Of a DNA stretch of 60,195 bases, positions 1 through 60,195 are shown in pieces; positions within the stretch are counted from its first letter, which is position 1; the number at the start of each line of letters is the position of its first letter. The translations under genes and the position numbers were made by a program. The DNA is from Terriglobia bacterium. GTDB taxonomy: Bacteria > Acidobacteriota > Terriglobia > Bryobacterales > Bryobacteraceae. Below the pieces are notes generated by a model. The model was not told the DNA's origin, searched no databases, and saw nothing but the letters and a program-made list of their open reading frames with translations. Location: assembly GCA_020073265.1 (NCBI GenBank), contig JAIQFN010000036.1, forward strand, positions 1-60,195. The letters run 5' to 3'.

Positions 1-499
1 TCGCGCCCACGCTGACCTGGGTCAGCCGCTTGTAGCTATCGTAGCTGTAGCCGAACACCTGCCCCTTGGCGTCGGTCTTGGTCGCCAGCGTCATGTCGGT
101 GTTGTAGGTGTAGTTGACCGTGCCGTTCTCAGGATTCGTCGCGCTCAACAGCAGCGCCCCCACCGTCGACCCGTTCGTGTAGTTGAACGTCCGCGTCTGC
201 GTGCTCCCATTGCGAGTCATCGACACCCCGGTCAGGTGGCTCAGGATGTCGTAGGTGTAAGAGGTCGATACCGTCCCTAGCGACGGGTCCGGCTCCTGCA
301 CCTGCGTCAAGTTCCCGAGCGCGTCCATGCTGAACTTCTTCCATTTTCCCGCAGGATCGGTCACCGTGACCGTGTTGGCCGCATAAGCGTAAGACGTCGT
401 GCTTCCATCCGGCGCCACCACGCTGGTCGTCCTCCCCAACCCGTCGTAGTAATGCGTGGTCCAATACACCGTGGGTCGAAGCCCGAGAACCACGGCAGC
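1..499 (-). pseudogene. RHS core segment without its own start (orphan RHS piece, runs off the left edge)
   Basis: Read on the minus strand, this stretch encodes typical RHS/YD repeats: HYYDGLGRTTSVV near position 450, then YTYDILSHLTG, and YSYDSYKRLTQVSVG at the window edge. The frame is open from the TAG at 500-502, which is the stop of the upstream membrane-protein gene. RHS similarity begins only around position 470, so the segment starts in the middle of an RHS core and has no convincing start codon (only a GTG at 493). The content matches a part of an RHS protein that normally lies upstream of the core seen at 1059-2729. It may be an orphan RHS cassette, a silent piece used for tip exchange, or a remnant of a second RHS gene continuing to the left. 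Confidence 0.75.
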
Positions 500-1000
500 C
501 TAGCCCGGCCCGCTCCGCCGCCTTCGCCGGGACGCTAAGTACATAGCGAGCGAGTAGAGGGCGCACTCCGAGGTGGGATACGTGATAAGAGCGGTCGCCC
601 ATTCTCCCTCGCCGTTAGAGCCGGTGTAGAAGAGATTGGAAAACGCGTGCCCCAACGACGACATGACCGAATCACCAATGAATGTCAACAGAAAGAAAAA
701 CGTCGGCAAAACCCAAACCCACCGACCAGCAGAGGCCGCTCTCGGCAGCAGCCTGTGCACGACTAGTGCCAACGGGAACCCGATTCCCCAAACGAAAACG
801 GCGTTCCAAATGAAGGCAGCAACCTTTCCTATGGGGTAGGTTAGGCCGCCCAAGCTGACAGGGATGTCGGCCGTGATCATCGCCCAGATTACCGGAACAA
901 GAACTGCTCCTACTTGTTGCGAAAGCCAAGCCATGAAGGAGAAGTCGTCGCTCAACTCGGTTTTGAACATGTCATCATCGCGGGATTCGATTTGCTCCAT
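500..1000 (-). CDS. Four-helix membrane protein, candidate immunity protein for the RHS tip
   Basis: This 166-residue protein has a charged N-terminus, about four hydrophobic segments (roughly residues 30-50, 60-84, 94-114 and 138-156) and an arginine-rich C-terminus, so it should sit in the inner membrane. I do not recognise a named family. Its position is informative: it lies 58 bp downstream of the RHS gene with the variable tip and upstream of an RHS core fragment, the place where RHS systems keep the immunity gene. The immunity role is an inference from position. Base composition is less GC-rich than the neighbouring RHS core, as expected of an exchanged tip/immunity module. Confidence 0.6.
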   Translation of the reverse strand: MEQIESRDDDMFKTELSDDFSFMAWLSQQVGAVLVPVIWAMITADIPVSLGGLTYPIGKVAAFIWNAVFVWGIGFPLALVVHRLLPRAASAGRWVWVLPTFFFLLTFIGDSVMSSLGHAFSNLFYTGSNGEGEWATALITYPTSECALYSLAMYLASRRRRRSGPG

Positions 1001-1058
1001 GGCGGAAGCATCCTCCTAAACGCTCAGCTTTTTCGAGCCTTCCTCTTTTGATCGTCTC

Positions 1059-2729
1059 CTAGGGCAAGTGATAGGTAATTTTATCTGTCACGCTAGGTGT
1101 GCCTAGGAAAATGAATTGAGAGGCGCTATACATTCCCCCAAAGTACAAGCCATCAGCATCGGTACCTGCAGCGAACATCGGAAAAACCCCGAGTTGCGCC
1201 AAGCTTAGCCTACTCATTCGCGCCGGGGGGGTGAAGATATCCTGCGAGGAGCAGGGTCCGTCCGCGGTTATCTGTGCAAGCGGTGCATTCCTGATTAGGC
1301 ACGCCAAGTCAGTATGATCACAAGGTGTTGTGATTACCCTCACATTGTCAGGGATGGACGTCCCGAGAGTAGCCGCGATATCGGGACCCTCCGTGCCCAG
1401 TACAACAGTGACGTTGAAGGGGCCGTTCGGAGTTGGGAGCGTTCCGATCATCCCCGGAGATATGTAAAGGACATTACCAATCCGGGCCTTTTCATCTGAT
1501 GAGAGTTGGTTCAACGCCGTCGCGAAGGCCTGTGCGCCCCCACTGTACGCGATCACGTCGATCGGCCCAGAGTTGTTATTGAGAGCGTCCTTCAACGTCG
1601 CGAGAGCCACAGCTGTCGAGGCGTTCCGGCCGAACGCGGCTTGGTATGTAACGCTTCCGACGGACTGCCAGAACCCGGAGCCGCTGTACGGGAATCCCGC
1701 GACCCCACCCAGGCTCATTTGCAGCTTATCAAATGGACTGGTATCGTCTGGATTCATTGTGATGCCTGCCAGCATCGCCGCGCATAGTCCTAAGGGGTCA
1801 CCGTTGTTGACAGGATCGTCTAGGACGTATGCAAATCTATTCAAGCTCTGAGGATTCTTTAGACTCGCGCTACCCCAATACGGGTCCGGCGTCATGAACC
1901 TTCCAAACGTACTCGCATAATACCGCTGATCCGCATAATCCAACCCCGTCCCCGAATCCCGCGTGTAGGTCGCAAACTTCACCTGATCGTTCGGCAACGG
2001 CGGCGCGTTCCGCTCCTCCCCATACGGATAATACCGCCCCACCGACCCCAGCCGGTCCTGCACAGCCGAAAGCATCACCCCGCTCTGCGACTGCGAGACC
2101 AGCTTCCCCCCGAAGTACGCCCGCCGCGCCGACGCCTGGAACGTAATCGTCACCTGGTTCTGCGTATTCGTCCACGCCGCCGACCACTGGTACGTCGCCA
2201 CCAGCCTCCCATCCACGCCGAACAGCGTCACCGTGTCGGTCGAGACCACGCCCTGCTGGCAGTTCCCGCCTTGCGTGCAGCTCCCCTGCCAGATGCGCTT
2301 GTTCTGCGCGTCGTAGAAATACTCCACCATCCCGCCCGAGATGTTCGCGAACGCCAGCCGGTTCTCGGCGTCGAAAACGTTGCCGGTGGAAAGCTGATTC
2401 CCGTTGGCGTCGTACGAATAGCCCGACAGCCGGTTAGTGGTCGCGTCGGCCGGCGTGCTCATGCTGGTCGACTGCGCCGTGCCCGTCCCCACGCGCCCGG
2501 TCAGATTCCCGAACCCGTCGTACGACTGCGTCTGCGTCCACCCGCTCCCAGCCGCCGAAATCAGCCGGTTCAGCGAGTCGTACTGGTAGGTGACGGTCTC
2601 CCCGCTGAGCGCGTCCGACACCGAGCTAACCTTGCCGTTGTTCGACCCGGTCGGGTAGTTGTAAGTGACGTTGATCCCGGTCCCGCCCTGCACCGTCGCG
2701 GTCGTAGATGAGGCTTCAGAGTTGGACAA
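1059..2729 (-). CDS. RHS-repeat protein fragment with alpha/beta-hydrolase-like C-terminal tip
   Basis: Residues 1-315 are RHS/YD repeat core, ending in the conserved region RYYASTFGRFMTPDP followed by DPLGL at about 311-315. After this the sequence becomes variable, as in polymorphic-toxin RHS proteins. The tip (about 316-556) contains VIAYSGGAQAF, which looks like the nucleophile elbow of a lipase/esterase fold with Ser396, and a downstream CDHTDL that could supply the catalytic histidine (His472). I infer a hydrolase, possibly lipase-type, toxin. The 5' end is abnormal: RHS similarity starts abruptly next to the vapC stop, so most of the shell and any secretion signal are missing. The ATG at 2729 overlaps vapC by 14 bp and may be accidental; if used, it would give a short protein translationally coupled to vapC. 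Confidence 0.75.
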   Translation of the reverse strand: MSNSEASSTTATVQGGTGINVTYNYPTGSNNGKVSSVSDALSGETVTYQYDSLNRLISAAGSGWTQTQSYDGFGNLTGRVGTGTAQSTSMSTPADATTNRLSGYSYDANGNQLSTGNVFDAENRLAFANISGGMVEYFYDAQNKRIWQGSCTQGGNCQQGVVSTDTVTLFGVDGRLVATYQWSAAWTNTQNQVTITFQASARRAYFGGKLVSQSQSGVMLSAVQDRLGSVGRYYPYGEERNAPPLPNDQVKFATYTRDSGTGLDYADQRYYASTFGRFMTPDPYWGSASLKNPQSLNRFAYVLDDPVNNGDPLGLCAAMLAGITMNPDDTSPFDKLQMSLGGVAGFPYSGSGFWQSVGSVTYQAAFGRNASTAVALATLKDALNNNSGPIDVIAYSGGAQAFATALNQLSSDEKARIGNVLYISPGMIGTLPTPNGPFNVTVVLGTEGPDIAATLGTSIPDNVRVITTPCDHTDLACLIRNAPLAQITADGPCSSQDIFTPPARMSRLSLAQLGVFPMFAAGTDADGLYFGGMYSASQFIFLGTPSVTDKITYHLP

Positions 2730-3045
2730 CGGGTAAACTTGGAATCATCCTGAAGTGCCGTAAATTCCGGGTCCCGATTGAGTAGCCGAAATGAAGCGCT
2801 GTCGCGCCGATCAACAGGTCCGGTGGAATCGCCGCGAAAACGGTGTCGAGATAGTCCCGCCGCTTCCGTAACTGCTCGGAAGTCTGTGCGCGATGGAGGC
2901 TGTGCTCCAGCTCGACCACGGTGACGGCCGCGAGCACGATTTCGGTTTCCCCGTGTTCGCGTTCGAGTGCGAAAAGCAGTTCGCTAACGGGCTTCGCGTC
3001 ACGCTCGGCGGCGATCAGCACGCCGGAGTCGAGCACTAATCCCAT
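2716..3045 (-). CDS. PIN-domain toxin of VapC type, apparently internally shortened
   Basis: This 109-residue protein begins with LDSGVLIAAER, the PIN strand carrying the first catalytic Asp, followed by VTVVELEHSLHRA with the conserved Glu. It ends with DLLIGATALHFGYSIGTRN and LRHFRMIPSLPVVQL, the usual C-terminus of VapC ribonucleases. VapC proteins of this type normally run to about 130-140 residues with a helical segment of some 25-30 residues just before DLLIGATA. Here YLDTVFAAIPP runs straight into DLLIGATA, so that segment seems deleted in frame. The toxin may therefore be inactive. Its start overlaps the antitoxin gene by 10 bp, the normal arrangement for vapBC. Confidence 0.8.
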   Translation of the reverse strand: MGLVLDSGVLIAAERDAKPVSELLFALEREHGETEIVLAAVTVVELEHSLHRAQTSEQLRKRRDYLDTVFAAIPPDLLIGATALHFGYSIGTRNLRHFRMIPSLPVVQL

Positions 3046-3335
3046 GCAGGTGGAGTCAGCGGCTCGCGGTGCGCATCAATGGCGGCCTGCACGTCGTTGG
3101 CAAAGTCGGGATCGAGCACCGGCGCGTAGCCGAGCTTCGCTTCATGCGCCTTCGCCAGAGCGATGCACTCGCTGATCTTGCGGCCCGGACCGGGCGGCGT
3201 CCTGATGATCGCCACAGCGCGATGGTCCTGCTCCACGATTACCTCCACGCCTGCCTGCACTTTGGCCAGCACAGCGTGGATATCGCGTGCCAGTTCGGCT
3301 TCCGTGATGCGGACCGTCGCCATTTCTTTGATCAT
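3036..3335 (-). CDS. Phd/VapB-type antitoxin
   Basis: A small protein whose N-terminus (MATVRITEAELARDIHAVL, then VEVIVEQDHRAVAIIRT) is a Phd/YefM-like DNA-binding dimer module. The acidic, proline-containing C-terminus (from about DPDFANDVQAAIDAH onward) would wrap the toxin. It overlaps the PIN toxin gene by 10 bp and should be co-transcribed and autoregulated with it, as is usual for the family. I place the start at the ATG at 3335, which has an AGAAG about 5 nt upstream; the ATG at 3323 is an alternative. The longer frame up to 3377 has no support. Confidence 0.8.
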   Translation of the reverse strand: MIKEMATVRITEAELARDIHAVLAKVQAGVEVIVEQDHRAVAIIRTPPGPGRKISECIALAKAHEAKLGYAPVLDPDFANDVQAAIDAHREPLTPPAWD

Positions 3336-3567
3336 AGCGCTTCTGCATTCTCGCAGGCCTGCACCGTGCCCGCCCAATCCCGCCAGTCACGCCCCACCCG
3401 CAACTCAATTCGCTAAATTTTCAAAGCATTACGAATCGCGTCGCCGCCGCCCCCGATTCACCCGCTCTATCCTGGCCTTGATGGAATCGCCACTCGCGAA
3501 CGCGCGCGCCACGCGGAAAAACGAAAATTACCAAACAAAGCCAATCCCGGAAATGAACACCCGCGCC
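3336..3567. other. Intergenic region, no gene seen
   Basis: This 232-bp stretch lies upstream of the antitoxin gene (minus strand) and beyond the stop of the secretin gene (minus strand). It should hold the vapBC promoter. I see no convincing gene, RNA or strong terminator here. Confidence 0.4.
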
Positions 3568-5136
3568 CTACAGTTCCGTCGCGAAGCGCGTCTCGGTCCC
3601 CGTCCAGGCCCGCCAGGTCGGATACTCGGTCGGCGGCAGCACCTGAATGTGCGGCTTCAGCACGATCAACGTCTGCCCCATGTCGCGATTCACCGTGTTG
3701 TTGCGCAGCAGCGGAATCGCGCTCAGCAGCGGAATTCCCGAAATCGTGCGCGCCTCCGACGTGGTCAGCAATCCCCCCAGCACCGCCCATTCGCCGTTCA
3801 TCAGCCGCACTTTCGATTCGAATTTCTTGCTCGAAATCACCGGGATTCCGTCCACCGCCGCCGCGCCCAGCAGCTTGAATTCGACGTCCACTTCCAGCGT
3901 CACGTCGTCCACCCCGTGCACGTGCGGCGTCACCTTCAGAAGCAGCCCCAGGTCCTCGAACGTGAAAGTGGGCGGCGGCGCGAACACTTGCCCGCTTCCC
4001 GACGTGTTTCCGATATAGGTGTTGGTCACCAGCGGAAATTTGTCGCCCACGTGCAGCGTCGAGGGCAATCCGTCCATGGCCACCACTTCGGTGTTCAGCA
4101 CCGTACTCGTGTTCGATTTCGACGCCGTGGCGAACAGGCTCGCGCTGGTCACCCCCAGGCCGATCAGGCTCGCGCCGCCGCCGAAGCCCAGAAAATTCGT
4201 GAAGCCCGACGGAATGGTGGTCATCAGATTCGACTTGACCGGGAAATTCACCAGCGGAAACGCGGTGGGAAGCGACAGGCCGTAGTTCAGCGCCGACGAC
4301 GCGTCCGTCGTCAGCACCTCGACGTCCACCGCCACCTGCGCCCGCGGCCGCATCAGATCCTCGAAAATCTTCTGCGCCAGCCGCACCTTGGTCACCCGGT
4401 CCCGAATCAGGATCAGCTTCTTCTGGTTGTCCACCATCAGCCGCGTTATGTCCAGAACCCCCCGCACGCTGGTGGCGATCTCCTGCAGCTCCTGAACGCT
4501 CTCGGTCTCGGAGAAGGGAATGGTCACCGACGCCGTCCGCTCGAATTCCGTGCGCTTCTGCGGATTGTCGTTGGCCACCAGGATCAGGTTTCCGCTCACC
4601 GGCGTCAGGAACGAATCCGTCGCGCCTTCCAGCGCCCGCAGCGCCACCCGGTAGTCGGCGTCGTTCAGCTCGAATCGCAGCGGCGTGGTCGGCCGGTACT
4701 CGGTGTCGAACACCACGTTGAGTTCCAGCGCCGCGCCAAGCTGCTCCCACAGCGTTTTCGAATCGCCCCGCAGATCGAAATCGCGCCGCCCTGCCGCGGC
4801 CTTCAACTGCGGCGGAGGAAGTGGACGCCGCGCCTGCTCCAGTTCCTGCGCCGAGATGCTTCCGAACAAGCTCGGATCGAGTTTGTCCCCCGCCTCGGCC
4901 GGCTTGGCATGCGAAACCTCCAGCAGGCTGGCCATCGGACGCAGCGCCTGCACCTTTTCCCAATATTTCAGATTGTTCGGCTCGGCCGCCGACGCTTGTG
5001 TATACAGCGAGTAGGCTCGCACCGTCTCGCCCGCCCGCTCGGCCTTTTGCCCTTGCAAGAACAGTTGCTCGGCCGTCGCGCCATACATGGCCGCCGCCGC
5101 CACCACCGTCGCCAGGCCCAGCCCGCAGAGTTTCAC
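3568..5136 (-). CDS. Secretin (type II/III secretion system / type IV pilus family outer-membrane pore)
   Basis: This 522-residue protein has a signal peptide (KLCGLGLATVVAAAA), a short TPR-like stretch (AEQLFLQGQKAERAGE then LYTQASAAEPNNL), an STN-like N0 domain at about 135-225, a NolW-type ring-forming segment, and the secretin barrel with the signature GIPLLSAIPLLRNNTVNRD near the C-terminus. Secretins form the multimeric outer-membrane channel for pilus or type II secretion. I chose the GTG at 5136 because it puts the signal peptide at the N-terminus and leaves 87 bp of divergent promoter before the ATPase gene. The in-frame ATG at 5220 would leave 3 bp, and the frame continuing to 6267 is only antisense to the ATPase. 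No other pilus or secretion genes are next to it. Confidence 0.85.
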   Translation of the reverse strand: MKLCGLGLATVVAAAAMYGATAEQLFLQGQKAERAGETVRAYSLYTQASAAEPNNLKYWEKVQALRPMASLLEVSHAKPAEAGDKLDPSLFGSISAQELEQARRPLPPPQLKAAAGRRDFDLRGDSKTLWEQLGAALELNVVFDTEYRPTTPLRFELNDADYRVALRALEGATDSFLTPVSGNLILVANDNPQKRTEFERTASVTIPFSETESVQELQEIATSVRGVLDITRLMVDNQKKLILIRDRVTKVRLAQKIFEDLMRPRAQVAVDVEVLTTDASSALNYGLSLPTAFPLVNFPVKSNLMTTIPSGFTNFLGFGGGASLIGLGVTSASLFATASKSNTSTVLNTEVVAMDGLPSTLHVGDKFPLVTNTYIGNTSGSGQVFAPPPTFTFEDLGLLLKVTPHVHGVDDVTLEVDVEFKLLGAAAVDGIPVISSKKFESKVRLMNGEWAVLGGLLTTSEARTISGIPLLSAIPLLRNNTVNRDMGQTLIVLKPHIQVLPPTEYPTWRAWTGTETRFATEL

Positions 5137-5223
5137 TAGATATATGACGGCGTACACCTTGCCGGCGTGTATAAAGAATTCACCTGAAACGGCCGAACTG
5201 AAGAGCGAGGACTGGCTCATCGA

Positions 5224-6483
5224 ATGTCTGCAACAATGACGTCCACGCGCCCCGCGTTCAATCCCACCGCGCCCCAAACCTTTGAGGAACTGGGCATTCC
5301 CCAGTCGCTGGTCCTGGACCTGGTGTTGCGCCGCATGCTGCTGGAGGGCTTCAGCAATCTCCATAACTTGAGCGCCTCCCTGCGCCTCTCCGTCCCCATT
5401 CTCACCGTGGTCTTCAACCACATGCGCCAGCAGCAACTGGTGGAAGTCAAGGGGATGATCGGCAACGACTATCACTTCACCCTCTCGCAATCCGGCAAAC
5501 TGCTGGCCAGCGAGCGCTTCCAGATCGCCCAGTACGCCGGCGCCGCTCCCGTCTCGCTCAAGGACTATCACGCCGCCACCAAGGCCCAGTCGGCCAACGT
5601 CAAGGTGGATCGCAAACTGCTCCGCTCGGCCTTCTCCGACCTGGTCATCTCCGATATGCTGCTCGACCAGTTGGGTCCCGCCCTGATTTCCCAGAACTCC
5701 ATCTTTATATATGGGCCCACCGGAAACGGGAAAACCAGCCTCGCGGAACGAATGCTGCGCGTCTACCAGGACGCCATCCTGCTGCCCTACGCGGTCGAGG
5801 TGGACTCGCAAATCATCAGCTTGTACGACCCCGTCGTGCACCAGAAAATCGACGTGGATGATCTGGACCTGGACCCCCGCTGGGTCATGTGCCGCCGGCC
5901 CTGCATCGTGGTGGGCGGCGAGCTGATTCCCAGCATGCTCGAATTGCGCCTGGACGAATCCTCCGGCATTTACGCCGCGCCGCTGCAGATGAAAGCCAAC
6001 AACGGCATCTTCATCATCGACGACTTCGGCCGCCAGTTGATGTCCCCGCGCGACCTGCTGAACCGCTGGATCGTTCCCCTCGACCGGCATGTCGATTACC
6101 TGATGCTGCGCTACGGCGTCAAATTCCAGATCCCCTTCGAGCTCATGGTGGTCTTCTCCACCAACCTCGAACCCAGCGATCTGGCCGACGAAGCCTTCCT
6201 GCGCCGCATCCACAACAAGATCTTCGTCGAAGCCGTGGACGAGAAAGCTTTCGACCAAATCTTCCATCGCGTGGTCGGCAACGCCAATATCCCCTTCGAA
6301 CCCGACAGCGCCGAGTATCTACGCAAGCTGTGCATGCGCGAAGGCCGTACCGAGCTGCGCGCCTGCTACCCGGCCGACATCTGCCATATTCTGGTCTCCA
6401 TCGGAAAGTACGAGGGCCGTCCGCCCTATATGAGCAAGGCCGAGCTCGAGCGCGCCGCAGCCCTGTACTTCGCCCGCGGCTGA
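5224..6483 (+). CDS. AAA-family ATPase with N-terminal winged-helix-like region
   Basis: This 419-residue protein has a helical N-terminal third resembling a winged-helix domain (FEELGIPQSLVLDLVLRRM). A P-loop GPTGNGKTS starts at Gly164 and a Walker B FIIDDFG covers residues 263-269. A conserved STNLEPSDLADEAFLRRI follows at about 317-334, like sensor-1/arginine-finger regions of MoxR or RuvB-like ATPases. No membrane segments are visible, so it is cytoplasmic. It is transcribed divergently from the secretin gene, and the pairing suggests a role in the assembly or regulation of the same envelope machine; this is inferred from context only. An alternative start is the ATG at 5236. Confidence 0.8.
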   Translation: MSATMTSTRPAFNPTAPQTFEELGIPQSLVLDLVLRRMLLEGFSNLHNLSASLRLSVPILTVVFNHMRQQQLVEVKGMIGNDYHFTLSQSGKLLASERFQIAQYAGAAPVSLKDYHAATKAQSANVKVDRKLLRSAFSDLVISDMLLDQLGPALISQNSIFIYGPTGNGKTSLAERMLRVYQDAILLPYAVEVDSQIISLYDPVVHQKIDVDDLDLDPRWVMCRRPCIVVGGELIPSMLELRLDESSGIYAAPLQMKANNGIFIIDDFGRQLMSPRDLLNRWIVPLDRHVDYLMLRYGVKFQIPFELMVVFSTNLEPSDLADEAFLRRIHNKIFVEAVDEKAFDQIFHRVVGNANIPFEPDSAEYLRKLCMREGRTELRACYPADICHILVSIGKYEGRPPYMSKAELERAAALYFARG

Positions 6484-6530
6484 CCGCGCCGCCATCCGTG
6501 CCAACATAAGAAGAGCCGCCCGGCTCGCTT

Positions 6531-6941
6531 ATGCCCCTCGCTGTCACCGATTCCGAACTGCGCCAGCTTCTCTCCGAGGTCTCGTTCCTCGAACACTACG
6601 GCTTCCAGCTGCATTCCTTCTCCGATGGCGAGTGCGCGCTGCTGGTCCCGTTCCGCCCGGCCTTCGAACGCCCCGGCGGAGTGGTGAGCGGCCAGGTCTT
6701 CATGGCCGCCGCCGACGTCGCCATGTGGCTTGCCATCATGACCCGGCTCGGCGCCGCCGACGGCTCCGTCACCGCCGAGATGAAGACCAACTTCCTGAGC
6801 GCCGCCCGCCAGGAGGATTTCATCTGCGCCGCCAAAATTCTCAAGCTGGGCCGCCGCTTGATTTACGGTGTCGCCGAGTGCTCCAGCCGCGAAGGCAAGC
6901 TGCTGGCGCACCACACCATCACCTACATCCGCCCGAATTAA
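6531..6941 (+). CDS. PaaI-type hotdog-fold thioesterase
   Basis: At 136 residues this has the length and layout of the PaaI/YbgC hotdog family: PGGVVSGQVFMAAADVAMWLAI is the conserved Gly-rich turn and central helix, followed by the strand SVTAEMKTNFLSAA. Such enzymes hydrolyse acyl-CoA thioesters in the cytoplasm; the substrate cannot be read from sequence. It starts 47 bp after the ATPase stop and could be co-transcribed. The usual HGG motif is replaced by VSG, so the catalytic residue set may differ from typical PaaI. Confidence 0.8.
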   Translation: MPLAVTDSELRQLLSEVSFLEHYGFQLHSFSDGECALLVPFRPAFERPGGVVSGQVFMAAADVAMWLAIMTRLGAADGSVTAEMKTNFLSAARQEDFICAAKILKLGRRLIYGVAECSSREGKLLAHHTITYIRPN

Positions 6942-7029
6942 ACCGCGCCCATCCAACCGGATGCGTCCTCCCCACGTTTGCGCGCGCCCCGTCCCGAGTG
7001 TAGAATCGTGAGGAAAGGAATCGGCTTCT

Positions 7030-7458
7030 ATGCGAGTGGCTCTAGTAATCGTCGCCGCGACCGCGGCTTTCGCGCAATCGCCCTCCGGCGGCGCGTCTTC
7101 TCTGGATTTCGAATTCTTCAAGGCTAGCGTGCAGCCCATCTTCCTGGCCAAGCGGCCGGGCCACGCGCGCTGCTACGCCTGCCACTCCACCGGCACGCCC
7201 TTCCGCCTGCAGCGTCTTTCGCCCGGCGCCACCGCCTGGGATGACGAGCAATCCCGCAAGAATTTCACCGCCGCTTCCGCCATGGTCAACACCCGCGAGC
7301 CCGAAGCGAGCCCGCTGCTCTTGAATCCTCTGGCCGAAGACGCCGGCGGAAATCATTTCCATCCCGGCGGCAAGCACTGGGACTCCAAAAGCGCGGCCGA
7401 GTGGAAGATCCTGGACGAATGGGCCCACGGCCAGAAGGCCACCGCCAGTTCGAAGTAG
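7030..7458 (+). CDS. Secreted planctomycete-type c-type cytochrome
   Basis: This 142-residue protein has a signal peptide (MRVALVIVAATAAFAQ) and one haem-binding motif, CYACH, with Cys48, Cys51 and His52. The segment FFKASVQPIFLAKRPGHARC before the motif matches cytochrome domains common in Planctomycetes and Acidobacteria. The protein would carry one covalent haem c in the periplasm; the partner is unknown. A GGAAAGGA lies about 11 nt upstream of the start. It converges with the YncE-like gene, whose stop is 12 bp away. Confidence 0.8.
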   Translation: MRVALVIVAATAAFAQSPSGGASSLDFEFFKASVQPIFLAKRPGHARCYACHSTGTPFRLQRLSPGATAWDDEQSRKNFTAASAMVNTREPEASPLLLNPLAEDAGGNHFHPGGKHWDSKSAAEWKILDEWAHGQKATASSK

Positions 7459-7469
7459 CGCCGCTCGAG

Positions 7470-8480
7470 CTAAGGCAGAATCGCCGTGATGTTCCGCTTC
7501 GGCACCTGGCCGACCGGAATGTGCGTCACCACTTTCCGGGAATTCACGTCGATCACCGTCACCCAGTTCGATCCCGCGCAGGCCACGTACATCGACTTGC
7601 TGTCCGGCGTGAACGTAAGCCAGTCCGGATCCTCGCCCACCGGCACGCTCCCCAGCAGCTTCAGATCGGGCATCGAATATGCGAACACGTAGCCGTACCA
7701 CTTGCTGGTGGCCCAGATGGTCTTCTTGTCCGGCGAGATGCCGATGCCGTGCGACGGAGACCCTTGCACGCCATCGCTGTTCTTGGTCTTCCCCGGAACG
7801 TCGGGCAGCGTGATGCGCTGCACTTCCTTATGAGTGTCGAAGTCCACCACCGCGAACCCGTGCAGTTCGGAAATCTGCACGAACATCCGCTTGGTCGACC
7901 CATCCGGATTGGTCTCGAACGTGATCGGCCGCACCCCGTTCTCGAACGTCACGGTCCAGATCGGCTTCTCGGTCTGCGCGTCGATCACCGTCAGGATCTT
8001 CCCCACCACCGAGCCGGCCACGATGTACTTGCCGTCCGGAGTCACATAAGTGTTGTGCACCGGCCCCTTCACCGGAATGCTGTTCACCTTCTCCAGCGAA
8101 GCCGTGTCGATGACGTCCACCGCGCCCGGCCGCGCCGCGATGGAGACGTACACCTTGCGCCCGTCCTTGCTGATCGCGATGTTGTTGGGATGATCGGTGA
8201 GCGGAATGCGCCGCGTCACCTTGAGCGTCTTGGCGTCCACCACATCCAGAGTGCTCTCCGCCTCGTCGCTGATATAGTAGCGGCTTCCGTCCGGCGCATA
8301 AGTAGCGCCGTGGTTCACCTCAATCCCGCTGATGATTCCCACCACCTTATTGGTGGCCGGATCGATCAGATGAACGTTGTCGCCGGCGCTGTTGGTCTGC
8401 ACGATGCGGACCGTGCTGGCCGCCAGCGGCAGAACGAGCAGAAGTCCCAGGCGGGACCAGTTGCGAGTGCTGAGCTTCAT
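7470..8480 (-). CDS. YncE-like periplasmic beta-propeller protein
   Basis: A 336-residue protein with a signal peptide (MKLSTRNWSRLGLLLVLPLAAS) followed by repeating blades such as DVVDAKTLKVTRRIPL, DVIDTASLEKVNSIPV and TVIDAQTEKPIWTV. These are YVTN-type seven-blade propeller repeats (YncE family). Such proteins are secreted and have binding or unknown roles. I chose the ATG at 8480 because an AAGGAGG lies 10 nt upstream; the longer open frame to 8723 runs under the radical SAM gene and is not supported. It is divergent from the radical SAM gene, with 173 bp between them. Confidence 0.85.
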   Translation of the reverse strand: MKLSTRNWSRLGLLLVLPLAASTVRIVQTNSAGDNVHLIDPATNKVVGIISGIEVNHGATYAPDGSRYYISDEAESTLDVVDAKTLKVTRRIPLTDHPNNIAISKDGRKVYVSIAARPGAVDVIDTASLEKVNSIPVKGPVHNTYVTPDGKYIVAGSVVGKILTVIDAQTEKPIWTVTFENGVRPITFETNPDGSTKRMFVQISELHGFAVVDFDTHKEVQRITLPDVPGKTKNSDGVQGSPSHGIGISPDKKTIWATSKWYGYVFAYSMPDLKLLGSVPVGEDPDWLTFTPDSKSMYVACAGSNWVTVIDVNSRKVVTHIPVGQVPKRNITAILP

Positions 8481-8653
8481 CGTGGTCAAGCCTCCTTGGC
8501 AGCGCTGGAAGAGGAGTCGCGCTGGGGGCCAGTCTATCACATCGCGCAACGCCTGCAGCCGCGCGGATTCAATGACGACGCCCGCAAGGAGCTGCTGGAC
8601 CGGCCTTCCGTGCCACGTCATGATCGCGCAACGGATAATGAAAGCGGAGCCGC

Positions 8654-10021
8654 ATGAACGTTCTGTTAGTCTCGACCTACGAGCTCGGACACCAGCCGTT
8701 CGGCCTGGCATCGCCGGCCGCATGGCTCGCGCCGCACGGCCATCAGGTCGCCTGCGTGGACCTGTGCGTCCAGTCGCTCTCGGACGATGCGGTCCGCGCG
8801 GCCCAATTGATCGCGATGTATCTGCCGATGCATACCGCCACGCGCCTTGCGGTCCCGGTGATCGCCAGGATTCGCGAACTGAACCCGTCCGCGCACCTGT
8901 GCTGCTACGGCCTGTATGCGCCGCTCAACGAATCGTACCTGCGCAAACTCGGCGTCGCGACCATTCTGGGCGGCGAGTTCGAGACCGGCCTGGTTGCTCT
9001 CGCGCAACGTCTTGCGAGCGGCCTGACCGGTGGCCCGCAGGCCGAACCCGTCGTCTCTCTGGACCGCCTGCAGTTTCTGCCGCCCGATCGCTCCAGTCTC
9101 GCGCCGCTCGATGAATACGCCAGGCTGCGCATCAACGGCTCCGCACGGCGCGCCGGCTACACCGAGGCCAGCCGTGGATGCAAGCACCTCTGCCGGCATT
9201 GCCCGGTGGTGCCGGTCTATCAGGGAGCTTTCCGCGTGGTCCAGCCCGCCGTGGTGCTCGAAGACATCCGCCGCCAGGTGGCCGCCGGCGCCGAACACGT
9301 CACCTTCGGCGATCCGGATTTCTTCAATGGTCCGGCGCACGCCATGCGCATCGTGGACGCGCTGCACCGGGAATTCCCGAGCCTCACCTACGACGCGACC
9401 ATCAAGATCGAACACCTGCGCAAGCATCGCGACCTCGTGCCGCGCCTGAAAGACACCGGCTGCCTGTTTGTGACCAGCGCTGTCGAGTCCGTGGACGACG
9501 CAGTGCTTCAAACGCTCGATAAAGGTCACACCCGGGCCGACTTCATCCAGGTGGTGCGCGAGTTTCGAGCCGCCGGCCTCGCGCTTGCGCCGACCTTCAT
9601 CCCGTTCACGCCCTGGACCACGCGCGAATCGCATCGCGACCTGCTGCAGTTGCTGGTGGAGCTGGATCTGGTGGAAAACGTCGCGCCCATCCAGCTCGCG
9701 TTGCGCCTGCTGATTCCGAACGGCTCGCGCCTGCTGGAGCTTGAGGACGTAAGGTCCGCAATCACAGGCTTCGACGAACCAGCCCTGCTGCATCGCTGGC
9801 GCCATCGGGACCCGCACGTCGACGCGTTAGCCGAACAGGCTCTGAAGCTGGCCGCGCTGAAAGCGCCGCGCCGCCAGATCTTCCGCAAAATGTGGAACCT
9901 GGTGGCCTCGCAACCCCTTCCCGAAGATTTCGACCTGATGCCCCGCGCCACCGTCCCTTACCTGGACGAACCCTGGTACTGTTGAGCGGAGCCAACCGAA
10001 GAGCAGGTTGCTCTTGTGTGA
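8654..10021 (+). CDS. CUAEP-tail radical SAM selenoprotein (TGA at 9983-9985 read as selenocysteine)
   Basis: The N-terminal ~130 residues resemble a B12-binding-like Rossmann domain (MNVLLVSTYELGHQPFG). The radical SAM core follows with the 4Fe-4S ligands Cys176, Cys180 and Cys183 in SRGCKHLCRHC. An ordinary reading stops at the TGA at 9983-9985 after EPWYC. In the same frame the next codons are GCG GAG CCA, giving Cys-Sec-Ala-Glu-Pro, then TEEQVALV and a real TGA at 10019-10021. CUAEP/CCAEP is the tail motif that names a known family of radical SAM (seleno)proteins. A 7-bp stem with a GGU loop at 9999-10015 fits a bacterial SECIS. Full length is 455 residues. The start at 8654 has a GGAG 5 nt upstream. 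The reaction is unknown; a redox-active Cys-Sec pair is likely. No selABCD genes are in the window. Confidence 0.9.
9983..10021 (+). promoter_or_regulatory. SECIS-like element with the recoded TGA
   Basis: After the TGA (9983-9985) there are 13 nt, then AAGAGCA (9999-10005), a GGT loop (10006-10008) and TGCTCTT (10009-10015): a perfect 7-bp stem. Bacterial SECIS elements lie inside the coding region just after UGA and present a G-U-containing apical loop about 20-25 nt downstream to SelB. The loop G here falls at position +24 counted from the U of UGA. The element also encodes the last residues of the protein. Confidence 0.75.
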
Positions 10022-10057
10022 TCGGCCGGACGGCGCGAAGCGGGTTCCGGGGATATA

Positions 10058-11899
10058 ATGAGCCTAGCTATGAAGCGCAAGATTGGCGTCCTCTTTTTCG
10101 GCCTGATCGCGGCCTCGCTGGCTCAGCGGAAGGATTTTGAACAACCGGCCATGCACGCCGCGCGCGGTACGCATGGCGCTGTCGCCGCGGGCAGCGAATA
10201 CGGCGCCGAAGCCGGGATGCGCATGTACTTCCGCGGCGGAAACGCGGTGGACGCGGGCGTCGCCACGATGTACGCGGCATCGGTCTCCGAGTTCTCCCAC
10301 TTCGGTCTCGGCGGCGAGGCGCCCATTCTGATCCGCACCAAGGCCGGCAAGGTTTACGCCATCGCCGGTGTCGGCACCATGCCCAAGCTGGCCACCGCGC
10401 AATTGTTCCGCGAGCGCAGGCCCAGGCCGTTCGAGATTATCTCGCTCGACCCTGGCGGGCTGCGCGGCATCATCCCGGTCGCGGGCATCATGCCGGCCCT
10501 GGTTCCCAGCATGGTGGAGGCCGGACTGGTGGCGCTGCGGGATTTCGGCACCAAGTCGTTCAGCGAAGTGATCGAGCCGGCCATCGAGCTGGCCGACGGC
10601 CTGCCCATCGATGAAATGCGCTCCGGCTCCATCGCGCGTTCGCGCCGCTTCTTCGACGTTTGGCCGGATTCCAAGAAAACCTTCCTGCCCAACGGACAGG
10701 TCCCCATGCCGGGCGAGATCTTCCATCAGCCCAACTTGGCGCGCACGCTGCGTTCCATGGCGGCCGCTGAGAAGAAGGCGCTGGCGGCCGGAGCAACCCG
10801 CGCCGCGGCCATCGACGCGGTCCACGACTATTTCTATCGCGGCGACATCGCGCACCGTATCGACGCGTTCATGCGCGCCAACGACGGCTTGATGCGCTAC
10901 GAGGACATGGCCGCGTTCAAGCTGCAGCCCGAAGAGCCGGTCTCCACCGACTACCGCGGATACAAAGTCTACAAGCCCGGCTTCTGGAGCCAGGGTCCCG
11001 CCATGCTCGAAGCGCTGAATATTCTGGAAGGCTTCGATCTGCGCGTCTCCGGTTTCGACACCGCCGACTACATTCACAAGTCGGTGGAGGCGCTCAAGCT
11101 GGCGTACGCCGATCGCGACGCCTACTATGGGGATCCTAAGTTCAACCCCGAACTTCCAACCGATGTTCTGCTGTCGAAAAGCTACGCTGCCGAGCGTCGC
11201 AAACTGATTGGCCGTAACGCGTCGCTGGATTTTATTCCGGGTACCATCAACGGCAAGACGCCCAAACATCCGGTGGACATGGATATCGCGCGCACCAAGA
11301 TCGACGACGAGTTGATGGCCAGCGACACCACCTGCGTGGACGCCATCGATAAGGACGGGATCGTGTTCTCCGCGACGCCGTCCGGAGCCTGGCTGCCGTC
11401 GGTCATCGCCGGCGATACCGGCATTCCCCTGACCGAACGCGCGCAGCAGTTTATTCTGGTGCCGGGATCGCCCAACGAACTGGCCGGAGGCAAGCGCCCC
11501 CGCGTCACCTTGAGTCCCACCATCGTCACCGAGCAAGGCAAGCCGCTGCTGGCGCTGTCCACTCCCGGCGGCGACAATCAGGACCAGAGCCTGCTGCAGT
11601 TGTTCCTGGACGTGGTGGAGTTTCGCATGAACGCGCAGGCTGCCGTGGAGGCCCCCCGCTATCAGACCCGCCACCTGGTCTCGAGTTTCGACAATCACGC
11701 CTGGAATCGCGGCGACCTGATTCTCGATGAACGCATTTCTCAAGGCACCGCCGCCGAGCTGGCCGGGCGCGGGCACAAGGTCAGCTTGCATTCCAAGTGG
11801 TCCAGCGGAGCCGCGCCGGTCATGATCCGGGTGACGCCGGAAGGCGCGATTGAAGCGGGCGCCGATCCTTACGGATACCGCGTCGCCCACGCCTACTAA
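10058..11899 (+). CDS. ggt: Gamma-glutamyltransferase family protein (Ntn hydrolase)
   Basis: A 613-residue protein with a signal peptide (KRKIGVLFFGLIAASLAQ) and the full GGT architecture: GGNAVDAGVATMYAASV near residue 60, a large subunit, and the self-cleavage site DTTCVDAIDKDG with Thr424 as the expected nucleophile. It ends with GRGHKVSLHSKW and PYGYRVAHAY. These periplasmic enzymes cleave gamma-glutamyl bonds in glutathione or transfer the group. The usual TTH is TTC here, as in several bacterial members. The start at 10058 has a GGGG just upstream; the ATG at 10070 is an alternative. It follows the selenoprotein gene by 36 bp and may share its transcript. Confidence 0.9.
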   Translation: MSLAMKRKIGVLFFGLIAASLAQRKDFEQPAMHAARGTHGAVAAGSEYGAEAGMRMYFRGGNAVDAGVATMYAASVSEFSHFGLGGEAPILIRTKAGKVYAIAGVGTMPKLATAQLFRERRPRPFEIISLDPGGLRGIIPVAGIMPALVPSMVEAGLVALRDFGTKSFSEVIEPAIELADGLPIDEMRSGSIARSRRFFDVWPDSKKTFLPNGQVPMPGEIFHQPNLARTLRSMAAAEKKALAAGATRAAAIDAVHDYFYRGDIAHRIDAFMRANDGLMRYEDMAAFKLQPEEPVSTDYRGYKVYKPGFWSQGPAMLEALNILEGFDLRVSGFDTADYIHKSVEALKLAYADRDAYYGDPKFNPELPTDVLLSKSYAAERRKLIGRNASLDFIPGTINGKTPKHPVDMDIARTKIDDELMASDTTCVDAIDKDGIVFSATPSGAWLPSVIAGDTGIPLTERAQQFILVPGSPNELAGGKRPRVTLSPTIVTEQGKPLLALSTPGGDNQDQSLLQLFLDVVEFRMNAQAAVEAPRYQTRHLVSSFDNHAWNRGDLILDERISQGTAAELAGRGHKVSLHSKWSSGAAPVMIRVTPEGAIEAGADPYGYRVAHAY

Positions 11900-11910
11900 A
11901 TCGTTGCGCG

Positions 11911-12864
11911 TTGGAAAACCTTTCGCTCTTCGAGGAGCCTTCCGAGTTCGACCGCGAGCGATTGCGGCGAAGCCTCGCAGCGCTAGCTTCCGAAAAAATC
12001 TACATCGGCACCAGCTCGTGGAAATACGAAGGCTGGATCGGCCAGATCTACTCCCGGGACCGGTACGTGGTGCGCGGCCGCTTTTCTGAAAAGCGATTTC
12101 AGGCCGAGTGCCTGAATGAGTACGCCGCCACGTTTCCCATCGTGTGCGGCGACTTTTCGTTTTACCAGTTTCCGGCCGAGAGCTACTGGCAGCGTCTGTT
12201 CGGCTCCGCGCCGGCGTCTCTGAAGTATGCTTTCAAAGCGCCCGAGGAGGTCACCGTAAAGCAGTTTCCCACTCATCCCCGCTACGGGGCGCGCGCGGGC
12301 GAAAAGAATTCGTCGTTTCTGGACGCGCTGTTGTTCCAGAACGCGTTTCTCGATCTGCTCCAGCCCTATCGCGAGCGCATCGCCGTGCTGATCTTCGAAT
12401 TCGGAGCCTTTCCCCGGCAGAGTTACCGCAACGTGGACGAGTTTCTGAAGGAGCTGGATCCGTTTCTGGCTGCGTTGCCCGCGGATTTCCGGTACGCGGT
12501 CGAGATCCGTAACCAGGAGTTCCTTCGCCCCGAATATTTTGGCTGCCTGCACCAGCGGCGCGTCGCGCATGCCTTCAACGCCTGGACGCGGATGCCGTCG
12601 ATCGGCGAGCAGATGCAACTCGCGGAAGCTTACACGGCTGACTTCACGGTCGCCCGGGCGCTGCTGCGACAATCGCGTCCGTATGAGCAAGCAGTGGCGC
12701 AATTTTCGCCCTATAAGGAGGTGAGGGATCCGAACCCGGAGGCTCGCCAGGCGCTGCGCGGCCTGATTTCACGGGCCCGGGAGCGGCATGAGCCGTCGTA
12801 CATTTTTGTGAACAATCGCCTGGAGGGGAACGCGCCCCAGACCATTGAGGCCATTGTGGATTGA
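11911..12864 (+). CDS. DUF72 family protein (YecE-like TIM barrel)
   Basis: A 317-residue protein with the DUF72 opening IYIGTSSWKYEGWIGQIY, the segment FPIVCGDFSFYQFP and, later, LKYAFKAPEEVT and FRYAVEIRNQEFL. DUF72 proteins form a TIM-barrel-like fold; their biochemical role is not settled. The start appears to be TTG (11911), because no ATG or GTG occurs between the stop of ggt and the conserved region. It lies 11 bp after ggt, suggesting co-transcription. Confidence 0.85.
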   Translation: MENLSLFEEPSEFDRERLRRSLAALASEKIYIGTSSWKYEGWIGQIYSRDRYVVRGRFSEKRFQAECLNEYAATFPIVCGDFSFYQFPAESYWQRLFGSAPASLKYAFKAPEEVTVKQFPTHPRYGARAGEKNSSFLDALLFQNAFLDLLQPYRERIAVLIFEFGAFPRQSYRNVDEFLKELDPFLAALPADFRYAVEIRNQEFLRPEYFGCLHQRRVAHAFNAWTRMPSIGEQMQLAEAYTADFTVARALLRQSRPYEQAVAQFSPYKEVRDPNPEARQALRGLISRARERHEPSYIFVNNRLEGNAPQTIEAIVD

Positions 12865-12931
12865 GCCGGTTAAGGCCGGTCTATAGGAGAAATTGGCTTT
12901 TGTCGATTAGCAAAGAAAGGTACCAGTAACT

Positions 12932-13936
12932 ATGCAGGACACCAGTTCCATGCGGCTTCGGTTCTGGGGCACTCGAGGCTCCATTGCCACCCCCGGCCCT
13001 TGCACCACCCGCTATGGCGGCAATACGTCCTGCATCGAATTGACGGAAGCCTCGGGCGAAAAGATCGTGCTCGACTGTGGCACCGGCGCGCGGCTGTTGG
13101 GCAATCAGCTTCTGGCAGCGAGCGATGGCTCGGTGTCCGCGACGATTCTGCTCACGCACACTCACTGGGACCACATCCAGGGCTTCCCGTTTTTCGCGCC
13201 GCTGTTCGCGCAGGGCAACCACTTCCGCGTCTACGGGCCTGAGGGAGCGCATCTGTCGTTGCGCGATGTTCTGGCCGGGCAGATGGAGCATCATTATTTC
13301 CCGGTTGAACTCGATCAACTGGCCGCGCGCATCACTTATCAGGACCTGGGCGAAGGCACGCACGATATCGCGGGATTGAAGATCACCGCGCAGCAGATGA
13401 ATCATCCCTCGCCGACGCTCGGCTATCGAATCGCAGGCGACGGCTGCACGATCTGTTATCTCAGCGATCATGAGCCGTTTTACGAAGCCATCTGGCGCGA
13501 TGGCGCCGAGCCGGGGCGCCTCGAGTCGATCCTGGAACCAGGCGATCGTCGCCACGCTGAGTTCATGCAGGGCGCCGATCTTGTCATTCACGAAGCCCAG
13601 TACACGCCCGACGAATATCCCGCCAAAGAACATTGGGGCCACAGCACGTACAGCTATGTGGTGAAGCTGGCGGCCGCGGCCGGAGTGCGCCGCTTGGTTC
13701 TTACGCATCACGATCCGTCGCACGACGATGTTTTCATGGATGCGGTCGAACAGCTGGCTCGTGGATTGGCCCAGCGGCTTGACTCACGGCTCGAAGTCAC
13801 CTGCGCGTACGAAGGTCTCGAGATCTCCGTCCAGCCGCTCGTCCGCCGAGGCGCTACGCCAGTTGAGAAGTGCAGTTCGGGCAGCGCTTCGCCTGGATCG
13901 GGATCGGCGTGCAGCAGTACGGGCAATCCTTGGTAG
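12932..13936 (+). CDS. MBL-fold metal-dependent hydrolase
   Basis: A 334-residue protein whose N-terminus [17 protein letters not shown] and motif [14 protein letters not shown] are typical of the MBL-fold group related to phosphodiesterases and RNase Z; metal ligands also appear in LSDHEPF and THHDPSHDD. The substrate is unknown. The C-terminal 28 residues are low-complexity (Ser/Gly-rich) and are encoded antisense to the zinc ribbon of mscL, so this tail may be a chance extension. Start could also be the ATG at 12950. Confidence 0.8.
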
Positions 13937-14291
13937 AAGGCGCTGCGGGCGCCGCGGCCGGTTGCTGCTTGAGCCGGTTCGCCTGGCGGACCATCACGAA
14001 GATGGCGAAAGACACGATCAGAAAGTCGATCACCGTGTTTAGGAACAGGCCGTAGTTGATGGTGGCGGCGCCGGCGGCTTTGGCGGCCGCTATGGTCGGA
14101 TGATTGGCTCCCGACAAATCGATGAACAGGTTGCTGAAGTCGACCTTGCCTCCCACGATCCCGATCACCGGCATCAGAACATCGTTGACCATCGACGTGA
14201 CGATCTTGCCGAACGCCGCGCCGATGATCACGGCGACGGCCAGGTCCATCACGTTACCGCGCATGATGAATTCTTTGAAGTCCTTGAACAT
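13854..14291 (-). CDS. mscL: Large-conductance mechanosensitive channel with C-terminal zinc ribbon
   Basis: A 145-residue Msc[28 protein letters not shown] is the classic N-terminal amphipathic helix plus TM1, followed by a periplasmic loop and TM2 ([21 protein letters not shown]). The channel opens under membrane tension and releases solutes on hypo-osmotic shock. In place of a simple cytoplasmic helical bundle, the C-terminus carries [18 protein letters not shown], a small zinc-ribbon-like Cys4 motif at about 123-140. Its 3' end overlaps the converging MBL gene by 83 bp. An AGGAGGTG lies just upstream of the start. Confidence 0.95.
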
Positions 14292-14353
14292 GCCACCTCC
14301 TCGAAGGGCACTATCATAGCATTCGGCGGCGGCCGAACGGCTAAACTTGGGGA

Positions 14354-15133
14354 TTGAAAACCTGGAAGCTTACGATCGAGTACGACGGCACCAAGTACAG
14401 CGGCTGGCAGGAGCAGACGAACGCCCGTACCGTGCAGGGCCAGCTGCGCAAGGCCGCCGAGGATTTCCTGGGCGTCGAGGTGGATCTGCATGGCGCCGGC
14501 CGGACCGATGCGGGCGTGCATGCCCGCGCACAGGTCGCGCATTTGCGTGCCAGCGCGAAGCGCGTCCCTCCGGTTGACCGACTTCTGCGCGCGCTCAACG
14601 AGCGGCTGCCGTCGGATGTTTGCGTCATCGACGTGGAGGAAGCGGACAGCTCGTTTCACGCCCGCACGGACGCGCTGGCGCGGACTTACGTTTACCAGAT
14701 TTCCAAACGCCGGACGGCGTTTTTCAAGAAGTACGTGTGGTGGGTGAGAGAGCCGCTGGACGTTGCCGCGATGGCGCAAGCGGCGCGCATGTTGATCGGC
14801 CGGCATACCTTCGTGTGTTTCCGCGCCGCGGATCCGTCGCGCCCGGATGACTCGACCATCGTGGTGGTGGAAGACGCCGGCGTCGACCTGGACGGCGACT
14901 TGATTTTGTTCCGCATCACGGCTTCGCACTTCTTGTGGCGCATGGTGCGGCGCGTCGTGGGTGTGCTGGTTCGGCTCGGCAAGGGCGAGCTGAGCGTGCA
15001 AGACTTCGCCGGGCTGCTCGAAGGCCGCGCCAACCCGTCGCTGGATGTAGCGGCGTGGACCGCGCCGGCATCGGGTCTGTTTCTCGAGCGAGTCGAGTAT
15101 CCGGCCAAGCGTCCGCTGCGCCGCGGGCGTTGA
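14354..15133 (+). CDS. truA: tRNA pseudouridine(38-40) synthase TruA
   Basis: A 259-residue protein with the TruA motifs [14 protein letters not shown], the catalytic [15 protein letters not shown] (Asp in RTD), and [16 protein letters not shown]. The C-terminal [19 protein letters not shown] is also typical. It isomerises uridines 38-40 in the tRNA anticodon arm in the cytoplasm. The start is a TTG preceded by GGGGA. It is divergent from mscL with 62 bp between them. Confidence 0.95.
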
Positions 15134-15167
15134 AATGCTCCTTCGAAAGCGATATATTCGTCACAAC

Positions 15168-16019
15168 ATGCTCAGGAACAAAACAGTTGCAATTCGTTTG
15201 GGTGGGATCGGTCTCGGCTTGGCGGGACTCTGGCTGGTGTGGTCGCAGGCGCAGCAGCAGGCTCCGCCGTTGACCATGGAAAAGGTCACCGACAACCTGT
15301 ACGTGATCATCGGAAGCGGCGGCAACGTAGCGGTGCTGCCGACCAGCGAGGGCGTCCTGCTGGTGGACGACAAGTTCGCCCAGAATGCGCCGGAGATCCT
15401 GGCCAAGGTGAAGAGCGTCAGCGACAAGCCGCTACGCTACGTGCTGAACACACACCAGCATGGCGATCACACCGGCGGCAATGTCGCGATGATGGCCGAG
15501 GGCGCGCAGACTCTCATTCACAAGAACGCTCGCGACAACATGGTGGCGGCCAAGATGCCGGGGCTGCCGCTGATCACCTTCGCCGACGAAGCGCAGGTGT
15601 TCCTGGGCGGCAAGGAAGTTGAGGCGCGGCACTTGGGTCGCGGCCACACCAACGGCGACTCGGTGATCTACTTTCCGAGCGAGCGCGTGCTGCATACCGG
15701 CGATCTCTTCGTGAACGGCCAAGCGCCGTTCATCGACTACAGCGCGCACGGCAGCATCGTCGAGTGGGACCAGACCATCGAGCGGGCGCTGCAATATGAT
15801 GTCGACAAGGTGATTCCCGGACACGGCCCGGTGGCGACTAAAGCAGACCTGGTGAAGTGGCGCCAGACGCTGGTTACGCTGCGGACGCGCGCCAAAGCGG
15901 CCTGCGCGGGAGGCGCGGCGGACGCGGCCAAGCGCATCGATGCCAAGGACCTGGGGATGGGCGCCAACCCGAACTTCCAGCGCAGCATCGAAGGCATGTG
16001 CGCGGAGCTCGCGCGGTAG
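15168..16019 (+). CDS. Secreted MBL-fold hydrolase (metallo-beta-lactamase superfamily)
   Basis: A 283-residue protein with an N-terminal signal or anchor (KTVAIRLGGIGLGLAGLWLVW) and the metal-binding motif NTHQHGDHTGGN, followed by GRGHTNGDSVIYF, LHTGDLFVN and IPGHGPV. This pattern fits class B metallohydrolases of the SoxH/quinoprotein-relay-like group; a true beta-lactamase activity cannot be claimed. I prefer the ATG at 15168 because it puts the signal peptide at the N-terminus; an ATG at 15135 directly after the truA stop is an alternative. It is likely co-transcribed with truA. Confidence 0.8.
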   Translation: MLRNKTVAIRLGGIGLGLAGLWLVWSQAQQQAPPLTMEKVTDNLYVIIGSGGNVAVLPTSEGVLLVDDKFAQNAPEILAKVKSVSDKPLRYVLNTHQHGDHTGGNVAMMAEGAQTLIHKNARDNMVAAKMPGLPLITFADEAQVFLGGKEVEARHLGRGHTNGDSVIYFPSERVLHTGDLFVNGQAPFIDYSAHGSIVEWDQTIERALQYDVDKVIPGHGPVATKADLVKWRQTLVTLRTRAKAACAGGAADAAKRIDAKDLGMGANPNFQRSIEGMCAELAR

Positions 16020-16033
16020 CGTCGCCAAAGAAA

Positions 16034-16055
16034 AGCCCGCCCCGGAGGGCGGGCT
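16034..16055 (-). terminator. Rho-independent terminator of groEL, possibly bidirectional
   Basis: A 9-bp perfect GC-rich stem (16034-16042 with 16047-16055) and a 4-nt loop. On the minus strand it is followed by TTTCTTT. It lies 29 bp past the groEL stop and 15 bp past the converging MBL gene. Confidence 0.85.
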
Positions 16056-16083
16056 CGATGTTGCGGGTGTGAGCGGCTAGCGC

Positions 16084-17745
<1,662 letters not shown>

Positions 17746-18063
17746 CTAGGCGACCTGCTTGGCCTTCTTGGTGGCGCCTTCCAAAATTCCGAGAACTTCG
17801 TCCTCGCGCATGATCAACAGTTCTTCGCCGTCGATTCTGATTTCGCTGCCCGAGTACTTGCCGAACAGGATGCGGTCGCCCTTGGCGATGTCGAGCGGAA
17901 CCACCTTGCCATCCTCCAGGCGCTTGCCCTTACCGACCGCCACCACTTCTCCCTCCTGCGGTTTCTCTTTGGCGGAATCCGGAATGAAAAGACCTCCAAC
18001 CTTGGTCTCCTGCTCTTCGATCCGTTTCACAACGATGCGATCATAGAGCGGTCGAATATTCAT
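17746..18063 (-). CDS. groES: 10-kDa co-chaperonin GroES
   Basis: A 105-residue Gro[21 protein letters not shown], the mobile-loop region [20 protein letters not shown], and VLFGKYSG-like FGKYSGSEI. It caps the GroEL cage. The start at 18063 is chosen because GGAGGT lies 8 nt upstream; that GGAGG overlaps a second in-frame ATG at 18078, which is therefore unlikely to be used. A CIRCE-like operator lies 75 bp upstream. Confidence 0.97.
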
Positions 18064-18137
18064 ACGTTGAACCTCCATTGGTCTTGAAGTTTAGAAATTT
18101 TGCGGTGACGGGCGAGAACGCGCTCGTCCCAGATATG

Positions 18138-18164
18138 TTAGCAGACTCGACCGAAGAGTGACAA
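18138..18164 (-). promoter_or_regulatory. CIRCE-like HrcA operator upstream of groESL
   Basis: The sequence TTAGCAGAC-N9-GAGTGACAA matches the CIRCE consensus TTAGCACTC-N9-GAGTGCTAA at 14 of 18 arm positions with the exact 9-nt spacer. HrcA repressor binding at such sites gives heat-shock control of groESL in many phyla. The two arms no longer pair perfectly, so the site is degenerate. Confidence 0.55.
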
Positions 18165-18185
18165 GATGCGTTCGTAAATGCTTGT

Positions 18186-18201
18186 TATAACACGCGTTAT
18201 A
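18186..18201. promoter_or_regulatory. Palindromic AT-rich site between groESL and lptC (candidate -10 boxes)
   Basis: TATAAC-ACGC-GTTATA is a perfect inverted repeat in an otherwise GC-rich divergent promoter region. Read on the minus strand, its TATAAC elements are well placed as -10 boxes about 12 bp or more before the CIRCE-like site; on the plus strand they could serve the lpt genes. Confidence 0.4.
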
Positions 18202-18300
18202 GACTATCACCGCAGGGGATCGTAAGCCCGTGGCGGCAAACGTTAGCGAGCGAAACTCGGGAGGCGAGCGCGGCCAATTCTCGGTATGCTGGAGGTATCG

Positions 18301-20577
18301 ATGCGATACGCCCGGCCTTTGTTCCTCGTGGCCATGCTGGCGATTCTGGTTGGGGTCGGGGTGACGTATTACGGCCGGCTGAAGCAGCGCTTCGCTAACG
18401 CGCCGGAAAAACCGAAAGCGCTCGCGCCCGGCACCGCGGCCAGCTATCACGGCTGGACGTACACGCACACTTCCAATCAGAAGATGGTGATCAAGGTAAG
18501 CGCCGACGACATGCAGGAGGTGGAAGGCAAGCAGGAGCTCTCCGGCGTTCAACTGGACATTTATCGCAAGGACGACGGCCAATACAATCGCGTGCGAAGC
18601 GCCAAGGCCGAGTTCGACATGGGCCAGGGGATTCTGTATTCCGACGGCGAGGTCGAGATCACCATGGGAATGAAGGTGGACCAGCCTGCCAGCGGGCGGC
18701 TGATGGTGATCAAGTCGTCCGGGGTGCGGGTGGAAAGCAAGACCGGCAAAGCTTCCACGGACCGGCCGGCGACGTTCCAATTCGATCGCGGCGAGGGGCA
18801 GGCGGTAGGCGCGGATTACGATCCCAACACGCGCGAGCTGAAGATGCGCAGCCAGGTGAAGCTGGTTTGGCAGGGCAAGGATCGCAAGAGCCCGCCGATG
18901 CATGTGGAATCCGGAGAGTTGAGCTACCAGGAGCGCGATCTGAAAGTCTACCTGTCGCCCTGGTCCAAGCTGACGCGCGAGACCATGACGCTCGACGCCG
19001 GACCAGCCATCGTCACGCTGGTATCAGGCGCCCTGAATCACGTGGAAACGACGCAGGCTCACGGCTCGGACGAGCGGCCGGCCCGCAAGCTGGAATACAG
19101 CGCGAACCATCTGGACATGGAATTCGACGACAGCAACCAGATCCAGAAGATCACCGGAACCGATCAGGCGCGCGTGGTTTCAACGGCGGATGCGACCGTC
19201 ACGACAGTTACGGCCGACCGCGTGGTCATGGATTTCGACACTTCCGGGGACTCCAGCCTGCTCCAGACGGCCCTGGCGACAGGTCACAGCATGGTGGAGT
19301 CCAAGCCTCTGGTGAAAGCGGGCGTCGATCCAGCCGACACGCGCATTCTCAAGAGCGATGTGATCCGCACCAAGATGCGTGCGGGCGGCCAGGAGCTGGA
19401 GTCGGTCCAGACCGAGTCGCCCGGGGCCATCGAGTTTATTCCCAACCGGCCCGGGCAGCCGCATCGCTGGATGAACGGCGAGCGCATTTCCATTGCGTAC
19501 GGCGAGAAGAACCAGATCCAATCGTTCCGCGCGAGCGCGGTCTCGACGCGGACGGAGAAGCCCAAACCCGCGGACGCCAAGACCGCTCCCGCTCCGGAAC
19601 TGACCTGGAGCAAGGATCTGGCGGCGACCTTTCAGCCCAATTCGTCGCAGCTCTCGAAGCTCGAGCAGTGGAGCGATTTCCGATATCAGGAAGGCGACCG
19701 GCGCGCCAAGGCCGATCGAGCGGTGCTCGACCAGCCCAACAACCGGATCGATCTGACCGGCGCGGCGCGCGTGTGGGATCCCACCGGCTCGGCCGACGCC
19801 GACAAGATCTTGCTGGATCAGAAGAGCGGCGATGTCAGCGCCGAAGGCAACGTCAGTTCCACGCGCATGCCCGATAAGACCAGCAAAGATTCGGGCGGCG
19901 GCGGGATGCTTTCCGAAGATGAGCCGCTGCACGCCCGTGCGGCCAAGATGCAATCCACCGAGAACAATCTCAAGATCCGCTACGAAGGCCACGCGGTGCT
20001 GTGGCAGGGCGCCAGCCGCCTGGAAGCCGACGTGGTGGAGATCGATCGCGAGAGTGAAATACTTAAGGCGCACGGCCACGTGGTGAGCCAACTGCTCGAT
20101 AAGGCCAAGAGCGATTCCAAGGACGCGAAAGGCGCGCCGGCTGCGAAGACCGCAACCAACCAGGGCGCTCGGGTGTTTACCATCGTGAGGGCTCCCGAGC
20201 TGGTGTACAGCGACGAGCAGCGGATCGCGGATTACAAGGACGGCGTGATTCTGGACCGGCCCAACATGAAGGTGAAGGCGCGCGAGATACGCGCGTTCCT
20301 GCGCAACAACAGCGACGATTCTTCTCTCGATCACGCCTTCGCCGACGGCAAGGTGGAGATCGAGCAGACGGCGCCGGGGCGCATCCGGAACGGCGCTTCC
20401 GAGCATGCCGAGTATTACGTGGACGAAGACAAAGTCATCCTGGAAGGCGGCAAGCCGCAGTTTACGGACAACGTCCGCGGAACCACGCAGGGCGAGAAAT
20501 TGACCTGGTTCTCCAAGGATGATAGGCTGCTGGTGAACGGAGTGCCCGCCAAGAGCGTGCTGCACCGCAAGAAGTAA
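18301..20577 (+). CDS. LptC/LptA-like LPS-export protein (fused periplasmic bridge)
   Basis: A 758-residue protein with one N-terminal membrane anchor (RPLFLVAMLAILVGVGVTYY), then an LptC-like beta-jellyroll region, and further C-terminal OstA/LptA-like repeats, e.g. ASRLEADVVEIDRESEILKAHGHV near 575 and ASEHAEYYVDEDKVILEGG near 710. LptC anchors the inner-membrane transporter and LptA bridges the periplasm; here both seem combined in one chain, far longer than E. coli LptC (191 residues). The start at 18301 has GGAGG 6 nt upstream, which excludes the ATG at 18286. lptB follows 9 bp downstream, confirming the LPS-export role. Confidence 0.85.
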   Translation: MRYARPLFLVAMLAILVGVGVTYYGRLKQRFANAPEKPKALAPGTAASYHGWTYTHTSNQKMVIKVSADDMQEVEGKQELSGVQLDIYRKDDGQYNRVRSAKAEFDMGQGILYSDGEVEITMGMKVDQPASGRLMVIKSSGVRVESKTGKASTDRPATFQFDRGEGQAVGADYDPNTRELKMRSQVKLVWQGKDRKSPPMHVESGELSYQERDLKVYLSPWSKLTRETMTLDAGPAIVTLVSGALNHVETTQAHGSDERPARKLEYSANHLDMEFDDSNQIQKITGTDQARVVSTADATVTTVTADRVVMDFDTSGDSSLLQTALATGHSMVESKPLVKAGVDPADTRILKSDVIRTKMRAGGQELESVQTESPGAIEFIPNRPGQPHRWMNGERISIAYGEKNQIQSFRASAVSTRTEKPKPADAKTAPAPELTWSKDLAATFQPNSSQLSKLEQWSDFRYQEGDRRAKADRAVLDQPNNRIDLTGAARVWDPTGSADADKILLDQKSGDVSAEGNVSSTRMPDKTSKDSGGGGMLSEDEPLHARAAKMQSTENNLKIRYEGHAVLWQGASRLEADVVEIDRESEILKAHGHVVSQLLDKAKSDSKDAKGAPAAKTATNQGARVFTIVRAPELVYSDEQRIADYKDGVILDRPNMKVKAREIRAFLRNNSDDSSLDHAFADGKVEIEQTAPGRIRNGASEHAEYYVDEDKVILEGGKPQFTDNVRGTTQGEKLTWFSKDDRLLVNGVPAKSVLHRKK

Positions 20578-20586
20578 GCACCCGTG

Positions 20587-21360
20587 ATGCGAACGCTTCA
20601 GACCGTCGAAATCTCGAAAAGCTACCGCGGCCGCAAGGTTGTCGATAACGTCTCGCTGTGGGTGAAGCAAGGCGAGGTGGTGGGACTGCTGGGACCGAAC
20701 GGTGCTGGCAAGACCACGTCGTTCTACATGATCGTCGGTCTCATCAGTCCGGATTCCGGGCGGGTGCTGATAGGAAACGGCGACGGCTCCGACGACATCA
20801 CCAACATGCCCATGTACCAGCGGGCGCGGCGCGGCATCAGCTATCTGCCGCAAGAGGCGTCGGTGTTCCGCAAGTTGACCGTGGAGGATAATCTCATGGC
20901 CATCCTGCAGACACTGCGGATGAGCCGGCGGGAACGGCGCGAGCGCATGAACCGCTTGATCGGCCAACTGGGTTTGGAGACGGTGCGCCACAACAAGGGC
21001 TACGCGCTATCGGGCGGCGAGCGGCGGCGCGTGGAGATCGCGCGCTCGCTGGTGATCGAGCCGAGCTTCCTGCTGTTGGATGAGCCTTTCTCCGGGATCG
21101 ACCCCATCCAGGTTCTGGAGCTGCAGCGCATCATCTTCGATCTGAAGAACGCGGGCATCGGAGTGCTGGTGACCGACCACAACGTGCGGGAGACGCTGGC
21201 GGTGACGGACCGCGCATACATCATCAACAACGGGAAGATTTTCCGCGCGGGCACGCCCGAGGCGTTGGGCAGCGATCCGGAAGTGCGCCGGGTGTACCTG
21301 GGCGAGAACTTCAATCTGGCGATAGAAACCGGGCGCTCCAGGATCGTGGCGGGAGACTAG
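20587..21360 (+). CDS. lptB: LPS-export ABC transporter ATP-binding protein LptB
   Basis: A 257-residue ABC ATPase with Walker [19 protein letters not shown]-loop [18 protein letters not shown], signature [15 protein letters not shown] and Walker [14 protein letters not shown]. The stretch [12 protein letters not shown] and the motif TDHNVRETL are diagnostic of LptB. It powers extraction of LPS from the inner membrane with LptFG, which are not in the window. It begins 9 bp after the lptC/A stop; a GTG at 20584 immediately precedes the ATG. Confidence 0.95.
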
Positions 21361-21410
21361 ACCGGCGCGAGTTGCGCGGCCAGCGCTCCAACGCCTCGTA
21401 TAATTGTATT

Positions 21411-22196
21411 TTGGACCTGGAAAAAATACTCTTGCGCAAGGTCGGCGAGGCGGTGGGCCGCTTCCGGATGATCCGCGACGGCGATCGGGTGGCGGTGGCG
21501 TTGTCGGGCGGCAAGGACTCGCTCACGCTGCTCGAAGCGCTGCTGCTGCTGGCCAAGCGGGCTCCGGTTGAGTTTTCGGTGTGCGCGTTCACGGTGGAGC
21601 AAGGCAAGTTTCTGCGGCCGATCGCGCCGCTGGGGGAATATTTGAAGGAGCGGGGCGTCGACTGGACTTACTATCAGGACCGGCCGTCGCTGCGGCTTCT
21701 CGAGGAGCAGCCCGAGCATGGGTGCGATCTATGCAGCCGCTATCGGCGGCGCGCCGTGTACGAGATTGCGCGCGGGCTGGGGGCCAACGTGATCGCCTTC
21801 GGACACACCGCCGACGATTTTTGCGAATCCTTCTTGCGCAATGCGCTGTTCACCGGGCGCGTAAGCGCGCTGCCTCCGATCACCTATTCGCGCGACAAGG
21901 AATTTCGCTTGATTCGTCCGCTGGCGTTCGTGACCGAGGAGATCACCAGCCGCTTCGCGAGTTCTCTGGGTGCGCCCATCGTGCCGTGCGGATGTTCGTT
22001 GCGGACCGGCACGGTGCGGAAGTCGATTCGTGGGTTGTTCAGCGAGATCGAAAAGGACTATCCGCATCTCAAAGAGACGTTGCTTTCCGCGATGGGCAAT
22101 CTGGAGACGGATCGGCTGCTGGATCCGCGTTATCTTGATCTGGATGGGAAGAGCGAGCGCGCTGCGAGAGCGATATTGCCGATACTTACCGAATAG
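21411..22196 (+). CDS. ttcA: TtcA-like tRNA 2-thiocytidine synthetase (PP-loop protein)
   Basis: A protein of 261 residues with the PP-loop VALSGGKDSLTLLEALL, a CDLC pair around residue 105 and PCGCSLRTGT near 200, which fits the cysteine pattern of TtcA/TtuA-type thiolases that bind an Fe-S cluster. It thiolates cytidine 32 (or a related base) in tRNA. I place the start at the TTG at 21411 (DLEKILLRKVGEAVG); a TTG at 21372 is possible. A consensus TATAAT sits at 21399-21404, only 6 nt before the chosen start, so the mRNA may be leaderless. The assignment to TtcA rather than TtuA is by overall similarity. Confidence 0.8.
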   Translation: MDLEKILLRKVGEAVGRFRMIRDGDRVAVALSGGKDSLTLLEALLLLAKRAPVEFSVCAFTVEQGKFLRPIAPLGEYLKERGVDWTYYQDRPSLRLLEEQPEHGCDLCSRYRRRAVYEIARGLGANVIAFGHTADDFCESFLRNALFTGRVSALPPITYSRDKEFRLIRPLAFVTEEITSRFASSLGAPIVPCGCSLRTGTVRKSIRGLFSEIEKDYPHLKETLLSAMGNLETDRLLDPRYLDLDGKSERAARAILPILTE

Positions 22197-22228
22197 CGTG
22201 CACACGAGTGTGAACGCGGCACGCATTA

Positions 22229-22244
22229 GTGCGTGCGCCACAAC
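22229..22244. repeat. Dispersed intergenic repeat, copy 1
   Basis: AGTGCGTGCGCCACAA, found again at 36877-36892 and (first 14 bases) at 55291-55304. Each copy lies in a short gap just before or between genes. Confidence 0.6.
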
Positions 22245-22250
22245 CGACTG

Positions 22251-22670
22251 ATGAAGATTTTTCTGTACTATGTGGGCAAGGCGCGCGACGCGCACGCCAA
22301 TCGGATGGCGGACGACTACATCGAGCGGTCCGGGCGGTATGTCGGCTGCCAGATGCGGGAGATCAAGCCGGAGAAGTTCGATGCCTGGACAAAGCATCCC
22401 TCGGCGACGAAAATCCTTCTCGATCCTGGCGGCCGAAGTTTCGATTCCGCCGAGTTCACGAAGCTGGTGGTGAAAGCCGAACAGGAGTCGCGCGACCTGG
22501 TGTTTCTGGTGGGCGACGCGAACGGTCTGCCCGCAGGCTGGCGCGATCGGGGCGGGCTTCTGCTGTCGCTGTCGGCGATGACGCTGCCGCACGAGCTTGC
22601 GCGTGTGGTGCTGGCCGAACAGATTTACCGCGCGCTGGCAACCTTGCGCGGGCATCCTTACGCGAAGTGA
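22251..22670 (+). CDS. rlmH: 23S rRNA pseudouridine1915 N3-methyltransferase RlmH
   Basis: A 139-residue SPOUT methyltransferase: MKIFLYYVGKARDAHANRMADDYIERSGRY at the N-terminus, VFLVGDANGLPAG (SAM-binding knot) and the C-terminal LSLSAMTLPHELARVVLAEQIYRA. It methylates pseudouridine 1915 in helix 69 of 23S rRNA. The ATG at 22251 fits the family start; an upstream ATG at 22233 is within the dispersed repeat. Its stop touches the stop of the converging methyltransferase gene. Confidence 0.95.
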   Translation: MKIFLYYVGKARDAHANRMADDYIERSGRYVGCQMREIKPEKFDAWTKHPSATKILLDPGGRSFDSAEFTKLVVKAEQESRDLVFLVGDANGLPAGWRDRGGLLLSLSAMTLPHELARVVLAEQIYRALATLRGHPYAK

Positions 22671-23396
22671 CTACGGCTTGGCGGCCAGCACGCCGGCGAT
22701 GCCCGGAGGAAATCGAAAGCTGCCGTATCCCGACAGTTGGCGCGCGCGGAAACCACATCGATCCAGCATCCGGATGAGGTCCTGCGCGCGATAGAGACGC
22801 AGCGAGTGCGTTTCGCAGGTGCGCCGGTAGGAGCTGCCCAGCTTTCGAAACGTCACGATCCGCCGCCGCAGAAATTTCTGGCTCCGATTTCCTTCGATGT
22901 GCACCAGGATGGCCCAGCCGCGGCCCTCAGTCCACTTGCGCTCGGGCGTCTTGGGGATGCGGGACGGTTCCGCGATGTCGAAGACGAAAACGCCGCCGGG
23001 ACGCAGGGCGCGATAGACGCGGCGGAAGAGCCGGAGCAGGGCGGCGTGGCTATTCCGCTCATCAAAGGTATAGTTCAGACATTCGCCGGTCGAGGTGACG
23101 GCGTCGCAGCGCGGCAGCTCGACCCGGAGGAGCGAGCCGATTTTGAATTTCGAGCGCGGGGCGTTTCCGCGGGCGAGGCGGATCATGGCGCGCGATTGGT
23201 CGACGCCCCAGACATGGTAGCCGGCGCGGATGAGTTGGGCGGTCCAGCGTCCGCTGCCGCAGCCCAGGTCAACGACCAGGCCGTCGGCGACATGCTTGCG
23301 CTTCAGGATGTTCAGCAAGCCAGGCGCGGCGTTGCGCGCAAAATCGGTGAAGCCGACGTCGTGGATGTAGGCCAGGTCCTGGCGGTAACCTTGCAT
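22671..23396 (-). CDS. Class I SAM-dependent methyltransferase
   Basis: A 241-residue protein with motif I VVDLGCGSGRWTAQLIRAGY, the acidic loop GVDQSRAMI, and the motif SLLRVELPRCDAVTSTGECLNY, followed by LRPGGVFVFDIAEPS. It belongs to the large small-molecule/protein methyltransferase superfamily; the substrate is not evident. It begins 20 bp after the hypE stop on the same strand and may be the last gene of the hyp transcript, although a functional link to hydrogenase is not shown. Confidence 0.8.
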   Translation of the reverse strand: MQGYRQDLAYIHDVGFTDFARNAAPGLLNILKRKHVADGLVVDLGCGSGRWTAQLIRAGYHVWGVDQSRAMIRLARGNAPRSKFKIGSLLRVELPRCDAVTSTGECLNYTFDERNSHAALLRLFRRVYRALRPGGVFVFDIAEPSRIPKTPERKWTEGRGWAILVHIEGNRSQKFLRRRIVTFRKLGSSYRRTCETHSLRLYRAQDLIRMLDRCGFRARQLSGYGSFRFPPGIAGVLAAKP

Positions 23397-23416
23397 GCCT
23401 AACAGGATGACAAAAC

Positions 23417-24463
23417 TCAGCAGATGCGCGGGAGCTGTTCGACGAACGGAAGGTCGAGAATTCTGGAGCCGCCGATTTCGGTTTTGAGAACGGCCATTCC
23501 CGGATGACTCGCCACCACGCGTCCTATGATGCACGCGGCGCGGCCTTGCGGCAGGGTGCGCATGGCATCGAGCACGGCTGGAGCGCTGGACTCGGACACC
23601 ATGGCGACCAGCTTGCCTTCGTTGGCGACGAACAGCGGATCCATGCCGAGCGTCTCGCAGGCGGCCTTCACGTCTTCGCGCACCGGGACCGCGTTGGCGT
23701 CGATCTCGATGCCGGCGGCGGACGCAGCTGCGATCTCGCACAGCGAAGTGCCCAAGCCGCCGCGCGTGGGGTCGCGCAGGGTGTGCACTTCTCCAGCGGC
23801 GGTCATCGCCTCGACCAGGGCGTTGAGGGGAGCGGTGTCAGAGAAGATGGCGCCTTCGAACTCGAGGCCTTCGCGCTGGGACCAGACCGCCATGCCGTGA
23901 TCGCCGATGGTTCCGCTGACTAGGATCACGTCGCCGGGTTTGGCGTTGGACGCGGAGATGGAGACGCCGTCGGGGACCAGCCCGATGCCGGCGGTGGTGA
24001 TGAACAGCTTGTCGGCCGAGCCGCGGTTGACGACCTTGGTGTCGCCGGTGACGATCTGGACGCCCGCTTCCAGAGCCGCTGCGGCCATGGACTGGGTGAT
24101 GCGCGCCAGATCCTCGAGCGGCAGACCTTCTTCCATGATGAACGCGGCCGACAGGAACAGCGGGCGCGCGCCGGCCATCGCCAGATCGTTGACGGTGCCG
24201 TTGACGGCCAGTCTTCCGATGTCGCCGCCGGGGAAAAACAGCGGCGTCACGACGAAGGCGTCGGTGGTCAGAGCGATGCGCGACGGACCGACCTCGAGTA
24301 CGGCCTGGTCGTCCAATTTGCGCAGCGCGGGATTGTCGAAAGCAGGCAGGAAAAAATCGCGAACCAGTTGCGCCGTCAGCCGGCCGCCGCTGCCGTGGCC
24401 CAGCACGATGGTCTTGTGCTGCGTGATCGGTACCGGGCACGCCAGAGCGAACGGGGTGTCCAT
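23417..24463 (-). CDS. hypE: Hydrogenase maturation protein HypE (carbamoyl dehydratase)
   Basis: A 348-residue AIR-synthase-fold protein: IVLGHGSGGRLTAQLVRDFF at the N-terminus, NGTVNDLAMAGARPLFLS, and DPTRGGLGTSLCEIA. It ends in PRIC, the HypE C-terminal cysteine that receives the carbamoyl group from HypF and is dehydrated to thiocyanate for the CN ligands of [NiFe]-hydrogenase. It overlaps the SIS gene stop by 1 bp. The related selenophosphate synthetase SelD was excluded because its N-terminal Cys/Sec loop is absent and the PRIC end is present. Confidence 0.95.
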   Translation of the reverse strand: MDTPFALACPVPITQHKTIVLGHGSGGRLTAQLVRDFFLPAFDNPALRKLDDQAVLEVGPSRIALTTDAFVVTPLFFPGGDIGRLAVNGTVNDLAMAGARPLFLSAAFIMEEGLPLEDLARITQSMAAAALEAGVQIVTGDTKVVNRGSADKLFITTAGIGLVPDGVSISASNAKPGDVILVSGTIGDHGMAVWSQREGLEFEGAIFSDTAPLNALVEAMTAAGEVHTLRDPTRGGLGTSLCEIAAASAAGIEIDANAVPVREDVKAACETLGMDPLFVANEGKLVAMVSESSAPAVLDAMRTLPQGRAACIIGRVVASHPGMAVLKTEIGGSRILDLPFVEQLPRIC

Positions 24464-25089
24464 CAGATGATGTCCTCTTCGCCCAGCAGCACGTGGACCA
24501 TGTCCCAGAGGATGTGCAGCAGCGTGGTGTGCACCTCCTGGATGCGATGAATGCTGAAGGAAGGCACGGTGAGGCAATACTCGGCGATGTCCTTGGCGCG
24601 GCCGCCGTCTTTTCCGGCGAACCCGATGGTGAGCATGCCGAGTTCGCGCGCGGCCTTGAGCGCGTAGTTCACGTTGGTGGACATGCCGCTGGTGGAGATG
24701 CCCAGGACGACGTCGCCGGGCTGGCCGAAGAGGCGGAGCTGTTCGGAGAAGGATTGCGAAAAATCGCTGTCGTTGCTGATGGCGGTGAGCAGCACGCTGT
24801 CGTTGGTGAGGGCGTAGGCGGGGAAGGCGCGGCGCTTTTCGATGATGGGATGCACGAACTCGACCGCGACGTGCATCGCGTCGCAGGAACTTCCACCGTT
24901 ACCCATCACGAAGAGTTTGTGGCCGCTCGAGAGCGCCTGGGCGAGCCGGGTGCAGACTTCCTGCAACACATCCGCGTTGGCTTCGAAAAACTTGGCCTTC
25001 ATCTCCGCGCTCTCGCGGCATTTTCGAAGCACGGCGTCCTTGAACTCGGCCGGGGAGATGGGCGACAGCGCGGAGGCTTCGGTGGACAT
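24463..25089 (-). CDS. SIS-domain sugar-phosphate isomerase (GmhA-like)
   Basis: A 208-residue protein resembling sedoheptulose-7-phosphate isomerase: GHKLFVMGNGGSSCDAMHVAVEFVH, LTNDSVLLTAISND, GVLGISTSGMSTNV-like GISTSGMSTNVNYALK, and FSIHRIQEVHTTLLHILWDMV. Classical GmhA makes the first heptose precursor of LPS. Here the gene is embedded in the hyp operon: it starts 2 bp after the hypD stop and overlaps hypE by 1 bp. Whether it serves LPS or hydrogenase-associated metabolism is open. Confidence 0.9.
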   Translation of the reverse strand: MSTEASALSPISPAEFKDAVLRKCRESAEMKAKFFEANADVLQEVCTRLAQALSSGHKLFVMGNGGSSCDAMHVAVEFVHPIIEKRRAFPAYALTNDSVLLTAISNDSDFSQSFSEQLRLFGQPGDVVLGISTSGMSTNVNYALKAARELGMLTIGFAGKDGGRAKDIAEYCLTVPSFSIHRIQEVHTTLLHILWDMVHVLLGEEDII

Positions 25090-25091
25090 GG

Positions 25092-26210
25092 CTAGGCTTT
25101 GGCCTGGAGCGAATCCACGGCGACCAGGTGACGGCCGTAGTTGTAATAGGCGGCGCAAGCACCTTCCGCCGACACCATGGTGGCGCCCAGCGGCGTCTGG
25201 GGATTGCATTCCTTTCCAAAGGCCGGGCAGTCGGGCGGTTTCTTGAGGCCCTTGAGCACCTGGCCGCTGATGCAGACAGCCGGCTCTTTGGATTGGATGT
25301 TGGCGACTTCGAAGATGCGCTCGGCGTCGTAGTCGCGGAACTCGTAGTTGAGCTTGTAGCCGCTTTTGGGGATGATGCCGATGCCGCGCCAGCTTCGGTC
25401 GGCGATGGAGAACACGCGCTCGATCATTTTCTGCGCCGCCACGTTGCCGACCTGCTCGACCGCACGCGCGTACTGGTTCTCGACCTCAGCGCGCCCTTGC
25501 TCGAGCTGGCGGATGGCCATGAGCGTGCCTTCCAGCAGGTCCAAGGGCTCGAAGCCGGTGATGACGATCGGCACTTTGTAGCGAGCCGATATGGGCTCGT
25601 ATTCGCGATAGCCCATGATGGCGCACACATGGCCAGGTCCGAGAAAGCCCTGCACGCGATTGTAGGGCGATTGCAGGATTCCGGTGATGGACGGCGGCAC
25701 GATCACGTGCGAGACCAGCACGGAGAAATTTCGAATGTTCTGCGCGCGCGCCTGCCAGACCGCCATGGCGTTGGCGGGCGCGGTGGTCTCGAAGCCGATC
25801 GCAAAGAAGACCACCTTTTTGCCGGGATTGGCGGAGGCGATGCGCAGGCAGTCGAGCGGCGAGTAAACGATGCGCACGTCGCCGCCTTCGGCTTTCACGT
25901 GGAACAGGTCGCCGTTCGATCCGGGCACGCGCAGCATGTCGCCGAACGAGCAGAAAATGACGCCGGGGTGGCGGGCGATGGCATGCGCGCGGTCGATCAT
26001 ATCGAGCGGGGTGACGCACACCGGACATCCGGGACCGTGGACCAGTTCGACCTCGTGGGGCAGCAGATAGTCGAGGCCGTACTTGACGATGGAATGCGTC
26101 TGGCCGCCGCACACTTCCATCAGGACCCAGGGACGCGTGACCACGCGCTTGATTTCCGCGATCAATTTCTGCGCAACGGCGTGATCGCGATATTCGTCCA
26201 CGTACTTCAT
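25092..26210 (-). CDS. hypD: Hydrogenase maturation protein HypD
   Basis: A 372-residue HypD with all diagnostic motifs: [54 protein letters not shown], and the C-terminal Fe-S cluster cysteines in the segment with [18 protein letters not shown]. It holds the Fe(CN)2CO moiety with HypC during [NiFe]-hydrogenase assembly. It overlaps the hypC stop by 4 bp (ATGA), indicating translational coupling. Confidence 0.97.
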
Positions 26211-26485
26211 GTTTGCGTTTCGGGGCTGTCGAATTGCGGCTCGGGTGATTCGATCTCGGTCAACTGATCCATTTCGGCCAGGTACTTGTAGGTGCGCGCG
26301 GCCTCCTGCTCATCCACCTTGCTGATGGCGAAGCCGACGTGGACCATCACGTAGTCGCCCAGCGCGGCATCGGTGACGTATTCCAGGCAGGCATCGCGCG
26401 TGATGCCGCCGAAATCGATCTTGCCCATGCGGACGCCGTTGCGTTCGTGAAACGCGACGATTTTCCCGGGAATGGCCAGGCACAT
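26207..26485 (-). CDS. hypC: Hydrogenase maturation chaperone HypC/HybG
   Basis: A 92-residue HypC beginning [12 protein letters not shown], whose Cys2 binds iron with HypD, with [12 protein letters not shown] and [21 protein letters not shown] following as in the family. It is first in the hyp operon. On the minus strand a TATAAT lies at 26503-26508, 17 bp before the start, a plausible -10 box. hypA, hypB, hypF and the hydrogenase subunits are not in the window. Confidence 0.96.
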
Positions 26486-26563
26486 AATTGGACCGTGGCC
26501 TCATTATAGCCCCGCGGAGTGGCGGGGGCGCCGGATTGGCGCGAAGCGGCGCCGCTTTTCGAC

Positions 26564-27481
26564 CTAGGCGGGATGGTACGGACGGCTGTAGTGGGTCGAC
26601 CAGCCGATCTCGTCCAGGTTGAGAACGCGGTGTGTCACCGCCTTCCGGTCCACTTCGATCAGCATATAGGCGTCCTCATCGTATCGGGTGGCGGCCATCA
26701 CCCAGTGCGGCGGTCCGAAGGTCCGCGCGAAATCGTACCACTTGTGCCAGTGGCCTGAGATGACGCGCTGGATCGAATCGCTGTACTTCCGCAGCAGAGG
26801 ATGCAACCCGTAGTCCTTCACTTCGACATCCAGGCAGATCCTCAGCGGAAAGTGGATGAAGACGAAGGTCGGCTTGCGCTGCGCCAGTTCGGCTTCGAGC
26901 CAGTTCAATTGCTCTTCGCCGAGCGATCCCTGGCCCTTGTCGTAGATGGCGCTCTTCGGATTCCAGGTATCACCGATGAAATTGTTCAGGTGGATGAACT
27001 TGAAATCCTTGTAATCGACCGAGTAATACGGTTTCAATCCGAACTTCTGCTGGAATAGATTGTGGCTGAACTCGCGGCTGACGCGAGGGACGGCATAGTC
27101 GTGGTTGCCGAAGCCGGCGTGGACTGGCATCTTGAACGCGCTGGTCAGCTCCAGGGCGCGGTCCACGCGCGTTTTGTGTTGGAAATAAAAATCCCATTCC
27201 GCTGACGGGTAGTTGTGGAAGTAATCGCCGACCAGGAAGACTCTCTCCATCGGCGGATTCAGGCTGTTGATGAAATCGCGCGCGGCGGCCAGGCGTTCGC
27301 CGGTCTTGAAGATGGTTTCGGTGTCGAGCGGATTGCCTTCCGGCCCCTTGTAGAACTCGTCGATGATGTGCGTGTCGGCAATCACGGCGAAATAAAAACG
27401 CTGCGGCGACGGCGCGGCCAGGGCGGTGATCCGCGAGGCGGCAGCGGCTCCCAGCAGGCTGGTGAATTGACGCCGGTTCAT
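26564..27481 (-). CDS. Secreted calcineurin-like metallophosphoesterase
   Basis: A 305-residue protein with a Tat-like signal (MNRRQFTSLLGAAAA) and the dinuclear-metal motifs VIADTHIID, FLVGDYFHN, GFGNHDY, IHFPL and GHWHKW. It is a periplasmic phosphoesterase of unknown substrate. A GGGAGGT is 5 nt upstream of the start, and the gene begins 12 bp after the TonB receptor stop, so both are probably co-transcribed. Confidence 0.88.
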   Translation of the reverse strand: MNRRQFTSLLGAAAASRITALAAPSPQRFYFAVIADTHIIDEFYKGPEGNPLDTETIFKTGERLAAARDFINSLNPPMERVFLVGDYFHNYPSAEWDFYFQHKTRVDRALELTSAFKMPVHAGFGNHDYAVPRVSREFSHNLFQQKFGLKPYYSVDYKDFKFIHLNNFIGDTWNPKSAIYDKGQGSLGEEQLNWLEAELAQRKPTFVFIHFPLRICLDVEVKDYGLHPLLRKYSDSIQRVISGHWHKWYDFARTFGPPHWVMAATRYDEDAYMLIEVDRKAVTHRVLNLDEIGWSTHYSRPYHPA

Positions 27482-27492
27482 TGCATACCTCC

Positions 27493-30400
27493 CTAAAACT
27501 CAAGTTTGAGCGCGAATTGGAGCTGCCGCGCCGGGAACGTGGACGTGATGCTGCCGTAGGCGGTGGAACTTACACTGCTGTTCGGCGCCATGAAATTGGT
27601 CTGGTTCAGAAGATTGAAGGCCTCCGCGCGGAACTCGAGGCGTCTGGTTTCCGACCACAGCGGAAACTGCTTGTGCAAACCCAGATCGAGTTGATACAAG
27701 GGATAACCGCGGGCGATGTTGCGGCCGGCGGTGCCCCACGGATGGCTGGGATCGGTGGGAATAGAGACGGTATTCTTGTTGAGGTAATTGTTGGTGGTGC
27801 GCTGGCCTTCGGGCGTCACAGGGTCGCCGCTGATATTCGGCCGGTAGTTCGGAGCCGTGCTCACCTGGAACTGCGGCGTGGGGCTGTAAGTGAGATTGAT
27901 CGGCAGTCCGCTGGTCATCGTATTGATGAACGAGAGCTGCCAGCCGCCCAGAGCGCCCTGCAGGAATGGATTTGCGTTCGCTCCGAAGCGGTGGCTTTTT
28001 CCGTACGGGGCGTCCCACACGATCGAGAGCGTGTCGTTGAAAGGCTGGTCGTAACTCGACAGGCCCTTGTCGGCGTTCGGGTTGGCGAAATTCACGCGAG
28101 AGTTGTCGCCGTCGGCGGTCTCCAGGTGGCCGGATGCGATGTCGATGGACTTCGACCAGGTGAAGGAATTCAGCAGGTACAGGCCCTGCGAATAGCGCTT
28201 CTCCAGCTTCACCTGCAGAGCATTGTAATTGGACCAGCCGGCGCCGTAAGCAACTTCGATGTATGCAAAATTCGGAATCGGGCGCCGCTGCTGAAGCGTA
28301 AGGTTCTGGTCCGGCTGATTGGGAACCGCCTGGTTGTAGTCGCCCAGAATCATGAGGTGGACGCCATGGTTGCCGACATAGGCGACGTCTAGCAGAGTGT
28401 CCTTGGCGAGTTCGCGCTGGATGGTGAAGTGATAGCTCTGGACATAGCCGGTCGGGTTGTTGCTCGGAATGAAGCGCGCCTGGGCTCGCAGCGGATCGAA
28501 ATTCGCGGCGACCGCGAAGTTGGCGGGATATCCGAAAGAGGTGGGCCGGAAGCAGGTCTGCGGCGCATCGTTAGGGCTTTGGCAGATGCCCTGGCTGGGA
28601 ATCTGATCGATCTGAGCATCGATGATGTTCGGTCCGTTGTAAGCCAGCAGGTTCTCGCCGCCCAAACGGTTGAACTGCTGATAGCTGATGCCATAGCCGG
28701 CCCGGATGACAGTCTTCGCAAACGCACGCCAGGCCAGGCCCAGGCGCGGAGCCCAATTGCCGAGTTGAGGATTCTGCAGCGAGCGGTCATAAAGATCGCC
28801 TGAGTGCGCTTGAATGAGCGAATTGGTGCGTGGGTCGAAGTTGGCGAGCCGATAGTCGCTCACCCATTGCGGCGAGGCAAATTCGTAACGCAGTCCCAGG
28901 TTCAACGTAAGGCTGTTGGTGGCTTTCCAGTTGTCCTGAACGAAGAGGAAGTGCATGTACTGCAGGTAATCGACCACGGCCAGGTTGTTCAGCTCGTAGT
29001 GGCTGGGAGCGCCGATGAAAAAATCGGCCAGTCCATACGCCTGCGAAAGCGCCGTGCTAGTAGGCGCGCCCGCCGGGCGGCTGAACTGGCCTTGGTAGTT
29101 GAAACTGCCATACGCTGGATTGAAATCATCGATGGTGGTCGTCAGATGCAGGTACTCGTAGCCGAACTTCAGACTGTGCTTGCCGAGGAGCTTCGAGAGG
29201 CTGACCCTGGGGTTGATGCCAAACGGATTCTGGAACTGCGGGTTGCTGCCTTGGCGCCCGAATTGCGAGAATCCCTGCACGGACTGCGAATTCATCGATC
29301 CGGCGACCAGCGGGCTGGTGGGAAGATTCGGAATGTCGGTCAGCAGGCTGGGAAGGCCAAGACCGATGGGCGTCTTGCCGCCTTCCACCCAGGTGATTCC
29401 GGCGCGCGCCTCCAGCACAGTGTTCGGATTGAAAGCGTAGGTGAGGCCGGGAACGAGCTGCTGGTTGAGGATATGCACGTTGCCGTTGTTGTTGCCGCCC
29501 GCCGGTCCCGGGATGTTGCCCGGAACAAAAATGTCGTCCACTCGGTGGCTGTAGCGCGCGAATGCGGACAACTTCTGGCTGCCGTAATAGTCGATCCGGA
29601 AATCGCCCTTGTTGTCGTTGAGGTCGCCGCGGGGCAGGGACTCGAAGTTGTTGCCGTTGCCGGGAAGATTGGGCAGCGGGAGGGCATTCAAGACGTTGAT
29701 GGCGGACTTCATCTTTACCGAATCGGGGATCACTCCGTCCGAATATATCGCTGCGGTGAGCGGGTTCGCGACGGCGGTGCCCAGACGCCCGGCGCGCTGG
29801 TCGGCGGTGGGAACTTGGGCGAAAGTCAGCGAGGTTACGACGCGCCGCTCGCCTTCGTAGTCGCCGAAGAAGAACAGTTTATTTCTTAGGATCGGGAGGC
29901 CGGCCGAGGCGCCGAACTGATTCTGGATATAAGTCGGCTTAACGCCTCCGGTGGGTTGGATGAACCCGACCGCATTTAGCGACGTATTGCGGAGAAACTC
30001 CCAGGCGCTGGCGTGAAATTGGTTGGCGCCACTGCGTGTCACGGCGTTCACCACGGCTCCGGAGGCGTGCCCGTATTCGGCCGTGAAGTTGTTGGTCTCA
30101 ACGCGGTACTCCGCCAGCGCGTCGGGCGTGACTTGAACCGCCTGGTTCGAAAAACCCTGATTGCTGGTTCCGTAGGCGTTGTTGTCCACTCCATCCAGCA
30201 CGAAGTTGTTCGATTCGGCGCGTTGGCCATTTACGTTGTAGGATGCCTCGCGGCTGTCCAGAGCCTGGTTCTCGAGCAACGATTTGCGCACGCCCGGCAC
30301 CAGCAGCGTCAGGTCGGCATAGGACCGTCCGTTCAACGGAAGATTCACGATCTCGCGCGCGCCGATCACCTGGCTGCGGTTGCTCGAATCGGTTTCGAGC

Positions 30401-30759
30401 ATGGCTGCGGCGCCGCTGACCGTTACGCTTTCGCTGGTTGCGCCGAGTTCCAGGGTTAAATCCACGCGTTGGTGAGCGTTAACCGCAACGTTGAAGGGCG
30501 CGGTGGTGGCCAGCTTGAAGCCTTTCGCGTCCGCTTTCAACGTGTACTCGCCGACGCGGACGTTGAGAAACTCGAAATTGCCGCTGGCATCGGTGGTGGC
30601 GAATTGCTCGGTCCCGTTCGTGAGATTCGAGAGCGTGACCTTGCTTCCAGTCACCACGGCTCCCGAGGCGTCCTTGGCGGTGCCGAGCACGGTGGAATTG
30701 TCGTATTGCGCGAACGCGGTCGCGCAGAGTAACAGGGCGAGGGCGGAAAATCGAAACAT
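27493..30759 (-). CDS. Oar-like TonB-dependent outer-membrane receptor
   Basis: A 1088-residue protein with a signal peptide (MFRFSALALLLCATAFAQ), an N-terminal carboxypeptidase-regulatory-like domain (VLGTAKDASGAVVTGSKVTL), a plug region with LPLNGRSYADLTLLVPGV, and a long beta-barrel ending in a typical aromatic C-terminus (RQLQFALKLEF). This matches the Oar-like receptors expanded in Acidobacteria. The substrate is unknown. It is followed 12 bp later by a metallophosphoesterase, which suggests uptake of a phosphorylated compound, but that is a guess. Confidence 0.92.
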   Translation of the reverse strand: MFRFSALALLLCATAFAQYDNSTVLGTAKDASGAVVTGSKVTLSNLTNGTEQFATTDASGNFEFLNVRVGEYTLKADAKGFKLATTAPFNVAVNAHQRVDLTLELGATSESVTVSGAAAMLETDSSNRSQVIGAREIVNLPLNGRSYADLTLLVPGVRKSLLENQALDSREASYNVNGQRAESNNFVLDGVDNNAYGTSNQGFSNQAVQVTPDALAEYRVETNNFTAEYGHASGAVVNAVTRSGANQFHASAWEFLRNTSLNAVGFIQPTGGVKPTYIQNQFGASAGLPILRNKLFFFGDYEGERRVVTSLTFAQVPTADQRAGRLGTAVANPLTAAIYSDGVIPDSVKMKSAINVLNALPLPNLPGNGNNFESLPRGDLNDNKGDFRIDYYGSQKLSAFARYSHRVDDIFVPGNIPGPAGGNNNGNVHILNQQLVPGLTYAFNPNTVLEARAGITWVEGGKTPIGLGLPSLLTDIPNLPTSPLVAGSMNSQSVQGFSQFGRQGSNPQFQNPFGINPRVSLSKLLGKHSLKFGYEYLHLTTTIDDFNPAYGSFNYQGQFSRPAGAPTSTALSQAYGLADFFIGAPSHYELNNLAVVDYLQYMHFLFVQDNWKATNSLTLNLGLRYEFASPQWVSDYRLANFDPRTNSLIQAHSGDLYDRSLQNPQLGNWAPRLGLAWRAFAKTVIRAGYGISYQQFNRLGGENLLAYNGPNIIDAQIDQIPSQGICQSPNDAPQTCFRPTSFGYPANFAVAANFDPLRAQARFIPSNNPTGYVQSYHFTIQRELAKDTLLDVAYVGNHGVHLMILGDYNQAVPNQPDQNLTLQQRRPIPNFAYIEVAYGAGWSNYNALQVKLEKRYSQGLYLLNSFTWSKSIDIASGHLETADGDNSRVNFANPNADKGLSSYDQPFNDTLSIVWDAPYGKSHRFGANANPFLQGALGGWQLSFINTMTSGLPINLTYSPTPQFQVSTAPNYRPNISGDPVTPEGQRTTNNYLNKNTVSIPTDPSHPWGTAGRNIARGYPLYQLDLGLHKQFPLWSETRRLEFRAEAFNLLNQTNFMAPNSSVSSTAYGSITSTFPARQLQFALKLEF

Positions 30760-30847
30760 GTTCCTAAACTAGCGGGCGGCTGTTGCGGGAGTGTGGCGCT
30801 ACGGTAAAAGCTCTATGAATCCTACGAGGGCGAATCAGTGTGTGGGC

Positions 30848-30941
<94 letters not shown>

Positions 30942-31067
30942 GGCGGTGTGGGCGGATCTGTCCAGGATCATAACATACCAACCGGGGGCCACCATCCGAT
31001 ATCGGAATGGCAGCGCGCGGCAGATTGTTATACTGAACCCAAGCTCGCAATCCTGAAAGGAGATTCC

Positions 31068-32888
31068 ATGCGATTTCTGCGCATTTTTGTTCCATTACTG
31101 GGTTTGGCGTCGATGGGTTTCGCGCAACTGAGCCCGTCTCAAAAGCAGGCTGACTTTCTGCAACTGGTGGGCTTATACGCGAAGAACTATGGACCCTACG
31201 AGCTGCGCCGGGACGTTTTTGGCTTCGACTTGTTCAACGTCAAGCCCTGGCTCGACCAGATCGCCCAGTCCAAGGACGATATCGACTACTACGACATTCT
31301 GACCAAGTATGTCGCGAGCTTGCAGGACAGCCACGACGAGTTCCTGATGCCGTCCGATTTCGAAGCCTGGCTGCACATGGACGCCGATATTTTCGACGGC
31401 AAGGTGCTGATCGGCGACATCGATCGCGATTATCTTCCGCGCACCCAGTATCCATTCGATATCGGAGACGAGATTGTCTCAGTGGACGGCACCGCGGCGG
31501 CGGATCTCATTCAGGCGTTCATTCCGTACGCGGTGAACGGTTCGGGCAACAAGACCAGCCAGAAGCGGCTGGCGGCCGGAGCCATCTTCGACAGACTCCA
31601 GTTCTTTAACCCCAGAGCCGCGCAAATCGGCGACAACGCGACGGTGGTGATCCGGCGGCAGAACGGCAACGTGGAAACGTACAGCATTCCGTGGGACAAG
31701 ACCGGCACTGCGATGGTCAAGGTTGGACCGGTGCCCTCGCCGCAAACCAGCGCCGCGGGGCGTTTTACTCCGCGGGCCGTCGAGCCGAAAGCGACCGCGC
31801 GCCGTCCGGGCCGCGGTCCAGAGTGGAGCAATCCTTGGGGCGTGTGGCAAGGCCCACGCGCCGCGATCGCGCGCGACCCGGTACCCGACTACATGCAGGC
31901 CCAAAGAAAACTGCAATTCGGAGGCGCTCTGGCGGCGCCTGTGACTGTGCGTAAATCGACGGCGGCGGGCATCGACCCGTTCGATTCCTTGACGCCGGTG
32001 TTCGATCCTCCGCCCGGCTTCAAGCTGCGGCTGGGTTCCAGAGCCTCCGATCAATTCATATCGGGCACCTATCCGGTGGGCACAGCTACCATCGGCTTCA
32101 TTCGCATCCCGACCATGGATCCGCCTAGTCAAAACACGGCCTTCAACCAGTTTGTGAATGAGATCCTCTTTTTCCAGCAGAACACCGATGGTTTGGTGGT
32201 CGACGTGATGGGCAACGGAGGAGGATCGGGATGCTATGCGCAAGCCCTGGTATCGGCGCTGAATCCTCAAACTTTCCGTGGGCTAACGTTTCAGATAAGA
32301 GCGACGCAGAACTGGGTGGCTACATTCTCGTCCCAGATAACACTCGCGCAACAAGAGGGGGCCGAGCAGTGGATCATCAATCTGTATACGGCGTACTTGG
32401 CCGAAGTGCAGCAAGCGTTTTCAGAAGACCGGGGGCAGACCGGGCCGCTGCCTGTCTGCGGACCCACCATTGATGCTCCCCCGCTCACCGACACCAAGGG
32501 CCATAGCCTTGCCTACACCAAGCCGATTCTGTTGCTCACGGACAACTACACTTTGTCGGCGGCTGAAATCTTCACCATGATGATGCAGGATTCGCAGCGC
32601 GCCACCATTTTCGGAGACCGCACCGACGGCGGGGGCGGCAGCGTTGTGGAGTTCGACGCAACCGACTATTCGGAAGGATCGGCGCGTGTGACCCTGGACC
32701 TGATCAACCGGGCGCATCCGGTGGCGACACCCGGCTTCCCTCCGGGGCCCTACAACGCCTACTATGACGGGCAGGGGATTTATCCGGACATCGTCGAGAA
32801 TTATCAGACGCTGGACAATCTGCTCAACAACGGCCAGACCTTCGTGAGCGACTTCAGCGCGGCAATCGCGAGCCTGGTAAAGAAGTAA
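31068..32888 (+). CDS. S41-family (C-terminal processing-like) secreted protease
   Basis: A 606-residue protein with a signal peptide (RFLRIFVPLLGLASMGFAQ). It has a PDZ-like region (FDIGDEIVSVDGTAAADLI near 130-150), then the tail-specific protease core with DGLVVDVMGNGGGSG and the nucleophile context NYTLSAAEIF, Ser497. It should cleave proteins in the periplasm. The start has GAAAGGAG 6 nt upstream; the open frame runs on to 30840 through the tRNA, which is not coding. A TATACT at 31029-31034 could be its -10 box. Confidence 0.85.
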   Translation: MRFLRIFVPLLGLASMGFAQLSPSQKQADFLQLVGLYAKNYGPYELRRDVFGFDLFNVKPWLDQIAQSKDDIDYYDILTKYVASLQDSHDEFLMPSDFEAWLHMDADIFDGKVLIGDIDRDYLPRTQYPFDIGDEIVSVDGTAAADLIQAFIPYAVNGSGNKTSQKRLAAGAIFDRLQFFNPRAAQIGDNATVVIRRQNGNVETYSIPWDKTGTAMVKVGPVPSPQTSAAGRFTPRAVEPKATARRPGRGPEWSNPWGVWQGPRAAIARDPVPDYMQAQRKLQFGGALAAPVTVRKSTAAGIDPFDSLTPVFDPPPGFKLRLGSRASDQFISGTYPVGTATIGFIRIPTMDPPSQNTAFNQFVNEILFFQQNTDGLVVDVMGNGGGSGCYAQALVSALNPQTFRGLTFQIRATQNWVATFSSQITLAQQEGAEQWIINLYTAYLAEVQQAFSEDRGQTGPLPVCGPTIDAPPLTDTKGHSLAYTKPILLLTDNYTLSAAEIFTMMMQDSQRATIFGDRTDGGGGSVVEFDATDYSEGSARVTLDLINRAHPVATPGFPPGPYNAYYDGQGIYPDIVENYQTLDNLLNNGQTFVSDFSAAIASLVKK

Positions 32889-32901
32889 CGGCCATGGCTG
32901 G

Positions 32902-32932
32902 GCGGGCGGCGTCTCCGGCTTGGGCCGCCCGC
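32902..32932. terminator. GC-rich hairpin between converging genes
   Basis: A 9-bp perfect stem (32902-32910 with 32924-32932) and a 13-nt loop in the 51-bp gap between the S41 protease and the methyltransferase stops. There is no clear U tract, so termination is inferred from position. Confidence 0.45.
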
Positions 32933-32939
32933 GCCGGAA

Positions 32940-33608
32940 TTACTTCTTCTGAAAGATCGCGACGTATTGGCTGTTGGGAATCAGGTCGCGCTTGGAGACC
33001 AGGCGGAAGCCGTTGGTTTCCACTTCCTTGATGAGGTCATCCTGATCCAGCCGGATATGTTCGAGCGCGCGATCGCCTTGGCCCATGGCTCCGCGCCGCT
33101 TGAAGTATTCGACGATCACCAGTTTTCCGTCCGACAGCAGGCTGTCGCGAATGTGTCCCAGCATGGCTTCGGGATAGTCGAAATGATGATAGACGTCCAG
33201 GATCAGCACGCCCGCGAGCGTATCGGCCGGTAGCTTCGGATCGCGGTCCGTGCCGAGCACGAACTTCACGTTGGTCAGTTGGCTGAGTTGAACCCGGGTC
33301 CTGGCCTGGTCGAGAAAATCGGTCTGGATGTCTTCCGCATACACCTGGCCGGTGTCGCGGACCGCATGGCTCAAGTAGGGCAGCATGAAGCCGACGCCGG
33401 TGCCGACGTCCGCCACCGAGTCGCCGGGCTTGAGATCCAGCGCTTCGACGATGTCGCGCGGCTTCTGCCGGGCTTCGCGATCGGCTGACACCAGGCCCTT
33501 GGCGACGCTGGCGCGTCCTTCCTTGGTCTTGTAGCCTTCGTTGGCTTTCTCGGCGACCTGCGGGAAGGCCGCGGCGCAAAGCAGGAACAGGCACGCTAGT
33601 TTTTTCAT
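32940..33608 (-). CDS. Secreted class I SAM-type methyltransferase
   Basis: A 222-residue protein with a signal peptide (MKKLACLFLLCAAAFPQV) and a Rossmann core: VADVGTGVGFMLPYLS, YAEDIQTDFLDQAR, VLILDVYHHFDYPEAM and LVIVEYFKRRG. A methyltransferase fold behind a cleavable signal peptide is unusual, since SAM is cytoplasmic, but this combination recurs in Acidobacteria and Proteobacteria. It overlaps the upstream homoserine dehydrogenase stop by 4 bp. Confidence 0.8.
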   Translation of the reverse strand: MKKLACLFLLCAAAFPQVAEKANEGYKTKEGRASVAKGLVSADREARQKPRDIVEALDLKPGDSVADVGTGVGFMLPYLSHAVRDTGQVYAEDIQTDFLDQARTRVQLSQLTNVKFVLGTDRDPKLPADTLAGVLILDVYHHFDYPEAMLGHIRDSLLSDGKLVIVEYFKRRGAMGQGDRALEHIRLDQDDLIKEVETNGFRLVSKRDLIPNSQYVAIFQKK

Positions 33609-34909
33609 AGGGATTTCTCCATGGGCATGGCGAGCGGGGGTTCGATCAAAAAGTCGTTGGCGGACATTTCAACCAGGGCATCGCGAATGGACTGCTCCGA
33701 CGCCGGCTCGACGGTGATGACGAAGGGCCGGTCACGGTAGTTGTCGGAGGGCAGTTGCAGAACCGCTTCCAGGCTGATTTGCTTGTCAGCCAGCACGCGC
33801 GACAACGCGGCGATAATGCCGGGGCGATCTTCCACGCGGAAGCGGAGATAGTAAGCGGAGTGCTGCAGCGTCACCGGAATCGGTTTGTACTCACCCAGGC
33901 GCTCGTGCGCGAAGGGCGAGACGCGTTCCGGACTGCCGGCGCGGATCTCGCGCGCTACTCGCATCAGATCGCTGACCACGGCGACACCGGTGGGCGCCGG
34001 TCCCGCGCCGCGGCCGTAGTAGAACGTGTCTTCACCGTATTTCCCGCGCACCCACACGGCGTTGTAGGCTCCCTGCACGCCCGCGAGAATGGTGGACTGC
34101 GGAATCAACGCCGGCCTCACCGAGAGGATCAGGCCGGCGGGCGTCTGACGCGCGGAACAGATCAGGCGGATGGTGTGGCCCAACTGGTGGGCGTACTCAA
34201 AGTCGACCGGGAGGATGCGGCGGATGCCTTCGGTGTAGATGTCGGAGGGTGTGATTTTTTCGCCGAACGCGAGCGCGGCCAGGATGGCGAGCTTGGAACG
34301 GGCGTCGTAGCCGTCCACGTCGGCGCTGGGGTCGGACTCGGCGTAACCGAGCCGCTGCGCTTCGGCGAGCACCTGATCGAAAGACGCGCCGTGCTTTTCA
34401 ATTTCCGTGAGGATGTAGTTGCTGGTGCCGTTGAGAATGCCGTACAGCGTGGTGACGCGGTCGCCGGAGATGCCCTCGCGCAGCACGCTGTGGATCGGGA
34501 TGCCGCCGGCCACGCTGGCTTCCATGGCCAGGTTGATGCCGGCCGTGATAGCGCGATCCCAGATCTCGGCGCCGCACAGCGCCATCAATTCCTTGTTGGC
34601 GGTGACGACGGATTTATGATGCTGGATGGCGGCGTCGATGATTTCGCGCGCGACGCCGGTGCCGCCCACCAGCTCGGCCACGATGTCGACCTCCGGATGC
34701 GCCACCACCTGCCGCCAATCCGGTGTGCGGAAGACGTCCGCCACCGCGTCCGGAAGCTTGCGGGTCGCAATCGAGCGGCTGCACAGCGCTTTCACGCGCA
34801 GCGGGAAGCCGAGCTTGAGCGCAATCTGTTCGGCGTTCTCGGTGAGAATCGCAAGCGTACCCAAGCCCACGTTTCCCAGTCCGATGATGCCGACGTTGAC
34901 CTCCTGCAT
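33605..34909 (-). CDS. hom: Homoserine dehydrogenase
   Basis: A 434-residue enzyme: NAD(P)-binding GIIGLGNVGLGTLAIL, VVTANKELMALCG, the catalytic region ASVAGGIPIHSVLREG, GILNGTSNYILTEI and YAESDPSADVDGYDARSK, and a C-terminal ACT domain (YYLRFRVEDRPGIIAALSRVL). It reduces aspartate semialdehyde to homoserine for threonine and methionine synthesis; the ACT domain implies feedback control by amino acids. Confidence 0.96.
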   Translation of the reverse strand: MQEVNVGIIGLGNVGLGTLAILTENAEQIALKLGFPLRVKALCSRSIATRKLPDAVADVFRTPDWRQVVAHPEVDIVAELVGGTGVAREIIDAAIQHHKSVVTANKELMALCGAEIWDRAITAGINLAMEASVAGGIPIHSVLREGISGDRVTTLYGILNGTSNYILTEIEKHGASFDQVLAEAQRLGYAESDPSADVDGYDARSKLAILAALAFGEKITPSDIYTEGIRRILPVDFEYAHQLGHTIRLICSARQTPAGLILSVRPALIPQSTILAGVQGAYNAVWVRGKYGEDTFYYGRGAGPAPTGVAVVSDLMRVAREIRAGSPERVSPFAHERLGEYKPIPVTLQHSAYYLRFRVEDRPGIIAALSRVLADKQISLEAVLQLPSDNYRDRPFVITVEPASEQSIRDALVEMSANDFLIEPPLAMPMEKSL

Positions 34910-35053
34910 ATGTGGTTATTATCGAAGATCCCGGCCCCGGTTGTCCTGGCGGGTGCTGATCGGCGCCGGCGATTCAATCCGACTGCGCGTACGTGGGAGA
35001 TGTCGTGAGCGACCATGCCGATGGAGTCACGCTATCATGACAGTGGTGCAAAT

Positions 35054-35371
35054 ATGCGGCTCGCAATTGTGCTCGTCATGGCTGGTGCGTTGGCGGCGCC
35101 CGCGCAGAATCCTCCTCCACAGCCTCGCCCGGGGGAGCCGGAAACTCCGGAAGACGTTCGCCTGCCGAATGGAAAGCTGCAGCGCGACGAGATCCTGAAG
35201 GCCGAATACCAGAAATCCCTGGAGGACGCCCGGGAGTTGTCGAGACTGGCCGAAGACCTGAAGGTGGATCTGGAGAAGAACGATCGCTACGTGCTCTCGC
35301 TGGCGACGCTCAAGAAGACCGAAGAAATCGAGAAACTCGCCAAGCGAATCCGCGATCGGCTCAAACATTGA
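35054..35371 (+). CDS. Small secreted protein with a coiled-coil-like helix, function unknown
   Basis: A 105-residue protein with a signal peptide (MRLAIVLVMAGALAAPAQ), a proline-rich linker (PPPQPRPGEPETPE) and a highly charged helical C-terminal part (ILKAEYQKSLEDARELSRL, KKTEEIEKLAKRIRDRLKH). I do not recognise a family. The start at 35054 is chosen for the signal peptide. It lies 27 bp before pyrR. Confidence 0.65.
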   Translation: MRLAIVLVMAGALAAPAQNPPPQPRPGEPETPEDVRLPNGKLQRDEILKAEYQKSLEDARELSRLAEDLKVDLEKNDRYVLSLATLKKTEEIEKLAKRIRDRLKH

Positions 35372-35398
35372 TATGTTACGCTGAAGCGTTTAGTCCCC

Positions 35399-35947
35399 AT
35401 GGCTCCCATACGCGAAAAATCTCAATTGATGAGCGCCTCCGAGATTGACCGGACCCTGGTGCGGCTGGCGCACGAGATTCTGGAGAAGACCCAGGACCTG
35501 CACCGGCTGGCGTTCATCGGAATCCGCCGCCGTGGGGTGCCGCTGGCGATCCGGCTGGCGGAGAAGATCAAGAGCCTGGAAGGGCTCACGGTTCCGGTTG
35601 GTTTTCTCGACATCAATCTGTATCGCGACGATTTGTCGACGGTGTCGGAGAAGCCGGTGCACAACGCCACCGAAATCAACTTTCCGGTTACGGGCAAAGA
35701 CATCATCTTGATGGATGACGTGCTGTACACCGGCCGCACCATTCGCGCTGCGCTGGATGCGCTGTTCGACAAGGGCCGGCCGGCGCGGGTGCAGTTGCTG
35801 GTGCTGATCGACCGGGGCTGGCGCGAGCTTCCGATCGAAGCCCGCTATGTGGGACGGATGGTGCAGACCAGCGCCAACGAAATCATCGAGGTGAAATTTC
35901 AGGAAGTGGACCAGATGGAGAAGGTGCTGCTGGTGGAGAGGACGTAG
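35399..35947 (+). CDS. pyrR: Bifunctional pyr operon regulator / uracil phosphoribosyltransferase PyrR
   Basis: A 182-residue PyrR: ARHEIL-like LVRLAHEILEKTQDL, GIRRRGVPLA, the PRPP-binding loop IILMDDVLYTGRTIRAAL, and LVLIDRGWRELPIEARYVG. In Gram-positives it binds pyr mRNA and causes attenuation. The gene leads pyrB and pyrC here, consistent with control of the operon, although I did not find a clear PyrR anti-antiterminator in the 27-bp leader. The start may alternatively be the ATG at 35429. Confidence 0.95.
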   Translation: MAPIREKSQLMSASEIDRTLVRLAHEILEKTQDLHRLAFIGIRRRGVPLAIRLAEKIKSLEGLTVPVGFLDINLYRDDLSTVSEKPVHNATEINFPVTGKDIILMDDVLYTGRTIRAALDALFDKGRPARVQLLVLIDRGWRELPIEARYVGRMVQTSANEIIEVKFQEVDQMEKVLLVERT

Positions 35948-35956
35948 GTTTCCGCC

Positions 35957-36865
35957 ATGCCGGGTGGACTGCTGGGAATCGAACCGCTGGAGCGCGGCGA
36001 AATCGAATCCATCCTCGACCGCGCCACGCATTTCCAGCGGCAGCAGGGCGAGCGCCGTAAGTCGGATGTGGCGCGCGGACGCATGATGGTGAATCTGTTC
36101 TTCGAGGCTTCCACGCGCACGCGCACCAGTTTCGAGATCGCGGCCAAGCGGTTGGGGGCGGACACCATTTCGATCACGGCGTCCGGCTCGAGCGTCGACA
36201 AGGGCGAATCGCTGGTGGATACGTTGAATACGCTGGGCGCGATGCACCCGGACGCGATCGTGATGCGGCACTCGGCTTCGGGCGCTCCGCATTTCCTGGC
36301 GCGGCACCTGCCCACGCCCATCATCAATGCCGGCGACGGCACGCACGAGCATCCCACGCAGGCGCTGCTGGACGCGCGCACGATTCTGGACCGGCGTCCC
36401 ACGCTGGAAGGACTGCGGGTGGCCATCATCGGCGACATCGTGCACAGCCGCGTGGCGCGGTCGAACATGTACTTGCTGTCGAAGTTCGGCGCCGAGATCG
36501 TGCTGTGCGGGCCGGCCTCGCTGGTGCCGGCGGAGTTAGCGCAGATCACCGCCGGAGTCACGCGGACGCACGACATTCGCGAGGCCATTCGCGACGCCGA
36601 CGTGATCATGATGCTGCGCGTTCAACTGGAGCGCCAGCACGAGTCGGCGTTTTCGGCGAGCGAGTATTTCCAGTTTTACGGACTCCGGCTGGAGCACATG
36701 GATCTGGCCAAGCCGGATGCCATCGTGATGCATCCCGGGCCCATCAATCGCGGGCGTGAGATTTCGTCCGAGGTCGCCGATTCCCAGCGCTCCGTGATAT
36801 TGAACCAGGTGGAGAACGGGATTGCGGTGCGGATGGCGGTGTTGGAGAGGATTTTGAGCAACTAG
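35957..36865 (+). CDS. pyrB: Aspartate carbamoyltransferase catalytic subunit
   Basis: A 302-residue ATCase: [20 protein letters not shown] (carbamoyl-phosphate binding), [33 protein letters not shown], and [13 protein letters not shown]. It catalyses the first committed step of pyrimidine synthesis. There is no regulatory pyrI nearby. It lies 9 bp after pyrR. Confidence 0.97.
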
Positions 36866-36876
36866 GCGTTCGCGCG

Positions 36877-36892
36877 AGTGCGTGCGCCACAA
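36877..36892. repeat. Dispersed intergenic repeat, copy 2
   Basis: AGTGCGTGCGCCACAA between pyrB and pyrC; the preceding GTTCGC is shared with copy 3. Confidence 0.6.
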
Positions 36893-36897
36893 ACTGC

Positions 36898-38178
36898 ATG
36901 AGGAAGCTGGTTATTCGGAACGGGCGGGTCGTCGATCCGGCTAGCAAGCTGGATGCGATCGCGGACGTGTTGATCGAGGAAGGGCGCATCGCCGCGGTCG
37001 GCGAGAAATTGCAGGTTACGGGCGCCGAGCGGTTGGATGCCTCCGGCCGCATCGTGGCGCCGGGCTTCATCGACATGCACGTACATCTGCGCGAGCCCGG
37101 CTTCGAGTACGCCGAGACCATCGAGACCGGATCGCGAGCCGCCGCCGCCGGAGGATTCACCAGCATTTGTTGCATGCCGAACACGTCGCCGGTGAACGAC
37201 AACGCGACTGTGACCAGCTACATCGTCGGGCGCGCGGAGCGCTACGCCGTGGTGAACGTGCTTCCGATCGGCGCCATCACCAAGGGCAGCGCGGGCCAGG
37301 AGCTGGCGGCCATCGGCTCGATGCGGCAGGCGGGCATCGTGGCCATCTCCGACGACGGCCAGCCGGTGATGAACGCGCGGCTGATGCGGCGCGCCATGGA
37401 GACCGCGCGCTCGTTCGGGATTCCGGTGATCGATCACTGCGAGGATCTGCACTTGAGCGCGGGCGGCGACATGCACGAGGGAATCCAGAGCGTGCGGATG
37501 GGGCTGCGAGGGATTCCGGCCGCCTCGGAAGACGTGATGGTGGCGCGCGACATTCTGCTGGCCGAGTGGACCGGCGCGCGCTTCCACGTGGCGCACATTT
37601 CGTCCTGCTATTCGGTGGAGATGGTGGCCTTCGCCAAGAGCCGCGGCATCGCGGTGACCTGCGAGGCCACGCCGCACCATTTCGCGCTGTCCGATTCCGA
37701 CATGCCGCCCTACGACAGCAACTACAAGATGAAGCCACCGCTGCGTTCGGGCTGCGACTCGGGTGCCGTCACGCAAGGTCTGGTGTCCGGAACCGTGGAT
37801 GCAATCGCCACCGACCACGCACCGCATGCCGGCAGCGAGAAGATGCAGGAATTCGAGAAATGCCCGTTCGGCATCATCGGCCTGGAGACCGCGGTCGGGC
37901 TGGCGCTCGAACGGCTGGTGCATCCGGGCAAGATCCCGGTGGCGCGTCTGGTGGAGCTGTTCACCACCGGGCCGGCCAGAGTGCTGAACCTCAAGCGCGG
38001 GCGCCTGGCGGTGGGCGCGCCGGGTGATGTCACCATTCTCGACCTGGAGCGCCAATGGACCTACGACGTCAACAAGTCGGCGTCCAAGAGCCGCAATTCG
38101 CCGTTCGACGGGCACCAGTTTCGGGGCGGGCCGGTGGCGACGATCGTCAATGGTAGAGTGGTTTGGAAGGTGGATTGA
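36898..38178 (+). CDS. pyrC: Dihydroorotase
   Basis: A 426-residue amidohydrolase of the class I (PyrC long) type: [19 protein letters not shown] with the metal-binding Hx[41 protein letters not shown] and [12 protein letters not shown]. It cyclises carbamoyl aspartate. It follows pyrB by 32 bp containing the dispersed repeat. Confidence 0.97.
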
Positions 38179-38211
38179 GCGCGCACCCACGTGTGCGGCG
38201 CGAGAACACAT

Positions 38212-40953
38212 TTGAATCCGTCTTTTCAGCACCGGCAGATTGAAGGCCGCGCGCAGCGAGTGGGTTGCCTCTCGTTGCTGATCGCCGCGATCGTGCTGTT
38301 CGTTGCGGCGCGCTTGTTGGCCTCCTGGACCATCGATTACCAGTGGTGGCAGGAGATGGGCCAGTTGCGCACCTGGTTCAGCATACTGGCCTACAGCGTT
38401 ATTCCCGCCGCCGCGGCCACGCTGGTCGCATTCGCTGCTTTCTGGATCGCCCATGCTCGCGCGCTGAAGCACGCCGGCACGGGACTCGGCGAGCATCCGT
38501 TGTACGCCAAGCTCTCAACGCTGGCGATCTTCCTGATCGCGTTGATGCTGGCGCTCGGAGCGTTGGACACCTGGACCGTGGTGCGCTACTTCGGCGGCAA
38601 GGATCTGGGCGGCGCGGCCACCGCATGGCACGATCCGGTGTTCGGCAATCCGCTGGCGTTTTATCTTTTCAAGATTCCCTTCTATTCGGACCTGCTCGGG
38701 CTGGTGCTGGGGATGGTGATCATCGCGGGCCTGATTTATTGGCTGGCCGCGCGCGGCTGGCAGATACGCAGCAGCGTGGGCGACTGGAGCCGCGTCCAGG
38801 AATTCAGTCTGAGCGAACTCCGGCTGACCGGCGCGATGGAAGTGAAATTTCTGCGCGGGATGGGCGCTGTGTTCCTGCTGGCGCTGGCGGTGCGGTTCTT
38901 TCTGGGCCGTTACAGCATGCTGCTGGACGAACACGGCAGCTTCATGGTAGGCATCGATTACGTCGATCAGAACGTCGCGCTGCCGCTGCAGTGGGTCTTG
39001 ATCGCATGCTGTGTCCTGTCGGCGGTTGCGCTGGCGGCGGGCAAATGGCGGATCGCGCTGCTGGTGGTGCTGGCCTTCGTGGTGCGCAACGTGGTCCCGC
39101 CCATCGTGACGGCCGCGTATGTGCGCCCGAATGAAATCTCGATCGAGCGGCCTTTCATCGAGCGGCACATCACTGCCACGCGCTCGGCCTTCGGCATCGA
39201 CCAGCGGACCCGCGAAATCGATTTTCAGGCTCAGGCGGAAGAACACATCGACTTCAGCAAGCACAAACCGCTGCTCGAGAACGTGCGGCTGTGGGACTGG
39301 CACGCTTTTCACGACACCATCACGCAGCTCCAGCCCTACCGGCCCTACGTGTATTCGGACACCGACGTGGATCGCTACACGATCGGCAACCAACTGCGCC
39401 AGGTGATGCTCTCGCCGCGGGAGCTCGACCTGACTCAGCTCGGCGACGCGCGCTCCACCTGGATCAATCCGCATTTCATCTACACGCACGGATACGGGAT
39501 CGTGATGGCGGAGGCCAACCAGGTTTCGCAGAACGGGCTGCCGGTGTTGATGATCAAGGATGCGCCTCCGGATGTCAACGCGCCTGGACTGAAGCTCACG
39601 CGCCCCCAGCTTTATTACGGCGAGAACGTGCAGGAGCCGGTGTTCGTGCGGAGCGCGCAGCCGGAGTTCGATTATCCGGCCGGCGAGCACAACGTGGAGA
39701 CGCGCTACGACGGCAAAGGCGGCTTTCCGATTTCGTCGCTGCTGCTGCGGCTGGCGGCCGCGGTTTCGCACAGCGATTGGAACATTCTGCTCACCGGATA
39801 CCTGACGCCGGAGAGCCGCATGATGATCCGGCGCAACGTGACGCAGCGCGTGAGCGCGTTGGCGAATTTCCTGGCCTGGGACTCGGATCCGTATCTGGTA
39901 CTGGCCGACGATGGCCGGCTGGTCTGGATCATCGACGGCTACATGACTTCGCGCGCGCACCCGTATTCGCGCAGCGTGGAAATGGAAGGGATCGGCACGG
40001 TCAACTACATTCGCAACTCGGTGAAGGCCACCGTGGATGCTTATGATGGCACGGTCCATCTGTACGTCTTCGAGCCGGAGGATCCGCTGCTTCAGGCGTA
40101 CCGCAATCTTTTCCCGGCGCTGTTCGAACCGGCTGCGTCGATGCCCGCGGATCTGCGCCGGCACGTCCGGTATCCGGAGGAGATTTTTACGGCGCAGGCA
40201 GACATCTACCGCCTGTTTCACATGCGGGACCCGAGCACGTTCTATAACAAGTCGGACGCCTGGGACACTGCCAAGATCTCCAGCCTGCAGGCTGGCCAAC
40301 CAGCCTTCGCTGCGCCCACCTACGTCGTCGCCACCTTGCCGGGAGAGAGCCAGCCGGAATTTCTGCTGATGCTTCCGTTCACACCGCGCAACCGGGACAA
40401 TCTGATCGGCTTGATGATGGCCCGCTGCGACGGCGAGCACCTGGGAGAGAAGGTGGTGTTGCTGCTGTCCAAGCAGGAGATCATGCTGGGACCCATCCAG
40501 GTGGAGGCGCGGATCAATCAGGATCAGAATATTTCCAAGGACCTGACGCTGTGGAACCAGCAAGGTTCGCAAGTGCTCCATGGGCAGATGCTGGTGCTGC
40601 CGATCGAGCACACGTTTCTGTACGTCGCACCGATCTACATTCAGGCCGCGCAAGCCAAGATGCCGCAGTTGAAGAAGGTCGCGCTGGCGATGGGAAACAA
40701 TCTGGAGTACGCCGATACGTACGAGCAGGCGCTGGCGCAACTGGCCGGTGAGAGTCCGCCTTCACCCGCAGTGACTGAACAGCGTCCGGCAGCGCCTACG
40801 CCCGGTGCTGCACCGGCCCCGGCTGCCGCGCCCGATACGCGAGTGTCAGAGATTCGCCGCCATATGGAACGCTACCGCGAACTGGTGTCGCAAGGAAAGC
40901 TGGCGGAAGCCGGCAAGGAACTGGAAGCGATCCAGGCCTTGGTCGGCCGGTAA
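38212..40953 (+). CDS. UPF0182 family membrane protein
   Basis: A 913-residue protein with about seven N-terminal membrane helices (from SLLIAAIVLFVAARLLASW to about residue 300) and a large extracytoplasmic domain with YVRPNEISIERPFIERHIT, DFQAQAEE and TYDQALAQL-like YEQALAQLAG. This is UPF0182; function is not established. A Pro/Ala-rich linker precedes a helical C-terminus. The TTG at 38212 is the better start than the GTG at 38191, but neither has a clear ribosome site. Confidence 0.88.
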   Translation: MNPSFQHRQIEGRAQRVGCLSLLIAAIVLFVAARLLASWTIDYQWWQEMGQLRTWFSILAYSVIPAAAATLVAFAAFWIAHARALKHAGTGLGEHPLYAKLSTLAIFLIALMLALGALDTWTVVRYFGGKDLGGAATAWHDPVFGNPLAFYLFKIPFYSDLLGLVLGMVIIAGLIYWLAARGWQIRSSVGDWSRVQEFSLSELRLTGAMEVKFLRGMGAVFLLALAVRFFLGRYSMLLDEHGSFMVGIDYVDQNVALPLQWVLIACCVLSAVALAAGKWRIALLVVLAFVVRNVVPPIVTAAYVRPNEISIERPFIERHITATRSAFGIDQRTREIDFQAQAEEHIDFSKHKPLLENVRLWDWHAFHDTITQLQPYRPYVYSDTDVDRYTIGNQLRQVMLSPRELDLTQLGDARSTWINPHFIYTHGYGIVMAEANQVSQNGLPVLMIKDAPPDVNAPGLKLTRPQLYYGENVQEPVFVRSAQPEFDYPAGEHNVETRYDGKGGFPISSLLLRLAAAVSHSDWNILLTGYLTPESRMMIRRNVTQRVSALANFLAWDSDPYLVLADDGRLVWIIDGYMTSRAHPYSRSVEMEGIGTVNYIRNSVKATVDAYDGTVHLYVFEPEDPLLQAYRNLFPALFEPAASMPADLRRHVRYPEEIFTAQADIYRLFHMRDPSTFYNKSDAWDTAKISSLQAGQPAFAAPTYVVATLPGESQPEFLLMLPFTPRNRDNLIGLMMARCDGEHLGEKVVLLLSKQEIMLGPIQVEARINQDQNISKDLTLWNQQGSQVLHGQMLVLPIEHTFLYVAPIYIQAAQAKMPQLKKVALAMGNNLEYADTYEQALAQLAGESPPSPAVTEQRPAAPTPGAAPAPAAAPDTRVSEIRRHMERYRELVSQGKLAEAGKELEAIQALVGR

Positions 40954-40969
40954 GCCGGTCCCACGCACA

Positions 40970-41033
40970 AGCGCACGGTATGCGCCGCCAGGTTGTGCCC
41001 ACGCCACACACCCTGGCTTGCATACCGTGCGCT
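40970..41033. repeat. Long inverted repeat / hairpin between converging genes
   Basis: A perfect 14-bp inverted repeat, AGCGCACGGTATGC (40970-40983) and its complement (41020-41033), with an inner 6-bp stem GCCAGG/CCTGGC (40987-40992 with 41012-41017). It may end transcripts of the UPF0182 gene or be a REP-like element. Confidence 0.6.
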
Positions 41034-41140
41034 GCCGCCAACTGAGTCCAGCTTACGGGACGACGCAGCGTGGTCGAACGTTGTGAAGTGCGTAAGTATC
41101 AGAGGCGCCAGGGAAAAAATCAAGTCAAGGCTCGTCACCG

Positions 41141-42202
41141 TTATTTTAAGACTTCCTCGATGAAGGCCAGCGCGCGCGGATCCTTGCTTTGTCCCAACCA
41201 GAACATGGCTTGCTTTCGCACCGTGGGATTGCGGTTGGTTCGAGCCACTTGAATCAGCAGCGGGACTCCTTCGGCGCGGGGCATTTGAGTGAGCGCGAAG
41301 ACAGCTTTCTTCTTGACTTCCGTTTCGGGATCGTTTGCGATAGCGTCGGCAATCGCTGACTCCGCCGTTTTCTGACCCGCCCGCTGCGCCAGCCAGAACA
41401 GCGCCTGGCCGCGGACGCGCGGGCTTCTGTCATCGTGCGCGAGCCGGACTACAGCGCTGAGCGCCTCCGGTTCCTTGCTCTGGGTCAGCGCGAAGGCCGC
41501 GTGTTCGCGGATTCGTTCGTTCGGATCTTCCCGGGCGATCCGGCTCACCACCTCGAACCCGCGCTTGCCCCGCGCGTTGCCCAGCCAGAAGACCGCCTGA
41601 CGTCGCACCGCTTCCGGCTGGGCCGGCGCTGCCAGCTCCTCGAGCGCCGGGTCGGCGGACGGGTCGGCGTGCAGGGCGATCGCGGAGACTGCGGCGTTGG
41701 CTCTACGCGATTGTTCCCTGGCCGTGCCGGTGGTGTTCTTGGCAAGGTTCAGCAGGAAGCGAATGCTCTCGGATGGACTCGCTCCCGTCAACCAGAAGAA
41801 CGGCAGCCCGCCGCCATCCAGCTCGCACTCCGGGGTGAAGACACGCACCTTGCCGATCTGATGATCCTCGACGCGGTACAGCACCACCAGGTGCGTCGGT
41901 CCTTCCAGCATCACGGTCTGGTTGGTCGCGACCGCAACAGCTCGATCGCTGGGACGCGGTTCGAGAAAGCAGCCGCGCTGGTCGTCGTTCCAGCAGCACA
42001 TCTGCCGGTCGCCGGCGATGATCGGTGCCGCATAACCGACCCAGGCGGGTGAGGACTGCGCGTTCAGGATCGCGCGCAGCGTCGCGTCCAAGCCGCCCGA
42101 GACCTGGCGGGTTTCCAGGCGCGCGTTCTGGATTTGTGGCTGTTGCGCCAGCAGGCAGCCGGCAGCCGCGAGCGCCGTGATGACCGACGCAGCGCTGGTC
42201 AT
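41141..42202 (-). CDS. HEAT-repeat protein, secreted
   Basis: A 353-residue protein with a signal peptide (SAASVITALAAAGCLLAQQ), a middle part with a Cys pair (QMCCWNDD), and C-terminal HEAT repeats such as AVFALTQMPRAEGVPLLIQVAR and QAMFWLGQSKDPRALAFIEEVL. HEAT repeats usually bind proteins. It overlaps the upstream HEAT gene by 4 bp (ATGA), so the two are translated together and belong to the ECF sigma operon. Confidence 0.8.
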   Translation of the reverse strand: MTSAASVITALAAAGCLLAQQPQIQNARLETRQVSGGLDATLRAILNAQSSPAWVGYAAPIIAGDRQMCCWNDDQRGCFLEPRPSDRAVAVATNQTVMLEGPTHLVVLYRVEDHQIGKVRVFTPECELDGGGLPFFWLTGASPSESIRFLLNLAKNTTGTAREQSRRANAAVSAIALHADPSADPALEELAAPAQPEAVRRQAVFWLGNARGKRGFEVVSRIAREDPNERIREHAAFALTQSKEPEALSAVVRLAHDDRSPRVRGQALFWLAQRAGQKTAESAIADAIANDPETEVKKKAVFALTQMPRAEGVPLLIQVARTNRNPTVRKQAMFWLGQSKDPRALAFIEEVLK

Positions 42203-43596
42203 TTCGCGAGGAGCTCCATCAGGTAGTCGCTGGCTTCCTTGGAATGCATCAGCGACAGCTTCTGCACGACGTCCTTCTTCATGTTCACGTCACTTTCTTT
42301 ACGCGCGATCTCGACCAGAGCGGCCGCATTGCCCTGGACAAACAACGCGCTGATGATGGCTTTCTTGTTGTCGGGATCGGTCTCCTGCGCGTACATGCCT
42401 GCCAGAGCCGTGCCGGTCTTGCTGCGTCCCATCACACCGAGCTGCTGGATGGCCTGGTGACGCAGACCGGCGTCTTTCTCGTTCTTCGCCAGGTCCACCA
42501 GCTTGTCGGCTTGTCCCGCGACGAACAGGCCCTGGATGATGGCGCGTTTCACCTCCGGCGCCGATTCGTTGCTGTATAGCTGGGCCAGATCGGCCTGCCC
42601 GCCAACGTTGCCCAACAATCGGATCGCATGCACCTTCAACTCGGTATTGGTTTCAGACTTCGCCACAGCCAACAGGTTGTCGCGGTTGCCCGACACCATG
42701 AAGCTGTTGAGAATGGTTTGCTTCACCGAGACGTCGTTGGAACTTTTATAGACGTCCGCCAGCGCCTGGACATTGTCGCGGCCGCCGTAGACGCCCAGGT
42801 ATTCGATGGCCTTGATCTGCAGGTCGGGATTCGATCCGCCTTTGGCCACTTCGGTCAACAGGGCGCGCGATTTCTCCGAGCGGCTCTGCGCCAGGACGAA
42901 CAAGGCGCGCTCCTTGAGCCGGGGCGAGTTGCTGCTCTTGAGAAGTTTCTCGAGCATCGGAACGCTGCGCTCCGGGTCGGTGTTTACCAGGCTCTGCAAC
43001 GCGAGCAGCTTGAGATCTTCGTCGGTGGCGGACTCGGGCGACACCGGCTGCCCGGCCTGTTGGCGGATCTCGACCTGCAAGGCCTTGGCATCGTCCAGCC
43101 AGCGGCTCGACGCATAGTTGTTCTGGAGCTCGGTCAGGCTGGCCAGCGCGTCATCGCGGCGGCCCGCTTTGTTTTGCGCGTAGGCACGCCAGTAGTAGGC
43201 GCCGTCAGCGCGGCTGCCTTTGTTCTCGGTCACGCGATTGAACGCGTCGATGGCCTTGTCGTATTCTTTGCGGTCCAGGTAGCTCTTGCCCGCCCGGTAG
43301 TAGCGCTCGTCGCGATCCTGCTGTTGCCGCGAGAGGTCGCGAGCGCGCCGAGCGGCATCACGTCCGTCGCGCGTATCTTGAAACGCAAGCAGGGCGAGGT
43401 CCGCGAAGTCGGGCGGCAGCGGAGGCATCGGGGCGAGCGCCGCCATGGGGACCGCCGGCGGCATCGGCACGCGGGGCGCCACCCTTGGCAGAGGTTGGGG
43501 AGGCTGCGGCGGTTCGGGCGGCTGTTGCGAAAGCGCAACCGTGCACGAGGCCACCAGCATTGTCGAGATCAATTGAAAACTATGCATTCGAATCAT
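42199..43596 (-). CDS. HEAT-repeat/TPR protein, secreted
   Basis: A 465-residue protein with a signal peptide (FQLISTMLVASCTVALSQ), a proline-rich linker, a TPR-like unit (YYRAGKSYLDRKEYDKAIDAF) and then about eight HEAT-type repeats (e.g. LLAVAKSETNTELKVHAIRLLG). AAGGAAG lies 8 nt before the start. It follows the anti-sigma gene by 11 bp and is coupled to the next HEAT gene, so the operon probably senses or handles envelope proteins; that is inference. Confidence 0.8.
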   Translation of the reverse strand: MIRMHSFQLISTMLVASCTVALSQQPPEPPQPPQPLPRVAPRVPMPPAVPMAALAPMPPLPPDFADLALLAFQDTRDGRDAARRARDLSRQQQDRDERYYRAGKSYLDRKEYDKAIDAFNRVTENKGSRADGAYYWRAYAQNKAGRRDDALASLTELQNNYASSRWLDDAKALQVEIRQQAGQPVSPESATDEDLKLLALQSLVNTDPERSVPMLEKLLKSSNSPRLKERALFVLAQSRSEKSRALLTEVAKGGSNPDLQIKAIEYLGVYGGRDNVQALADVYKSSNDVSVKQTILNSFMVSGNRDNLLAVAKSETNTELKVHAIRLLGNVGGQADLAQLYSNESAPEVKRAIIQGLFVAGQADKLVDLAKNEKDAGLRHQAIQQLGVMGRSKTGTALAGMYAQETDPDNKKAIISALFVQGNAAALVEIARKESDVNMKKDVVQKLSLMHSKEASDYLMELLAK

Positions 43597-43607
43597 GTCG
43601 GTCTTCC

Positions 43608-44366
43608 TTAAAGCTTTTTCTTGTTCCTATCCTCTGGAGCCACGGGCCGGCTTTCCTCTTCGCGCACTTGCGACCCGAGCACCCGCACTTTGAACAGCAG
43701 GCCGCGGCTCTCAATCTCGTGCCGCAGATCGCCCAACTCCTGGCCGGAAAGTTCCGAGGGTCCGTGCGCGACTTCCAGCAGAACGCGCTCCAGATCATCC
43801 AGAACGCTCGCCACGCCCGCGTCGCCAGTGGCTCTCGCGGTCTGACGGTACAGCCGGTTGTCGTCCAACAGTTCCGCGGCCATCTGGCGTTCGTCCGAGA
43901 TATCCAGTTTTCCCTTCTGTTCCGGGGCGTTGCTCAGTTCGGCCAGCACCATCTGCGATCGCTCCAGGTGATCGCCAACGGCCACCAGTAGGATGCGCTC
44001 GCGCACCTGCTGATTGTTCTGCTGATTCGTGGCCACCGCCGCCTGTTCGCTGCGATGAGACAGACGGCCGGCCAGGAACGCGGACAGCACCAACGCGGCC
44101 GTAGCCGGCGCCCAGATCCACCAGTGGAAGGCGCGGCGGCGAGAGCGCGCACCCAGCCGCGTTTCGATTCGCTGCCACACCGCTTGCCCGTACTCGCTCG
44201 AGCGCTCGGGAACCGGGGCCGAATCCACGGTGTTGAGCACCAGTTGCAGCGCACGGAAATCGGCGCGGCAGGATTCGCATCCGACCAGATGCTCCTCGAT
44301 TCCACCCGCCTCAGCCGGCTCTCCGTAATAGAACAGCACCAATTGTTCTTCACTCAAATGATTCAT
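43608..44366 (-). CDS. Zinc-finger anti-sigma factor with one membrane helix
   Basis: A 252-residue protein. The N-terminal EEHLVGCESCRADF gives the HxxxCxxC zinc-binding anti-sigma motif, a single TM segment lies at about 88-106 (WIWAPATAALVLSAFLAG), and the periplasmic part is helical. Such proteins hold the ECF sigma factor at the membrane until a signal releases it. Its start overlaps the sigma stop by 4 bp (44363-44366), the normal arrangement for a cognate pair. Confidence 0.9.
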   Translation of the reverse strand: MNHLSEEQLVLFYYGEPAEAGGIEEHLVGCESCRADFRALQLVLNTVDSAPVPERSSEYGQAVWQRIETRLGARSRRRAFHWWIWAPATAALVLSAFLAGRLSHRSEQAAVATNQQNNQQVRERILLVAVGDHLERSQMVLAELSNAPEQKGKLDISDERQMAAELLDDNRLYRQTARATGDAGVASVLDDLERVLLEVAHGPSELSGQELGDLRHEIESRGLLFKVRVLGSQVREEESRPVAPEDRNKKKL

Positions 44367-44938
44367 CTGGCTGATCCCAATACCGGCTCCAGGCTCCGGC
44401 GCAGTTTCTGCACGGCTCGAAAAATGCTGTGCTTGGTGGCGTTCGTTCCGGTGCCGAGCGCCTGGCCGATCTCGTCGATCGACAGGCCTTCAAAATGCCG
44501 CAGCACGAACGCCGTTCGTTCCTGCGGGCTCAGTTCATCGAGCGCCGCGTCTACTTGATGTTTGAGCTGGCTGCCGTACAGGATCCGGTCCGGTCCCGGT
44601 GCGGTTTCCGGCATGGACTGGAGGAGGTCGTGGTCTTCGCGCGAACCTCGCTCCCGTTTCTCTTCGTGACGCTTGCGCATCCGAATCAGATCCAGCGAGT
44701 AGTTGGAGGCGATGCGGTACAGCCAGGTGGAGAAGCTGGAGCGAGCTTCGTATCGGGAAAGCTGCCGATAGGCTCGCAAAAATGTCTCCTGCACCACGTC
44801 CTCGGCGTCCTCTTCGTTGCCAGTCATGCGATAAGCCAGGCGGAAGATGGCGCGGCTGTGCTGCTCGACGAGCAGTCGAAACGCGTCGCTGTCACCGGAC
44901 TGCGCCCGCTCGACCGCGCCGCCGGCTTCCACTTCCAT
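44363..44938 (-). CDS. ECF-type RNA polymerase sigma factor
   Basis: A 191-residue sigma-70 family factor: region 2 with LVEQHSRAIFRLAYRMTG, NEEDAEDVVQETFLRAYRQL and FSTWLYRIASNYSLDLIR, and region 4 with LSPQERTAFVLRHFEGLSIDEIGQAL. AAAGGACG precedes the start. The first codons and 36 bp of upstream sequence, including the palindrome CCTAACGGTTAGG (44961-44973), are duplicated at 46339-46409, on the far side of the HEPN cassette. Confidence 0.95.
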   Translation of the reverse strand: MEVEAGGAVERAQSGDSDAFRLLVEQHSRAIFRLAYRMTGNEEDAEDVVQETFLRAYRQLSRYEARSSFSTWLYRIASNYSLDLIRMRKRHEEKRERGSREDHDLLQSMPETAPGPDRILYGSQLKHQVDAALDELSPQERTAFVLRHFEGLSIDEIGQALGTGTNATKHSIFRAVQKLRRSLEPVLGSAR

Positions 44939-44974
44939 CGTCCTTTAGACTACAGGTTTTCCTAACGGTTAGGC
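44905..44974. repeat. 70-bp direct repeat, left copy
   Basis: Covers the first codons of the sigma gene and its upstream palindrome. It matches 46339-46409 with one 1-nt indel and one substitution (A/G). Confidence 0.9.
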
Positions 44975-45284
44975 CCCTATCAAGACATCACCATGACACA
45001 CGCACCTGTTTGGGTCGCCCCGGTGCCGAACTTCTTGAAATTGTCGGAGACCTGCCGGACATGGAGAGAGAGGGAATAGAGTCACTTCGTGCGGTTTTAG
45101 GCTTCCCGAGCCAGTCCGCTGTCCGGCGAGCTGATACGTGGATGAGCGCTTCGGTCTAAGACCGGACGCCGTCGGTCCGGTGGCATCATTTGGATGCCAT
45201 CAGGCTTGTCGATCGACGACTTGCAGTTCGGAGCCGGGCGCGGGGGAGCGAGACAAGATACTATGGGGTAGCGACTGGCGCCAA
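44975..45284. other. Non-coding or remnant region before the HEPN gene
   Basis: About 310 bp inside the repeat-bounded cassette. A short frame at 45061-45159 (MEREGIESLRAVLGF..., 32 codons) could be a remnant, but I see no ribosome site or family. The HEPN promoter should lie here. Confidence 0.3.
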
Positions 45285-45701
45285 ATGCCGAAAACGCGAA
45301 AGCACTTTCAGCGCCTATCGCAACTACGCGCGAATGAGGCGACGGTGTTGGCGAAGGGCGGGAAGGAACAGGGTGCCTACTATCTCGCGGGATTCGCAAT
45401 CGAGTGCGCGCTCAAAGCGTGCATCGCAAAGAAGACGCGCAAACATGATTTTCCGGATAACAAGTATGCAGCAAAGGTTTATACTCACGATTTGAGCGAG
45501 CTCTTGAAGCTCGCCGAGCTCGACAAGCCTCTTGATAGGGATGTCAAGACCAACCTTCGGCTTGCCGCCTATTGGGGTGTGGTGAAGGTTTGGAATGTAG
45601 ACAGTAGGTACGAGACCGCGCGACTTAACGGGAAGGACATGGTTGCCGCGGTAACCTCGCCAACCGACGGAGTGCTGCAATGGATCAAGCAGTATTGGTG
45701 A
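45285..45701 (+). CDS. HEPN-domain protein
   Basis: A 138-residue all-helical protein. YYLAGFAIECALKACIAKKT and KVYTHDLSELLKLAEL, followed by WNVDSRYE, are typical of HEPN domains. The RNase-type RX4-6H motif of active HEPN toxins is not apparent, so it may be a non-catalytic or binding member. The start at 45285 begins the conserved region; the frame open to 45138 shows nothing recognisable. The downstream gene begins 22 bp before its stop, so the pair is translationally coupled. The cassette is less GC-rich than its surroundings. Confidence 0.75.
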   Translation: MPKTRKHFQRLSQLRANEATVLAKGGKEQGAYYLAGFAIECALKACIAKKTRKHDFPDNKYAAKVYTHDLSELLKLAELDKPLDRDVKTNLRLAAYWGVVKVWNVDSRYETARLNGKDMVAAVTSPTDGVLQWIKQYW

Positions 45702-46252
45702 AAAGCGACAGAGATATCGGAGCAAGAGTCATCGAAGCTGTCAGCGGAGCGCACATCCCAGTCACTCTGGTTGATTGGATGTATGTGCCCCAACTAGAGG
45801 AATGGCAACTGATCATCGCCACGCCTTGGTTCGATACGAAAGGACCACTCACGGCATACCGCGCTCTGGTGGACGCGTTGAAGAAAGCGGAGATCTACGA
45901 GGATGTCCCGACGCGAAGGGTCTTCCTGAGGAGTCCAACTGACCCCTTGGTGAAAGCGCTACAGCGTGAGGTGAGGCAACATGACGAAGGCTTCCTTCAC
46001 ATCCTGAAGCACGCGACGCGTCACCCCGCCGAATATTCCGTCGTCTTTGCGCCAGTTGCGGGAGTCGGCGGTGCGGTTCCTTGGCGGCGCTTCTCGAGTC
46101 TTGACGAGCTAAAGACGTTCCTTAGTGACGATCTCGGCCTTGGTCCCAGCGCGATTGATGAAGCGTTGCACGACCTCCAACGCAGCGACGCGAGTTCGAT
46201 CTATCCTATGACGTTGACAACCCGGCAGATGAAGAGACTCGGCTTTCAGTAG
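45680..46252 (+). CDS. Uncharacterised partner of the HEPN protein
   Basis: A 190-residue protein without signal peptide or membrane helices. Conserved-looking parts are LEEWQLIIATPWFDTKGPL near the N-terminus, EDVPTRRVFLRSPTDPLVKAL, and a C-terminal LTTRQMKRLGF. It does not have the GSxxxxD motif of MNT antitoxins, so the pair is not a standard HEPN/MNT module. I do not recognise the family; from overlap and co-mobility I infer a functional unit, possibly defence or toxin-antitoxin. Confidence 0.65.
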   Translation: MDQAVLVKSDRDIGARVIEAVSGAHIPVTLVDWMYVPQLEEWQLIIATPWFDTKGPLTAYRALVDALKKAEIYEDVPTRRVFLRSPTDPLVKALQREVRQHDEGFLHILKHATRHPAEYSVVFAPVAGVGGAVPWRRFSSLDELKTFLSDDLGLGPSAIDEALHDLQRSDASSIYPMTLTTRQMKRLGFQ

Positions 46253-46580
46253 AACAGCAGTCAGCCTCAAGCCAATCTATTTTCGGAAGTTCCAATCTTT
46301 GGCCGAGTAATCCCTGGAAAACCCACGCGAGGTCGCGGCCCGCTCGACCGCGCCGCCGGCTTCCACTTCCATCCGTCCTTTAGACTACGGGTTTTCCTAA
46401 CGGTTAGGCGGTCGCGAGGCGCCCGATTCGCACTGGAACTGGAACCGGCCGGCGCTAGGACGCATCCTAAGCCGTGGAACCCATTGGCTTAGCCGGTCCC
46501 AGCAGTGGTTCCTCGGACGCGACCCGCTTGCCTCACGGACGCGCGAAGTGCAAAAATAGATCGAATATCTGCATAACCTG
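46253..46580. other. Intergenic region with the right direct repeat
   Basis: Contains the repeat at 46339-46409 and, after it, an inverted repeat CTAAGCC (46467-46473) / GGCTTAG (46486-46492). The lepB promoter should be here. No gene is seen. Confidence 0.4.
46339..46409. repeat. 71-bp direct repeat, right copy
   Basis: Second copy of the sigma-factor 5' end and its CCTAACGGTTAGG palindrome. On the minus strand it would encode the first 12 residues (MEVEAGGAVERA) and then diverge to a stop after about 31 codons. Confidence 0.9.
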
Positions 46581-47156
46581 ATGGACCAGATGGACGTAAC
46601 TGCGGCGGTTAGCCCCCCCACTTCCCGCAAACGGTCGCTCGTCGGCGCACTGCTGCACTGGGCGCGCGACCTGATGTTCTCGGTGGTTCTGGCGATTCTG
46701 GTGATTCTGTTTCTGTATCAGCCGGTGAAAGTGGAAGGCACCAGCATGATGCCGACGCTCGACGACCAGGAGCGGATCTTCATCAACAAGTTCATCTATC
46801 GTTTCCACTTCTCGCACATCGATCGCGGCGACACGGTGGTGTTCTGGTTTCCCGGCGATCCCACCAAGTCGTACATCAAGCGCGTGATTGGGGTTCCCGG
46901 CGACCGCGTGGAGGTGGACCGCGGCACGGTCATCGTGAACGAACAGAAGCTGGTGGAGAGTTACGTGCCATCCGAGTTTCGCGACGACAATTCCATGCAG
47001 GCGAAGACGGTTCCGCCGGATGAGTACTTCGTGTTGGGCGATCACCGCAGCTCTTCCAACGACAGCCGCTCCTGGGGCATGGTCCCGCGCCGCTACATTT
47101 ACGGGAAAGCCGTCTTCATTTACTGGCCGCTCGTCAAAATGGGCATCCTGCGATAG
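46581..47156 (+). CDS. lepB: Signal peptidase I
   Basis: A 191-residue type I signal peptidase with one N-terminal membrane anchor (LMFSVVLAILVILFLYQPV), the catalytic serine Ser55 in VEGTSMMPTL, the general base Lys100 in YIKRVIGVPGD, and the box E motif FVLGDHRSSSNDSR. It removes signal peptides on the outer face of the inner membrane. It is shorter than E. coli LepB, as in most non-enteric bacteria. Confidence 0.95.
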   Translation: MDQMDVTAAVSPPTSRKRSLVGALLHWARDLMFSVVLAILVILFLYQPVKVEGTSMMPTLDDQERIFINKFIYRFHFSHIDRGDTVVFWFPGDPTKSYIKRVIGVPGDRVEVDRGTVIVNEQKLVESYVPSEFRDDNSMQAKTVPPDEYFVLGDHRSSSNDSRSWGMVPRRYIYGKAVFIYWPLVKMGILR

Positions 47157-47280
47157 CCTGTTCACAAAGCTCAGAAATATTTTTCCCAGGTGAAAACGCA
47201 GCGCCGATCGCCATTTCGCTGCCGGCTTCGGGGACGCTTCCGTGAAGGGCGCGCTATCCTTCCGGCTGGAGGGGATCTGA

Positions 47281-47655
47281 ATGTGGATCTACAGCCAATC
47301 GACCGGCCAACTGAAACGGGGCGGAACGTTGATGGGAACCGGCTATTCCGGCCGCAACGTCCCCGATGGGCCCCAGGGCCGCGACAATCCGGATCTGGAA
47401 ATCTTGCCTGACGTCGGCCCGATTCCGCGCGGCCAGTACACCATCGGAGACCCGATCCAAGTTCCGCACCACGCGCCCCCGGTGTTCCCATTGACGCCGC
47501 AGGGCCACGACGCACACGGGCGAAGCGGGTTTCAAATCCACGGAAACAACGTGCAGAACGATGCCTCGCACGGCTGCATCATTCTGGACTTTCCCGTGCG
47601 AACGGCCATCCAAAAGGCGCTGGCGGATGACCGCGGGCTTCAGGTCACGGCTTGA
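47281..47655 (+). CDS. Tlde1-like (DUF2778) peptidoglycan-active protein
   Basis: A 124-residue protein without a signal peptide. GPIPRGQYTIGDP and GFQIHGNN followed by ASHGCIIL match the Tlde1/DUF2778 domain, an L,D-transpeptidase-like fold in which the His of the IHG motif and the Cys of SHGC are catalytic. Characterised members are type VI effectors that cut or exchange peptidoglycan stems. GGAGGGG lies 6 nt upstream of the start. No immunity gene or T6SS component is adjacent, so the delivery route is unknown. Confidence 0.8.
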   Translation: MWIYSQSTGQLKRGGTLMGTGYSGRNVPDGPQGRDNPDLEILPDVGPIPRGQYTIGDPIQVPHHAPPVFPLTPQGHDAHGRSGFQIHGNNVQNDASHGCIILDFPVRTAIQKALADDRGLQVTA

Positions 47656-47670
47656 AACGAACTGGCGCGT

Positions 47671-48909
47671 CTATCCGATCAGGCCGCGGAATTTCGGATT
47701 CTCATAGCCCGGGAACACCGCCCGGAGATTCGGGTTGCCCAGGTGCTTCACGACCAGCTCGCCGAGCACGTCGCGGAAATCGCTGGTGAGCGCCAGGTCA
47801 CGACCCTCGTAGAGCTGCTCTTCGGCCAGGCCCGGCCACTCGCCGTGCACTTTGCCGCCCTGGATCTTGCCGCCCATCACGAACATGACGTTGGCGTGGC
47901 CGTGGTCGGTGCCGCGATTGCCGTTCTCGCGCGCCGTCCGGCCGAACTCGGACATGCTGACCACCACGACGTCCTCCATCCGATTGCCGAGGTCCTGATA
48001 AAAAGCCGCCAGCGACTGCCCGAATTGGGCCAGGTTGTTGGCGAGCTGGCCCACCGCCGGTTGCGGTCCCACTTCGTTGACGTGCGTGTCCCAGCCGCCG
48101 ATGTCGGCGAACGCGACTTCCAGGCCCACGTCCGCCTTGATCAGTCGCGCGATCTGCCGCAGGCTGTTGCCGAAGCCGCCGTTCGGATACTTCGCCCCAT
48201 TGGCGGGCGTGTAGCTCTGCTTCTGAAGCGCCTGCATGGTCTTCACCGCGCGAAACGTCTCCTGGCCGGTTCCGTGCAGCATGGTGTCGAGCGTGGATTC
48301 GTACATGCTCTCGAAGCTGGCGGCTCCGCGCGGGTCGCGAACCTGAAAATCGTTCAGGTTATTCACCGCCACGGCGTCGTTGCGGCCGCGGAGCGTGCGC
48401 GGGAGATTCGCACCCAGGCTGATCGCGCGCACCGGCGATACCGGACCGGACTCCTTCGGCAGAGCGCGGTTCATCCAGCCGTCGGCGGTCGCCTTCAAAC
48501 CCGGTGTGCCGGATTCCATGTAGTCCTGCGCGTCGAAATGCGAGCGCGTCGGATCCGGCGAGCCGACCGCGTCCACGATCGCCAGTTGCCGCGCGTCAAA
48601 CATCGGCTTCAGCGGCGCGAGCGACGGATGCAAGCCGAAGAATCCATCCAGGTCGACCGCCGATTGCGGCGTGCCGTCCGGCTTGGGGATGGCGATCGAC
48701 GGCCGAAGGTCGTAGTAACGCGGCTCACCGAAGGGCACCACCATGTTCAGCCCGTCGACGGCGCCGCGCTGGAAGATGGCCACCAGGATTCTCTTACGTC
48801 GCTGCGCTCCTTCGGCTGCGTAGACGGATCGCGACAACCAGGCCGGAATCGATCCCACGCCGAAGATGGCGAAGGCCGAGCCTTTCAGAAAGACGCGTCG
48901 TGTAGTCAT
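47671..48909 (-). CDS. DUF1501 secreted protein (sulfatase-like fold)
   Basis: A 412-residue protein starting with a Tat-type signal (MTTRRVFLKGSAFAIFG). It contains LVAIFQRGAVDGLNMVVPF, RSHFDAQDYMESG, DIGGWDTHVNE, and SMSEFGRTARENGNRGTDHG, the DUF1501 pattern. Function is unknown; it is always found with DUF1800 partners. Start at 48909 is 5 bp after the DUF1800 stop, so they share an operon. Confidence 0.92.
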   Translation of the reverse strand: MTTRRVFLKGSAFAIFGVGSIPAWLSRSVYAAEGAQRRKRILVAIFQRGAVDGLNMVVPFGEPRYYDLRPSIAIPKPDGTPQSAVDLDGFFGLHPSLAPLKPMFDARQLAIVDAVGSPDPTRSHFDAQDYMESGTPGLKATADGWMNRALPKESGPVSPVRAISLGANLPRTLRGRNDAVAVNNLNDFQVRDPRGAASFESMYESTLDTMLHGTGQETFRAVKTMQALQKQSYTPANGAKYPNGGFGNSLRQIARLIKADVGLEVAFADIGGWDTHVNEVGPQPAVGQLANNLAQFGQSLAAFYQDLGNRMEDVVVVSMSEFGRTARENGNRGTDHGHANVMFVMGGKIQGGKVHGEWPGLAEEQLYEGRDLALTSDFRDVLGELVVKHLGNPNLRAVFPGYENPKFRGLIG

Positions 48910-48914
48910 GTGTG

Positions 48915-50792
48915 TCACCTGCGTTGAAAATCCGGTGATCCGATCACCAGGCCGGCCAGCAGCGCCGGGGTCTTCTGTTTCTGTTCCTCTAGAGCCTTTG
49001 CGATGGCCGCTCGCGTCTGCGGCGAGACCGTGCGGAACAGCAGGGTTTTGGCCACTTCCACCGGATCGCTGCCGAAGCGCGCAGCATCCACCTTGACGCC
49101 AGGCACTCGGTTTTGCGCCAGTTGCAGCGCGAAATTCATCCGCGCCAGCAGCGCCGACGAGTTCACCCATTCGGCGTTGAGGTTCGAATAGCCGGTCGGC
49201 TCCTGCTTGCGATACAGCGGCTCGCCGAGATTCCCCACCTGGTTGGCCAGCGCGAAGCCGTCGGTCACCTGGGCGTCCAAGGCGCGCACCGAGCTGGCCA
49301 CCATCTCGAACGGCGTTTTCACTTTGGCGCGATAGGCTCCCTGCGACCAGAACTCTTTCGATGCGAGCATGGTCTTGATCACCTCGCGGATGTCGCCGCC
49401 GGTGGTCAGGAAGGTGGCTGCCATCTTCTGAACCAGCGCTTCGGGCGGATTGTCGGCGACGAAACGCTGAGCCAGTTCCCTGGAGATGAAATGCGCGGTG
49501 GAGGGATGCGAGGCCAGGATGTCCAGCACCTTCTCGCCGTCTTCCATCCCGCCGCCGGCCGGAATCACGTGGCCCAGCACCACCTTCTCGCCCTTGTCGT
49601 GCTGGTTGTCGTTGTAGAAGAACCCGCCGCCGCGCCGCGGCTCCAGCAGCGTCCAGCCGGTGAAGCAGCGCGCCACTTCGGTGACATCGTGCTGCGTGTA
49701 GCCGCCATTCACTCCCAGAGTGTGCAGCTCCATCAGCTCGCGGCCGTAGTTTTCATTCAAGCCGCGCTTCACCTTGCGGTTCTTGTTGCGCGCGTCGATA
49801 TCCGGCCGGACGGACTGGAAATTATCCAGGAAGAAAAGCATGGCCGGACTCTTCGCGGTGGCCTCCAGCAGGTCGCGGAATTTCCCGAGCACGTGCGGGC
49901 GGATGGCTTCGCGCTCGTAGTCCGGGATCGAGAAGCGATCCGATCCCTTGTCGTAAAACACGTTGAAGTGGTTGAACCAGAAATCGTCCAGCTCTTCGGC
50001 CAACTGCCGGTTGCTCTCGACGGCGCGCAGCAGCTTGGCCTCCACCAGATCGTAGTTCACCACCTGCTGCGGCGCGTTCAGCAGCATGATCTCGCGGCGC
50101 ACCTGAGTGGGCGCCGCCACCATGAGCTGCTGCCGCATGGGCCGGGGCATCGCCACCAGCATCTCTTCCAGCTTGTCGGCGGGCATGTTTGCGAGCAGCT
50201 CGCGCTTACGTTCCGGAGTGCCCGCGCGCAGCGTCTGGATTTCAGATGCGTCCAGAATATCGTTCAGCTTTTTGGCCGGCTCCATCTCCCCGTTCGGATC
50301 GATTGCCTGAGCTTGCCCCCCGGCGCCGTTCTGGCGCGCTTTGTAACGCACCATCATCCGCTGGACATTGGCGCGCAGCACCGGATCTTCCGGCATCGGC
50401 TGGCGGCCTTGCGCGATCGCGAGCAGGAGCTGGGGCGGGGGATAATGCTGCGTCGCCTCCATCGGCGTCATGCGCAGCGATTCCAGCGGCTCGAGTTTGG
50501 CTTCGAGCGCCGGACTCTCCGGAATCCGCTCGGGGTGAAGCTGGAGGTCGATCCATTTCTTCACGCCCATCTTCTTGACGCGCGCCACATCGCCCGGCCG
50601 CGGGCCGAACGTCAGCCGGTCCAGCGCGTGCAGGATCTGCTCATCCTTGGTCAGCTTCTTTTGGAACAGCTTGGCCTGGCGCCTGGCGTCCTCGGCTTCC
50701 TTGGAGGCCTTGGTCGACGAGACGCCCGGAAGGACTACGAAAAACGAAGCCAGCGCTGTGGCCCCGAGCGCGGATCTCTTCATTGCCTGCAT
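48915..50792 (-). CDS. DUF1800 secreted protein
   Basis: A 625-residue protein with a signal peptide (RSALGATALASFFVVLPG), HALDRLTFGPRPGDVARV near residue 55, ELDDFWFNHFNVFYDKG, and the family core NENYGRELMELHTLGVNGGYTQ-DVTEVARCFTGW. DUF1800/DUF1501 pairs are common in Acidobacteria and Planctomycetes, likely in the envelope; their role is unknown. GAGAGG precedes the ATG at 50792; the ATG at 50783 is possible. Confidence 0.92.
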   Translation of the reverse strand: MQAMKRSALGATALASFFVVLPGVSSTKASKEAEDARRQAKLFQKKLTKDEQILHALDRLTFGPRPGDVARVKKMGVKKWIDLQLHPERIPESPALEAKLEPLESLRMTPMEATQHYPPPQLLLAIAQGRQPMPEDPVLRANVQRMMVRYKARQNGAGGQAQAIDPNGEMEPAKKLNDILDASEIQTLRAGTPERKRELLANMPADKLEEMLVAMPRPMRQQLMVAAPTQVRREIMLLNAPQQVVNYDLVEAKLLRAVESNRQLAEELDDFWFNHFNVFYDKGSDRFSIPDYEREAIRPHVLGKFRDLLEATAKSPAMLFFLDNFQSVRPDIDARNKNRKVKRGLNENYGRELMELHTLGVNGGYTQHDVTEVARCFTGWTLLEPRRGGGFFYNDNQHDKGEKVVLGHVIPAGGGMEDGEKVLDILASHPSTAHFISRELAQRFVADNPPEALVQKMAATFLTTGGDIREVIKTMLASKEFWSQGAYRAKVKTPFEMVASSVRALDAQVTDGFALANQVGNLGEPLYRKQEPTGYSNLNAEWVNSSALLARMNFALQLAQNRVPGVKVDAARFGSDPVEVAKTLLFRTVSPQTRAAIAKALEEQKQKTPALLAGLVIGSPDFQRR

Positions 50793-50855
50793 TGCCTCTC
50801 TTCCATTTAAACGCCAAAGCGGGGCCGGAAGTTTACGGCAATGTGCTTTTGGGTC

Positions 50856-50884
50856 TTGACAATGTACTAGATGACTAGTACACT
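50856..50884 (+). promoter_or_regulatory. Sigma-70 promoter with embedded palindromic operator for the GntR gene
   Basis: TTGACA (50856-50861), a 17-bp spacer and TACACT (50879-50884). Between and over them lies the perfect palindrome TGTACTAG-ATGA-CTAGTACA (50863-50882). The GntR start codon is only 10 bp after the -10, so the transcript is nearly leaderless. A repressor bound here would block RNA polymerase directly. Confidence 0.8.
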
Positions 50885-50894
50885 AGCAAATTAG

Positions 50895-51311
50895 ATGAGC
50901 TCCGCGGCCCAGTCGGATCGGCACTTCGAGTTCAAGCTCGATTCGCGCAGCGGCGTTCCGGCCTACCGGCAGATCATCGATCAAGTGCTGGGCGGAATCG
51001 CGGCCGGCGGTTTGAAACCGGGCGAGCAGTTGCCGACGGTGCGCCAGCTCGCAGTCGATCTGGCGATCAATCCGAACACGGTGGTACGCGCCTATCGCGA
51101 GCTCGAAATCCGCGAAGTGCTTGAGACTCAGCAGGGCACGGGCACGTTCGTCACCGACAAGAAGCCGAAGTCGAACGAGCTGGAACGCCGCAGGCGCGTG
51201 GCGCAGTTAGCGGGCGAATTGCTGGCTCGCGCGGGCGCCGAGGGAATCACGTTGCAGGAGCTGGTGGACTATTTCAGCGAATTGCAAAAAGAGCAAAACA
51301 GGAGGACCTGA
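50895..51311 (+). CDS. GntR-family transcriptional regulator (YtrA type)
   Basis: A 138-residue regulator: the winged-helix domain spans EFKLDSRSGVPAYRQIIDQV, LKPGEQLPTVRQLAVDLAINPNTVVRAYRELE and TQQGTGTFV; the short helical C-terminus is typical of the YtrA subfamily, which lacks a large effector domain. These usually repress their own operon. The palindrome in its promoter is the probable operator. The operon continues with a slipin gene 2 bp downstream. Confidence 0.93.
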   Translation: MSSAAQSDRHFEFKLDSRSGVPAYRQIIDQVLGGIAAGGLKPGEQLPTVRQLAVDLAINPNTVVRAYRELEIREVLETQQGTGTFVTDKKPKSNELERRRRVAQLAGELLARAGAEGITLQELVDYFSELQKEQNRRT

Positions 51312-51313
51312 GT

Positions 51314-52216
51314 ATGCCACTTCGATTGATGAAACTCGCAAGGAGCGGCGATGCGCCGGTGGGGCCGCAGATTTCGAGTGTTGGACTCGCGGCGTTCATC
51401 GCGTGTTTAGGCGCGGGCGGGATCGGCGCGGCATATTACCAGAATCCCGTGCCCGTAATGGTGGGTGGAGCAGTGGGGCTGTACTTCCTGTTTGCGATCC
51501 GAATAGCCGAGCAGTGGCAGAAGGCGGCGGTGCTGCGGCTGGGGCGCTACATCGGCCTGCGCGGACCGGGCATCTTCGTGATCATTCCGGTGATCGACCA
51601 GATCAGCCAGTACGTGGACCAGCGCGTCCGCGTCACCGACGTCAAGGCCGAATCCGCATTGACGCGCGACACCGTTCCGGTCAACGTGGACGCGATCATC
51701 TTCTGGCTGGTGTGGAATGCCGAGAAGTCGATTCTGGAAGTGATGGATTTCGATAACGCCATCACCATGAGCGCGCAGACCGCGCTGCGCGAATCGATCG
51801 GGCGTCACGACCTGGCGCAGATGATCACCGAACGCGAGACTCTGGGCCGCGAACTACAGCGCATTCTGGATGAGAAGACCAATCCTTGGGGCATCACGGT
51901 GCAGTCGGTGGAGATCCGCGATGTTCACATTCCCCAGGCACTTGAGGACGCCATGTCAAGGCAGGCTCAAGCCGAGCGAGAGCGGCAGGCGCGCATCATA
52001 CTGGGCACGGCGGAGACCGAGATTTCGGCCAAGTTTGCGGAAGCCTCCGCGGTCTACATAAACAACCCGGTGGCTCTGCACCTGCGGGCCATGAACATGT
52101 TGTACGAGGCGATCAAGGAAAAGGGATCCATGGTGATCGTGCCGTCATCGGCGGTGGAAACCATGGGGCTGGGCGGCTTGTTGGGCACCGCTTCGCTGGC
52201 TGGTCCCAAGCAGTAG
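51314..52216 (+). CDS. SPFH/Band-7 slipin family protein
   Basis: A 300-residue protein with two short N-terminal hydrophobic segments (VGLAAFIACLGAGGIGAAYY; VMVGGAVGLYFLFAIRIA), then the SPFH core: AAVLRLGRYIGLRGPGIFVI, VRVTDVKAESALTRDTVPVN and VEIRDVHIPQALEDAMSRQAQ. Slipins form membrane scaffolds. AGGAGG lies 9 nt before the start. The gene is co-transcribed with gntR, so its level probably responds to the regulator. Confidence 0.92.
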   Translation: MPLRLMKLARSGDAPVGPQISSVGLAAFIACLGAGGIGAAYYQNPVPVMVGGAVGLYFLFAIRIAEQWQKAAVLRLGRYIGLRGPGIFVIIPVIDQISQYVDQRVRVTDVKAESALTRDTVPVNVDAIIFWLVWNAEKSILEVMDFDNAITMSAQTALRESIGRHDLAQMITERETLGRELQRILDEKTNPWGITVQSVEIRDVHIPQALEDAMSRQAQAERERQARIILGTAETEISAKFAEASAVYINNPVALHLRAMNMLYEAIKEKGSMVIVPSSAVETMGLGGLLGTASLAGPKQ

Positions 52217-52237
52217 CTGGAAAATAGGAGGTCGGTC

Positions 52238-52438
52238 ATGTCCAGATTCCTGGAAGCAGTTTTCGTTCTCGGCTGTTCTCTGATTGGATTCGGGCTGAGC
52301 ACGCCTGGCGGCGAGGCGGTCCGCAGCGCGGCGCGATACAGCGTTCGGCTGGTGAGCTTCGGACACGATCCGGCGGGCGTGAACGGCTGCTACTCGCCGC
52401 GCAGCACTTCCATGGTCTTGCGCTCGAGCAGACCATAG
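52238..52438 (+). CDS. Small hydrophobic protein downstream of slipin
   Basis: A 66-codon frame, MSRFLEAVFVLGCSLIGFGLS..., with AGGAGG 6 nt upstream, one possible membrane segment in the first 22 residues, and a 21-bp gap after slipin. The strong ribosome site argues that it is translated. The last 16 codons overlap the 3' end of the converging permease. No family recognised. Confidence 0.5.
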   Translation: MSRFLEAVFVLGCSLIGFGLSTPGGEAVRSAARYSVRLVSFGHDPAGVNGCYSPRSTSMVLRSSRP

Positions 52439-55242
52439 GTGGGCAGCCACCCGGCGCCGGCGGCCAGCAACGCGGCGATCACGATAGCGGCCGTGATCGG
52501 TTTCCAGTCGACTATCGTTTCGGCGCGCCCGAGAACGATGCTTAGCACCACGCTTCCGAAGCCGCACACCAGCAGGCCCGCGATGAGGCCTGCAACCAGG
52601 CCCAGGGCGGCGAACTCGACGCTGTAGATCTTGAGCATGGTCCTGCGCCGAGCCCCGAGTGCGGAAAAGATTCCGATCTCGCTCAGGCGGGCGGCCCGGG
52701 ACGCGGCGACCGCGGCAATCAGTACCGCGAGGCCCGCCCCGATCGCGAACCAGGCCACCACCCGAACCAGCGTCATCGCATCATTGGTGACGGCGCGCAG
52801 AGTTTCCGAGATGTCATCGGGCGTGATCACGGCCAGCGTGGGATATTCGGTCAGGATCGCGCGGCGCACCGCGTTGAAACGATCCGGACGGATCCGCACC
52901 GCCGCTTGATGAAACAGGCTTTCCGGATTGAGGCTGCTGCAATCCAACTCGAACGCCGACCAGAATCGCTCGGCCGGGCTGAGCTTGCGAATTCCGGCCA
53001 CGCGTGCCTCGATGGCGCGGTCGCGCGTGACAAACTCCAGGCGCGATCCGATCTGGGCTCCGAGCTTGTGCGCGACGTCCTCCGCCATGATGAGACGGGC
53101 TGGTCCCGCGCCGGACGATCCCGCGCCGTTGTCGCACACCGCCAGGTACGAGGCGTTGTCCAAGCCGGCGTTGGCGCGCCGCTCCAGATAATAGTCCACG
53201 GTCATGCTTTGCAAGCGGCTCGCCGCGGGAAACAGCACGGCGATCTGAGGGACGCCAGTGATCTGCGCGTAGAGGTAATTCCACTGATCGGAGTTGAGCG
53301 CGTTCGATCGGCCCGAGGCCGCGACAAGCTCCCGGCGTATACCGCCACTGGATGGATCCGATTCGATGCTCTGCTCTCCGGCGAAGCTGATTGGAACACA
53401 AGCATCGGCGCCGCCGAAACTGTCTAGCGCATAGCCTGCGTCGCACAAGCCGTCTGCGCGGACGCGCCTGGCATCACGCGGAACCTGACGCACTGGGTCC
53501 CGGCCGGAGTGCGCTGTCGCGGTGATCTGAGAATGCTCCGGCGGCCGCAGCCTGAAGGTCCGTAACTCGAGCCTCGCCTGCGTCATGATCTGGAAGCCTT
53601 GGACGCCAGGCTGGCGTTCGACGAATGTTCGCAGGCTGGCGCGGTTCGATTCGTTGACGCCGGCGATGTAGAGGCTGTGCGGGTCGAAGGGCAGGGCGCC
53701 CAACGTGGCCTGCACCACCACGGAGCCGGCTTCAAACGTTGCGATCATCACGGTCAATGCCGCTGCCAGAGCCACGATCAGGCTGCGCGAATGATTCCCT
53801 GGCCGGTACAGGCCGGCGAGACCGTGGCACACCAGAGGCGCGCGCGATTTCAAGCTTTGCGACGTCCAACGCCGCAACACGCGCAGCGCGGCGTCGGTGA
53901 GCCACCAGGCAATCGCGATGCTGGCCGCCAGGGCAGCCACCAGAAGCAGCGCTGAATTCCAGGAGCGCAGCATCCGGTAGGCCAACGCGGCCAGCGCCAG
54001 GAATGAAATTCCGGACGCTGTCCATCCGAATGCGCTGCGCACGGCGGCCGGACCGGGTACTGTCTTCTCGCCGCTGCCTTGGCGCAGCACGATCGCGGGC
54101 CGCAGATAGCGGATCAGAAGCGCGGGCTCCACCAGGACCGGCAGCATGGCAACCAGCGCCGCAGCGGCACTCTCCAGAATGGGGCCGATGTCCCAGCTCG
54201 CGCCCGGTGGCAGAACCATGTACTTTCCGGCCAGCGGCAGGACCAGCAGCCGCGCCAGGAATCCGAGCAAAATGCCGGCCGCAAGCGCGGCGGCCACCAT
54301 CCAGGCAATTTGCGCGAAGAACACGAAAGCCATTTGCGGGCTGCGGGCGCCCAGGATTCGCATGACCGCCAAATCCGCCAAACGATCGCGGGCGTGCTGG
54401 CGAACGGCGATGGCCACGCCGATCGCGCCCAGCATCAGCGCCAGCAGCGCGGTGACGCTAAGAAAAGAAATGGCGCTTTCGGTCATCGCGCTTTGCTGGC
54501 GGTGCGCGCCTCGATAGTCGCGCAAGTTTCCCTCGGGAAAGATCTCCTGCAATTGGCGGCGTGCGCCGGCGAGATCCACGCCGCGGCCGAGCCGCAGCAG
54601 AATGCGATGCTTGACCGAATTGGCCGAGCGTTCGATTCCAGTCCGCTGGTAGCCCTCGCGCGACAGAATGCAGCGCATGCCGAGGCCCAGCTCGTCCGAG
54701 AACCGGTCTGGCTCCGCCTTGATCAGCGCCGCGACACGGAAGGGTTGGCCTGCAACCTGAATCGTGCCGCCCACACGGATTTGCAGCCTTTCGAGAACAT
54801 CCTCGGAAACCGCGGCGGTGTCGCTGCGGAGCGCCGCGGTGAGCGGCTGCACGGGACTCAGCTCCAGTGCGCCGTAGAAAGGGAAAACAGACGGATCGAC
54901 GGCCTTCACCGCGATAAAGCCGCCGTCGGCCGACTGATCGGAGGCGGCGGTGGTCAACACAGTCGACATCACCGTCCAATCGACGCCGGTCCGCTTCATA
55001 CGGTCCAGTGCGTCGGCCTGTTCCTGGAGAATCGGTTCGCGCGTATCGACGCACAGGTCGGCGGCGAGCCAGGCACGCGAGTCGCCTTGCAGCGCTCGGC
55101 GCGCAGCGTCCGCCGCTCCCTGGACACCGGTGATGGCCGCGATGCTCACAGCCATGGCGAGCGCGATCAAGGCCGATCGAGAGCGCGATCTTCGCAAGTC
55201 TCGCCAGGCAAGTCTTACGCCGCTCGGCCAGAAGGGGAGCAT
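52390..55242 (-). CDS. FtsX-type ABC transporter permease (MacB/LolC-like)
   Basis: A 950-residue protein with an N-terminal membrane helix (SALIALAMAVSIAAITGVQG), a large periplasmic domain, and clusters of TM helices at about 255-380, 405-460 and near the C-terminus (VVAWFAIGAGLAVLIAAVAAS; FAALGLVAGLIAGLLVCGF). Two FtsX-type regions are visible, as in large permeases of this class. The matching ATPase is not in the window, which is unusual because it is generally adjacent. It may export peptides or lipoproteins. Confidence 0.82.
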   Translation of the reverse strand: MLPFWPSGVRLAWRDLRRSRSRSALIALAMAVSIAAITGVQGAADAARRALQGDSRAWLAADLCVDTREPILQEQADALDRMKRTGVDWTVMSTVLTTAASDQSADGGFIAVKAVDPSVFPFYGALELSPVQPLTAALRSDTAAVSEDVLERLQIRVGGTIQVAGQPFRVAALIKAEPDRFSDELGLGMRCILSREGYQRTGIERSANSVKHRILLRLGRGVDLAGARRQLQEIFPEGNLRDYRGAHRQQSAMTESAISFLSVTALLALMLGAIGVAIAVRQHARDRLADLAVMRILGARSPQMAFVFFAQIAWMVAAALAAGILLGFLARLLVLPLAGKYMVLPPGASWDIGPILESAAAALVAMLPVLVEPALLIRYLRPAIVLRQGSGEKTVPGPAAVRSAFGWTASGISFLALAALAYRMLRSWNSALLLVAALAASIAIAWWLTDAALRVLRRWTSQSLKSRAPLVCHGLAGLYRPGNHSRSLIVALAAALTVMIATFEAGSVVVQATLGALPFDPHSLYIAGVNESNRASLRTFVERQPGVQGFQIMTQARLELRTFRLRPPEHSQITATAHSGRDPVRQVPRDARRVRADGLCDAGYALDSFGGADACVPISFAGEQSIESDPSSGGIRRELVAASGRSNALNSDQWNYLYAQITGVPQIAVLFPAASRLQSMTVDYYLERRANAGLDNASYLAVCDNGAGSSGAGPARLIMAEDVAHKLGAQIGSRLEFVTRDRAIEARVAGIRKLSPAERFWSAFELDCSSLNPESLFHQAAVRIRPDRFNAVRRAILTEYPTLAVITPDDISETLRAVTNDAMTLVRVVAWFAIGAGLAVLIAAVAASRAARLSEIGIFSALGARRRTMLKIYSVEFAALGLVAGLIAGLLVCGFGSVVLSIVLGRAETIVDWKPITAAIVIAALLAAGAGWLPTYGLLERKTMEVLRGE

Positions 55243-55290
55243 GGTGGCGATCCACTATGATAGCGCCCGGCAAATCCGGCTGTTCGCATG

Positions 55291-55304
55291 AGTGCGTGCG
55301 CCAC
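55291..55304. repeat. Dispersed intergenic repeat, copy 3
   Basis: AGTGCGTGCGCCAC, preceded by GTTCGCATG; the copy at 36877 is preceded by the near-identical GTTCGCGCG. Confidence 0.55.
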
Positions 55305-55320
55305 GAGCTAACCTGTTAGG

Positions 55321-56892
55321 TTGAGAAGCGCGATATTCCTTGGCCTTGCCCTGTGGTCACTCACGCCGGCTCTCACGGCGCAACCAGGCATCGGTCAAAA
55401 CGGGGTGGTGAATCGAGCGAGCCAGATTCCTCCGACGCTGGCCGGCGGAGCCATCGCGCGCGGGGCGCTATTCACCATCCACGGCGTCCGGCTCGGCTCC
55501 TCCGGACAGACTACGCTGGTGGTGACACAAGGCAAGACTTCCACGCCGGTTCAAATCCTGGATGTGCAGGCTAGAAAGATCGAGGCGTTGATGCCTCGTT
55601 CGGCGCCGCTCGGTTCGGCTGGCCTGGCAGTGGTCGCCGACGGTCAGCCGAGCAGGCCGTTTCCGATCGAAGTGACGGCGTTCAATCCTGGGATCTTCAG
55701 CCGGAACGGCGAGGGCTGGGGACCGGGGCGCATCGACAACATCGCCGGGTCGGGAGCGCGGGCCGCCAATTCCACCTCCAACCCGGCGCGGCCCGGACAG
55801 CACGTGACCCTGGTTACCACCGGGATGGGCGACGCCAAGGAAGCCACCGTCATCATTGGCAATCGCTCCGCGAAGTCCGGGCCACCGCGGGCCACAGACC
55901 GTGCCGGCGAGGAGGAGATCACCGTCCGGATTCCTCTCGACACCGAGCGTGGTTGTTACGTTCCCGTTTATCTGATGGCAGGCCCGGGCCGCGCGAGCAA
56001 CGTGGTGACTATGTCCATCAGCTCGCGACCGGGTGGCTGCGATCCGGGACCAGTTCCACTGCTGTCCGCCGAGAAGATCGGCGTAGTGGCGCTTTCCCGC
56101 ACGCGGATGAAGGCCAGAAGGACGAACGCGTCCGATGCTGTCCTGGACGACGCTCGGATCGCGTTCAATGCGACATCGAGCGCACCAACCCTTACGCCGG
56201 TCCGTCTGTTGCCGCCAACCGGCACCTGCACCGCGTACACCAGCAGTTTTCAGGCGGACGCGGATCTGTCCACGTCCATGTCCTCCATCATTGGTCCGGG
56301 AGGCCGCGGCTTGGATGCCGGTGCGACGCTGACGTTGAACGGAGCAGGCGCCAGCAGATCCATCGGCGAAGTATGGAGGAATGCAGGCAGCTATCGCGCG
56401 CACCTGGGAAGCGCAAGCATCGCGGACCGGCGCGGGTCTCTGCCTTTGTTCCTGGAGCCGGGCGAGTTCGTGCTGCGCGGCACCGGCGGCAGGGATGTCG
56501 GGCCCTTCCACGTCGCCTTCTCCGTTCCCGCTCCGTTCAACTGGATCGACCGCGATCAAATCTCCGTAGTGGACCGCAGCCGCGCGCCGACGGTCCATTG
56601 GAACGGAACGGCTCCCGGCCAGTTGATGCTCATCGTGGCCCGGAACGTAGACCAGCTCACCACCGCGATCGGCATGTGTCTTTGTGTGGCGCGCTCCTCG
56701 GACGGTCAGTTGACGATTCCGCCGGCGCTGCTCGCCAACGTGCCCGCGTCGCGCGACATTCCGGGGACACCCTTCGACGAACTGGCGATCGGGTCTCTGG
56801 CAGCCAAGGCTTCCGCGATCCAGGCCTCGGGCCTGAACGGAGGATTCGTGGTCAGCGTCTACGCGACCGCGCGGATCGTCGAGTACCGGTGA
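55321..56892 (+). CDS. Secreted protein with Solibacter-type (TIGR03437-like) domain
   Basis: A 523-residue protein with a signal peptide (RSAIFLGLALWSLTPALTAQ). Residues about 25-235 match the module seen in many Solibacter proteins: VNRASQIPPTLAGGAIARGALFTIHG, GKTSTPVQIL, FNPGIFSRNGEGWGPG, and PGQHVTLVTTGMGDAK. The C-terminal half is novel to me, with beta-rich, Ser/Thr-rich segments. The start appears to be TTG. The gene converges with another TIGR03437-like gene, 4 bp apart. Confidence 0.75.
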   Translation: MRSAIFLGLALWSLTPALTAQPGIGQNGVVNRASQIPPTLAGGAIARGALFTIHGVRLGSSGQTTLVVTQGKTSTPVQILDVQARKIEALMPRSAPLGSAGLAVVADGQPSRPFPIEVTAFNPGIFSRNGEGWGPGRIDNIAGSGARAANSTSNPARPGQHVTLVTTGMGDAKEATVIIGNRSAKSGPPRATDRAGEEEITVRIPLDTERGCYVPVYLMAGPGRASNVVTMSISSRPGGCDPGPVPLLSAEKIGVVALSRTRMKARRTNASDAVLDDARIAFNATSSAPTLTPVRLLPPTGTCTAYTSSFQADADLSTSMSSIIGPGGRGLDAGATLTLNGAGASRSIGEVWRNAGSYRAHLGSASIADRRGSLPLFLEPGEFVLRGTGGRDVGPFHVAFSVPAPFNWIDRDQISVVDRSRAPTVHWNGTAPGQLMLIVARNVDQLTTAIGMCLCVARSSDGQLTIPPALLANVPASRDIPGTPFDELAIGSLAAKASAIQASGLNGGFVVSVYATARIVEYR

Positions 56893-56896
56893 ACGC

Positions 56897-59878
56897 TCAG
56901 TTGGCGCCGGCCGAGGCCTGCACGGTGATCAGCACGCCGGCTGGAGTCGATTGGCCTCCGTAGTTCGCGACAATCTCGATATCCCCGTTCGGCGCTGACG
57001 GCGGAATCTTCGCGTTGATCTGATAGAGGCCGGGCGATATCACACCGGCGAACGAAACCTCCGCCGGAATTCCGCCGACTTTGACGTCCGGTAGACTGGG
57101 AAGATTCCCTGCTTGAGTGAGCGCCCCGCTGACCACCGGGGGCACCGTTGGGCCGAAGCCGTTGGCATAGAGCATGATGGTCTCGCCGGGCACGACCGGC
57201 GTGGTGGATCCCGGAAAAAGAGAGCTGGGACCGATCAGGCTTCCGTCGCCGTGCTGCGCCAGGACGTAGGGACCCGCGCCGATGATAAAAAACGAGAGCG
57301 AATACTGTTGCGCCTGCGCGGTGAACGGCGCGCTGGCGAATCCGGCGTTGCTCAGTTGCACCTGCACAGGCCCGGGCGCAAGATCGGGCGGCGTCAACAC
57401 GTTGACCTGCGTGCCGCTGATGTAGTACACGAAGGCTTTCTCTCCGTTCATGGTGACGGAGACGGTATCGAGGGCGGTGGGCAGCCGGTTGCCCGCAAAA
57501 TCGGTGCCTTGCCACGTGCGCTGGTCCGGCGCGAAATTGGTTCCCTTGAGTTCGACCCAGGTATTGCCGGCGATGACCGGGGCTTCGCCCTCCGCGTTGG
57601 CCACTTTGGTGATCAGCGGCGAAGCCAGCGGGAATCCGGAGAAGATGGCCAGGTAAGCGTCGCCGCGCATGGCGCCGAAGACGTGGCCGTCGAAGCCGCC
57701 AGGGGTCCGCTGCAAAGCGTTCGGGGTGGTCGGCAGATCGGTAGAGACGGTGTTGCCGACGATGTACGCCGTGCCACTACCATCCAGCGCCAGGCCGAAG
57801 GTTCTTTCGTCCTCATTCCCGCCGAAGTAGCTGCTGTAGTAAAGCGCGGTCCCAGTAGGGTTCAGCACGGTCAGAAAGGCGTCCCCGTAGAAGAGGTACA
57901 GGCCCAAGCCGCCATTGCCCGCAGTCTTGCCTTGCAAGGCGCCTGCCGTTACGGGGAAATTCGGCGAGTCGGTGAACCCTGTGACATAGGCATCGCCGGA
58001 ACTGTCGACCGCGATGGCCGTGCCGCCATCGTTGTTGCCGGCGCCGAGGTAGGTGAGATAGAGAAACTTCGAGCCGCTCGGGTCCAGCTTGCCGACGAAC
58101 GCATCACCAAACTCCATGGCAATTCCAAACGGCAGAGTGAAATAGCCGCCAAAAGCGCTCTGGTATGCTCCCTGCGAGGTTTTCAGGTTGGTGGTGGTGG
58201 TGGTTCCGGTCATGTAGACGTCGCCGGCGGAGTCGAGCGCAATAGCGGTGATGCAGTCATCGCCGGCGCCGCCGAAGTAAGTGGAGTAGATCAGATCCGT
58301 GCCGGTGGGATTCAGTTTGGCGATGAAGCCGTCTCCGAGCGAGAAGAAGAAATTCTGAGGCTCGGCGCCTCCGTAGGTTGATTGAAGCGCGTTCTTGGTC
58401 GGGAAATTGGAGGAGATGGTGCATCCGCCCACGTACACGTTGTGCGACGAGTCCACCGCAATCGAAAGCGCGGCGTCGTCCTGGAATCCGCCGAGATAGG
58501 TCGAAAAAAGGAGTTTCGATCCGGTTGGATCCAGTTTGGCTACGAATGCGTCACCGGGTTCCCACAACGGCACCGTTTCGGTTATGTGCCGGATCGGTTC
58601 TCCCCCCGCACCTGAGTAAGTGCTCTGGTATTCGCCCCCGCCCGGTGTGAGTGGAAAATTCGATGACGCCGTCGCGCCGCCGATATAGGCGTTACCCGCG
58701 CTGTCAATGGCGATCGCCAGCCCCAGATCGTCCTGGTTGCCACCGAGATAAGTCGAGTAGAGCAGCTTATTCCCGGTAGGATTCAGTTTGGCGACAAATG
58801 CGTCGCCGGATCGCGCCACGCCGCCGCCGCCCAAACCGGCGAAATTGGCCTGGTAGGGGTTCATCGTGGGAAAATCGCTCGAGTTGGTCCCGCCCGTGAC
58901 GTAGGCGTTGCCCGCGGAATCCACGGCGAGTGCGAAGATGCTGTCGTCAAAGCTTCCGCCCAGGTAGGTGAGATACTGCAGCGCGCCCGATGGGTTGAAC
59001 TTGGCCACGAATCCGTCACCGGTTAAGGGGCTGGTGGTCATACCGCCGAAATTGGGTTGGTAGGCGGAGACGGTATCGAGGTCCGAGGAGCTGGTAGCCC
59101 CCGCGACATAGACATTTCCCGCGCCGTCCACGGCGATGCCGCGGGCCGAATCGTTTCCCTTGTGCCCGATGTAGGTCGCGTACTTGAGGACTGGATCGAT
59201 CACCAGCGGCCGAGCGTGGTCATAGGATCCGATCTCGAACCGCACGCTTTGCTTGCCCGCCAGCACGAAGCGTCCGGTCACGGGTGAACGCGAACCCGCG
59301 GCTTCCTGATAAATCTCCGGCCGCTTCCACAGAATGTCGCCCGCCTCGGTGGAAACGATCAGGTCGCCTTCGTCCGATACGCGCGCGGCGCGGTGGCCGC
59401 TCAGTTCCAGACGGATTCTGCCGGGATCGGCCATTGGCGCCAGGATGAAATCGTACTCCAGGCGGCCCTGCTCACCGTGAAACACCAGATCGATGCCCGG
59501 GTAAACTTCGCGATAGCGGACGCGCCCGAATCCGGCGACGTCGGTGCGCCAGGCTTGGGCGGAGCCGACGAAGTAGTTGGCCGATCCGGACAAGCGATCT
59601 TCCGGCTGCATGCGGGCGTCAGGGTTTCCATTCCGCAGGCGCGTCTGCACGCTGGCGGTTCGCCCGTCAGGATCGCTCCATTCCATCCAGCTCTGGTTGG
59701 GTGCGAGGCTCAGCAGGAAATTCGGACCGCGCGCGACGTACCGCGCGTTCGGGTGAGTTTGGCTGCGGCTCTCCTCGAATCGGAGAGGCAGCTTGCTGAG
59801 CAACTCGGTCCGGCGCGTCGTAGCCTGCGCACCGGAAGTTGCCAGCATCCATAGGAGGAGACATGAGTATAGTTTCAC
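56897..59878 (-). CDS. Large secreted SBBP beta-propeller-repeat protein with TIGR03437-like C-terminus
   Basis: A 993-residue protein with a signal peptide (KLYSCLLLWMLATSGAQA). About ten SBBP repeats follow, e.g. DAFVAKLNPTGNKLLYSTYLGG and AIDSAGNAYIGGATASSNFP, at roughly 55-60 residue spacing from 235 to 750. The C-terminal 240 residues carry the Solibacter-type module (VANAEGEAPVIAGNTWVELKG, FIIGAGPYVLAQHGDGSLIG, PGETIMLYANGFGPTVPPV). It is likely extracellular. It begins with GTG. Confidence 0.85.
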   Translation of the reverse strand: MKLYSCLLLWMLATSGAQATTRRTELLSKLPLRFEESRSQTHPNARYVARGPNFLLSLAPNQSWMEWSDPDGRTASVQTRLRNGNPDARMQPEDRLSGSANYFVGSAQAWRTDVAGFGRVRYREVYPGIDLVFHGEQGRLEYDFILAPMADPGRIRLELSGHRAARVSDEGDLIVSTEAGDILWKRPEIYQEAAGSRSPVTGRFVLAGKQSVRFEIGSYDHARPLVIDPVLKYATYIGHKGNDSARGIAVDGAGNVYVAGATSSSDLDTVSAYQPNFGGMTTSPLTGDGFVAKFNPSGALQYLTYLGGSFDDSIFALAVDSAGNAYVTGGTNSSDFPTMNPYQANFAGLGGGGVARSGDAFVAKLNPTGNKLLYSTYLGGNQDDLGLAIAIDSAGNAYIGGATASSNFPLTPGGGEYQSTYSGAGGEPIRHITETVPLWEPGDAFVAKLDPTGSKLLFSTYLGGFQDDAALSIAVDSSHNVYVGGCTISSNFPTKNALQSTYGGAEPQNFFFSLGDGFIAKLNPTGTDLIYSTYFGGAGDDCITAIALDSAGDVYMTGTTTTTNLKTSQGAYQSAFGGYFTLPFGIAMEFGDAFVGKLDPSGSKFLYLTYLGAGNNDGGTAIAVDSSGDAYVTGFTDSPNFPVTAGALQGKTAGNGGLGLYLFYGDAFLTVLNPTGTALYYSSYFGGNEDERTFGLALDGSGTAYIVGNTVSTDLPTTPNALQRTPGGFDGHVFGAMRGDAYLAIFSGFPLASPLITKVANAEGEAPVIAGNTWVELKGTNFAPDQRTWQGTDFAGNRLPTALDTVSVTMNGEKAFVYYISGTQVNVLTPPDLAPGPVQVQLSNAGFASAPFTAQAQQYSLSFFIIGAGPYVLAQHGDGSLIGPSSLFPGSTTPVVPGETIMLYANGFGPTVPPVVSGALTQAGNLPSLPDVKVGGIPAEVSFAGVISPGLYQINAKIPPSAPNGDIEIVANYGGQSTPAGVLITVQASAGAN

Positions 59879-59951
59879 GGCTTCATCTGCGGGTTACGGG
59901 ACTCGATTGTCGAGGATAACATATCGCCAGGCGGGCTTTTCGCGACAGTCT

Positions 59952-60013
59952 TATCTCATGCAAGATGAGCCTGAAGCGGGAATCGGTTTCTCACACAAGA
60001 TGAGCCTGAAGGG
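59952..60013 (+). repeat. Two tandem copies of a 27-bp unit at an IS end
   Basis: TCTCATGCAAGATGAGCCTGAAG (59952 on) and TCTCACACAAGATGAGCCTGAAG (59987 on), period 35 bp, directly upstream of a transposase start. Such repeats can be terminal sites of an insertion sequence. Confidence 0.6.
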
Positions 60014-60045
60014 GCGATTGCGCATGCTGGGGATTGAAGATCAGC

Positions 60046-60195
60046 GTGCTAGAAGGACAACGATTGAGCCTGGAGCAGATCCGGGCATTTCTGGAAGGCA
60101 GTTCGGAGCTGCGTTTTCAAGCCAGCCATCGGCAAGAGCTGTATGCCTGGGTGGAGCGAACCTTGGTGGAACAGGAGTACGGCAGGCTGGGCCGG
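60046..60195 (+). mobile_element. 5' end of an integrase-type (rve) transposase, cut by the window edge
   Basis: The open frame from GTG 60046 (or TTG 60064) gives LSLEQIRAFLEGSSELRF, RQELYAWVERTLVEQEYG, the N-terminal helix-turn-helix-like part of a group of IS transposases with an integrase catalytic core that is frequent in Acidobacteria. The gene runs off the right edge; the IS family cannot be fixed from 50 codons. Confidence 0.6.

Follow-up and report, generated by a model that had tools for sequence, protein, structure and literature searches.

A predicted radical SAM selenoprotein with a CUAEP tail in Acidobacteriota, its kinship with ArsL and its ATP-grasp ligase partner

Introduction

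Judged by sequence, ArsL (NF040542) is by far the nearest other family to the radical SAM protein described here. In Escherichia coli, ArsL converts As(III) to hydroxyarsinothricin, for which an aminocarboxypropyl (ACP) radical has been proposed (PMC8552651), and a 2025 review citing Yao et al. (2024) states radical SAM-catalysed transfer of the ACP group to arsenic as shown (PMC12159101). Radical SAM proteins containing selenocysteine (Sec) have also been described, e.g., TIGR04167 and TrsS (NF045646), which constitute families other than NF040546, the family of concern here; in the main text of the review that covers them, NF040546, CUAEP and CCAEP are absent (PMC13188914). With regard to a possible downstream enzyme, the L-amino-acid ligase BL00235 is reported to make Met-Ala (PMC4302092).

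The family NF040546 (rSAM_CUAEP) has already been named, its name states no function, and the novelty of the present gene as a member is modest. Our literature search for CUAEP and NF040546, narrow enough to leave an earlier account possible, found no paper.

The gene, its reading frame and its family

The window, i.e., the whole analysed stretch of 60,195 nucleotides from a Terriglobia bacterium, contains the following features:

8654..10021, + strand: predicted CUAEP-tail radical SAM selenoprotein gene, 455 amino acids with Sec444, stop included in the coordinates; NF040546, 638.7 bits; frame read directly
9179..9202, + strand: codons of the radical SAM motif C176-x3-C180-x2-C183 (CX3CX2C), all three Cys unchanged across the 44 aligned members
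9983..9985, + strand: TGA predicted to be read as selenocysteine (Sec444), beside Cys443; a Cys codon stands here in 23 of 81 sources, and the genome has the Sec machinery
9986..10018, + strand: tail AEPTEEQVALV, of which AEP is the part conserved as a protein motif, in 81 of 81 sources
9999..10015, loop 10006-10008, + strand: putative SECIS-like hairpin AAGAGCA-GGU-UGCUCUU inside the coding tail; comparative evidence, Sec forms only
10019..10021, + strand: true stop codon TGA; frame read directly

The frame starts with ATG at 8654 and stays open for 443 codons up to that of Cys443 (9980-9982). Re-reading reproduced exactly the coordinates given in a preliminary description of this DNA, as well as its two lengths of 443 residues for termination at the first TGA and 455 for read-through. 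Radical_SAM is the sole Pfam domain match of the 455-residue protein (E up to 0.001), and cobalamin dependence was rejected on the grounds that no B12-binding domain was matched at the same threshold. An open reading frame for a beta-propeller protein (7470-8723, - strand) overlaps the start of the gene; its true start probably lies near 8480, ahead of a signal-peptide-like stretch.

Against NF040546, the 455-residue reading scores 638.7 bits over residues 3-453, 138 bits above the cut-off of 500. The next families are ArsL with 266.6 bits, below its cut-off of 450, and one with 50.4 bits. The whole protein and the C-[U/C]-AEP tail agree with NF040546 and no difference was found, so that the gene is a member; the assignment to radical SAM (seleno)proteins with a CUAEP/CCAEP tail, made from the letters alone, is thereby borne out.

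Selenocysteine and cysteine among the relatives

A scan of genome contigs matched at least 593 stretches, at least 570 of which encode a relative. The best 80 loci, ranked by whole-protein similarity to a query that included the tail, were kept and form, together with the window, the 81 sources referred to throughout. According to their record titles, these 80 stem from Acidobacteriota (72), Methylomirabilota (4), Chloroflexota (2), Latescibacterota (1) and Actinomycetota (1). A script searching for EPW-x-C-[C/stop]-AEP located the tail in every source, and all of the best 80 relatives end in C-[U/C]-AEP. The codon for residue 444 is TGA in 58 sources and a Cys codon in 23 (TGC 19, TGT 4), in agreement with the earlier statement that Sec is sometimes Cys in this family. 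AEP comes next after all 58 TGA codons and all 23 Cys codons, while the third positions of its codons vary (GCG/GCC, GAG/GAA, CCC/CCA/CCT/CCG). Because AEP is kept in all sources while third codon positions vary freely, the tail is beyond chance, as had been supposed, and the alignment of homologues does not halt at the TGA. The 44 members aligned out of the 81 sources (A2) show no variation at Cys443, at residue 444 or in AEP.

For residue 444, a quick tree with four ArsL proteins as outgroup (95 rows, 70 Sec and 25 Cys, including two identical pairs, one of which is the window entered twice, as win and L114) requires at least 12 changes, nine of them forced by the starred branches, compared with 22.3 in shuffles. 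Of the 30 loci from the genome profile search, only the + strand was read for this tree, so that 17 of them were left out; with both strands read, the tail is found in 27 of the 30 (23 Sec, 4 Cys) and in none of L107, L108 and L119. Sec may be old in the family, since the branch that parts first from the ArsL side consists of Sec forms in all seven of its rows (support 92).

A plasmid search added a member from Thermomicrobium roseum (44.1% identity over 98% of the query). On the plasmid NC_011961.1 (L127:8935-10371), the public CUAEP entry ends in ...ESWFC, and the next codons read TGA-AEP. The gene is thus cut short wherever TGA is read as a stop, and even an entry bearing the family name stops at the Cys.

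Selenocysteine machinery and a SECIS-like hairpin

The genome from which the window stems (6.41 Mb, 98% complete) contains selA (442.6 bits), selB (384.6 bits) and selD (376.5 bits) as well as a tRNA-Sec of 76 bits for which ARAGORN gives the anticodon TCA. A second locus scores 48.1 bits against the tRNA-Sec model (cut-off 47); this model matches in 14 of 14 control genomes, in five of them over the cut-off, and only the 76-bit locus is trusted. All components that the preliminary description had proposed to look for are therefore present. SelD of this genome (L012, contig C85:8028-8939) itself carries an in-frame TGA at its G-x-ASK motif and, by sequence, is a selenoprotein, which makes it very likely that TGA is read as Sec elsewhere in the genome, too. 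A second, weak SelD-like match in the window (23591-24325, - strand, 57.3 bits, in a frame of 493 amino acids) is perhaps another member of the SelD superfamily.

The case for a SECIS element is comparative, because the 39 bases of the window folded alone yield a z of only -1.15 and prefer a competing stem as the lowest-energy fold; judged from the window alone, the hairpin was rejected as not significant. Among the Sec sources, all six tested pairs are present in 48 of 58, five in nine and four in one, whereas all six are found in two of the 23 Cys sources, with the better of two registers taken for both groups alike. In some pairs both bases have been exchanged, A-T having become C-G or G-C, and nine Sec sources keep the hairpin with the 3' arm shifted by one base. 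The mean hairpin score is 16.25 for 57 Sec sources vs. 9.73 under synonymous recoding (z 17.7; L051, which ends at a contig edge, was left out) and 10.43 vs. 9.57 for the 23 Cys sources (z 1.7). Cys forms keep AEP and vary in the later residues, five of the 23 tails stopping three or four residues past AEP. From this comparison, AEP appears to serve the protein and the residues beyond it mainly the SECIS element. Comparing Sec and Cys forms thus parts two constraints on the tail, one on AEP, which stays, and one on the SECIS-serving residues, which decay once Sec is replaced by Cys.

These observations bear on the simplest alternative, namely that the protein terminates with residue 443 because of the TGA and that AEP is encoded behind it by chance. 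The weakness of the window's hairpin as a single sequence would fit such a stop, as would the public entry for the T. roseum protein, which ends at the TGA position. Against it stand the occurrence of AEP in 81 of 81 sources, the Cys forms that read on through AEP, the complete Sec machinery and a hairpin kept in TGA forms only. A plain stop codon was rejected on account of the ubiquitous AEP and has a negligible probability; the comparison leaves hardly any doubt that the gene encodes a real selenoprotein.

A partner ATP-grasp L-amino-acid ligase

Clustering of the open reading frames around the loci revealed one leading neighbour, present in 45 of the 81 sources; it shares the strand of the enzyme in 44 and lies immediately downstream of it in 37, counts that are limited by the many flanks ending at contig edges. 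The protein combines ATP-grasp_4 with LAL_C2, the C-terminal domain of L-amino-acid ligases (four members scanned). Its closest solved structure is BL00235 (225.8 bits), and BacD is matched with about 104 bits; unlike these two, the ligase is always or nearly always found with this radical SAM enzyme.

We searched 297 Acidobacteriota genomes with the NF040546 cut-off for the enzyme and, for the ligase, with a profile built from 12 ligases found with the enzyme (A1, E up to 1e-60). The enzyme occurs in 48 genomes, the ligase in 54, both in 48 and neither in 243, i.e., the ligase is present in 48 of 48 enzyme genomes vs. 6 of 249 others, kinship of the genomes being uncorrected. Two of the six (G080, G213) contain the enzyme in split pieces, and the other four (G017, G057, G226, G278) have no good enzyme match; among the 243, one genome of 71% completeness (G099) lacks the ligase and contains part of the enzyme, matched with 269.7 bits. 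The 48 enzyme genomes are spread over 24 families, and in one of these, f2, four genomes have both genes and the other listed ones neither. In 32 of the 48, enzyme and ligase are encoded within 1.5 kb of each other, and in 20 of these 32 the ligase gene follows downstream in the same orientation; the genes are 29.8 kb apart in one genome and on different contigs in 15. In the window's own genome, the two are separate, the ligase being encoded on contig C42. Outside the Acidobacteriota, seven of eight genomes contain the ligase, two of which had contributed rows to A1; it was not found with A1 in the T. roseum plasmid record. On this comparative evidence, ligase and enzyme very probably belong to one pathway.

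The same genomes relate the enzyme to Sec synthesis. All 37 enzyme genomes with a TGA in the match, counted as any TGA within the genome-search match, contain selA, as do eight of 11 enzyme genomes without one and 192 of 297 genomes overall. Three of these 11 matches (G188, G128, G001) end before the tail, and five of the other eight genomes have selA. The remaining three (G088, G269, G293; 97-99% complete) lack selA, show no stop in the match and have the ligase adjacent, so that a need for Sec itself was rejected.

Other neighbours are less constant. A gamma-glutamyltransferase-like gene (10058-11899, same strand, 280 bits vs. a cut-off of 357.85) starts 36 bases past the selenoprotein stop in the window. 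It was rejected as a pathway partner because it is not a constant neighbour: only two of the 80 loci contain a homologue, L016 at about 3.2 kb downstream (81% identity) and L029 upstream (48%). YggX (one member scanned) lies near the enzyme in 30 of the 81 sources, a gene that by eye resembles that of the Fe-S scaffold NfuA stands between enzyme and ligase in two loci (L096:3089-3691, L102:535-1212), and genes that look nadA-like (14 of the 81 sources) or aconitase-like (15) recur upstream.

Kinship with ArsL and predicted structure

In addition to the T. roseum member and one other radical SAM protein, the plasmid search returned 16 RCCLKC/ArsL proteins that cover 86% of the query at 29.9-34.7% identity. 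ArsL is related to the CUAEP protein over residues 3-397 and shares with it the CX3CX2C motif, a C-terminal W-x-H-x-D stretch and a CC/CU pair at the very end. Aligned, four ArsL and seven CUAEP proteins have R-G-C-x2-x-C-x2-C, D-x-D-F/W and, before the terminal pair, W-x-H-x-D-x3-D-x-L in common; the aligner did not match the two tails consistently, column by column, and their homology is our reading of the alignment. The families differ in that the ArsL tail reads RCCLKC as opposed to CUAEP with Sec, and the CUAEP gene does not lie in an ars operon, as would be expected of ArsL. When 14 proteins from ArsL loci were searched in the 81 sources, no ars cluster was seen near the enzyme; ArsL itself aside, one ArsC-like match (L018) and one weak ArsM-like match (L038) were returned. 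Since ars genes are missing from its surroundings, arsenic is doubtful as the natural acceptor.

Ten loci of the 16 plasmid matches were viewed, and nine of them, from Priestia (4), Pantoea (3), Alicyclobacillus (1) and Klebsiella (1), have an ATP-grasp gene within 5 kb of ArsL (L128, L130, L131, L139-L144); the Pseudomonas locus has none within this distance. Three of the encoded proteins (one partial) score 63-98 bits against A1, below BL00235, and by these scores are relatives and not clear orthologues of the ligase. The clustering of ArsL with an ATP-grasp gene hints at arsinothricin-type peptides.

AlphaFold2, run on the 44 members, predicted a structure with a mean pLDDT of 92.6 and about 72 over residues 441-455. 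The best fold match of the model is AprD4 (PDB 6fd2, TM-score 0.67, 16% identity), a B12-free radical SAM dehydratase of aminoglycoside biosynthesis that shares the fold and is without a Sec tail.

Discussion

Based on the comparisons above, we propose that SelB, guided by the hairpin past the UGA, would insert Sec444 beside Cys443 and thus yield the C-terminal C-U-AEP tail. With the help of this Cys-Sec tail, presumably located at the active site, the ArsL-like enzyme would make a new amino acid, a methionine-like 2-amino-4-X-butanoate, which the partner ligase would join to another amino acid to give a peptide. For this explanation as a whole, i.e., a selenoprotein with ArsL-like chemistry and a ligase-made peptide, we estimate a probability of about 0.5. 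From the kinship with ArsL we infer the type of SAM cleavage, the acceptor atom and the product, and ACP transfer of the ArsL type by the CUAEP enzyme is advanced tentatively, as a serious candidate that falls short of being probable. The formation of Met-Ala by BL00235 and the methionine-like nature of ACP products fit the order of the steps without proving it.

The same pathway could also rely on ordinary 5'-deoxyadenosyl-radical chemistry, with the Cys-Sec pair acting as a redox couple or as the hydrogen-atom donor that ends the radical reaction. The nearest fold being that of a B12-free dehydratase points in this direction and counts against ArsL-type chemistry; the replacement of Sec by Cys about 12 times resembles redox selenoproteins, and adjacent Cys-Sec at the C-terminus is a redox centre in thioredoxin reductase. 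However, the nearest family by far is ArsL, with a comparable terminal cysteine pair, and although ordinary radical chemistry deserves to be taken seriously, we think that it probably does not apply. A tail without a direct part in the reaction, which would instead sense the redox state or bind a metal or auxiliary Fe-S site, might explain why confidence in the model drops over the last residues and why several neighbours look related to Fe-S clusters or iron (YggX, NfuA-like); such a role appears improbable, as the complete invariance of Cys443, residue 444 and AEP would be unusual for a mere sensor.

Returning to the proposed ArsL-like chemistry, its most specific form, which is speculative and on balance doubtful, would have the Sec enzyme join the ACP group of SAM to a thiophilic atom held by Cys-Sec, and the ligase make a new small peptide from the product. 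Enzyme and ligase would then represent a widespread two-enzyme pathway, mostly of soil Acidobacteriota, whose peptide might be a metallophore, a thiol-like cofactor or an antimetabolite. It would also be the first case that we know of in which Sec takes part in a non-canonical cleavage of SAM.

The interpretation given in the preliminary description is supported, and the reaction and pathway, on which it was silent, are advanced by ligase partner and ArsL kinship without being proven. In the literature found by our narrow search, neither the partner ligase nor the two constraints on the tail nor the link to ArsL is mentioned, and we consider these findings new. With the near-strict association with the ligase and the relationship to ArsL, a selenoprotein family that had a name but no explanation can be framed as a two-step pathway amenable to testing.
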